Source of the DNA: an uncultured Fibrobacter sp.
GTDB lineage: Bacteria > Fibrobacterota > Fibrobacteria > Fibrobacterales > Fibrobacteraceae
Direction of reading: 5' to 3'
DNA length: 34,192 nt
Assembly: GCA_946405515.1 (NCBI GenBank)
Contig: CAMJHM010000018.1
Coordinates: forward strand, 1-34,192
In this document: piece by piece, positions 1-34,192 of the stretch
Numbering within the stretch: the stretch's first letter is position 1
How the letters are laid out: every line of letters begins with the position of its first letter
The notes under the pieces: generated by a model
The model's database searches: none
Told to the model about the DNA's origin: nothing
Seen by the model: only the letters and a program-made list of their open reading frames with translations
Position numbers and translations under genes: made by a program

Positions 1-29
1 GCGAAGGGCGAATAGCCCTGAAGCAATCT
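1..29. repeat. Dispersed GCGAAGGGCGA..CCCTGAAGCAATCT repeat, truncated by window edge
   Basis: These bases match the repeat at 16649-16680 apart from a two-base difference in the loop (GGGCGAATAGCCC here, GGGCGAAGCCC there). A related pair of copies lies at 33535-33598 on the other strand. The core is a short hairpin with a GAA-type loop, flanked by arms that end in GAAGCAATCT. It is non-coding and probably continues left of the window. Confidence 0.7.
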
Positions 30-238
30 CCATCAGAGAATCTAGAGGCTAGGATATAGGGGCTAGAGCGAAATATCACGGCTTCGCCGTCTGTTATTGA
101 CGCACGAAGTGCGTGATTCTTTTTCACTAGTCTCCCACCTAAAGGTGGCCATGCCCACATAAGTGCTAAAGCACTAAGTGGTCAAAGGTAGCCTCTATTC
201 TCTAGCCTCTCCCGCCTTTATATTCTATCTTTTATCCC
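30..238. repeat. Intergenic mosaic: two heptamer arrays and four mini-hairpins
   Basis: No gene is supported here. TAG recurs at 43, 50, 57 and 64, giving a 7-bp array. A second array in the opposite orientation has CTA or CTC at 195, 202 and 209. Between them are four compact perfect hairpins: 78-90 (arms ACGGC, loop TTC), 100-114 (arms ACGCAC, loop GAA), 135-148 (arms CCACC, loop TAAA) and 162-175 (arms AGTGC, loop TAAA). A TATATT box at 219-224 could be the -10 of aroD. Confidence 0.7.
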
Positions 239-1006
239 ATGCCACTCGATTCAGCAAAACACCTGGTCGGGCTTGTGAGCCCGCATGTTCTTTCTGCCGC
301 CGAGGCCGACCCTATCAGCCCGGTGGTCATGGACCTCCAGGCCTGCGACATGCTCGAAATCCGCTACGACTGGTTCGAGAAAAGCTCTTGGGCCAGCCTC
401 TCCGCCCGTGTCCGCAATATTGCTCCGAATTCTGAACAAATTGGCACCGTCCGTCTTGTCCGCGACGGCGGGACATTCCCCGACGATTCCGTCGCGGAAC
501 GACCCGCCCTATGGGCCTCCATCTTCGCCGCCACCGAGGTCCCGGAATGGATGGACCTCGAACGCGACTGCCTCCACAACTACGGCGACCTGGACGAGCT
601 TGCCAAACCCCGCGGCACGCGCATCATCGTCTCGGAGCACAACTTTGTACGCATTCCGACTCTCCTGGAGTTGAAAAAGCTCGCGCAGGACGCCCAGCGG
701 GTCAAGGCCGCAGGGCTCAAGATTGCCGCCATGAGTAACGGAGCCACGGATTGCCAGCGGCTTTACCAGTTCGCAAGCAAGAACGCAAAAAATTTTGAAA
801 TGTTCGCCGCCTTCGGCATGGGCGAATCAGGCAAGCCTTCCCGAATTTGGTCGCTCCACGAAGGCGCAAACCTCACCTACGGGTCTATCGAAGTGGGTGC
901 TGCCCCCGGCCAAATCGACGTCGTCACCATGAGGAAGGCCCTGGACACATTTGACAATTTTAATTCTGAAAACGACATTTTGGCGTTTTTGAACAAATTT
1001 GAGTAA
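239..1006 (+). CDS. aroD: Type I 3-dehydroquinate dehydratase
   Basis: Cytosolic enzyme of the shikimate pathway that dehydrates 3-dehydroquinate to 3-dehydroshikimate through a Schiff base. The 255-residue protein has the class I barrel motifs in order: EIRYDW (about 40-45, substrate-binding Glu and Arg), SEHNF with the catalytic His at about 134, KIAAMSNGATD with the Schiff-base Lys at about 161, SRIWSLHEGANLTYG with the substrate Arg at about 202, and APGQIDV near 222-228. The length fits the family (about 220-250). The ATG at 239 is the first start that keeps the N-terminal beta strand (KHLVGLVSP). No clear Shine-Dalgarno site precedes it, and a TATATT 14 bases upstream suggests a very short leader. 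No other shikimate gene is adjacent. Confidence 0.9.
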   Translation: MPLDSAKHLVGLVSPHVLSAAEADPISPVVMDLQACDMLEIRYDWFEKSSWASLSARVRNIAPNSEQIGTVRLVRDGGTFPDDSVAERPALWASIFAATEVPEWMDLERDCLHNYGDLDELAKPRGTRIIVSEHNFVRIPTLLELKKLAQDAQRVKAAGLKIAAMSNGATDCQRLYQFASKNAKNFEMFAAFGMGESGKPSRIWSLHEGANLTYGSIEVGAAPGQIDVVTMRKALDTFDNFNSENDILAFLNKFE

Positions 1007-1124
1007 ATTTGACTATTTTCATGCTACAATTTTGGCACATTTGAGTATTTTCTCGTAAAAACCTCGTCAAAAGCCATTTTTTTTTCTAAAATATCAAGTT
1101 GAACAATACAAGAGGTTTCACTAT

Positions 1125-1589
1125 ATGAGACTTTCCGAAAGATTTGTTGACAACTGCATCTTGATCAACTCTGCCAGCCAAACCAAAGAGGCGATCCTCA
1201 ACGAGCTGGTGGACACGCTCTGCAGTGCCTACAAACTGGAACACCGCGACGAAATATTCGAGGCCGTATGGAACCGCGAAAAGAGCCGTTCCACCGGTAT
1301 CGGTTGCGGTCTTGCGGTGCCGCACGCGAAAATCGACTATGTCGACCGCATGTGCATGGTGGCCGCCACCGTCGAGAAGGGTCTTGATTTCGAATCCTTC
1401 GACGGAGAACCGGTCTACCTCATTATCCTTATCGTAAGCCCGGGCAACACCGTGGGCCCGCACCTCAAGGCGCTCTCCTCCGTAAGCCGCCTGCTTGCCG
1501 ATGGAACCGTGCGCAAGGACCTCATCGAGTCGAAAACCCCGTCTGAGTTCCTTACCATCCTCCGCGCCGCCGAAGATAAGTTTTTGTAG
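1125..1589 (+). CDS. ptsN: PTS IIA (fructose/nitrogen type) protein, PtsN-like
   Basis: A single 154-residue PTS EIIA type-2 domain. The motif GLAVPHAKID carries the phosphorylatable His at about residue 67, and the HLKALSSVSRLL segment is typical of the C-terminal half. Stand-alone proteins of this length usually act as regulatory phosphocarriers (PtsN/EIIA-Ntr) rather than sugar transporters. No membrane IIB/IIC domain is present and no transporter is nearby, which supports a regulatory role. The ATG has an AGAGG box 8-9 bases upstream. The stop codon TAG at 1587-1589 is the first unit of a heptamer array. A sugar-specific IIA component encoded away from its partners is the alternative. Confidence 0.85.
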   Translation: MRLSERFVDNCILINSASQTKEAILNELVDTLCSAYKLEHRDEIFEAVWNREKSRSTGIGCGLAVPHAKIDYVDRMCMVAATVEKGLDFESFDGEPVYLIILIVSPGNTVGPHLKALSSVSRLLADGTVRKDLIESKTPSEFLTILRAAEDKFL

Positions 1590-1624
1590 GAATCAGGATC
1601 TAGGGGCTAGGATCTAGGGGTCAG
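1587..1624 (+). repeat. Heptamer array starting at the ptsN stop codon
   Basis: TAG or CAG triplets occur at 1587, 1594, 1601, 1608, 1615 and 1622, exactly 7 bases apart. The first is the ptsN stop codon. Units read GAATCAG, GATCTAG, GGGCTAG, GATCTAG, GGGTCAG. TAG falls in all three frames (1601, 1608, 1615). Confidence 0.85.
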
Positions 1625-1642
1625 TCAATTTAGGCATAGAAA

Positions 1643-1678
1643 ACCCCTAGTCTCTAAATTCTAGCCTCTAACCCCTAT
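1643..1678 (-). repeat. Heptamer array, inverted copy
   Basis: CTA (TAG on the minus strand) recurs at 1647, 1654, 1661, 1668 and 1675, a perfect 7-bp register. ACCCCTAG at 1643-1650 is the reverse complement of CTAGGGGT at 1614-1621, so the two arrays form an inverted pair that could fold together. It lies just upstream of the tRNA-Val promoter. Confidence 0.8.
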
Positions 1679-1687
1679 AAAGTCCCC

Positions 1688-1716
1688 TTGACATCGCAAA
1701 TATTCTTTTATATATT
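1688..1716 (+). promoter_or_regulatory. Sigma-70-type promoter of tRNA-Val
   Basis: A consensus -35 TTGACA at 1688-1693 is followed by a 17-base spacer and a -10 TATATT at 1711-1716. Transcription would start near 1723, about six bases before the mature tRNA. The same TATATT box recurs at the 6S RNA candidate. Confidence 0.85.
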
Positions 1717-1728
1717 TGCACCCACCTC

Positions 1729-1803
1729 GGACGGTTAGCTCAGTTGGTTTAGAGCGCTGCTTTCACACGGCAGAGGTCACTGGTTCAAATCCAGTACCGT
1801 CCA
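1729..1803 (+). tRNA. trnV: tRNA-Val, anticodon CAC
   Basis: A complete cloverleaf can be drawn. The acceptor arm GGACGGT pairs with ACCGTCC, and the D arm reads GCTCAGTTGGTTTAGAGC. The anticodon stem CTGCT/GGCAG encloses the loop TTCACAC with anticodon CAC. The T arm is ACTGG-TTCAAAT-CCAGT. The discriminator base is A at 1803. The 3' CCA is not encoded and must be added after transcription. It has its own promoter and terminator and reads GUG valine codons. Confidence 0.95.
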
Positions 1804-1805
1804 CG

Positions 1806-1840
1806 AAAAGGCCGCCCCGCAAAGGCGGCTTTTGTTTTTC
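1806..1840 (+). terminator. Rho-independent terminator of tRNA-Val
   Basis: The stem GCCGCC (1811-1816) pairs with GGCGGC (1824-1829) around the loop CCGCAAA. An AAAA tract precedes it and TTTTGTTTTT follows. Confidence 0.85.
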
Positions 1841-1919
1841 CCTTCCATTTTTCCAGTACAAAATATTGCTATTTTCCCCGCACACGCAACGCAACCGCGC
1901 AGAGAGGCATCTAAACGGC

Positions 1920-3212
1920 ATGAATACGAAAATAGCGATTCTTCTTGGGTTCCTGGTCCCGGCTACAGCCGCCTTCGGCGGCACATGGACGCTCGCGGAC
2001 TGCCTCAAGCAGGCCAAAGAAAAGAGCCTCTCGCTGGAAACAGCCAAGCTCCGCGAACAGAAGGCGGACATCAGCGTAAAGCAGGCCAAGACAGGCAACC
2101 ACCCGACCGTGAGCGCAAGCATCCAGAACACACTCTACGACCACCCGTTCGTCGACGACGGCGACCACTACCGCCTGAGCCTCGGCATTTCCGGTTCGTA
2201 CACCATTTGGGATGGCGGGGCCACCAGCCTGAACGTCGAGGCAAGCCAGCTCTCTAAAGAGGCCACGGCCCTTTCGACCAAACAGACCGAACGTTCCGTA
2301 CAGGAAAGCGTCCTGAACGCCTACATGTCGCTGCTTGCCGCCATGGAAAACCTGCGCACGGCAAACGCCTCCGTCGATCTGGCCCAGGCGGAATTCGAAC
2401 ATTACGGCAAACTCTACGAGGCCGGGTCCATCACCAAGAAAGACCTCACCCAGAGCCAGTCCAACGTGCTGCAAAAGCAGGTGTCGCAACTCTCTGCCCA
2501 GCTTTCCGTCAACAGCGCAAAGACATCCCTCCGCCAGTTGCTGGAACTCGGCGAAAACGAAGAATTCGAGATTTCGGCGCCCGAAAGCAACATCGAGAGC
2601 CCCGACTCACTCCCCCCGTTGCCCTCGCTCGACGAATTGAGGAAGGTCGCCAAAGAATCCCATCCGGGGCTCAAGTCCGACAGCGTGTCTGTCAAGGCCG
2701 CAAAGAAAAACACCCAGGTTGCCGGGAAGGGCAGTTCCATCACCGTGACACTGGGAGCGAACTCCAGCACAGGGCTCCAAGCCTGGGAATCCGACCGCTA
2801 CGGCCGCCAACTCAAGAACGGCTGGCAGAACTCCGTGTCACTTGGCATCAACATCCCCATCATCGACGGCGGAGCCACCGACAACAAGGTGCTGCAGGCG
2901 CAGGTCACCGAGGCCGAGACGCAGATTAGCATGCAAGAAACTGCGAAAAGCATTGATAACAACATAGAAAAGCTGCTTATCAACGCCGTCAGCGCCGACA
3001 TGCAGTGGAAAGCCGCCGCGCTCCAGGTGCAAGCCGAAAACGAAGCCCTGCAGGTCGCCGAAGAACAGCGGAACGCAGGCGCCCTCACCTACACCGACTA
3101 CCTGACGCAAAAGAACAACCTCGAAAAGGCGCAAATCACGCAGACCAATGCCAAGTACACGAGCCTGCTCGCGAGGAAGATGCTGGAACTGTACCAGGGG
3201 AAGTTGGATTAG
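1920..3212 (+). CDS. TolC-family outer-membrane efflux protein
   Basis: A 430-residue outer-membrane channel component of a tripartite efflux or type I secretion system. A signal peptide (residues 1-20, ending ATAAFGG) is followed by two homologous halves of long amphipathic helices, as in TolC/OEP proteins. Each half carries a barrel-strand segment ending in a [W/I]DGGAT motif (SGSYTIWDGGAT near 95, NIPIIDGGAT near 318), a typical duplicated landmark. The start is the ATG at 1920, with an AGAGAGG box about 15 bases upstream. The reading frame stays open upstream into the tRNA gene, but that extension is an artefact. No membrane-fusion or inner-membrane pump gene is adjacent, so the transported substrate cannot be inferred. 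The stop TAG begins a heptamer array. Confidence 0.88.
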   Translation: MNTKIAILLGFLVPATAAFGGTWTLADCLKQAKEKSLSLETAKLREQKADISVKQAKTGNHPTVSASIQNTLYDHPFVDDGDHYRLSLGISGSYTIWDGGATSLNVEASQLSKEATALSTKQTERSVQESVLNAYMSLLAAMENLRTANASVDLAQAEFEHYGKLYEAGSITKKDLTQSQSNVLQKQVSQLSAQLSVNSAKTSLRQLLELGENEEFEISAPESNIESPDSLPPLPSLDELRKVAKESHPGLKSDSVSVKAAKKNTQVAGKGSSITVTLGANSSTGLQAWESDRYGRQLKNGWQNSVSLGINIPIIDGGATDNKVLQAQVTEAETQISMQETAKSIDNNIEKLLINAVSADMQWKAAALQVQAENEALQVAEEQRNAGALTYTDYLTQKNNLEKAQITQTNAKYTSLLARKMLELYQGKLD

Positions 3213-3274
3213 ACGAAAGACGAAAGACGAAAGACGAGAGAGGAGAGAGGAAAAGCTTGAGTCTTGAGCCTCAT
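3212..3274 (+). repeat. Heptamer array starting at the tolC-like stop codon
   Basis: Nine consecutive 7-base units begin at the last base of the TAG stop: GACGAAA three times, then GACGAGA, GAGGAGA, GAGGAAA, AGCTTGA, GTCTTGA, GCCTCAT. An AG dinucleotide recurs every 7 bases with one exception. Related GACGAAAGA words occur at 16628-16640. Confidence 0.85.
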
Positions 3275-3283
3275 TTCATCATA

Positions 3284-3324
3284 AAACGGCCCGTGTTTCG
3301 TCCCTGAAACGGCGGGCGTTTCTG
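3284..3324 (+). terminator. Probable terminator of the efflux gene
   Basis: The outer arms AAACGGCCCG (3284-3293) and CGGGCGTTT (3313-3321) pair with one bulged base and enclose a second hairpin (GTTTC, loop GTCCCT, GAAAC at 3295-3310). TTTCTGTTTG follows, a moderate U tract. Confidence 0.6.
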
Positions 3325-3370
3325 TTTGAAAGCCCGTCCCCCTGATTTTTTTCAGGCAAATGGGTTCAAA

Positions 3371-3395
3371 TGCCGTTTTTGGCGCGATTTCGGCA
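3371..3395. promoter_or_regulatory. Candidate upstream activator site for the sigma-54 promoter
   Basis: The inverted repeat TGCCG (3371-3375) and CGGCA (3391-3395) lies about 80-105 bases upstream of the predicted transcription start. This is where bacterial enhancer-binding proteins usually sit. An A/T tract at 3414-3432 between the site and the promoter could assist bending. The role is inferred from position only. Confidence 0.35.
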
Positions 3396-3450
3396 TATTT
3401 TCCGGGATTTCAGCATTTTTTTTTCGCAAAAAAGCCAAGGATCGGCGCTT

Positions 3451-3468
3451 TTGGCACGGCGTTTGCAT
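3451..3468 (+). promoter_or_regulatory. Sigma-54 (RpoN) promoter of the small heat-shock gene
   Basis: TTGGCACGGCGTTTGCAT matches the sigma-54 -24/-12 consensus TGGCACG-N4-TTGCA almost perfectly. GG (3453-3454) and GC (3465-3466) are separated by exactly ten bases. The start would be near 3477, leaving a leader of about 60 bases before the ATG. Confidence 0.8.
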
Positions 3469-3536
3469 ATACCCCAGCGAAAACAGATGGGCTCCACGGC
3501 GAACGCCGGAACCCGAAAACCTAAGGAGGTTTCCCT

Positions 3537-3917
3537 ATGATCAACACTCAACTTTTCCCGACAGCTCTCTACGGTATCCAGAATTTCATTGACAGCCTCA
3601 ACAACGCCTCCAACGCGCAGGGCGAATGCACTTACACGCCGAAGGCCGACTATTACGAGGTCGAAAACGGCTTCATGCTCGAAGTAGAACTGCCCGGCGT
3701 CAAAAAGGAAGACCTGGACATCCAGATCGAAAAGAACATCATCACGGTCAAGGCCACTCGTACCCGCCAAGACAGCAAGTTCACCTACGAACGCAGTTTC
3801 AGGCTGGCCGACGACATTGACACGGAAAAAATCAAGGTCTCCCTCGAAAACGGCGTCCTGGCTTTCTCGCTTGCCAAAAAGCAGCAGGCCGCAGCCAGGA
3901 AACTGACAATCGAATAA
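3537..3917 (+). CDS. Small heat-shock protein (Hsp20/alpha-crystallin)
   Basis: An ATP-independent holdase chaperone that binds unfolding proteins in the cytoplasm. The 126-residue protein has an alpha-crystallin domain from about residue 35 to 120, starting YTPKADYYEVENGF, with LPGVKKEDLDIQI in the first half and the signature LENGVLAFSL near the end. The short tail ends RKLTIE, where LTI may act as the I-x-I oligomerisation motif. An ideal Shine-Dalgarno AAGGAGGT sits 7 bases before the ATG. It stands alone between a sigma-54 promoter and a strong terminator, so it is probably a single-gene stress unit controlled by an RpoN-dependent activator. Heat-shock sigma-32 or HrcA control, common for this family, shows no site here. 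Confidence 0.93.
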   Translation: MINTQLFPTALYGIQNFIDSLNNASNAQGECTYTPKADYYEVENGFMLEVELPGVKKEDLDIQIEKNIITVKATRTRQDSKFTYERSFRLADDIDTEKIKVSLENGVLAFSLAKKQQAAARKLTIE

Positions 3918-3941
3918 ACTGATAACATCCCTCCTCCTCCC

Positions 3942-3977
3942 GGGAAGTGGCAGTTTCCTGCCGCTTCCCTTTTCTTT
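3942..3977 (+). terminator. Rho-independent terminator of the hsp20 gene
   Basis: GGGAAGTGGCAG (3942-3953) pairs with CTGCCGCTTCCC (3958-3969) around the loop TTTC, followed by TTTTCTTT. Confidence 0.9.
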
Positions 3978-4041
3978 ACCCCGCCCCATTTGTAAACATT
4001 TGTTTATGGACGATTTATCCATGAAGGGCGCTTTTTTTAAC

Positions 4042-4069
4042 AATTATCTCAAGGTTTCCCGAGATAATT
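4042..4069. promoter_or_regulatory. Candidate operator upstream of the esterase gene
   Basis: A perfect 9-bp inverted repeat, AATTATCTC (4042-4050) and GAGATAATT (4061-4069), has a 10-base spacer. Its centre-to-centre distance of about two helix turns suits a dimeric regulator. It lies 45-72 bases before the esterase ATG, beside a possible -10 (TATATG at 4070-4075). It lacks a U tract, so a terminator is unlikely. Confidence 0.5.
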
Positions 4070-4113
4070 TATATGTCGGGATTATTGTATGGGCTGGTTA
4101 AAAAGGAGTACCC

Positions 4114-5718
4114 ATGAAAATGACACGTTTTTCTACAACGCCACTTGCACTGGCAGCATTTTTGTGCACCACAGCTTTCGCCTACAATGTAAGCGGAACT
4201 GTTAAAGACGAACTCGGGACCCCAATCCAGGGAGCCAACGTCACACTCGTCCAAAAGGCGAAGTCCACATTGACGGACATCGAGGGCAAATTCGTTCTTT
4301 CCGATGCCACTATAGATGCAATCCACGCTCAGAAACCTGGGCTCGGGTACATCAACATCAACGATGGTGTTCTGGATTTCTCGCAGAGCGGGAACACTCC
4401 CGTGAAAATCCGCATTTTCGACATGATGGGCAACCAGGTTCTCAACCATTCCCTCAACGGGTCTGGTAGGCTGGACTTGCGCCAGGGCGTGACCGCCCAC
4501 GGCACCTACATCGCCCGCGTCCGCATGGGCAATGCCGAACAGGCTGTCCGCTTCACGGCAAGTGGTAGCTACAGCAGCGCCCTCACTGCCCCAAAGAGTG
4601 GTGCCCTCTACTTGATCCAACAAGGCAAGGCTGGCAATCTCCAAGTGGTCGCCAATGGTTTCGACACACTCAAAATTTACCTCCCTTCACTTGATACGGT
4701 CCTGGCTCTCACGCTGAAAAAGTCCACAGCGGGCTCGTCTCCGTCTTCTTCCCCATCATCATCTTCGTCTGGGGCCTCCTCGCCATCTTCTTCCGCAATT
4801 ACTTCGTCATCCTCTTCTGCAGCATCCCTAAACCCCGGCGAACAGACCTATGACTTTGGCTATGCGCTCAAGAATGCACCGCGCCCGAGTACAGGCTGCG
4901 GAAAGAATTCCACATTGCAAAAGACCAGGAGCGTCGAGAACGGCGACCGTTTCGAAATGAAGGTCGGAAGCGAGAACCGCGAATATTTCATCACGTTGCC
5001 GAAGAACTACGACAACACCAAGCCGCACAAGGTGCTGTTCGCCATGCACTGCATGGGTAGTAACGCCGAAGACTTCGTACACCACAATCCGGACCAGGAC
5101 CATCCGAGTCCGTACTATGGCCAGCAGAAGCTTGACACCAAGGGCGAATTCATCTTCGTCGCCCCGCGTGGCGATACCGACGGCATGCCGTGGAGCATGA
5201 ACAGCGACAAGGACCACAAGTTCATCGACCAGCTGATCACGACCATCAACGAGAACTACTGCGTCGACACCACCCGTATCTTCATGACGGGCTTCAGCTT
5301 CGGCGCCATGGTCACGAACTCCATGGCCCAGGACATGCAGCACCGCCTCCGCGCCGTCGCCGTATACGCGACCGCCGACTACAACATCTACCTGCCCAAG
5401 AACAAGGGTAAGCCCATTGCCTGGATGGCCGTGCACGGCAAGCAGGACGGCACCTGCCCCTATGACAAGGCCCTGACCAGCGCCCTTCCGAGGATTCTCA
5501 AGAACAACGGTCCGAATGGCACCGACGTAAGCTCCGAAAAGCCGCAAGAAGTCGGCGGCAGCGGTCACCTCTGCTACGACTTCAAGAACGTGGATCCGCG
5601 TTTCCCGGTCAAGTGGTGCAGCTGGAATGGTCCGCACCAGTGGACCGCCTTCGACAACGGCAACTGGCAGAGCACCTGGGTCCCCGAAGAGGTCAACAAG
5701 TTCTTCGGCCAGTTCTAA
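4114..5718 (+). CDS. Secreted CE1-type esterase (feruloyl/polyester esterase-like) with accessory N-terminal domains
   Basis: A 534-residue secreted hydrolase. Signal peptide at 1-23 (ending AAFLCTTAFA). Residues about 25-65 start a carboxypeptidase-regulatory-like beta domain (VSGTVKDELGTPIQGANV, TDIEGKF). About 95-148 resembles a T9SS/Por-type sorting-domain fold (VKIRIFDMMGNQV, GTYIARVRMG). About 174-202 looks like the remaining strands of the first domain. A Ser/Pro/Ala linker (207-238) leads to the CE1/PHB-depolymerase-like alpha/beta hydrolase (about 245-534). Likely triad: Ser395 in GFSFG, Asp445 in HGKQDG, His508 in GPHQW. Such enzymes release ferulic or acetyl esters from xylan. The exact substrate cannot be read from sequence. 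AAGGAG precedes the ATG by 7-8 bases. Confidence 0.85.
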   Translation: MKMTRFSTTPLALAAFLCTTAFAYNVSGTVKDELGTPIQGANVTLVQKAKSTLTDIEGKFVLSDATIDAIHAQKPGLGYININDGVLDFSQSGNTPVKIRIFDMMGNQVLNHSLNGSGRLDLRQGVTAHGTYIARVRMGNAEQAVRFTASGSYSSALTAPKSGALYLIQQGKAGNLQVVANGFDTLKIYLPSLDTVLALTLKKSTAGSSPSSSPSSSSSGASSPSSSAITSSSSSAASLNPGEQTYDFGYALKNAPRPSTGCGKNSTLQKTRSVENGDRFEMKVGSENREYFITLPKNYDNTKPHKVLFAMHCMGSNAEDFVHHNPDQDHPSPYYGQQKLDTKGEFIFVAPRGDTDGMPWSMNSDKDHKFIDQLITTINENYCVDTTRIFMTGFSFGAMVTNSMAQDMQHRLRAVAVYATADYNIYLPKNKGKPIAWMAVHGKQDGTCPYDKALTSALPRILKNNGPNGTDVSSEKPQEVGGSGHLCYDFKNVDPRFPVKWCSWNGPHQWTAFDNGNWQSTWVPEEVNKFFGQF

Positions 5719-5748
5719 AAAAGTATAACTCTCCAACCCCAACAACCT

Positions 5749-5788
5749 AAAGTTCCCTGCCGTCTCGAAACGGGGGGAACTTTTCCTT
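5749..5788 (+). terminator. Rho-independent terminator after the esterase gene
   Basis: AAAGTTCCC (5749-5757) pairs with GGGAACTTT (5775-5783), with an inner CCGT/ACGG stem (5760-5763 and 5770-5773), then TTTTCC. Confidence 0.85.
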
Positions 5789-5833
5789 TATTCTATTCTT
5801 GTCAAAATGCAAAAAAAAGATTTACTTTTCGTC

Positions 5834-5862
5834 TTGTACGAAAGCTCCAAATGTGTTAAATT
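5834..5862 (+). promoter_or_regulatory. Candidate promoter of the two-gene barrel operon
   Basis: TTGTAC (5834-5839), a 17-base spacer and TAAATT (5857-5862) form a reasonable sigma-70-type promoter, about 35 bases before the ATG at 5902. Confidence 0.45.
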
Positions 5863-5901
5863 TCATGAACAACTTTTCAATCTTACCAAAGGGGTTCCAG
5901 C

Positions 5902-6723
5902 ATGGACATCTTCAAAGTAGCAGTTTCATCCCTCATCATCGCATCGACTAGCGCATTCGCAGGTGGCAACTTCCACATGGGCGCCAAGGTGGCAGGCACA
6001 TACAACATGTTCTGGAATACAGACATTACCATAGACGCAGGAACCCTTGGCATCAGTTCCGAACAGTTCGAAGACCAATTTGACGGAGCCTCTGTTAAGC
6101 TCAATGGCCTTGATGACGCCGGTGGCTTGGGTGTGGATTTCGGCCTGACCTTTATGCTTTCCCTCAGCAATAGCATCGCACTCGCCCCCGAACTCCTTTT
6201 CTCCTACCGTAACCGCACTACCGACATAACAGCGGTCGCAGCAACGAACTCGCGCGACAACAGCGTTTATACCGACGATGATGTCAGCTATACTTTCTAT
6301 TATAACAACGAAAATTCCAACAACAACATGTTTACCATGAACGATGTCGAACTGACTCAGTGGTATCTGGAAATTCCGGTTCTGCTTCGTTTCACAACGG
6401 GTGCCGGAGTTTACCTTGGCGCAGGTCCAGTCTTTTCTTTGAATCTCGATACCGACGGTAAGGCATCCATTTTCAAGAAGGACATTGACGATTACACGAC
6501 AACACTTGTCATAGGCCTCGCAGCAGACGTCGGCTATTCCCTAAAAATTGCGGGCAGCCAGCAACTTGATTTCGGTCTGCGTTTCCAGATGGGTCTCACC
6601 AACATCGTAAGCGACGACATCAGCGTTCCTGAAATAGCAGAAAACTACTCCATTGACGGAACCAAAATCGCCAATCCTAAGGATTTAATTATCAGTCTCG
6701 GTGTAGGCTACTGGTTCCTGTAA
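5902..6723 (+). CDS. Outer-membrane beta-barrel protein (OMP_b-brl-like porin family)
   Basis: A 273-residue protein with a clear signal peptide (1-20, ending STSAFA before GGNFHMGAK). Alternating hydrophobic strands follow: VDFGLTFMLSLSNSIALAPELLFSYR, WYLEIPVLLRFTTGAGVYLGAGPVF, a LDFGLRFQMG strand and a terminal ISLGVGYWFL. The last residues are aromatic/hydrophobic as BAM substrates require. The pattern 'LEIPVLLRF..GVYLGAGP' is typical of Fibrobacter and Bacteroidetes eight-stranded barrels. No specific function is known. The stop TAA overlaps the likely start of the next barrel gene, so the two are probably translated together. Confidence 0.8.
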   Translation: MDIFKVAVSSLIIASTSAFAGGNFHMGAKVAGTYNMFWNTDITIDAGTLGISSEQFEDQFDGASVKLNGLDDAGGLGVDFGLTFMLSLSNSIALAPELLFSYRNRTTDITAVAATNSRDNSVYTDDDVSYTFYYNNENSNNNMFTMNDVELTQWYLEIPVLLRFTTGAGVYLGAGPVFSLNLDTDGKASIFKKDIDDYTTTLVIGLAADVGYSLKIAGSQQLDFGLRFQMGLTNIVSDDISVPEIAENYSIDGTKIANPKDLIISLGVGYWFL

Positions 6724-6746
6724 TTCCCATCCTGATTTTAGCCGTA

Positions 6747-7502
6747 TTGGCCACAACCCTTCGGGCAGAAACCCCGGAGGGTTTTGATGCTACAAAGCAT
6801 TACCACCTTGGTTTTTCTGCAGCTGGAGCGTATATCGGCATCTGGCACCTGAACAACGACGTGTACGTCAAGAAAGAAAATTCGGAGACGGAAACAGACG
6901 AGGGGCTGGAGAAAGAACATTACGAGCAGTACCTTTCTGGAGGGCACGATTTCAAGGGTCTCGGATTCAGTTTCGGGATTTCTGGGATGCGGGATCTAGG
7001 AGAAAAACTTGCGCTACATATAAATTTGTACATATCCCTACGGCACCGTTTCGTGAATGCCACGGAACACCACTGGAGGGAAACCGAATACTACAAAGAC
7101 GACGAATTGGACCATACAAGCTACAAAGACGGCAGTAAAGGGAATTACGACATCGTCCTGAACTATTGGAACCTGGATTTGCCTCTCGGCATCCGCTACA
7201 AGGCGCCGAGAGGGTACTTTATCGAAATCGGGGGATTGTTCGCCTACATTCTCTCTGCGAACCTCAAAGTAGACTTAATTTCGCTGGACTTCCATTCTTA
7301 TACAGCAGGCGTCGAGCTGGGCGTTTATACAACAGCGGGCAAGACGTTTCCGCTTCCGGGGAACAGGGTGCTGGAACTGTACTGGAACTTCACATTCGGC
7401 CTCACCCCCCTGCTCAACGACAGGGTAGCCAAATACCTTTACGACGAAATTCGCCCACGCGAGTGGCTGGCACAAGCCGGGGCCACTCTGTGGCTATTCT
7501 AA
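6747..7502 (+). CDS. Second outer-membrane beta-barrel protein; true start probably upstream and non-canonical
   Basis: At least 251 residues with the same layout as the preceding gene: LGFSAAGAYIG at the start, GLGFSFGISGM, WNLDLPLGIRYKAPRGYFIEIGGLF and a final AQAGATLWLF. It is therefore a tandem paralogue. The listed start is the TTG at 6747, but the frame continues upstream as IPILILAVLATTLRA followed by E, an excellent signal peptide that this start would cut away. No ATG or GTG exists between the upstream in-frame stop (6678) and 6747. The best-placed start is ATT at 6723, overlapping the previous stop as TAATT, where a standard gene would have TAATG. Either an ATT start with translational coupling or a mutated start codon explains this. 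The role is unknown. Confidence 0.75.
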   Translation: MATTLRAETPEGFDATKHYHLGFSAAGAYIGIWHLNNDVYVKKENSETETDEGLEKEHYEQYLSGGHDFKGLGFSFGISGMRDLGEKLALHINLYISLRHRFVNATEHHWRETEYYKDDELDHTSYKDGSKGNYDIVLNYWNLDLPLGIRYKAPRGYFIEIGGLFAYILSANLKVDLISLDFHSYTAGVELGVYTTAGKTFPLPGNRVLELYWNFTFGLTPLLNDRVAKYLYDEIRPREWLAQAGATLWLF

Positions 7503-7521
7503 CGCGGGACAACCGCGATTC

Positions 7522-8862
7522 CTAAATAAGCTTTTCTACGCGAGAGCAGAGGTTTTCAGCTTCTGCTGCCGTGGGGGCTTCGGCAATCACGCGGATGACG
7601 GGTTCGGTGTTACTTGCGCGCACGTGTACCCACGACTTGCCCTGACCGAGCCAGAGGCCATCACGTTCGTCCGTTTCCCAGCCGGCAAATTCGGCCTTAA
7701 CCTTCGGAAGGATATCCGCGACCTTCTTGTCGCCGAGTTCAAACTTCTTCTTGGGCATCGCATAGGACGGGTTTTCGGCCACGAACTTTTCGGGACCGCC
7801 ATCGTGATGGGCCATCCAGCTGAGCACGAGTGCCGCAGCCACCAGGGAATCGCGGCCATAGTGCAACGCCGGGAGAATCACGCCTCCGTTGCCTTCGCCA
7901 CCGATGATGCAGCCATTCTCAATCATCTGCAAGCTCACGTTGATTTCGCCCACCTTCGCACGGCTGAACTCGCAACCGTACTTTTCGGCGACATCTTGGT
8001 TCATGCGGCTCGTAGAGAGGTTCACACAGACGCTTCCCTTCTTCTGCGAAAGCACTTCCTCTGTTGCAATAGCAAGCGTGTATTCTTCGCCGATACTTTG
8101 TCCCAAACCATCGACCAAAGCACAACGGTCCGCATCGGGGTCCACAGCGAACCCGACCGCACAGCCGTTGTCCTTGACAGCCTTGCGCAAGTCGCCCAAG
8201 TTTTCGGGAATAGGTTCTGCACCGCGCGGGAACGTGCCGTCGGGCTCGCAATGCACGCGCACGACTTCGCAGCCGAGCTGTTCCAGCAGGCGCGGCACGA
8301 TATAGGAGCCGGCGCCATTCACGGCATCGACAGCCACTTTAAAATGCTTCGCCTTGATTGCCTCCACGTCTACGAACGGAATCTTGAGCGTACCATCCAC
8401 GTGAACGCCATCGGCATCCTTCATAAACTCGTACTTGCCCATGCCTCGATAATCAGGATACCTGAAATCGTCGGCATCGGCAAGTTCAAACAACTTCTTC
8501 ACATCCTCCGGACCGAGGAAAAGCCCCTTGTTATTGAGGAACTTGAGCGCATTCCATTCGAGCGGGTTGTGGCTCGCGGTGATGATGATGCCCGCGTCGG
8601 CCTTGAGCTCGGTCGTGAGGATTTCGACCGACGGAGTCGTCGAGAGCCCGACCTCCACCACGTCCACGCCCGACAGGCGGCAGATACCGGCGACGAACTG
8701 GCTGATGGCATCGCCCGTCGGGCGGCTGTCGCGGCCAATAACCACGCGCTTTGCTTGCGTAATCTGCAAAAAGGCGCTCACATGGCTTTTGAGAACTTGG
8801 GGGGTCAGGGTATCGCCCACGATTCCGCGAATACCCGAAATAGAACGCATCAGCTTGGACAT
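7522..8862 (-). CDS. glmM: Phosphohexomutase, probably phosphoglucosamine mutase
   Basis: A 446-residue alpha-D-phosphohexomutase with all four family loops: active-site TASHNPLEWNALK with the phosphoserine at about 97, the metal-binding DPDADR (241-246), the sugar-specificity loop GGEGNGGVI, and the phosphate-binding RASNTEPVIRV near the C-terminus. The opening MSKLMRSISGIRGIVGD resembles Bacteroidetes-type GlmM, which makes glucosamine-1-phosphate for peptidoglycan and LPS. Phosphomannomutase or phosphoglucomutase activity cannot be excluded. The ATG at 8862 was chosen because GGAAGAAGAGG precedes it. The frame extends 24 codons further without a ribosome site. It is divergent from the Omp85-like gene. 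Confidence 0.88.
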   Translation of the reverse strand: MSKLMRSISGIRGIVGDTLTPQVLKSHVSAFLQITQAKRVVIGRDSRPTGDAISQFVAGICRLSGVDVVEVGLSTTPSVEILTTELKADAGIIITASHNPLEWNALKFLNNKGLFLGPEDVKKLFELADADDFRYPDYRGMGKYEFMKDADGVHVDGTLKIPFVDVEAIKAKHFKVAVDAVNGAGSYIVPRLLEQLGCEVVRVHCEPDGTFPRGAEPIPENLGDLRKAVKDNGCAVGFAVDPDADRCALVDGLGQSIGEEYTLAIATEEVLSQKKGSVCVNLSTSRMNQDVAEKYGCEFSRAKVGEINVSLQMIENGCIIGGEGNGGVILPALHYGRDSLVAAALVLSWMAHHDGGPEKFVAENPSYAMPKKKFELGDKKVADILPKVKAEFAGWETDERDGLWLGQGKSWVHVRASNTEPVIRVIAEAPTAAEAENLCSRVEKLI

Positions 8863-8934
8863 GAAACCTCTTCTTCCTGCATTTCGTTTTTTTGCAGTTT
8901 GGTTGGAATTATAGCAATATCTATATTGAGTCAC

Positions 8935-10056
8935 GTGAAGGGAAAGCCTTTAGAAAAAACAAACCGACTCGTCGCGTTCCTCATCCTCTGGATTTGCACC
9001 GGCGTGCTCTGGGCAGAGTCTGCAGATACGTCCGCCACCAAGACCGAAGCGGACGATTTCCAGCGTTTCACGGCACTCCCCATCCTGGGATTCACCGAAG
9101 AGACTGGGCTGGAATACGGGGCCATGCTGCTCCTGTTCTTCAAACCGGATTACGAGGGCGGGAGGTCGACCACCATAGACTTTGTCGCCATGGGCACGGC
9201 AAAGAAGCAGCTCGAAGTCCTTGTCGTGCCGCGCTACTACCTGGCCCACGACCGAATCACCGGCGAGGCCGCCCTCACCTACGACAACTGGGTAAGCTAC
9301 TACTACGGCATCGGCAACGATCCCGACATAGATGACGGGCGCATCTTCGACCGCACCACCGTCAGGGCCGAGAACACTACACTCACCAACCTGGGCCTGC
9401 CCGACACATGGCGAGGGCTCAAGTACGGTCCCTCCTTCCGCCTGGAATATACAGACATCGCCTTCCGCAAGTACCGCGGGACGCTCGCAGAACCCGGAAC
9501 CGACGACAAGTGGAGGACCGGCATCGGCTACCGGCTCGCCTACGACACGCGCGACAACGGCAACTGGGCCAGGCACGGGTTCTACGCCCACTGGAACCAT
9601 CTTGTCTTTTCCGACCGGCTGGGCGACTGCGGGTTTACCAAGCAAGAACTGGACCTGCGTGGCTACACCTTCCTGTTCTGGAAGACGTCGATGGCCGTGG
9701 GCGCCCTCTGGCAGCGCGCCAGCGGCGATGTCCCGTTCGACATGCTGGCCGGTCCCGACGGCATAAAGAGGTTCCGCGGCGTGGAAGACCACTATTTTCG
9801 TGGCAACCAGGCCCTGATTCTACAGACCGAACTCCGAAAAGTCCTGTTCTGGAGGCTCGCCGGCACCATCTTTTTCGAAGGGGGCAAGGCTGGGGGCTAC
9901 TTTAGCGACCTCATGCGTGAGAAATGGCACCAGTCGGTCGGGTTTGGCGGCGAACTTGGCCTAAATATGCAGGAAAGCCTGTATGCGAGGGGCGACATTT
10001 CGTGGGTGGACTACAAACAACTGGGTCTGACAATCTATATCCGGCAAGCATTCTAG
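8935..10056 (+). CDS. BamA/Omp85-type outer-membrane barrel protein without POTRA domains
   Basis: About 373 residues. The N-terminal hydrophobic segment (LVAFLILWICTGVLWAES) is a signal peptide. The rest matches the C-terminal surface-antigen (D15/Bac_surface_Ag) barrel: GLEYGAMLLLFF, VVPRYYL, GYRLAYDTRDNGNWARHGFYAHW, the L6-like IKRFRGVEDHYFRGNQALILQTELR (RFRG resembles the VRGF/Y signature) and a final TIYIRQAF ending in Phe. No POTRA domains are present, so it is not BamA itself. It resembles short Omp85 proteins of unknown cargo. The start is either GTG 8935 or TTG 8926. The frame stays open for hundreds of codons upstream, but only as the antisense of glmM. Confidence 0.78.
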   Translation: MKGKPLEKTNRLVAFLILWICTGVLWAESADTSATKTEADDFQRFTALPILGFTEETGLEYGAMLLLFFKPDYEGGRSTTIDFVAMGTAKKQLEVLVVPRYYLAHDRITGEAALTYDNWVSYYYGIGNDPDIDDGRIFDRTTVRAENTTLTNLGLPDTWRGLKYGPSFRLEYTDIAFRKYRGTLAEPGTDDKWRTGIGYRLAYDTRDNGNWARHGFYAHWNHLVFSDRLGDCGFTKQELDLRGYTFLFWKTSMAVGALWQRASGDVPFDMLAGPDGIKRFRGVEDHYFRGNQALILQTELRKVLFWRLAGTIFFEGGKAGGYFSDLMREKWHQSVGFGGELGLNMQESLYARGDISWVDYKQLGLTIYIRQAF

Positions 10057-10082
10057 CGGTGCCCCATCGGGCGCAGCCGCAT

Positions 10083-10124
10083 AAAGCGGCAAACGCGGGC
10101 CAAAGGCCCGCGTTCGCTTTATTT
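10083..10124. terminator. Bidirectional terminator between the convergent Omp85-like gene and nuoA
   Basis: AACGCGGGCC (10092-10101) and GGCCCGCGTT (10105-10114) form a perfect 10-bp stem with loop AAA. An outer AAAGCG/CGCTTT stem extends it. T-rich sequence follows on the plus strand, ending in ATTTT. Confidence 0.85.
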
Positions 10125-10140
10125 TGAGATAGAATAGCCT

Positions 10141-10533
10141 TTAATCGGTAATGCGGGACCAGTCCAGCACACCCTTCTTGAGGAGGTAGATGTAGCCCGC
10201 TTCCAGAATAACGAGGAATCCCAAGAGGACAAAGAGGAGTTCCCAGCCACCAACGAGGAACTGGACCGTCCACGGGTAGAGGAACGCGACTTCGAGGTCA
10301 AAAACCAGGAAAAGCATCGCCACCATGTAATATTTAACCGGATAACGCTCATTTGCCGTACCGGAAACATGGGCAAGGCCGCATTCATAGGAGGACCCCT
10401 TGATGAGGACCTGCTTGATCTTGCCGGGATGCAAGACCCAGTTCGCCAAAAGAAGAACGGTCGGGATGCAAAGCGCCATAATGACCAAAATGGTCAAAGC
10501 GAATGTCGTATCGAATATTTCAACATTTCCCAT
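10141..10533 (-). CDS. nuoA: NADH-quinone oxidoreductase subunit A, stand-alone
   Basis: The 130-residue, three-helix membrane subunit A (ND3) of complex I, part of the quinone-site arm. Three hydrophobic segments lie at about 11-31, 68-90 and 94-116. The loop contains SSYECGL with the conserved Cys, and helix 2 carries FDLEVAFLYPW, the family signature with its acidic pair. In most genomes nuoA heads the nuoA-N operon. Here the gene is followed directly by a terminator and a convergent gene, so the other subunits must lie elsewhere. No Shine-Dalgarno precedes the ATG. A TATTAT box at 10544-10549 would give a leader of only about three bases. Confidence 0.93.
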   Translation of the reverse strand: MGNVEIFDTTFALTILVIMALCIPTVLLLANWVLHPGKIKQVLIKGSSYECGLAHVSGTANERYPVKYYMVAMLFLVFDLEVAFLYPWTVQFLVGGWELLFVLLGFLVILEAGYIYLLKKGVLDWSRITD

Positions 10534-10601
10534 AGTGGTACCAATAATAGTAAAATTCTTTTTGCTAATCTATGGCTCTTTTGTAAACTATATTTCATAG
10601 C

Positions 10602-11528
10602 ATGAAACACTTTATATCTCTTTTGGGTATCGTAGGGGTTATTTCCGTTTTTTACGCATGTTCTGGCGACGATGCGCCTGATCCGATTAGTCCCGACAAT
10701 TCAGCAGTAGTAACGTCTTCTTCTAGCCAAGAAGCGGCTCCTCAACCTGCATCCGCAGAAAAAACACCGGATTCATCGGCCGAAACGGCCACCCCTTCTT
10801 CCAGCAGCAAGGGAAAGAAGGAATCCGACTCGTCCGTCGTCATGACGACGCAAGTCACGATTGACACCGGAGCCACCGAATTTGATCTTCCTTACTCCAG
10901 CGATGGAGTCTTCTGCTGGGAAGCCGGTTGCGAAAAATGGGCATCCTCCGCTTCTGGTCCGGACATTCCGCCCGATGATTCGATTTCCCTCAGCAGCGAC
11001 GTGCCCAACAAGCCCAACCTGGATGCGCCTCCTGTCATCGAAGGTCTGGTCATGACCGACATGCGCGACTCGCAGAAGTACAATCTCAGGGACATCAATG
11101 GGACCATCTGGACCCAGAACATGAACATTTCCCTCACCGGCAGCAACTGCTATAAGGGCGACAACAACAACTGCAAGCAATACGGCAGGCTGTACACTCT
11201 CTCTGCCGCGCAGGAAGCCTGCCCTGCAGGTTGGAAACTCCCATCCCGTGCCGATTTTGACGCAGCCAGAAACCTGACAGACTTCTGGAAATATGGCGGT
11301 CGTGGTAAAGACGGTAACGAAGACTTCATGGGCGACATGGGATTCTACTGGCTAGACACGAGCGAAGAAGCTCAAGAAGGTGACAAAATCAGCGATAGTT
11401 GCAACAATGGCAGTAGCTGCGCCATGATTTTCGTTGTAGACGCCCCCGGGTATGGCGACGAAGAAACCAAGTTCCAGTACGATAGCCAGGCCAAGGGCTT
11501 CAGCGTCCGCTGCGTCCAGGCAAAGTAA
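10602..11528 (+). CDS. FISUMP-domain lipoprotein
   Basis: A 308-residue lipoprotein. Its lipobox VFYAC places the lipidated Cys at about residue 20. Residues 35-70 are Ser/Ala/Pro-rich low-complexity linker. From about 145 to the end is a FISUMP domain (TIGR02145 type): TIWTQNMNIS, GRLYTLSAAQEACPAGWKLPSRADFDAARN, a YWLDTSEE strand and a final FSVRCVQAK. This family is greatly expanded in Fibrobacter and also found in Bacteroidetes. Its biochemical function is not established, and surface adhesion or glycan contact is only a suggestion. A TATATT (10589-10594) lies seven bases before the ATG with no Shine-Dalgarno, so the mRNA may be leaderless. A strong terminator follows. Confidence 0.88.
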   Translation: MKHFISLLGIVGVISVFYACSGDDAPDPISPDNSAVVTSSSSQEAAPQPASAEKTPDSSAETATPSSSSKGKKESDSSVVMTTQVTIDTGATEFDLPYSSDGVFCWEAGCEKWASSASGPDIPPDDSISLSSDVPNKPNLDAPPVIEGLVMTDMRDSQKYNLRDINGTIWTQNMNISLTGSNCYKGDNNNCKQYGRLYTLSAAQEACPAGWKLPSRADFDAARNLTDFWKYGGRGKDGNEDFMGDMGFYWLDTSEEAQEGDKISDSCNNGSSCAMIFVVDAPGYGDEETKFQYDSQAKGFSVRCVQAK

Positions 11529-11551
11529 TCTAGAATAATGACTTTAAAGGA

Positions 11552-11575
11552 ACGGCCCAGACGGGCCGTTTTTTT
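11552..11575 (+). terminator. Rho-independent terminator of the FISUMP gene
   Basis: ACGGCCC (11552-11558) and GGGCCGT (11563-11569) with loop AGAC, followed by a run of T. The run overlaps the 3' end of the convergent uvrC gene by about two bases. Confidence 0.9.
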
Positions 11576-13439
11576 ATACTTCTAGATTGCCAGAATCTTC
11601 AGGCCCGTCGGCACAATACTGGGCAACTTGCTCACGGAGCCTGTTGCCACGCACCTTCCCGAACAAAAGCTCAATATCTTCAAGCGGAGCGGCCATGAAC
11701 GCCTCGGCGCTCCTGTACTTCGACAGAATCTTGACGCGGGTCTCGTGGCCCACCCCGGGAATCTTGAGCCATTCCACTTCGAGGTCCTTCTTGCGTTTGC
11801 TTCGCTGGTAAGTAATAGCGAAACGGTGCGCTTCGTCGCGGGCATTTTGCAAAAGTTTTAGGGCAGGGCTCGTGCGGTGCAGCACGATAGACTTGCGGTC
11901 GTCTGGAAACACAATTTCTTCGAGACGTTTGGCAAGGCCAATCAGCGGCAAGTCCTTGTCGTGGCCTAGTTCCTTAAGAATCTGCATCGTCGCATCCACT
12001 TGGCCCTTACCGCCGTCGCACACCCACAAATCGGGCATGGGAATCCCCTCGCTTTCGAGCCTGCGGATACGGCGGGTCATCACCTCGCGCATGCTGGCAA
12101 AATCATCCACGCCCTCAACTGTCTTTATGATAAACTTGCGGTAATTCTTCTTGTCGGGGCGTCCGTTCCTGAACGCAACGAGGCTTGCAACCGTATTCGT
12201 GCCGCTCAGGTGCGAAATATCAACGCACTCGATGCGGAACGGAGTCTTCTTGAGCCCGAGCACCTTCTGCAACTCGAACACGCTCTGGTCGACTTCGCTG
12301 TACTTCTGCACCTCGGCCCGCATTTCCACAAGGATCATGTCGGCGTTGGCTCCGGCCAACTTGAGGAACCCGACCTTGTCGCCGCGCTGCGGCTGCGTCA
12401 AGAGCACCCTGTGGCCAGACTTTTCCGAAAGCGCCTGCGCAAGCATATCACGGTCCGGGAGGTCTTCCACGTCTACTGCAATTTCGGACGGAACCATGGG
12501 CACGTCCATGTACCACTGCACAAGCATCTGTCTCAAAATTTCTGCGACATCGTCTTCTAGCCTACATTCCATGCGGTAATGACGCCGCCCAGTGAGCACG
12601 CCCTTGCGGTATTCCAGAATCACCGCAGCGGCCATGGAGCCATTGCGTTTTAAACTGAGCACGTCCAAGGAGAGGTTCGGGTCGCTCGTATCCGTCTTCT
12701 GGTGAATCCCGGTGGCCTGCAGCGCCTGGATGGCATCGCGCTTCTTGCCCGCCAACTCAAAGTCCAGATTTTCACTCGCCTGCTGCATTTCGGCCTGCCA
12801 CTGCGCAACAAGGTCGTCGCGTTTGCCCTCAAGCAGGAGCTTTGCCTGGGCAACAGACTTCGCATAATCTTCTTCGCTTATAAGCCCCGCACAAGGAGCA
12901 TCGCACCGGCCGATATGGTAGTTGAGGCACGGCCGCGCTGGGCTTGCGAGCGGCAACTTCAGCCGGCACTCGCGGATATGGAAAAGCCTCGCCGCCAAAT
13001 CCGTCAGCTGCGACACCACGCGCGAATTCATGTAGGGGCCGTAATACAGGCAGTCGTCCTTATGGACCGACCGACTCAAAAACAGCCTCGGGAACGGCTC
13101 CTTCACCGAAAAAGCCAAGTACGGGAAATGCTTGTCGTCTTTCAGCAAAACGTTGTACTTGGGCGTATGCTTGCGGATTAGCGTCGCTTCGAGGATGAGC
13201 GCTTCTTCTTCGCTTTCCGTAATAATCCACTCGATATCGCGGATAAATGGGAGCATCAAGGTCGCCGCACGGTGCCCGGCATGGTCACTCCCGTCAAAAT
13301 AGCTGCGAACACGGTTCTTGAGGACCTTCGCCTTGCCGATATAGATAATCTTGCCCGACGCGTTCTTCATCAGGTAGACTCCCGGCCTTTCGGGCAACTC
13401 GGCTATACGGCGGCCTATATGTTCGTTCACTTCAATCAT
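11574..13439 (-). CDS. uvrC: Excinuclease ABC subunit C
   Basis: A 621-residue nucleotide-excision-repair endonuclease that makes both incisions around a DNA lesion with UvrB. Domains in order: GIY-YIG nuclease (about 15-100, PGVYLMKNASGKIIYIGKAK), Cys-rich region (CRLKLP..RPCLNYHIGRCDAPCAG, about 160-185), UvrB-interacting UVR motif (about 200-235, LVAQWQAEMQQASENLDFE), RNase H-like nuclease (ECVDISHLSGTNTVASLV at about 400, VCDGGKGQ at about 470) and C-terminal helix-hairpin-helix pair (WLKIPGVGHETRVKILSKY). Length and motifs are complete. uvrA and uvrB are not in the window. The ATG at 13439 fits the family start. Confidence 0.97.
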   Translation of the reverse strand: MIEVNEHIGRRIAELPERPGVYLMKNASGKIIYIGKAKVLKNRVRSYFDGSDHAGHRAATLMLPFIRDIEWIITESEEEALILEATLIRKHTPKYNVLLKDDKHFPYLAFSVKEPFPRLFLSRSVHKDDCLYYGPYMNSRVVSQLTDLAARLFHIRECRLKLPLASPARPCLNYHIGRCDAPCAGLISEEDYAKSVAQAKLLLEGKRDDLVAQWQAEMQQASENLDFELAGKKRDAIQALQATGIHQKTDTSDPNLSLDVLSLKRNGSMAAAVILEYRKGVLTGRRHYRMECRLEDDVAEILRQMLVQWYMDVPMVPSEIAVDVEDLPDRDMLAQALSEKSGHRVLLTQPQRGDKVGFLKLAGANADMILVEMRAEVQKYSEVDQSVFELQKVLGLKKTPFRIECVDISHLSGTNTVASLVAFRNGRPDKKNYRKFIIKTVEGVDDFASMREVMTRRIRRLESEGIPMPDLWVCDGGKGQVDATMQILKELGHDKDLPLIGLAKRLEEIVFPDDRKSIVLHRTSPALKLLQNARDEAHRFAITYQRSKRKKDLEVEWLKIPGVGHETRVKILSKYRSAEAFMAAPLEDIELLFGKVRGNRLREQVAQYCADGPEDSGNLEV

Positions 13440-13537
13440 CTGTTCATAGAAAAACTAAAACTTTTTCTTTCTTACGGCTTAAATATTAATTATCTTATAA
13501 CCATAAGGAACGGCATGAACGCCATAACGGAGAAAAA

Positions 13538-14410
13538 ATGAATTTTGACAACATGAATATCCTTTCGCAGAAGGTCGAGGGAGTACTGACCACGGTAAGG
13601 AACCTGCGCGCGCAAGTCGGCGCCCTACAACAGGCGCTACAGAATTCGCAGGCCGAAGCTCATGACAAGTCCATGCTACTTGACGCAGCCAATAAAGACC
13701 TCATGGACTGCAAGGCTGCCCTGAACGCCCGAGCCAACCAAGCCGCCGCACAGAACGAATCCCTGAACGAAATGCGTTCCGAGCTCGATATGCTCAACGG
13801 CAAACTCTCCGAAAGCGCAAACGCCATCAACATGCTCAATGGCAAAATTGCCGAACAAGCCAGCTCCATCGCGACACTTAGCAAGCAAGTCGAAGAGCGG
13901 AACACCCAAATCGGCAGCTTGAACGACCATATCGGCGAGCAGGACGAAATTATCAATACGCTCAATGCGCAAGTCGCCGAGAAAAACGGCCTTATCGACA
14001 CACTTAACGCACAGGTCATCGAAAAAGGCCGCCTTCTCGAAGAAAAGATTCAGATTATCAATTCCCAGGGCGAAGAAATCGCCGAGGCACAGGAACGTTT
14101 CCAGCAGCTGCTCGCCACCATCGAGAAGGAACTCGGCACCGAGATTCCCATAGAGCAGCACACCATGCCGGCACAAGACCCCATACAAGAGCCCGAAGCC
14201 CCCGCCGAGGAAACTCTGGAAGAGGCCGCCGCCCCTGCCGAGGAACCAGCCGACGAACCTATCATCCAGTCTTCACGCAGCGATTTCGATATCCCGCAAG
14301 AAGAACCCTCCATCGATGACGAACCCGCCATCGAAGTTCACCCAGCCAACGAAAGAGACAACGACCTGTTTGCGAGCAATGGAGGCTCGCAAGGCGGTTT
14401 TTTCGGCTAA
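13538..14410 (+). CDS. Coiled-coil protein with an exact 14-residue period, upstream of zapA
   Basis: A 290-residue soluble protein without a signal peptide. Residues about 5-200 are coiled coil. Within it, 86-169 form six consecutive 14-residue units that open with LN (or LS) and share a hydrophobic residue at position 5 and usually a Glu at 7. Residues 210-290 are acidic and Pro/Ala/Glu-rich, probably disordered, ending in NGGSQGGFFG. It lies 43 bases before zapA in the same direction. By context and architecture it may be a ZapB-like partner that bridges ZapA to the chromosome or envelope. No established family is recognised. The short tail GGFFG could be a docking peptide. GGAG lies about 8 bases before the ATG. 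Confidence 0.72.
   Translation: MNFDNMNILSQKVEGVLTTVRNLRAQVGALQQALQNSQAEAHDKSMLLDAANKDLMDCKAALNARANQAAAQNESLNEMRSELDMLNGKLSESANAINMLNGKIAEQASSIATLSKQVEERNTQIGSLNDHIGEQDEIINTLNAQVAEKNGLIDTLNAQVIEKGRLLEEKIQIINSQGEEIAEAQERFQQLLATIEKELGTEIPIEQHTMPAQDPIQEPEAPAEETLEEAAAPAEEPADEPIIQSSRSDFDIPQEEPSIDDEPAIEVHPANERDNDLFASNGGSQGGFFG
13793..14044 (+). repeat. Six in-frame 42-bp (14-residue) coiled-coil repeats
   Basis: Codons 86-169 of the coiled-coil gene split into six units of 14 residues, starting at L86, L100, L114, L128, L142 and L156. Examples are LNGKIAEQASSIAT and LNAQVAEKNGLIDT. The fifth and sixth units share LNAQV. Two heptads per unit explain the period. Confidence 0.85.
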
Positions 14411-14453
14411 AGTGGCTGATGGACGATGATCCATTCGGCGTAGGAATGAGATA

Positions 14454-14768
14454 ATGGCAGACTTAGAACTCAGATCCGTCACAGTCACGGTTGCACAGGA
14501 AAGGATCCAGATCCGCACGGATTTGCCCGATGCGGAACTGGGTGAAATCATCGCCTTTATCGACGAACGCTTCAAGCGCTACGAAAAATACCAGATGGAC
14601 TACAAGAAGCGGCTCTCGCTCCTTGCAGTCGAACTGACCTCGGAACTGTTCGAGGTGCGCAAGAACATGCGCCGAGCAAAACTGTACTGTGAACAGATGG
14701 ACAAGTCCGCCAGAGACCTCGGGAGCCTGCTCGAAGAGGGCATTGACCGCCCTGAACAACAGATATAA
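14454..14768 (+). CDS. zapA: ZapA-like cell-division protein
   Basis: A 104-residue protein with the ZapA layout: an N-terminal beta-rich head (RSVTVTVAQERIQIRTDLPDAELGEIIAFIDERFK) followed by a helix and coiled coil (RLSLLAVELTSELFEVRKNMRRAKLYCEQMDKSARDLGSLLEEG). ZapA binds FtsZ and cross-links protofilaments at the Z ring. LSLLAVELTSELFEVR corresponds to the helix with the 'ALNLAxEL' pattern. It follows the coiled-coil gene and precedes a likely 6S RNA gene, the same order zapA-ssrS known from Proteobacteria. This independently supports the call. AGGA lies 9-10 bases before the ATG. Confidence 0.78.
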   Translation: MADLELRSVTVTVAQERIQIRTDLPDAELGEIIAFIDERFKRYEKYQMDYKKRLSLLAVELTSELFEVRKNMRRAKLYCEQMDKSARDLGSLLEEGIDRPEQQI

Positions 14769-14851
14769 TCCACGGCCCGTTTTGTCACGTTTGTGTTAAA
14801 AAATGCCGATTTTAGGCGAATATCGCGAGATAAAAAATACAAAAATATTAC

Positions 14852-14880
14852 TTGCTTTCTCAGTTTCCCGATAGTATATT
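14852..14880 (+). promoter_or_regulatory. Promoter of the 6S RNA candidate
   Basis: TTGCTT (14852-14857), a 17-base spacer and TATATT (14875-14880). The predicted start is near 14887. The -10 matches the tRNA-Val box exactly. Confidence 0.7.
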
Positions 14881-14886
14881 ATAAAC

Positions 14887-15055
14887 ATCGGCGGTCCCAC
14901 GGTATTAACGCCCGATCTAACAGAATTTATACAGCTCGTTGCTCTTGCGGTTCAGTTTAGGCGCACTTCGATGCGAAAAACAAAGCCCCGAGGCGCTGCT
15001 ATCATTACAAGATTAGTAGTTTCGAGTGTTTCAACCGAAGGGACCGTCTTTTTTT
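14887..15055 (+). ncRNA. ssrS: Probable 6S RNA
   Basis: A transcript of about 165 bases begins after a good promoter and ends in eight T. Its ends pair: 14890-14898 (GCGGTCCC core) with 15040-15048 (GGGACCG core), nine pairs including one G-U, then CGGT (14900-14903) with ACCG (15034-15037) after a small internal loop. This long, closed rod with a large interior, the size, and the location just after zapA match 6S RNA, which sequesters sigma-70 RNA polymerase by mimicking an open promoter. I did not trace the central bubble base by base. A different structured RNA is possible. Confidence 0.65.
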
Positions 15056-15063
15056 GTACCCTG

Positions 15064-15387
15064 TCAGCGGTATTCGCGTTCCTTTTCCACAGCATTGGCT
15101 TCCATGGAATTCGGGGAAAGCATCCCCTTCAACGTCTGCCCGACAATTTCGGCACCTTTCGAGATGGCTCCTGTACGCACCGCATCGACTAGCGTCGGAT
15201 CCTTGTTCACGGTATTGACGGAATCGTCCAGAGCCTTTACCTTATTGATAGAATCACCAGTCACGACAAGCGGCTGCTGCATAGATAAATTCACTTTATT
15301 CTCTGGGGCCGCGTCATTCTGCACAAGCTGTGCATTGGCATTACCGATATAGAACAAAGTAACAGCTATCAGGATTCTCTTGAACAT
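15064..15387 (-). CDS. Small secreted/periplasmic protein of unknown function
   Basis: A 107-residue protein with a signal peptide (MFKRILIAVTLFYIGNANA, then QLVQ) and a mature part of about 88 residues rich in Asp, Asn and Val (SINKVKALDDSVNTVNKDPTLVDAV), with no Cys and no known motif. The start at 15387 was preferred because GGAG precedes it and it exposes the signal peptide directly. The frame extends ten codons upstream. It converges with the 6S RNA candidate, whose terminator lies 9 bases from its stop. No family recognised. Confidence 0.65.
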   Translation of the reverse strand: MFKRILIAVTLFYIGNANAQLVQNDAAPENKVNLSMQQPLVVTGDSINKVKALDDSVNTVNKDPTLVDAVRTGAISKGAEIVGQTLKGMLSPNSMEANAVEKEREYR

Positions 15388-15420
15388 ACAATGAATCTCC
15401 GCCATGTAAGATAGCAAAAA

Positions 15421-16410
15421 CTACCCGCAAGTCGACTTCAAGTACTCCTTGGCGTCACAGTCCACGACAATGTCCTTACCAAGCAGGGCCCGGAGGCGTT
15501 CCAAATCCGGAGTTCCTTCTTTCTCGAATATGACAGCGGTCTTGAACCGGTCGCGATGCTTGAGCAAGAACTCAAGATTGTTCACGTCGGATTTGGGGAA
15601 ACCGTACCCGACAAAAATGATTTCGCGCGCATGAGCGAGGTAGTAGTCAGCCCGCGACCAAAGCAGGTTGAACAAGCTCCCCCGCAAAAAAGATTCCTTT
15701 GCATGCGCCATCGGAATATAGATGGGAGTGTCTTCGCTGTATATCGGGAAACTGCGGTCCTGCGGCTCCACTTGACAGACGTTCTTTAAGTCAAGTTCGT
15801 CGGTAGCGCCCTTGACCGGGAACCAGTTGAGCGAACCATGCAACTTGATCAAGTCAACCGTCTGGGGTGCCGAGACCCTGCGGGCAGAGCGGTCGGCAGG
15901 TTCAATGCGCACCCCGTAATCTACGGAAATCTGTTCCGAAAGTTCGGGATAGTTGGCAATGGCCGTCTCGATAAGCGTGTCGTAGTTGAAACTGAGCAAA
16001 AGCGTTTCGCGTTCACCCGATGCAGTGAGGTTCGCGCAGGACTTCAGGAAATTCTTCAGAATAAACGAAGCCTCGCCCTTCACGATTTCGTCACGGCGAA
16101 TAACACTCGCAATAAAACGCAGCAGTTCAAAACGCAACGTCGCACGATAGAGGCGGTCGCGTTCGCCCGGGAATATACGGGCCGAGAGAATAGACGTGGC
16201 CAACTGTTCTATGCCAAGATATTCGCGCTGTCCGTTACAAAGGCAAAGGAAACGCTGGCAATATTCCTTGAAATGCGGGAATTCGTCCGGAATGCCATCG
16301 GGAATCAGGGCATTCAAATCCTTCAGCGTGGGCATGCTCGGCAAGAAAGACTTGCTGAAACCGGAACCCAGCACAAAAACACGGCGATAAGTACTAGAAG
16401 AGGAGACCAT
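15421..16410 (-). CDS. SIR2-like (SIR2_2-type) NAD-binding protein
   Basis: A 329-residue cytosolic protein with SIR2-fold landmarks. VFVLGSGFSKSF (11-22) is the Gly-rich nucleotide loop. LLLSFNYDTLIE (137-148) carries the Asn-Tyr-Asp motif. LIKLHGSLNWF (187-197) holds the conserved His (about 191). EIIFVGYGFPKSDVNNLEFL (263-282) is the second nucleotide-contact segment. This arrangement is seen in SIR2_2 proteins, many of which are NADase effectors of anti-phage systems. It has no fused partner domain and no neighbouring defence gene, so a defence role is only a possibility. The ATG at 16410 is six bases from a TATATT (minus strand). The open frame upstream runs through repeat DNA and was discarded. 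Confidence 0.75.
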   Translation of the reverse strand: MVSSSSTYRRVFVLGSGFSKSFLPSMPTLKDLNALIPDGIPDEFPHFKEYCQRFLCLCNGQREYLGIEQLATSILSARIFPGERDRLYRATLRFELLRFIASVIRRDEIVKGEASFILKNFLKSCANLTASGERETLLLSFNYDTLIETAIANYPELSEQISVDYGVRIEPADRSARRVSAPQTVDLIKLHGSLNWFPVKGATDELDLKNVCQVEPQDRSFPIYSEDTPIYIPMAHAKESFLRGSLFNLLWSRADYYLAHAREIIFVGYGFPKSDVNNLEFLLKHRDRFKTAVIFEKEGTPDLERLRALLGKDIVVDCDAKEYLKSTCG

Positions 16411-16428
16411 GCTGGTAATATAAAAAAT

Positions 16429-16588
16429 GAGGTGTGAGGTCGCTGCGCTTTGAGCTTTGAGGTCGGCACTTCGTGCCTTTGAGGTATGAGGTGTGAGGTC
16501 GGGGCTAAAGCCCCTTTGAGGTATGAGGGAGTAGGAAGTGGTTAGGATATAGACGAGAGAACGCCGCTGCGCGGCTACAGACGAGAGG
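16429..16588 (+). repeat. Heptamer array with inserted variable hairpin cores
   Basis: GAG recurs every 7 bases within segments (16429 and 16436; 16452 and 16459; 16481, 16488 and 16495; 16518 and 16525, then TAG at 16532). Between segments the same flanks GAGGTC and TTTGAG enclose three different cores: GCTGCGC (16442-16448), GGCACTTCGTGCC (16465-16477) and GGGGCTAAAGCCCC (16501-16514). A fifth hairpin, GCCGCTGCGCGGC (16563-16575), lies between direct copies of AGACGAGAG (16551-16559 and 16579-16587). Confidence 0.85.
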
Positions 16589-16648
16589 AAAAAGTAAACA
16601 GTGATTAGTGGTTGGTGGTTAGGAAAAGACGAAAGAGGGAAAAGGTTG

Positions 16649-16680
16649 TCATTGCGAAGGGCGAAGCCCTGAAGCAATCT
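16649..16680. repeat. Dispersed TCATTGCGA..GAAGCAATCT palindromic repeat
   Basis: A 32-base element with the core GGGCGAAGCCC and imperfectly complementary arms (ATTGC and GCAAT). It matches 1-29 and, inverted, 33535-33566. Similar short palindromic repeats occur in many unrelated bacterial genomes. Confidence 0.75.
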
Positions 16681-16742
16681 ATGTCAAAAAGCCAGATTTC
16701 TTTGAGCAGTCAACGATGAGTTGTAAAACTACAGAAACTATA

Positions 16743-16822
16743 CCTCAAAGTGCGAAGCACGACCTCATTGCTCACCGCTCATTGCTCACTGCTCGTGCCT
16801 CGAGCCTGGAGCCTCGAGCCTA
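16743..16822 (-). repeat. Hairpin cassette and nine-unit heptamer array reaching the histidine-phosphatase stop codon
   Basis: Read on the minus strand, the array starts in the TAG stop (16820-16822). CTC or CTG triplets on the plus strand then occur at 16813, 16806, 16799, 16792, 16785, 16778, 16771 and 16764, an unbroken 7-bp register. It ends in the flank GACCTC of a fourth cassette, with core GTGCGAAGCAC (16750-16760) and other flank CCTCAAA (16743-16749). These are the same flanks as the three cassettes at 16436-16521, inverted. Confidence 0.85.
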
Positions 16823-17506
16823 AAACTCCAACCAGCCGGTTTCAAGGCCGGTCACGGGTACGATGCGACGGACATTCTTTTGCGCATCCGTCACCACAGC
16901 CATCCCTGTCAAAAAGTTCATCCAACGCTGCGGAGTAAAGCGCATCTTGCAAAAGTGAGTAAGGCACGGAACAGACCAAGCGTCGTGCGTCGCGAAAATG
17001 TTGAAGCGCGCATTGCCTTTTTCGAGCATCATCGCAAGCATCTCTTCGGAACGGCTCGCAAGCGGGCAGAACGCCTCGATTTCCTTGCGCGGATTGCCGG
17101 CCATCTCGTTCGCCAGCCACTCGCAAATACCCTCGTAAAAACCAGCACGCAGCACCTTCGTGAACTCGTCGTAGTCCTGGACAAAGAAATTGCCGAGACC
17201 ATCGAGAGGTTCCACATGGGCGTTCTCCAGCCCACGGCCCTTCGCGATAAACTGCGCAGTCTCTATGCAGCGCCCCACCGGGCTCGAAAAAAACACCATA
17301 TCACCATCAACAGGAATACAGCGCCCCAGAGCCAACGCCTGGGCGCGGCCGCGTTCCGTAAGGCCAACATGCGCACCATAGTCGGCATCGGTGGGCTTGA
17401 TATGGTCACGTTCGGCATGCCTCACCAAGAAAAAGACACGCTCGTCCGGAAGGATTCCCTTGAAGAAATCCTTGGCCTGAACAAAATCTGCGTTTTCATT
17501 GAGCAT
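16820..17506 (-). CDS. Histidine phosphatase family protein (phosphoglycerate-mutase-like)
   Basis: A 228-residue protein with the histidine-phosphatase core: FLVRHAERDH with the nucleophilic His (about 30) and Arg, LTERGRAQALALG, FSSPVGRCIETAQFI with the second Arg, and IFATHDAW with the acid/base His region near 174. It removes phosphate from a small molecule or protein that cannot be named from sequence. The RHAERD form and THDAW differ from classic cofactor-dependent phosphoglycerate mutase, so a glycolytic role is unlikely. The start is the ATG at 17506. A TTG one codon upstream is less likely. It is divergent from ackA, and its TAG stop begins a heptamer array. Confidence 0.85.
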   Translation of the reverse strand: MLNENADFVQAKDFFKGILPDERVFFLVRHAERDHIKPTDADYGAHVGLTERGRAQALALGRCIPVDGDMVFFSSPVGRCIETAQFIAKGRGLENAHVEPLDGLGNFFVQDYDEFTKVLRAGFYEGICEWLANEMAGNPRKEIEAFCPLASRSEEMLAMMLEKGNARFNIFATHDAWSVPCLTHFCKMRFTPQRWMNFLTGMAVVTDAQKNVRRIVPVTGLETGWLEF

Positions 17507-17560
17507 CAAGGTGAATTTAGAAAAAAATGCTATTATTTAAACAAAAGGACGGGATAACAT

Positions 17561-17595
17561 CCCTAGACCCTAGATTCTAAATTCTAACCCCTAAT
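17561..17595 (-). repeat. Heptamer array just upstream of ackA
   Basis: CTA recurs at 17563, 17570, 17577, 17584 and 17591 in units CCCTAGA, CCCTAGA, TTCTAAA, TTCTAAC, CCCTAAT. It ends six bases before the ackA ATG, so any ackA leader must contain or abut it. The words resemble the array at 1643-1678. Confidence 0.85.
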
Positions 17596-17601
17596 TTAAC
17601 T

Positions 17602-18774
17602 ATGCGCGTACTCGTTCTCAACTGCGGCAGTTCTTCGGTCAAGTTCGCCGTTATCGATACCCAGACCAAGCAGTCCATCTCCAGCGGCCTCGTCGAAAAT
17701 ATCGGCGTGAACGGCCACGTGAAGGCCAAGGGCCCCGAAGGCAACATCGACTTCAACTTCGACTGCCCCACGCACGCCGAAGCCGTCGCCGAAGTCCAGA
17801 AGTTCCTCGCCGAACAGAAGCTCATCGACACGATTGAAGCCATCGGCCACCGCGTAGTGCATGGCGGCAAGTACATCAAGAGCGAGAAGGTTTCGCAGGA
17901 AGTCATCGACTACATCAGGAGCATCACGCTGTTCGCCCCGCTGCACGAACCCGCACACGCAACCGGCATGGAATGTGCCACCAAGTTCTTCCCGACACTC
18001 CCGCAAGTGGCCGTGTTCGACACCGCCTTCCACCAGACCATGCCGCGCAAGGCTTTCCTCTACGGCATCCCATACAAGTTCTACGAAGACGACGCCATCC
18101 GCCGTTACGGTTTCCACGGCACCAGCCACCGCTTCGTGACCGCCGAAGCCGCAAGCATCCTCGGCAAGAAGCCGGAAGATTGCTGCTTCATTACGGCTCA
18201 CCTCGGCAACGGCTCCAGCTGCTCCGCGATTCTCAACGGCAAGTGCGCCGACACCACCATGGGCTTCACCCCGCTCGACGGCCTTATCATGGGTACGCGC
18301 TCCGGCAGCCTCGACCCGGCCATCCTCTTCTTCATCAGCAAGAAGTACGGCTACGACATCGACCGTCTCGACAAGCTCGTGAACAAGGAATCGGGCCTGC
18401 TCGGCCTCTCCGGACTTTCTAACGACATGCGCACCCTGACGCAGGCAGCAAGCGAAGGCCACCTCGGCGCACAGATTGCCCTTGAAACCTTCTGCTACAA
18501 GTTGACCCGCGAAATCGGCGGCATCGCCATGGCACTCCCGCGCATCGACGCGCTCGTGTTCACCGGCGGTATCGGCGAGAACAGCCGCGTGGTCCGCAAG
18601 ACCGTGATGGAAAACCTCGCCCTGCTCGGCTACCAGATTGACGACGCCCGCAACGAGGACAACGGCAAGAACTCCGGCCACATCATCAGCAAGGACGGCA
18701 CGCCGACCGCGATGGTCGTCGCCACCAACGAAGAACTGCTGATTGCGCTCGACACCGAAGCATTGGTGAAGTAG
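17602..18774 (+). CDS. ackA: Acetate kinase
   Basis: Converts acetyl phosphate and ADP to acetate and ATP, the last ATP-yielding step of acetate fermentation. The 390-residue ASKHA-fold protein has the start VLVLNCGSSSVKF, the HRVVHGG motif, VAVFDTAFHQTMP, RRYGFHGTSHR, HLGNGSS and VFTGGIGENS, all signature blocks with catalytic Arg and Asp/Glu positions intact. Length is close to the usual 395-405. The partner pta is not adjacent, unlike many genomes. No Shine-Dalgarno is visible before the ATG, and the upstream DNA is a heptamer array. The stop TAG begins another array and a terminator hairpin follows. The high-GC codon use suggests strong expression. Confidence 0.97.
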   Translation: MRVLVLNCGSSSVKFAVIDTQTKQSISSGLVENIGVNGHVKAKGPEGNIDFNFDCPTHAEAVAEVQKFLAEQKLIDTIEAIGHRVVHGGKYIKSEKVSQEVIDYIRSITLFAPLHEPAHATGMECATKFFPTLPQVAVFDTAFHQTMPRKAFLYGIPYKFYEDDAIRRYGFHGTSHRFVTAEAASILGKKPEDCCFITAHLGNGSSCSAILNGKCADTTMGFTPLDGLIMGTRSGSLDPAILFFISKKYGYDIDRLDKLVNKESGLLGLSGLSNDMRTLTQAASEGHLGAQIALETFCYKLTREIGGIAMALPRIDALVFTGGIGENSRVVRKTVMENLALLGYQIDDARNEDNGKNSGHIISKDGTPTAMVVATNEELLIALDTEALVK

Positions 18775-18809
18775 TAATGAGCTGTGAGCTATGAGCAGAG
18801 AGCTCATTG
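18772..18809 (+). repeat. Heptamer array starting at the ackA stop codon
   Basis: The TAG stop at 18772 is followed by GAG at 18779, 18786, 18793 and 18800, each 7 bases apart. Units read TAATGAG, CTGTGAG, CTATGAG, CAGAGAG, then CTCATTG. Confidence 0.85.
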
Positions 18810-18824
18810 GCCCTGCAAAAGATT

Positions 18825-18849
18825 AAAGGCTCCGCATCGCGGAGCCTTT
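18825..18849. terminator. Hairpin between convergent ackA and the Ig-like surface gene
   Basis: AAAGGCTCCGC (18825-18835) and GCGGAGCCTTT (18839-18849) form a perfect 11-bp stem with loop ATC. The flanking T and A tracts are short, and it may act in both directions. Confidence 0.75.
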
Positions 18850-18881
18850 ACTGTCTACATTCTACTGTCTACTTCCTACTA
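18847..18881 (-). repeat. Heptamer array starting at the Ig-like protein stop codon
   Basis: Read on the minus strand, the TAG stop (18879-18881) is followed by TAG at 18876, 18869, 18862 and 18855 and TAA at 18848, each 7 bases apart and together covering all three frames. Plus-strand units are TTTACTG, TCTACAT, TCTACTG, TCTACTT, CCTACTA. It overlaps the arm of the terminator hairpin. Confidence 0.85.
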
Positions 18882-21665
18882 CTTGACCGTCCAAGTTTGG
18901 TTATTCACCCGCAGGATCTTGCGGCCCTGCACGGCAGCGGCAGCGGCGCGCACCTGAGACTCAGATACCGGAAGTTTAGCAGTCCACATTACTCGGCCCT
19001 GCATATCAAGAAGAACAACAGAGCCACGGCTAGCGGCAATTTCGCCCATCCAGTCCTTCTTGGGTTGTGCAATGGTTCTGAGCTTAGACGACGAACCTGT
19101 CGTGAACGTCAGCACCAATTGCACTGTCTTCTCGGAATCCTTGACATCAATTGTGACAGGATAATCGGTATTCTTTTCAAGGCCAATAGCATGCGGCTTG
19201 ATAGTGAATATGGAGCCTTTGATTTTCATATCCAGATATTGCGACAGCCTAGAAGAGCTCTTTGCAACAGAATAGGTTAAAGAATCATCATCTATATCTG
19301 AAACAAGAGTATCCAAATCAATTTTCATCTCCCAGCCACTAGTTTCAACTTTGTAACGAGCATCCTCGGGGGAAACCACAACAGGAGCGTCGTTGACCGG
19401 TTTGATTTTCACGGGCACCGTCAACTTCGTCTCTGCGCCAAGGCTATCCGTTGCAATGAAGGTCACTTCGGATTCACCACAGGAATCTGGAGCCGGAGAC
19501 AGCACGATAGCCGTTTTGGAAACAGTGATTTTGAGCTTACCATCTTCATTGACGGCATCAAAGGTCATCGGATTATCATCTGGATCTTCGAACCAGGAAT
19601 TCAAAACCTTCGTATTGAAAGTCTTCGCCGTGGTAATCTTGTCTTCGACAAAAGTAGAAAGCACGGTTTCCAGAGAATCTGCGATTCCCTCGCGAACCAC
19701 AGGAGGCATGTTCTTGGCAGCGACATTGATGGTGACGGTCGCCGGTTCAGACTCCACACCATCTGCGTTGACACAGATATAGGTGAAGGTAACCTTGCCG
19801 CGGAACGATTCATCAGCCTCGTACTTGAAGGAGCCGTCTTCGCTCAAAGTCAACTTGCCATGTTCCGGCTTCGTTTTGATTTTAGCCTTCAGTTCGGCAT
19901 CGGGATCATCCGGATTCTTGTCGTTTGCAAGGACGCCTTTCTTTGCGGCCACCTTGATTGTAGAATCCTGAACGGCATCGTACTTGTCGTCAACGGCCAC
20001 CGGAGGATCTTCGACCGGAGCCACCTTTACATAAAAGTCTACACCAGCCTGGAATTCTCCGTCATCTGCATAGTACGTCACCTTGGCAAGGCCATTGGCA
20101 TCTTTCTTAGCGGTAACCAGGATATACTGGAACTTGCCGATTGTCGCAATTTCTGCATTTACCAGCCCGTTCGTCTTCACACGCATCTTGATATCCGAAT
20201 CCACATCGCTGAATACAGCATTATCCGCAGTGATAAACACACTTATGGAATCTTCGAAATCCTCGTCCACTTCGATGAACGTTTTTGAATTGTCGAGCTT
20301 AATCTGGGCGGTATCGCCCTCCCCAATGACATAGTTAATCGCGGAATCCAAAATTTCCACAGTCGGAGGATCATTGATATCCAGCACACTAATCTTGAAC
20401 TTCACTGTATCGCTAACACTTGTTGGATTATCCGTTTCTATAGCGTACAGCGAGAAATACACTTCTCCGAAGGTGTCCGTAGGTGCGATATAGGTAAACT
20501 GACCCTTTTCTGCATCAAAACTAAACTCACCAAATTCCGGTTCATCTAAGAGATAAAGGTCAAACTCATCCTCGTCAAGATCGTAAGCGAATGTATCGTA
20601 GAAAGAGCATTTTCCCGTACACCCAATCGTATCCCCTTGAGACAGTTTATACGTCGTATCACGGATTGTGGGGACATGAGCAAGGTCAATTGGCTTGAAA
20701 ACCATATTATGCGTAACTTTCTTATTGGTCTTCACTTCTACTGCAATCAGTTCCACTTTTAGCGAGTCAGTTTCTTTCGGATTAGCCACCGACACAAACG
20801 TCATGGAATCACCCAGGTAGAACTGCTTTGTATCGTTGAAATCGGTATTCACGCCAGAACCTAACGGTTTCGCAGTAATGGAAAGGGTATCTCCGTCTGC
20901 ATCACTGAATACTTCAGAAAGACGCACAACAAACGATTGCCCCTCTTGCAATTCAACACGGGTCGGATATTCCGGATTCACCACAGGAGGATGCTGTGGG
21001 CATTCATCAGCCAAATTTAAAGCATGGATACTGAAAACATTGCTCTGCCCGAACCTACTAGCAAGATCCGCTTTGTAACTGAACTGGAGACCCAACTGCT
21101 GCTTGACTTTCCATACATTTTGCGATGTATTCTTGTCCCAACCCAATTCAAGGTCTGCAAAGGCGACGAACACGTTCTTTCTCTGGCCGTCCGTAGACGG
21201 AAGCCTATAGCCAAAATAGTTGTTATCGCCGTCAGGATTCACCTCGTCGTCCTGCCTTATATCGTACTGCACAAAATCCATACGCACTGGATTCGTGGCC
21301 GAGTAATTCAAGCAAACGCCACCAAAAGATGAAAGATTGGTTACTGTAGGATTGTACTCTGCGTCCACACTCCAATAGAACCCAAAGCCGGCTCCGCCCT
21401 TGGCCTTCTCTTGCGCCTCGAACGTCGCCTTCATGTAATAAGGCGCATCGGTTATCTCGGCAGTATCCAGATCAATAAAGATGTCCTTCTTGCCATTATC
21501 CCCAGGATATTCATAGCTATAAATATTCTGCGGACCATAGTCTTCGCTTGCGCCACTCTCATCCCATATTAAACGTTCGGCCGCTCCGGCCTGTGCCACT
21601 AAACAGAAGCACGCTACCATACAGAGAGGCAGTATGGAAGAATATTTTCTTTCAATAAAAACCAT
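18879..21665 (-). CDS. Large secreted surface protein with tandem cadherin/Ig-like domains
   Basis: A 928-residue exported protein. The signal peptide ends near residue 29 (LVAQAGAAE). Residues about 30-230 form an N-terminal beta-rich domain (KKDIFIDLDTAEITDAPYYM, GGAGFGFYWSVDAE) that could be carbohydrate-binding, but I do not recognise it firmly. From about 230 to 850 are six or so cadherin/Ig-like repeats with recurring Asp-rich calcium-type motifs (FSDADGDTLSI, DLDEDEFDLYL, FEDPDDNPMTF, SDIDDDSLTY). One is a clear VCBS/Big_9 type (DDKYDAVQDSTIKV, GVLANDKNPDDPDAEL). The C-terminal 50 residues (GSVVLLDMQGRVMW, ILRVNNQTWTVK) resemble a Por/T9SS sorting-like beta domain. Likely role: cell-surface adhesion. 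AGGGAG precedes the ATG at 21665. Confidence 0.8.
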   Translation of the reverse strand: MVFIERKYSSILPLCMVACFCLVAQAGAAERLIWDESGASEDYGPQNIYSYEYPGDNGKKDIFIDLDTAEITDAPYYMKATFEAQEKAKGGAGFGFYWSVDAEYNPTVTNLSSFGGVCLNYSATNPVRMDFVQYDIRQDDEVNPDGDNNYFGYRLPSTDGQRKNVFVAFADLELGWDKNTSQNVWKVKQQLGLQFSYKADLASRFGQSNVFSIHALNLADECPQHPPVVNPEYPTRVELQEGQSFVVRLSEVFSDADGDTLSITAKPLGSGVNTDFNDTKQFYLGDSMTFVSVANPKETDSLKVELIAVEVKTNKKVTHNMVFKPIDLAHVPTIRDTTYKLSQGDTIGCTGKCSFYDTFAYDLDEDEFDLYLLDEPEFGEFSFDAEKGQFTYIAPTDTFGEVYFSLYAIETDNPTSVSDTVKFKISVLDINDPPTVEILDSAINYVIGEGDTAQIKLDNSKTFIEVDEDFEDSISVFITADNAVFSDVDSDIKMRVKTNGLVNAEIATIGKFQYILVTAKKDANGLAKVTYYADDGEFQAGVDFYVKVAPVEDPPVAVDDKYDAVQDSTIKVAAKKGVLANDKNPDDPDAELKAKIKTKPEHGKLTLSEDGSFKYEADESFRGKVTFTYICVNADGVESEPATVTINVAAKNMPPVVREGIADSLETVLSTFVEDKITTAKTFNTKVLNSWFEDPDDNPMTFDAVNEDGKLKITVSKTAIVLSPAPDSCGESEVTFIATDSLGAETKLTVPVKIKPVNDAPVVVSPEDARYKVETSGWEMKIDLDTLVSDIDDDSLTYSVAKSSSRLSQYLDMKIKGSIFTIKPHAIGLEKNTDYPVTIDVKDSEKTVQLVLTFTTGSSSKLRTIAQPKKDWMGEIAASRGSVVLLDMQGRVMWTAKLPVSESQVRAAAAAVQGRKILRVNNQTWTVK

Positions 21666-21705
21666 TGGTATCTCCCTCGTCATCTTTCAATTACATTACT
21701 ATAAA

Positions 21706-21732
21706 ATTATATCAAAATGTGCATTTTGTCAC
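21706..21732 (-). promoter_or_regulatory. Candidate promoter of the Ig-like surface gene
   Basis: On the minus strand GTGACA (plus 21727-21732) and a consensus TATAAT (plus 21706-21711) are separated by 15 bases. The -10 is perfect but the spacer is short. Confidence 0.4.
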
Positions 21733-21852
21733 AGGGGAAACTCAAAATATAGTTTAGAATGTTTACAACGGCGATTTTGAGCAAAAAAAGGGGAAATGGC
21801 TAGTAGAATTGCATTTTTTCGTGATAAAAAAAGCAATAAATAGACACGGGGC

Positions 21853-23667
21853 TTAGGAAGAATACGAATCCAGGATTTCGTAGCGTTCGTAGGCTTTTTC
21901 GAGTTCCTGTTCGCGGTCGGCAATTTCCTTCTGGAGTTCCACAATGCGAGCGGCATTGGTAAAAACCTCGGGTTTTGAGAGTTCCGACTGGAATTCGGCG
22001 ATTTCGGCCTCAAGCTTTTCAATCTTGTCGGGCAGGGCCGCATATTCGCGTTCTTCGTTGTAACTGCGCTTTTTCTTTTTGGCCGGGGCAGCAACCGCCT
22101 CGGAATTCTGGGATACCCGCGCAGCCTTTTCGGCCTCTTTTTCGGCGGCGATACGGGCCGCATTCGCCGCTTCCTTGTCACGGACTTTCTTTTTGGCCTC
22201 GTAATCGCTGTAACCGCCTACCGATTCAAAGACGGTGCCGCCTTCCTCGATAGCCAGAACACTCGTGACGACGGAATCCAAGAAGGCACGGTCGTGGCTC
22301 ACAGTAAGCACGGTCCCCTTGTAATCGGCCAATAGTTCCGCCAACAAGTCTAGCGTTTCCATGTCGAGGTCGTTCGTCGGTTCATCCAGCACGAGCACGT
22401 TGCTCGGATGGCTAAACAGGCAAGCGAGCAAAAGGCGGTTCCTTTCGCCACCCGATAGCGCACTGATAGGGCCACGGGCGCGGTCTGCCGAGAAAAGGAA
22501 GTCTTGCAGATAACTTAATACATGGCGTTTAACGCCGTTCAGCGTAATGTAAGCCTGACCATCGCCAATGTTCTCGACCAGCGATTTGTCTTCGCGAAGT
22601 TTTGTCCGCATCTGGTCGAAATAGGCAATTTGCAAATTGGTGCCAAGGCGCACGTCGCCGGAATCGGGCTGAAGTTCCCCCAGAATCAGGCGGAGCAACG
22701 TCGTTTTGCCGCTGCCGTTCGGGCCCACGATGCCAATGCGATCGCCACGGGAAACCTCGGTCGTCAAATGGCTGATGAGGGGAGCGCCGTCGTAGGAGTA
22801 ATTCACGTCGGTGAGGCGAGCCACCAGGCGCCCGGAGCGTTCCGCCTCGGTAATCTGCATGTTCACGCTACCTGTGCGGGTACGGCGGGCGGCACGCTCC
22901 TCGCGCATTTTAATCAATGCGCGAACGCGGCCCTCGTTCCGGGTCCGCCGCGCCTGGATTCCCTTGCGGATCCAGACTTCTTCTTCGGCAAGGCGCTTGT
23001 CGAAAAGCGCATTGGCCTTGTCTTCTTCGGCGAGAGCCTGATCCCTGAACTGCACGAACTTGTCGTAAGGGAAATCCCAGCCGCGCAAGCGACCACGGTC
23101 CAGTTCAAAGATGCGGCTTGCCACGCGGCGCACAAAGGCACGGTCGTGACTCACAAACATCACGGCGCAATTCAGCCGCGTCACGATTCCTTCCAGCCAC
23201 TGGATAGCGGGAATGTCCAAATGGTTTGTCGGTTCGTCGAGCAAGAGCAAATCGGGATCCTGCGCCACAGCACGCGCAAAAAGCACACGGCGCTTTTGCC
23301 CACCGCTCAAGTCGTCGTACAGGGCGGTCGCATCGATACCCGTCTTGCCAAGAATCGCCTCGGCGTGGGAATCGTGCGCACTGTCAGAAACCACTCCTGC
23401 CATCACCACATCGCGGACAGTCCCTTCGATGTGCGCAGGGATTTCCTGAATCATACGCGAAATCCGGAGCCCGGATTTTTTTACGATGTCGCCCGACTGG
23501 GCCTCCATCTCACCGCTAAGCACCTTAAGCAGCGTGCTCTTGCCCTCGCCATTGCGGCCAACCAGGCAAATGCGGTCGCCCGCCTCGATGTCGAACGACA
23601 CATTGTCGAGCAGCGGAGCATTCGCACCGATACGCAAGAGCAAGTTCTGGGCGGTAAGAATCGGCAT
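21853..23667 (-). CDS. uup: ABC-F ATPase, Uup type
   Basis: A 604-residue cytosolic ABC-F protein, without membrane segments, that acts on DNA branch stability and/or the ribosome. ATPase domain 1 has Walker A GRNGEGKST (37-45), LSGGQKRR and LLLDEPTNHLD. Domain 2 has GPNGSGKTT, LSGGERNR and VLDEPTNDLD. The linker carries the Arg-rich block ARRTRNEGRVRALIKMREERAARR typical of Uup. Residues about 490-604 form a charged linker and a C-terminal coiled coil (KIEKLEAEIAEFQSELS), which marks Uup against EttA or YheS. No antibiotic-resistance-type inter-domain arm is seen. It lies 11 bases after the cupin gene and is probably co-transcribed with it. Confidence 0.92.
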   Translation of the reverse strand: MPILTAQNLLLRIGANAPLLDNVSFDIEAGDRICLVGRNGEGKSTLLKVLSGEMEAQSGDIVKKSGLRISRMIQEIPAHIEGTVRDVVMAGVVSDSAHDSHAEAILGKTGIDATALYDDLSGGQKRRVLFARAVAQDPDLLLLDEPTNHLDIPAIQWLEGIVTRLNCAVMFVSHDRAFVRRVASRIFELDRGRLRGWDFPYDKFVQFRDQALAEEDKANALFDKRLAEEEVWIRKGIQARRTRNEGRVRALIKMREERAARRTRTGSVNMQITEAERSGRLVARLTDVNYSYDGAPLISHLTTEVSRGDRIGIVGPNGSGKTTLLRLILGELQPDSGDVRLGTNLQIAYFDQMRTKLREDKSLVENIGDGQAYITLNGVKRHVLSYLQDFLFSADRARGPISALSGGERNRLLLACLFSHPSNVLVLDEPTNDLDMETLDLLAELLADYKGTVLTVSHDRAFLDSVVTSVLAIEEGGTVFESVGGYSDYEAKKKVRDKEAANAARIAAEKEAEKAARVSQNSEAVAAPAKKKKRSYNEEREYAALPDKIEKLEAEIAEFQSELSKPEVFTNAARIVELQKEIADREQELEKAYERYEILDSYSS

Positions 23668-23678
23668 AATCGCTGAGA

Positions 23679-24011
23679 CTATTGCAGTTCCGGCACGGTG
23701 GCACAGAACACGAGCGGTTCCGCGCTTTCGTTAATCAAGCTGTGGGAATGGCCCTTGGGGCAAAAGTGGCACTGTCCGGCCTTCACATATTCTACGCCAT
23801 CGTCAAAGAGCACCTTGCCTTCGCCACTCAAGATGAACATGATTTCGCTGTTGGTCTCGTGCTTGTGGAACCCGATAGAAGCCCCTTGTTCAAGCGTACC
23901 GCGCATAATGCGGGTCGTCCCGTCGAAATACATCTTTGCCTTGAATTCTTTTTCGCCGCCCTTGAAGTTGGGGAGGACAGTCGTCTCCATGCCATTCAAA
24001 TCGATAATCAT
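23679..24011 (-). CDS. Small single-domain cupin protein
   Basis: A 110-residue cupin barrel. Motif 1 is GFHKHETNSEIMFILSGEG with the metal-binding His residues (about 49 and 51) and Glu. Motif 2 is AGQCHFCPKGHSHSLIN with His near 88-90. Such small cupins are metal-dependent enzymes or sugar/auxin-type binders, and the substrate cannot be named. AAGGTGG lies 8 bases before the ATG. It ends 11 bases before uup, suggesting one transcript, though no functional link is evident. Confidence 0.85.
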   Translation of the reverse strand: MIIDLNGMETTVLPNFKGGEKEFKAKMYFDGTTRIMRGTLEQGASIGFHKHETNSEIMFILSGEGKVLFDDGVEYVKAGQCHFCPKGHSHSLINESAEPLVFCATVPELQ

Positions 24012-24067
24012 AGTGGAACCACCTTTTTCGTGACTACAATATAGTTAAATGGAGCTATGCCGAATCC

Positions 24068-25300
24068 TCACCGCAACGAGCTCTCGATAAACCGGAAAGT
24101 CAAATCGTAAGCATTGTCGCGCACATCTTTTTTCGAGAGGAACACGTCGTGCAAAGCACCGTCAATTTGGGCCGTTTGCACCTTCGGTCCCAATTTCGGC
24201 GATGCGTCGCGGATAAGGCGCGCATCAAGGATGCCGTCACAACGGGTATATTCTTCCACCCATTCCTCGCCCTTCACGCTGCAACCGCTATGCAACACAA
24301 GTATAGGGGATGCAATATGCAGGCCTTCGCGCACCTTGGTTTGAGCCTTGTGAATCGCACGCACCCAATGGAGATACGTTTCTGGGCGCTTGAAAGGTTT
24401 CCAGTCCGTATTGTATTCCCACTCGCCCTTTTCTCCCTTGTACAAAGAATTCGCGTAGTTCGGGTTCCCGGTGGAACCCACCGAATAATCAGGGAAATAA
24501 AGGCCTATCGAAGCGATCAGAGGCAAAACAATTTTGCGTATCGGGAAACCAAAATTCATCTCCAAAAAGGGGCTGTTCATCACGACCGCACCAAACTTGT
24601 CCCTACGGCCATCTTCCATGTAGAGCGATGCAATCAAGCCACCTTGCGAATGAGCCACCAGTATACTCGGCGGGCGCTTTATCGCCGTAATAGCCCTTGT
24701 AATCACCTCGTTCGAGGAATCGCGCACCGTATCATAAACCTTGTGCTCCAGATTCGACTTGACCAAGTGCCATCCCATCTCTACGGCATAATCGATTTCA
24801 GCAAAGAACTCCGAAGCAAAGTGCATGTCGCTACGCGGCTCGCCTTCGCGAATGGAGCGCCCGTACCCATGCAAGTCCACAGCAAAGAAGGCATACCCTG
24901 CAGAGTCCATCTTTTCCGCCATTTCTCTCTGGAAAAAGTAATCGTTGAATCCGTGTATGTACAATGCGATTCCCTTAGGAGCCGAAGCAGAATCCGTGCG
25001 TTGTGGTGAACTCCCGAATGGGTATTCCACCAATGTCGCATGGTGACCATCCACATCTATCGGGTATGCCTTGAACGGAGTTCCAAGCGAAGAATCTTCC
25101 GCACCGCGAACAAGGAACGAGTAAAGCAATTGGAGGTCCACATGATGCGATGGTCTCGGTTCCGCAGCACTTTCCCAGCCACCATAATTCTGTGAGAAAT
25201 ACACTCCAAAAATGAGGATAGGGAGCAACGCGAACGACAGCAACGAAGCTTTTATCCGCTTACGGACTATTTCTTGCAACAAATCTTTGTCTATTTTCAT
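24068..25300 (-). CDS. Membrane-anchored alpha/beta hydrolase (serine aminopeptidase S33 / monoacylglycerol-lipase-like)
   Basis: A 410-residue protein. One N-terminal transmembrane segment (about 18-34) anchors a hydrolase domain facing the periplasm. Landmarks: oxyanion region LYIHGFNDYFFQ (113-124), VDLHGYGRS (141-149), nucleophile elbow AHSQGG with Ser about 218, and a late His in GALHDVFL (about 392). The acid is probably the Asp in TRCDGILDARL. The layout matches the Hydrolase_4 / lysophospholipase family, which cleaves lipid or short ester bonds. The gene starts 15 bases after the LysR gene in the same direction, so it is likely co-transcribed with that regulator. Confidence 0.82.
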   Translation of the reverse strand: MKIDKDLLQEIVRKRIKASLLSFALLPILIFGVYFSQNYGGWESAAEPRPSHHVDLQLLYSFLVRGAEDSSLGTPFKAYPIDVDGHHATLVEYPFGSSPQRTDSASAPKGIALYIHGFNDYFFQREMAEKMDSAGYAFFAVDLHGYGRSIREGEPRSDMHFASEFFAEIDYAVEMGWHLVKSNLEHKVYDTVRDSSNEVITRAITAIKRPPSILVAHSQGGLIASLYMEDGRRDKFGAVVMNSPFLEMNFGFPIRKIVLPLIASIGLYFPDYSVGSTGNPNYANSLYKGEKGEWEYNTDWKPFKRPETYLHWVRAIHKAQTKVREGLHIASPILVLHSGCSVKGEEWVEEYTRCDGILDARLIRDASPKLGPKVQTAQIDGALHDVFLSKKDVRDNAYDLTFRFIESSLR

Positions 25301-25315
25301 GACACTCTCAAAAAA

Positions 25316-26209
25316 CTACTTCGCCAACTGTCTATGCTTTTGAGCTTCCTTTTTCAAAAAACTGCACAGGAACGCGAAGAACTGTTCAACACGCGCATTG
25401 TTCTGTTTGTTCTTGCGCAAGCGGACAACGATGTCGCGCTTGAATTCCCCATCGGTAATCTCCAACAAACGAACCTTGTGCCGGTCCATCCTTCCCCACG
25501 AAAATTCCGGCCAGAAACCTACACCGACACCACCAGCAATGGCGTCCTTGACCGCCGTTGCATTGTCACTCACAAACGAGGTGTTGGAATGGAAGCCCAC
25601 ACGATTGCAAAATTCGGCATAAATGGAACTCAGGCGTTTTGACCCATAGAGCCCGATAAAATTTTCGTCCTTCAAATCCTTGAGCGAGACACTCTTCCGT
25701 TTCTTGTACTGTGGTGTATTCGGCACAGCAAGGAAAATCTTTTCGGTACAGACAAAAGTCTCCTCATCGGAGCCCTGCACGGGCACATACTTCTCGCTGG
25801 TACTCACGCAGACATCGTACAACGTTGTTGATTCATTCTGAATTAAGTTAATTCTCAAGCCGGGATCCGTCTGCTTATACTTAATCACGGCGTTCGTCAC
25901 GAGTGTCGATGCAGCAAGCACATTCAGGTTCACGGTCTGGTTCAGTTCGTTCGCCATCGCACGAAGGCGGTCTGGCAACGCCTCGATATCGTCGTAGAGT
26001 GGTTTGAGGCTCTTGTAGAAAAATCGTCCGCACTCCGTAAGCTTGATGTTACGCCCTTGCACCTTGAAAAGGTCCACACCTAACTCCGCTTCTAGTTTGT
26101 GGATTGCCTGCGTAAGCGCCGGCTGGACAATACATAAGTTGCGGGCACTCTTGGTAACGTGTTCATTCTTTGCAACTTCCAAAAAATATTTCAAGTGTGT
26201 TAGTTCCAT
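25316..26209 (-). CDS. LysR-family transcriptional regulator
   Basis: A 297-residue regulator. The N-terminal winged helix-turn-helix is MELTHLKYFLEVAKNEHVTKSARNLCIVQPALTQAIHKLEAELGVDLF (shortened landmarks: FLEVAKNEHVTKSA, QPALTQAIHKLE). A LysR substrate-binding domain follows from about 90 to 297 (NVLAASTLVTNAVIKYK, GGVGVGFWPEFSW). Unlike the usual divergent arrangement, its probable target, the membrane hydrolase, lies directly downstream in the same orientation, 15 bases away. The 299 bases upstream are AT-rich and shared with the divergent lipoprotein gene at 26509. The inducer is unknown. Confidence 0.92.
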   Translation of the reverse strand: MELTHLKYFLEVAKNEHVTKSARNLCIVQPALTQAIHKLEAELGVDLFKVQGRNIKLTECGRFFYKSLKPLYDDIEALPDRLRAMANELNQTVNLNVLAASTLVTNAVIKYKQTDPGLRINLIQNESTTLYDVCVSTSEKYVPVQGSDEETFVCTEKIFLAVPNTPQYKKRKSVSLKDLKDENFIGLYGSKRLSSIYAEFCNRVGFHSNTSFVSDNATAVKDAIAGGVGVGFWPEFSWGRMDRHKVRLLEITDGEFKRDIVVRLRKNKQNNARVEQFFAFLCSFLKKEAQKHRQLAK

Positions 26210-26312
26210 ATCTCAATCAACCCATAAAAACATTATTTACAATAATAATTAATTTATCCATTCACGTAAAAAACCAATAGATTTTTCTTATCAATTTAAT
26301 ATATATAATCTA

Positions 26313-26460
26313 TTGGACAACATAATTCCAAGAATATATTTTTGAAGCACCTTAAAAGGTTGTTAGAGTCCATTTATCAACCTTTTGTTTTCCAATATAC
26401 TCCTGCAGACAACTCATGAGAGCGGTTCTCTTGAAAAAGAGGCCGCTCTTCCATTATTTT
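26313..26460 (+). other. Structured leader or small RNA with two hairpins
   Basis: A candidate promoter, TTGGAC (26313-26318), 16-base spacer, TATATT (26335-26340), would start transcription near 26347. The RNA then forms hairpin 1, AAAAGGTTG (26354-26362) with CAACCTTTT (26378-26386). Hairpin 2 is AGAGCGG (26419-26425) with CCGCTCT (26443-26449), containing an inner CTCTT/AAGAG stem and loop GAAA. CCATTATTTT follows. This could be a roughly 110-base small RNA with its own terminator, or an attenuating 5' leader of the lipoprotein gene 50 bases downstream. The rest of the 26210-26508 gap is AT-rich and shows nothing else. Confidence 0.45.
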
Positions 26461-26508
26461 CAGCACAGCATAAACACAAAACAGCGCCAAAAAAGCTATG
26501 GTTAGGCA

Positions 26509-27636
26509 ATGTTCTACTGGTTAACATTCCTGCCGCTACTGTTTCTTCTTGCCTCTTGTGCCCTATTTCAGTCGTCCCCTGAAGTTCCCCTTTTTTCCGA
26601 CGGAACTCCATGCGGGGAATGCAAGTATATCCAGCGGGACACCCTAGCAAACGGACATGTGCAAGAAACCGCCGTGCAAGAAAAGAAATACAACGGAGAA
26701 CAGAGGGAATTTGAAAACGGTAAACTGGTCCGACTGGCCCACTTTGTCGACAACCACAAAGCCGGCAAGGAATACACCTACGAAAACGGAGCGGTCAAGG
26801 ATTCTGTCACCGCAGACTTCCTGAAAGGGAGCGCGCTTTCGATGGCGATGATCCAGTCCAAACTGCCGGATCTCGTCGTCAAGAGATTCTCCACAACGTT
26901 GCAGGTATCGCTCGCGAACGACTCCTCGGAAACATTCACCGAGACCCGTGACGGCAGAATTACGAAAGCCGGGGAAAAGCGTAACGCCGTCAACTACATA
27001 TTCTTCGATATCGAATACGGCAAGGACTCCCCCGACAAGAACTACCGCGTGCAGACAGGGAAAAACTTCTTTGTCGTCAAAGACGGGATTATCACCGAAG
27101 AGAAAGGCTACGAAGGCGAAGTCCTTGTAAAAGACTTTCAAAAGTCCCACCACTACAAGTCGTACTACGCGAACGGGACTCCTAAAGAAGATCACGAAGG
27201 AGACGTGACCATCAATGTGGACAAGGCGGCGTGCTCGGGCAAATGCCACGTGACCTCGTTCAACGAGAAGGGGCAGAAATACATCGAGTACTGGCAAGAA
27301 ATCAGCGACTCTGCAGGCGTAACACAGGACAAGGTCATGAGCAAGTCGTACCGGAATGGCACCTCGCTGGAATTTGAACTGCACACGGTCAACGGCGAAA
27401 CAATCTCGTATAAATTCTTTGACGACAACGGCAACTTGTCTACCGAGTACAACAAATCAGAATTTTACTTTATTTACAACGACCGCGGAAACATGATGCA
27501 TGAGTTCCACGGCACAAGCCGTTCCGAGGGCAAAAAGATTTACTACATCGATGGGACCCAGACCATCTACCTCCCCAACGGCCTCCCCTTCTCAATATTC
27601 AAGTGGGAAAACGGTCGCGGCAAGCAAATCAAATAA
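26509..27636 (+). CDS. Lipoprotein with MORN-like (YwqK-type) repeats
   Basis: A 375-residue lipoprotein with lipobox LLASC (Cys about 17). The mature part holds several short repeats of the type '(Y/K)xNGxxxxxxxYxxG' seen in YwqK/MORN-2-like proteins: EKKYNGEQREFENGKLVRLAHF, GKEYTYENGAVKD, SYYANGTPKED, KFFDDNGNLSTEY, YYIDGTQTIYLPNG. Two close Cys pairs (CGEC near the lipid anchor, CSGKC in the middle) may form disulfides. Such repeats form beta-hairpin ladders, and the function here is unknown. It ends 19 bases from the convergent lipoprotein gene. AGG precedes the ATG closely. Confidence 0.75.
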   Translation: MFYWLTFLPLLFLLASCALFQSSPEVPLFSDGTPCGECKYIQRDTLANGHVQETAVQEKKYNGEQREFENGKLVRLAHFVDNHKAGKEYTYENGAVKDSVTADFLKGSALSMAMIQSKLPDLVVKRFSTTLQVSLANDSSETFTETRDGRITKAGEKRNAVNYIFFDIEYGKDSPDKNYRVQTGKNFFVVKDGIITEEKGYEGEVLVKDFQKSHHYKSYYANGTPKEDHEGDVTINVDKAACSGKCHVTSFNEKGQKYIEYWQEISDSAGVTQDKVMSKSYRNGTSLEFELHTVNGETISYKFFDDNGNLSTEYNKSEFYFIYNDRGNMMHEFHGTSRSEGKKIYYIDGTQTIYLPNGLPFSIFKWENGRGKQIK

Positions 27637-27655
27637 TATCGATGCCCAGCCTAGT

Positions 27656-28321
27656 TTAGTAGAACATTCCGTAGAATTCGTCTATGGCAAAGTAGACATC
27701 GCGTTTTTCACCCGTGGAATCGCGGGCAGCGAACACGTCGTAATGGCGATTATTTTTCTGTTCCAATCTCTGGGATTCTTGCGTCAATCCGAGTTCTTGG
27801 AGCGCTTCGTATTCTTCGGCAACGCCAATGACGTACATAGCAGTCTCGGGAGACTTGCCGTCGCCACTGTTGATGATGGAGTTTATCAGCGCATTCCGGA
27901 CGGCACCATGGAATTCGCGGACCGTCGGGTAAATCGATAGATTTTTCGACAAAGCCGCATGCGCGGCAATACTCGTGTAGTCTCGTTCCAAAATATCGTA
28001 TGCAAGTTTTGCAACATCCCCTTCATAGCTGCCATTCGCAGCCTTCGTCAGTTCCATCGTTGTCTTGAGCGGCACACCGAGATTTGACGGATTGGCGAGA
28101 CGGCACTTGAAAAAAGCGGTGCGGAACTGGCGCCAGTTTGTATAGGGAATGGCCGAAAGGGAGTCCCGTTCAATAGCCTCAAGTTGCTTTTTGTAATACG
28201 TCCCTTCTTCTGGAACAATGAGCTTTCCCCGAAGCAGTGCGGTATTTCCGCGATTTACGCTGCATGCTGCAAGGAGCAGCAGCAAGACAAGCACCGAAAC
28301 GCCGTACCATTTCCTTTTCAT
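27656..28321 (-). CDS. Lipoprotein, DUF4919-like
   Basis: A 221-residue lipoprotein. The hydrophobic N-terminus ends in LLLAAC (Cys about 20). The mature part is mostly helical (YKKQLEAIERDSLSAIPYTNWRQFRTAFF; AAHAALSKNLSIYPTVREFHGAVRNALINSI). The C-terminal half, with GDGKSPETAMYVIGVAEEYEALQELGL followed by a YDVFAARDSTGEKRDVYFAIDEFYG strand region, resembles the DUF4919 family of Bacteroidetes and Fibrobacter. This is from memory of the pattern. The gene starts three bases after the collagen-like lipoprotein gene stops, so the two form an operon and may act together at the outer membrane. No biochemical role is known. Confidence 0.7.
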   Translation of the reverse strand: MKRKWYGVSVLVLLLLLAACSVNRGNTALLRGKLIVPEEGTYYKKQLEAIERDSLSAIPYTNWRQFRTAFFKCRLANPSNLGVPLKTTMELTKAANGSYEGDVAKLAYDILERDYTSIAAHAALSKNLSIYPTVREFHGAVRNALINSIINSGDGKSPETAMYVIGVAEEYEALQELGLTQESQRLEQKNNRHYDVFAARDSTGEKRDVYFAIDEFYGMFY

Positions 28322-28324
28322 ACA

Positions 28325-28942
28325 TTACTTCTTGCTAGAAGAGCTTTTGTCCGACTTTGACGAGGAACTCTTTGCGGTCTCTTCGGAATCCGGAGCTAAC
28401 TTGATGAACCCCCAGAGAGTATCGATGATGTAGCCATCGCATTCCATCTCAATCCCATAATCGGAGCTATCCTTGCTCGTAACGACCTTCGCATTGCAAC
28501 CGAGATCCATATTGGGGCCATCGGCACTCCAGAGAGTATCCACGACCTCATCGTCGCAGCGCACCTCGATTCCCTTACGGGTCTTGCTCTTGTTCGATAC
28601 CGTCTGTGCAGAACAGCTGGTACCATTGTCGCCGCGATCGCCCTTCGCACCCTTTTCGCCGTCGATACCGTCTTGGCCGTCAATGCCATCCTTGCCGTCA
28701 CGGCTTTTCACGTTGATCCATTTTTTCCCGTTGCAATAAAAAACAGAACTGGAATCGGTCACGTAAAGCATCTCACCAAGAACATTCTTGTCGCAGGTGG
28801 GCATTTTTTGCTTGGATTCAAGAACATTTAGCCCCGTCGTATAATATTCATTGACTTCAGTGACCTCGTCCCCGCATGCAACAAAAGCTGCCACAGCCGA
28901 AACCAGGAGCCCCATTGCCAAAAAAGACTTCTTTTTTCCCAT
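28325..28942 (-). CDS. Lipoprotein with short collagen-like repeat
   Basis: A 205-residue lipoprotein. Lipobox AFVAC puts the lipid at Cys about 23. Residues about 83-109 are an uninterrupted collagen-type Gly-X-Y tract (GKDGIDGQDGIDGEKGAKG then DRGDNG), long enough for a short triple helix. Two related modules flank and follow it: a Cys-containing 'YCNGKKWINV' segment before, and two copies of a '(R/M)xxD(x)VVDTLW' type element after (EVRCDDEVVDTLW, MECDGYIIDTLW). The C-terminus is a Ser/Lys low-complexity tail. AGGAGG precedes the ATG at 28942 ideally. An upstream in-frame start was rejected for lack of such a site. First gene of a two-lipoprotein operon. Confidence 0.78.
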   Translation of the reverse strand: MGKKKSFLAMGLLVSAVAAFVACGDEVTEVNEYYTTGLNVLESKQKMPTCDKNVLGEMLYVTDSSSVFYCNGKKWINVKSRDGKDGIDGQDGIDGEKGAKGDRGDNGTSCSAQTVSNKSKTRKGIEVRCDDEVVDTLWSADGPNMDLGCNAKVVTSKDSSDYGIEMECDGYIIDTLWGFIKLAPDSEETAKSSSSKSDKSSSSKK

Positions 28943-29089
28943 GACTCCTCCTAAAAATGTCGCCAACAAGGAAATTCACGAAAAATGTACAAAAAAGACG
29001 CTCTGCACACCACGAAAAAAGGACTTTTAGCCCTAAAAAAACTTACAGAGCTCCGATATCAGTACATTCCGGGATAAAGATTCAGCCCC

Positions 29090-30022
29090 TCACTCCCCTT
29101 GCTTGCAGTTCGCGAGGTAGTTCTGCAGTTCTTCCACGTAACGCTCGCCCACCAGGCCGAGCAGCATGTTCCGCTTCGAGATGTAACCAATTTCCATAAC
29201 ACGGTGGGCCTCGGCGCTCTTGTCCTTGAAGGGCACAGCAAGATAGTCGCCGCCATTCAATTCTTCACAAATAATGCCAGAGCAGAGCGTATAACCGTTC
29301 AGGCCAATCATCAGGTTCAGCATGGTCGCACGGTCGTTTGCCTTGATAGTGCGGTTATATTCGTTTGTACTTAAAATTTCCTCGGCAAAGTAGAACGAAC
29401 TGTTATCGCCCTGCTCAAACGAGAGACAAGGGTAATCGGCCAACTGGTCAAAGGTGATAAACGGTTGTTTTGCAAGCGGATGCCCCTTCCATAGGTAAAC
29501 ATAGGCTTTGCACTCTATCAACTTGTGGAAAGCGAGATCGCGCGCATTCAAAAGGCTCTGGATAACCTTGCGGTTGAAGTCACTCAAGTAGAGGATGCCG
29601 ATATCGCTCTTGAACGACGCCACATCTTCGATGACTTCCTTGGTGCGGGTCTCGCGGATGGCGAACTCGTACTTCTCGGTATCGAACGTCTTCACCGTCT
29701 CGACAAAGCTCTTGACCGCGAAAGAATAATGCTGCGTAGATACAGCGAACTTTTTCTTGCGCTTGCCCATCTTGCCGTACTTGTCCATGACTATTTCGTA
29801 ATGGTGGTACAATTCGCGGGCGTAGGCAACAAACTCCTCACCCTCGTTGGTGAGGGTCACGCCACGGCTCGTACGGTTGAAGATGAGGATGTTCATCTCG
29901 TCTTCGAGGTCGCGGATAGCCGCCGTGAGAGATGGCTGCGATATATAAAGCTTTTCGGCAGCCTTGTTGAAGGAGCCTGTTTCTGCAATAGCGATGACGT
30001 AGCGGAGTTGTTGGAGAGTCAT
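29090..30022 (-). CDS. LysR-family transcriptional regulator (CysB/OxyR-like architecture)
   Basis: A 310-residue regulator. The N-terminal winged helix-turn-helix reads MTLQQLRYVIAIAETGSFNKAAEKLYISQPSLT and continues to about residue 60. The substrate-binding domain (about 90-300) contains DIGILYLSDFNRKVI and YPCLSFEQGDNSSFYFAEE. The start is taken as the ATG at 30022. A TTG two codons upstream is possible. There is no Shine-Dalgarno site, because a heptamer array directly abuts the start codon. A palindromic LysR-type site lies 60 bases upstream. No adjacent same-direction target gene is evident. The divergent neighbour is the divIVA operon. Confidence 0.93.
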   Translation of the reverse strand: MTLQQLRYVIAIAETGSFNKAAEKLYISQPSLTAAIRDLEDEMNILIFNRTSRGVTLTNEGEEFVAYARELYHHYEIVMDKYGKMGKRKKKFAVSTQHYSFAVKSFVETVKTFDTEKYEFAIRETRTKEVIEDVASFKSDIGILYLSDFNRKVIQSLLNARDLAFHKLIECKAYVYLWKGHPLAKQPFITFDQLADYPCLSFEQGDNSSFYFAEEILSTNEYNRTIKANDRATMLNLMIGLNGYTLCSGIICEELNGGDYLAVPFKDKSAEAHRVMEIGYISKRNMLLGLVGERYVEELQNYLANCKQGE

Positions 30023-30023
30023 G

Positions 30024-30058
30024 GGCAATAGTTGGTGGTTAGTGGTTGGTGGTCAGGA
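30024..30058 (+). repeat. Heptamer array abutting the LysR start codon
   Basis: Units GGCAATA, GTTGGTG, GTTAGTG, GTTGGTG, GTCAGGA have TGG, TAG, TGG and CAG at 30033, 30040, 30047 and 30054, 7 bases apart. Similar words occur at 16601-16622. Confidence 0.8.
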
Positions 30059-30081
30059 GATCTGGGCTCCAATTTGTTTTT

Positions 30082-30098
30082 CCTATAATTTCAATAGG
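30082..30098. promoter_or_regulatory. Candidate LysR binding site
   Basis: CCTAT and ATAGG with a 7-base spacer form a dyad containing a T-N11-A core (30084-30096), the classic LysR motif. It sits in the divergent region between the LysR gene and divIVA, 60 bases from the LysR start. Confidence 0.45.
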
Positions 30099-30300
30099 GA
30101 TAAATATAAAAGTTTTTCTTGATAATGGCAACACCTGATTATAAAAAAAAATTATTGCCAGCGCTCATTCTCATAAAATTACGCTTTTTACCTTACCCGT
30201 GGGCATTTCCTTCGTTTTACTTTCTTTTTCCACTCCCCCCACGGCAAACACTTTGTTATATTTTTATTATCGCAACTTGAAACCCCTGGAAGGTATATAT

Positions 30301-30819
30301 ATGGAACTGACACCATTGGACATCCGAAATCAAACTTTCCACAAGAAAAATTTCGGCGGAGTCGACGCGGACGAGGTCAAAGCATTCCTAGAGACTGCCG
30401 CCGTCGCCTTTGAACAGATGTCAAGAGACCGCACCGACCTGACCGAACGGCTCAAGATTGCGGAACAACGCGTAAACTATTACAAGCAAATCGAGAAGAC
30501 CATCCAGGACGCAGTCGTCACCATGCAAAAGACGGTAGACGAAGTCAAAGCGACTGCCGAAAAAGAAGCAGAAATCATCATCGCCGAAGCCAAAGCCAGG
30601 GCAACCCGCGAAGTGGAAAACACCAAGCGCGAGGCCGAAAACCTCCGCATGGAAATCGAGCAGCTGAAGCAGCTCCGCAGCAACTACTTTATCCGTTGCC
30701 GCGCACTCATCCGTGGCCAGGAAGAACTCCTGGAAGCCATGGAAACCGACCAACGCGAACTGGAAGCCATGTCTCCGAAGGAGCCCACCAACGCTCCGAT
30801 CGGGAATGTTCTGGCATAG
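30301..30819 (+). CDS. divIVA: DivIVA-domain protein
   Basis: A 172-residue cytosolic coiled-coil protein. It opens with the DivIVA signature: MELTPLDIRNQTFHKKNFGG, then DADEVKAFLE. A long helix of heptads follows to about residue 155 (YKQIEKTIQDAVVTMQKTVDEV, EIIIAEAKARATREVENTKREAE). DivIVA proteins recognise negatively curved membrane at poles and septa and recruit partners. GGAAGG lies 9 bases before the ATG. The frame extends 34 codons further but through AT-rich leader DNA. It is the first gene of a likely operon with the YggU-like and GGDEF genes. The Gram-negative setting is less usual than the classical Gram-positive one. Confidence 0.88.
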   Translation: MELTPLDIRNQTFHKKNFGGVDADEVKAFLETAAVAFEQMSRDRTDLTERLKIAEQRVNYYKQIEKTIQDAVVTMQKTVDEVKATAEKEAEIIIAEAKARATREVENTKREAENLRMEIEQLKQLRSNYFIRCRALIRGQEELLEAMETDQRELEAMSPKEPTNAPIGNVLA

Positions 30820-30836
30820 GTGAGGAATATCGGGCC

Positions 30837-31061
30837 ATGCGCATCAACATCAAGGTCCATGCGCGGAGCAAACGTGACAGCATCACGGCCCTGCCCGACG
30901 GGAGTTTCAAGGTAGATGTCAAGGCCCCACCCGTAGACGGGGCGGCCAACGAAGCCATCTGCGAACTTGTTGCAAGCCACTTCAAAGTCCACAAAAGGGA
31001 CGTCGAAGTCGTGCTGGGGAGCACAAGCAACAAGAAGGTCATCGAAGTGCGAGGAAAGTGA
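30837..31061 (+). CDS. YggU/DUF167 family protein
   Basis: A 74-residue single-domain protein with the family pattern: INIKVHARSKRDSI at the start, FKVDVKAPPVDGAANEAICE in the middle, and VEVVLGSTSNKKVIEV at the end (usual form 'V..G..SR.K.v.i'). It is a small alpha/beta fold of unknown function, widespread in bacteria and often located near divIVA-like or ylm genes in Gram-positives. The start ATG at 30837 has GAGGAA about 10 bases upstream. Seventeen bases separate it from the divIVA stop. The frame extends upstream inside divIVA but without a proper start. Confidence 0.88.
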   Translation: MRINIKVHARSKRDSITALPDGSFKVDVKAPPVDGAANEAICELVASHFKVHKRDVEVVLGSTSNKKVIEVRGK

Positions 31062-31076
31062 CAGAAGGGAGAAGAC

Positions 31077-32675
31077 ATGAGAATACCTATTCACAGGAAA
31101 ATATTCGGGTTGTCGCTGTCCGGCTTGATCCTTTGTACCCTCTCGCTGGGAGGGCTGGCACTTTACTTCACCAGCGACATTCTGCAGAAGCGCTCGCAAG
31201 AATTCCTCCAGAACAGGCTCATTGTTGAACAGCACAAGATTGTTCCTCTCTTTACCGATATCGAGCATTTCGCAAACGGCATCGCCGCCCCCATCCTCAG
31301 CGACATTCCCTCGCTAGAAGCTCTCAAGCAAGAGAAATCCCGCAACGAGATTACAGAAAAAATCAACGACTACATCACGGCCTCGCTGGGCAACATCAAG
31401 AACGCAACCTCGGCTTACTTGCGGTACAATCCGGAACTTACGCCCCCCACCTCCGGGCTTTTCATCTCGAAAAATCCGGAAACCGGCGAATTCCAGAACA
31501 TGACCCCTACCGATCTTTCGAAATACGACTCGAGCGATACGGAGCACGTAGGCTGGTATTACCAACCTACCAAGGACGGGAAACCCACATGGTTACTTCC
31601 CTATCAAAACAAGAATATCAATGTCTACATGATTTCGTACGTTGTCCCACTCACCAAGTTCGACCAGGACATCGGCATCATCGGAATCGATCTGGATTTC
31701 AGCAACATTATCAAGTTCGTTTCGAGCATTAAAGTTTATCAAACTGGATACGCATTCCTCGAAGACGAAAACGGAAAAATCATCGTCCACCCTACGCTGA
31801 AACCAGGCAACATTCTCAAGCCTAAAAAAGGGTACCGTGCACTGCGCACACAGTTGCCGAACGGGATGTCCTTTGGCATTCGAGTTCCCGAAGCCGAAAT
31901 CAACGCAGAACGTTACAAACTCCTTGTGGAAATTTTCATCTTCGCAGTCTTCCTGCTAATCCTGTTCTCGTTCATATCGGCAATGGTGGCCTACTCCATC
32001 ACAAGGCCCATCCTCAACTTGACGGAAACGGCAAACAAACTGATTAGCGGCAACATGAAGGTGCAATTCAAGGTCGAGACCAACGACGAAATTGGCGACC
32101 TTTCTAAAAGTTTCCAGACAGCGAAAGACCACATGCAAGAATACCTTGGCCAAATCCAAGGGCTCGCCTACAGGGACTCGCTTACCGGCATACGCAACCG
32201 CACCGCTTACGACGCCTACTGCAAAGAAGTAGACACGAAAATAGCGAGCAAGCAACTGCGCGAGTTCGGCATCCTGGTTTGCAACCTCAACTACCTAAAG
32301 TCCATTAACGACAATTACGGGCACGACAACGGCAACGCCTATCTTGTCAACTGCTGCAAGTTGATATGCGACATTTTCTGTCATAGTCCAGTTTTCCGCA
32401 TCAGTGGCGATGAGTTCGTCGTCATTCTCATGGGCAACGACCTGCGGAACCGCGGCGACCTCATTACGCATATCAACAAGAAGATGAATGCATCGACCAC
32501 AGCCGAGAGCGCTTGGGAACGGTTGAGTATCGCATGCGGATATTCACTCAAGGACATCAACGACACAAGCGTCGCTATGGTCCAAAAGCGTGCCGAAAAA
32601 GAAATGTACCGAATCAAGAAAGAGATGAAGAATTCGCGGAAAGTCGACCACGAAAGCGGCTTGCTCCACCAATAA
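31077..32675 (+). CDS. Membrane sensor with dCache-like, HAMP and GGDEF domains; metal site substituted
   Basis: A 532-residue sensor protein. Transmembrane helix 1 spans about 10-32, followed by a periplasmic Cache-type sensor (33-280, with VGWYYQPTKDGKPTWLLPY and DIGIIGIDLDFS typical of dCache). Transmembrane helix 2 (about 283-307), HAMP (308-355, SITRPILNLTETANKL) and GGDEF (360-532) follow. The active loop reads SGDEF (443-447), a functional variant. However, the first metal-binding Asp of the 'DxDxFK' element is Asn403 (VCNLNYLKSIND), and GHDNGN replaces GHxxGD. No RxxD inhibitory site precedes SGDEF. It may be a weak diguanylate cyclase or a signal-binding relic. It begins 15 bases after the YggU gene, with AGAAGGGAGAAG before the ATG. 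Confidence 0.85.
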   Translation: MRIPIHRKIFGLSLSGLILCTLSLGGLALYFTSDILQKRSQEFLQNRLIVEQHKIVPLFTDIEHFANGIAAPILSDIPSLEALKQEKSRNEITEKINDYITASLGNIKNATSAYLRYNPELTPPTSGLFISKNPETGEFQNMTPTDLSKYDSSDTEHVGWYYQPTKDGKPTWLLPYQNKNINVYMISYVVPLTKFDQDIGIIGIDLDFSNIIKFVSSIKVYQTGYAFLEDENGKIIVHPTLKPGNILKPKKGYRALRTQLPNGMSFGIRVPEAEINAERYKLLVEIFIFAVFLLILFSFISAMVAYSITRPILNLTETANKLISGNMKVQFKVETNDEIGDLSKSFQTAKDHMQEYLGQIQGLAYRDSLTGIRNRTAYDAYCKEVDTKIASKQLREFGILVCNLNYLKSINDNYGHDNGNAYLVNCCKLICDIFCHSPVFRISGDEFVVILMGNDLRNRGDLITHINKKMNASTTAESAWERLSIACGYSLKDINDTSVAMVQKRAEKEMYRIKKEMKNSRKVDHESGLLHQ

Positions 32676-32697
32676 CATTTAACACTGGCAAAATTAT

Positions 32698-32713
32698 TTA
32701 GACAGTTGTCTAA
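32698..32713. promoter_or_regulatory. Palindrome TTAGACA-GT-TGTCTAA
   Basis: Two perfect 7-bp arms with a 2-base spacer lie just after the GGDEF gene, about 220 bases before the antitoxin gene. It could be an operator, or a stem of the GGDEF transcript end, but there is no U tract. Confidence 0.45.
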
Positions 32714-32743
32714 TTTGTAAAAAGACCTCCTTAAGAAAAAAAA

Positions 32744-32767
32744 CAAATTGTCATATTCTGACATTTG
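32744..32767. promoter_or_regulatory. Palindrome TGTCA-N5-TGACA upstream of the toxin-antitoxin pair
   Basis: TGTCA (32749-32753) and TGACA (32759-32763) with outer CAAA and TTTG arms. It shares the half-site TGTC/GACA with the palindrome at 32698-32713. A TATATT at 32775-32780 lies just downstream and may be a -10 box. Confidence 0.4.
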
Positions 32768-32887
32768 TTATTTATATATTTGTAACTGTTGGAAGTTTAA
32801 TCATTCCTGATTTTCAAGGGGATTTTTATGTGTTTTTTTGTTCCGAAACAGGCGAAAGTGAATGATTTTTAATACATTGTATTGCTC

Positions 32888-32919
32888 TTTTACTAAATTT
32901 TATGTATTTTTTAGTAAAA
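32888..32919. promoter_or_regulatory. Probable autoregulatory operator of the dinJ-yafQ pair
   Basis: Perfect 9-bp arms TTTTACTAA (32888-32896) and TTAGTAAAA (32911-32919) with a 14-base spacer. The right arm runs into the Shine-Dalgarno AAGGAG (32919-32924), so a bound repressor or an RNA hairpin would block translation start. Antitoxins of this family bind such dyads. Confidence 0.6.
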
Positions 32920-32930
32920 AGGAGCGCATT

Positions 32931-33215
32931 ATGGGAACCACAATGAATACAATCAGCGCAAGAATTGATTCAAAGCTCAAAACACAAGCCGAAAACCTGT
33001 TCGACCAACTCGGGATGAACATGTCAACGGCAATCACCGTTTTCTTGAAGCAGGTCGTCCGTCTACGCAAGATTCCTTTTGAAATTGCACTTGACACCCC
33101 AAACGACGAGACCATCGCCGCCATGACCGAAGCAAACGAAATTGCCAGCGGCAAGCGCAAGGCTAAATCTTACAAGAACGCAAACGCAATGATCAAGGAC
33201 ATTCTAAACGAATAA
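32931..33215 (+). CDS. dinJ: RelB/DinJ-family antitoxin
   Basis: A 94-residue antitoxin. The N-terminal ribbon-helix-helix reads TISARIDSKLKTQAENLFDQLGMNMSTAITVFLKQVV, the characteristic DinJ form with 'GMNMSTAITVFLKQ', and binds operator DNA. The C-terminal part (about 55-94, ALDTPNDETIAAMTEANEIASG) wraps and neutralises the toxin. The start ATG at 32931 has AAGGAG 6 bases upstream. The frame opens 23 codons earlier in AT-rich DNA but without a ribosome site. Its TAA stop overlaps the toxin start (TAATG), giving tight coupling. The AT-rich flank suggests acquisition by transfer. Confidence 0.93.
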   Translation: MGTTMNTISARIDSKLKTQAENLFDQLGMNMSTAITVFLKQVVRLRKIPFEIALDTPNDETIAAMTEANEIASGKRKAKSYKNANAMIKDILNE

Positions 33216-33490
33216 TGGAAATCAAGACCACATCAAAGTTCAGGAAGGATCTTAAGCAGGCAAAAAAGAAAGGGCTAAATATGGCCCTCCTGCAAAAGGT
33301 CGTTGATGATTTGGCGGCAGGGAAAAAGCTAGACGACCGGCACCATGACCACGCCCTCGTCGGCGATTGGGTTTCTTTTCGCGAATGCCACATTCAGCCG
33401 GACTGGCTGTTGATTTACAAGATTTCAGGCGACACGCTCATATTGACGCTAGCGCGAACAGGCTCGCACAGCGAGCTGTTTAGGAAATAG
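33215..33490 (+). CDS. yafQ: YafQ-family mRNA-interferase toxin
   Basis: A 91-residue RelE-superfamily ribosome-dependent endoribonuclease that halts translation. All YafQ catalytic positions are present: His46 (DHALVGDW), His59 and Asp63 (CHIQPDWLLIYK), Arg81, His85 and Phe89 (ARTGSHSELF). The toxin is therefore predicted active. It starts at the A of the overlapping TAATG. A strong terminator follows four bases after the stop. Role: stress response, plasmid-like maintenance or phage defence. The sequence alone does not decide. Confidence 0.93.
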   Translation: MEIKTTSKFRKDLKQAKKKGLNMALLQKVVDDLAAGKKLDDRHHDHALVGDWVSFRECHIQPDWLLIYKISGDTLILTLARTGSHSELFRK

Positions 33491-33493
33491 AAG

Positions 33494-33525
33494 AAGACCG
33501 CAGCGGTTAGGCTACGGTCTTTTTT
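33494..33525 (+). terminator. Rho-independent terminator of the toxin-antitoxin operon
   Basis: AAGACCG (33494-33500) pairs with CGGTCTT (33515-33521), extended inward by AGC/GCT across one unpaired base per side, then a run of T to 33525. Confidence 0.9.
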
Positions 33526-33534
33526 AATGCTGTT

Positions 33535-33598
33535 AGAGATTGCCACGGCCTTCGGCCTCGCAATGACAATGAGGCTATTCGCCCCTCGCCATGACATG
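33535..33598 (-). repeat. Two tandem copies of the dispersed TCATTGCGA-type repeat
   Basis: On the minus strand the second part reads TCATTGCGAGGCCGAAGGCC and runs to GGCAATCTCT, with core GGCC-GAA-GGCC (plus 33547-33557). The first part (33566-33598) contains GGGGCGAATAGCC, the same word as at 6-18. It fills the space between the toxin terminator and leuS. Confidence 0.7.
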
Positions 33599-33602
33599 CG
33601 GA

Positions 33603-34192
33603 TTATGCCGGCTTCACAACGATGTTGACCAGCTTACCCGGCACAACAATCGACTTGACAACCTGCATACCCTTCATGAACTCTTTAACGCGGTCGTTGT
33701 CCATGGCGAGCTTTTCCAAAGCGGCCTTGTCCATGTCCTTGGCGACACTTGCCTTGGCGCGGACCTTGCCGTTCACCTGGAACACGACTTCCACGGTGTT
33801 TTCCACAGCCTTGGAGTGGTCGGCTTCCGGCCAGGCGACGTTCGTGAGCGATTCGTTGTGACCGAGGATGCTCCACATTTCTTCGGCGATGTGCGGGGCA
33901 AACGGGTGCAGCAACTTCACGAACGTTTCACACGGTTCGCGGTAGCGCTTGTCCATCTTCATCATTTCGTTGTTGAAGATCATCAGCTGGCTAATCGCGG
34001 TGTTGAAGCTCATGTTTTCGATGTCGCTCGTGACCTTGATGACGGTCTGGTGCATCACCTTCTCGATAGCTTCGGGAGCAGTTTCATCCACAAAGACTGG
34101 GGCTTCGTCAGAATCGCCAACAACGGAACGCCAGGCGCGACCGAGGAAGCGGTTCATGCCTTCGATGCCCTTGGTCTGCCACGGCTTCACGG
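33603..34192 (-). CDS. leuS: Leucyl-tRNA synthetase, C-terminal part (partial)
   Basis: The last 195 or so codons of class I leucyl-tRNA synthetase, which charges tRNA-Leu. The visible part is the anticodon-binding helical domain (GIEGMNRFLGRAWR, HQTVIKVTSDIENMSFNTAISQLMIFNN, LLHPFAPHIAEEMW) and the C-terminal beta domain (VEVVFQVNGKVRAKASV, VVKSIVVPGKLVNIVV). The catalytic KMSKS motif and editing domain lie beyond the right edge. The frame remains open to 34192, so the gene is truncated by the window, not broken. It runs towards the toxin-antitoxin pair. Confidence 0.95.
   Translation of the reverse strand, partial: VKPWQTKGIEGMNRFLGRAWRSVVGDSDEAPVFVDETAPEAIEKVMHQTVIKVTSDIENMSFNTAISQLMIFNNEMMKMDKRYREPCETFVKLLHPFAPHIAEEMWSILGHNESLTNVAWPEADHSKAVENTVEVVFQVNGKVRAKASVAKDMDKAALEKLAMDNDRVKEFMKGMQVVKSIVVPGKLVNIVVKPA

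What the first reader, a model, noticed from the sequence alone, without database searches (positions are those of the whole stretch)
16436..16766. Four different hairpin cores inserted between identical flanks GAGGTC and TTTGAG
Within the repeat region between the SIR2-like and phosphatase genes, GAGGTC-X-TTTGAG occurs four times, once inverted. X is GCTGCGC, GGCACTTCGTGCC, GGGGCTAAAGCCCC or GTGCTTCGCAC. The flanks are constant and only the palindrome changes. This looks like a cassette site that accepts or swaps small palindromes, or a family diversified by recombination, rather than simple decay of one repeat.
Basis: seen in the sequence. Interest (0 to 1): 0.75.

Follow-up and report, generated by a model that had tools for sequence, protein, structure and literature searches.

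The report
Swappable DNA mini-hairpins in Fibrobacter repeats
Between genes, Fibrobacter bacteria carry short repeat arrays studded with tiny DNA hairpins whose sequence can be replaced as a block while the flanking letters and the hairpin's structural rules stay fixed, which points to exchange of interchangeable hairpin modules rather than slow decay of one repeat.

Summary
GAGGTC-X-TTTGAG occurs four times in the window (0.14 expected) and 80 times in this draft genome (7 for the reversed pattern). A stricter form is found in 18 of 20 sampled genomes of the genus and in none of 41 outside it.

X is almost always a hairpin. Read on the opposite strand (CTCAAA-X-GACCTC), most loops are GNA or GNNA closed by C-G, the published rule for exceptionally stable DNA mini-hairpins. 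Stems with two adjacent mismatches are nearly always GA/GA. This grammar recurs in species not used to find it, and in two further flank families, one present in many phyla.

Cores are exchanged. At two orthologous sites the core is replaced while about 120-150 bp on each side align without gaps. Most other orthologous elements keep their cores. Neighbouring elements almost never share a core.

Elements show no bias in strand relative to genes and no preferred intergenic type. Y1/RAYT transposase and reverse transcriptase genes are absent from some element-rich complete genomes.

Best reading: REP-like DNA hairpin modules in heptamer arrays, exchanged by recombination or template switching. 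The exchange step is inferred. New variant of a known kind.

The parts
16436..16454 (+). Class A element 1: GAGGTC-GCTGCGC-TTTGAG. On the other strand the core is GCGCAGC, a two-pair mini-hairpin with a GCA loop. Conserved in G063 and G067.
16459..16483 (+). Class A element 2: GAGGTC-GGCACTTCGTGCC-TTTGAG, the commonest core in the genome. In the G063 ortholog the core at this position is GCTCCCTTCGGTCGC (left side aligned only).
16495..16520 (+). Class A element 3: GAGGTC-GGGGCTAAAGCCCC-TTTGAG.
16744..16766 (-). Class A element 4, inverted: GAGGTC-GTGCTTCGCAC-TTTGAG.
16427..16531 (+). Heptamer array (TGAGGTN and relatives) hosting elements 1-3.
   Evidence: direct repeats and period-7 arrays
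16556..16583 (+). Class C element: AGAGAAC-GCCGCTGCGCGGC-TACAGACG, inside AGACGAG heptamers. Same hairpin rule, different flanks.
16650..16679 (+). Class E element: CATTGCGA-AGGGCGAAGCCCT-GAAGCAATC (preceded by TTGT; TGTC tag). Widespread in bacteria.
16764..16821 (.). Further period-7 arrays (CTCATTG/CTCACTG, then CTCGAGC-like).
15421..16410 (-). Left neighbour: SIR2-like protein, 329 aa (Pfam SIR2_2). Not part of the element.
16820..17509 (-). Right neighbour: histidine phosphatase superfamily, branch 1, 229 aa. Not part of the element.

Best explanation
The region is an intergenic mosaic of 7-bp tandem arrays carrying exchangeable DNA mini-hairpin modules. Shown: the module is GTC-hairpin-TTT set into a GAGGTNT heptamer array. 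The stem sequence is free, but the loop (GNA/GNNA closed by C-G) and the permitted mismatch (tandem GA/GA) are constrained on one strand only. Cores are drawn from a pool shared within and between species, and a core can be replaced at an orthologous site while both flanks stay in place. Inferred: the hairpin folds when that strand is single-stranded (replication, repair or recombination), and cores move between array copies by short-tract gene conversion or template switching that uses the shared heptamers and GAGGTC/TTTGAG as micro-homology, so that no dedicated transposase is needed. The structural filter would be the stability of the folded DNA itself, which favours persistence or spread of well-folding cores. 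The arrays are probably neutral or mildly selfish DNA without a gene-regulatory role.
For: Hairpins: 97 of 135 cores pair fully (2.1 by shuffling) and 24 more have only a GA/GA interruption. One-strand rule: 34 of 53 distinct triloops GNA against 1 TNC; 22 of 24 double mismatches GA/GA; repeated in other species of the genus (34 of 52; 19 of 20) and in two other flank families. The rule equals the published one for extraordinarily stable DNA mini-hairpins (PMC4686876). Exchange: two orthologous sites with a replaced core and gap-free flanks (138/156 and 120/126; 147/156 and 124/126). Three of the four alleles at those sites also occur elsewhere in the genome that carries them, and GGCGCATTGCGCC has a second copy in G046. 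Neighbours share a core in 1 of 55 cases; core identity is independent of the outer flanks. No transposase of the expected type in complete element-rich genomes.
Against: The exchange mechanism is not observed. Only two clean replacements are in hand; about 25 orthologous elements keep their core (my count). Point changes and one-arm changes show that in-place drift also occurs. At one of the two sites the adjacent heptamers differ too, so the tract may be wider than the core. Independence from outer flanks could also come from fast heptamer turnover. RNA folding is not excluded by energies: GA/GA helps RNA even more than DNA, and the DNA parameters used do not model GNA loops. No replication-strand bias was found, which a lagging-strand model might predict.
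Confidence: 0.55

Rival explanations
1. In-place diversification: each element keeps its place and its stem drifts by compensatory mutation, or by hairpin-templated correction of one arm from the other, under selection for structure. Cores are not exchanged.
For: Most orthologous cores are identical; point variants at one site (GGGGCTTTAGCCCC, GTGGCTTTAGCCCC, GGGGCGTTAGCCCC), TC-to-GA changes in one arm at two sites, and wobble intermediates such as GGCGCGAAGTGCC exist. Stem positions covary.
Against: At two sites the whole core, including its length, differs while 120-150 bp of flank on each side stay gap-free, and the alleles are members of the common pool. The pool is dominated by a few discrete cores rather than a continuum. 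Neighbouring copies do not resemble each other.
Confidence: 0.25
2. A dedicated enzyme (REP-type Y1 transposase, structure-reading recombinase or reverse transcriptase) inserts or swaps the hairpins.
For: Copy number varies from 0 to 121 between species. The features kept constant (flanks, loop, GA/GA, one strand) are of the kind an enzyme acting on single-stranded DNA could read. Known GTAG REPs are linked to RAYTs (PMC3733652).
Against: PF01797 is absent from G008, G010 and G072 (99-100% complete, 41-70 elements); PF00078 is absent from G010 and G072. No empty-site insertion or target duplication was seen. Other enzyme families were not surveyed.
Confidence: 0.12
3. An RNA element: transcribed hairpins acting as terminators, mRNA 3'-end protectors or regulators, conserved for structure.
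For: Hairpins with tandem GA pairs also fold well as RNA; some REP families in other bacteria are thought to act as RNA (PMC3733652).
Against: Placement in tandem, convergent and divergent gaps (58/22/21%) is close to background (54/20/26%), and strand relative to tandem genes is 33 to 23. Oppositely oriented copies share one spacer. No T run follows, and the scan finds no terminator at these sites. RNA energy rules give no reason for GNA triloops.
Confidence: 0.08

Closest known systems
CGTC-tagged REPs (PMC3733652; include Neisseria dRS3 and Rickettsia RPE-4/6)
   Same: Short intergenic palindromes with a constant unpaired tag; stems and loops heterogeneous within a family; no known transposase; uneven spread between species. 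The window's class E element carries the TGTC variant of the tag and A-T pairs at the stem base.
   Different: Class A has two-sided tags (GAGGTC and TTTGAG), stems of 2-7 pairs, mostly 3-base loops, lies inside heptamer arrays, and its core is replaced as a block at orthologous sites.
GTAG REPs / REPINs with RAYT transposases
   Same: Many short hairpins between genes, constant tag next to a hairpin.
   Different: No GTAG tag, and no Y1 transposase in element-rich complete genomes.
Heptanucleotide tandem repeats (long simple sequence repeats; TAACTGA arrays of Beggiatoaceae, PMC4679880)
   Same: Intergenic arrays with a 7-bp unit, several unit families per genome.
   Different: The arrays here host hairpin modules with variable cores; I found no such description in the passages read.
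d(GCGAAGC)-type DNA mini-hairpins (Hirao, Yoshizawa; cited in PMC4686876)
   Same: GNA or GNNA loop and at least two G-C pairs; the smallest cores here are exactly GCGAAGC, GCGCAGC and GCGTAGC.
   Different: Known as a physical property of oligonucleotides; here it is the design rule of a genomic repeat family.

Membership tests
GTAG REP / RAYT system | GTAG (or near variant) tag next to the hairpin | tested here: not met
   Flanks are GAGGTC and TTTGAG
GTAG REP / RAYT system | Associated Y1 tyrosine transposase in the genome | tested here: not met
   PF01797 absent from G008, G010, G072 and from the draft G000; a draft alone could miss it
CGTC REP (class A tested) | CGTC, TGTC or CCTC tag at one end | tested here: not met
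   Class A has GGTC before the stem, and there the GNA loop lies on the other strand
CGTC REP (class A tested) | Stem 8-9 bp with A-T at the first two pairs, loop 4-5 | tested here: not met
   Stems mostly 2-7 pairs starting with G-C, loops mostly 3; criteria
CGTC REP (class E tested) | TGTC or CGTC tag and A-T at the first two pairs | tested here: met
   TTGTCATTGCGA...GAAGCAATC at 16646-16679; criteria
CGTC REP (class E tested) | Uninterrupted 8-9 bp stem | tested here: not met
   ATTGC/GCAAT is separated from the inner hairpin by GA and GAA
DNA mini-hairpin rule | GNA or GNNA loop closed on at least two G-C pairs | tested here: met
   Majority of distinct cores in three flank families; rule
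DNA mini-hairpin rule | Folding as single-stranded DNA in the cell | not testable with these tools
   Needs probing or NMR; the energy tables available do not model GNA loops
Heptanucleotide tandem repeat arrays | Head-to-tail 7-bp units between genes | tested here: met
   Period-7 arrays at 16480-16499, 16764-16821 and elsewhere
Intrinsic terminator | G+C-rich hairpin followed by a T run, placed downstream of genes | tested here: not met
   No site called here; placement and strand at background
Integron attC-like cassette site | Integrase that recombines folded single-stranded sites | not tested
   No integrase survey was run; only the analogy that structure matters and sequence does not was considered

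The most novel reading that the evidence does not exclude
Bacteria possess a general process, shared by unrelated repeat families and phyla, that swaps or rewrites DNA mini-hairpin cores between constant flanks by reading only the fold of one single strand (GNA/GNNA loop, optional tandem GA): in effect a structure-guided cassette exchange.
Probability: 0.17. Interest if true: 0.85.

Novelty: new variant of a known kind. Interest (0 to 1): 0.62.

Why it matters
How short bacterial palindromic repeats without a known transposase arise and spread is an open question stated in the literature (PMC3733652). Here many copies per genome, core replacement at orthologous sites and a one-strand structural rule make it testable whether such repeats propagate as folded single-stranded DNA. 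The recurrence of the same rule in an element found in many phyla suggests a common physical principle behind repeat families that have been catalogued separately.

Tried and rejected
RAYT/IS200-type transposase as mover: PF01797 absent from element-rich near-complete genomes. Reverse transcriptase: absent from G000, G010, G072, G021 and G046. Rfam: nothing but a tRNA in the window. Terminator or mRNA element: no T run, no strand or gene-orientation bias. Replication-strand bias by GC skew: none detected, p = 0.15. Tandem duplication as source of neighbouring elements: neighbours almost never share a core. DNA versus RNA energy comparison: uninformative for the loops, because the parameter sets treat nearly all triloops alike. 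Paper searches found no description of these elements in Fibrobacter or of this core rule in genomic repeats.

Full report
Observation. The four GAGGTC-X-TTTGAG copies are present as described, three on the plus strand (16436-16520) and one inverted (16744-16766), in a 409-bp spacer between a SIR2-like gene and a histidine-phosphatase gene. Shuffled windows give 0.14 matches on average. The draft genome holding the window has 80 matches against 7 for the reversed pattern. Across 61 genomes of the genus the count runs from 0 to 121. With a stricter pattern (TGAGGTCG...CTTTGAGG) matches occur in 18 of 20 sampled genomes of this genus and in none of 41 other genomes of the phylum.

Anatomy. The elements sit in 7-bp tandem arrays. 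The flanks are largely the array unit (GAGGTNT), but GTC belongs to the hairpin module: within arrays GAGGTC is followed directly by a hairpin in 80 of 86 cases, and the plain spacer GTCT never occurs among 850. The same spacer holds two further modules with other flanks: AGAGAAC-hairpin-TACAGACG at 16556-16583 (class C) and CATTGCGA-hairpin-GAAGCAATC at 16650-16679 (class E). An unbiased scan for hairpins in 0.65 Mb of this genome and 1.07 Mb of G008 recovered these flank classes without prior input, together with a double-hairpin class with nearly fixed cores (AGAATC-ACGCACTTCGTGCGT-CAATATAAG-ACGGCGAAGCCGT-GATATT). It also showed C(GAA)G to be by far the commonest loop.

Structural rule. In two genomes 97 of 135 cores pair fully from end to loop (2.1 expected by shuffling) and 24 more pair except for two adjacent G-A mismatches. 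Read on the CTCAAA-X-GACCTC strand, in three genomes with slightly relaxed flanks, loops are mainly GNA (34 of 53 distinct triloops; one is the reverse, TNC) or GNNA (8 of 17 tetraloops), and the closing pair is C-G in 64 of 70. Of 24 distinct stems with exactly two adjacent mismatches, 22 are GA/GA, nearly always at pairs 3-4. Stem positions 2-4 of the 13-nt cores vary with compensation. In the other genus genomes listed, not used to form the rule, 34 of 52 triloops are GNA and 19 of 20 double mismatches are GA/GA. Class C follows the same rule (15 of 19 GNA). Class E, found in Alphaproteobacteria, Chloroflexi, Bacteroidetes, Cyanobacteria, Rickettsia, Patescibacteria and others, does too (25 of 35 GNA, 23 of 26 GA/GA). 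GNA or GNNA loops with at least two G-C pairs are the published recipe for extraordinarily stable, nuclease-resistant DNA mini-hairpins, with a Tm of 78 C for GCGAAGC and a non-canonical G-A pair in the loop (PMC4686876). The shortest cores here are exactly such sequences. The binomial p-values overstate significance, because related cores are not independent.

Dynamics. Orthologous spacers were aligned between G000, G008 and G046 and, for the window locus, also G063, G067, G017 and others. Most orthologous elements keep the same core (about 25, by my reading of the alignments). Clean replacements exist at two sites. At G000 C8:39120 the core is GGGGCTAAAGCCCC, but in G046 it is GGCGCATTGCGCC, with flanks 138/156 and 120/126 identical and no gaps; G008 shares the G046 core and the left flank. 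At G000 C64:2700 GGTCGCTAACGCTCCC faces GCGACCTTCGGTCGC in G046, with flanks 147/156 and 124/126 identical, no gaps, and an unchanged neighbouring element. Here the adjacent heptamers differ too, so the replaced tract may be wider than the core. The window's second element is a probable third case, with GCTCCCTTCGGTCGC in G063, aligned on the left side only. Other changes are gain or loss of whole units, point changes, and TC-to-GA changes in one arm. Neighbouring elements share a core in 1 of 55 cases. Same-core elements do not share more of their outer flanks than chance (0.441 against 0.434 +/- 0.015), although fast heptamer turnover would give the same result.

What it is not. Placement relative to genes is close to background, and strand relative to tandem genes is 33 to 23. 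There is no detectable GC-skew bias (p = 0.15) and no terminator signal. Y1 transposase is missing from G008, G010 and G072, and reverse transcriptase from G010 and G072, all element-rich and 99-100% complete.

Interpretation. The best-supported reading is a family of DNA mini-hairpin modules hosted by heptamer arrays, with cores exchanged between copies. Shown: distribution, structural rule, strand specificity, shared pool, replacement. Inferred: folding as single-stranded DNA, and exchange by short-tract gene conversion or template switching. In-place compensatory drift clearly also happens but does not by itself explain block replacement by another pool member of different length.

Comparison. 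Class A resembles tagged palindromic repeats (REPs), above all the CGTC type, which is also heterogeneous in stem and loop and has no known transposase (PMC3733652), but it fails that type's tag, stem and loop criteria. The window's class E element meets the TGTC tag and A-T criteria but not the uninterrupted stem. The host arrays are of the known heptanucleotide-repeat kind (PMC4679880). I therefore call it a new variant of a known kind. The searches in the held library found no description of exchangeable cores or of the GNA/GA rule in genomic repeats; that is a statement about this library only.

Noticed in passing
window 98-120 (-); 42 copies of ACGCACTTCGTGCGT and 47 of ACGGCGAAGCCGT in the G000 and G008 stretches: Class B double hairpin (AGAATC-ACGCACTTCGTGCGT-CAATATAAG-ACGGCGAAGCCGT-GATATT) inside CTAGGAT-like arrays has nearly fixed cores, unlike classes A, C and E.
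   Followed up: partly
L272-L351 (genome-contig scan): The CATTGCGA-core-GAAGCAATC element occurs in many phyla with variable cores that follow the same GNA and GA/GA rule; it looks like a TGTC/CGTC-tagged REP with an inner mini-hairpin.
   Followed up: partly
class A cores, e.g. GCGACC-GAA-GGGAGC (L228, L266): Some GA/GA cores look like half-and-half hybrids of two perfect cores; the reciprocal hybrid, which would put TC/TC on the folding strand, was not seen. At two orthologous sites one arm differs by TC against GA.
   Followed up: partly
L090 (G063:C26), orthologous spacer: After two class A elements the spacer carries a series of A+T-rich inverted repeats of the form TTACATACTAA...TTAGTATGTAA.
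   Followed up: no
L097 (G001:C13), orthologous spacer: About 1.4 kb, with what looks like an intact reading frame, lies between the two neighbouring genes in this species only. The encoded protein was not searched.
   Followed up: no
L127, L149, L180, L237: A dispersed unit of roughly 80 bp (GCGAGCTTGCGAGCTATACAAGACTTGCCAATTTATTGGC...) recurs next to class A elements.
   Followed up: no
window 3211-3253, 18777-18804, 18849-18880, 30031-30053: Further period-7 arrays of other unit sequences in other parts of the window.
   Followed up: no
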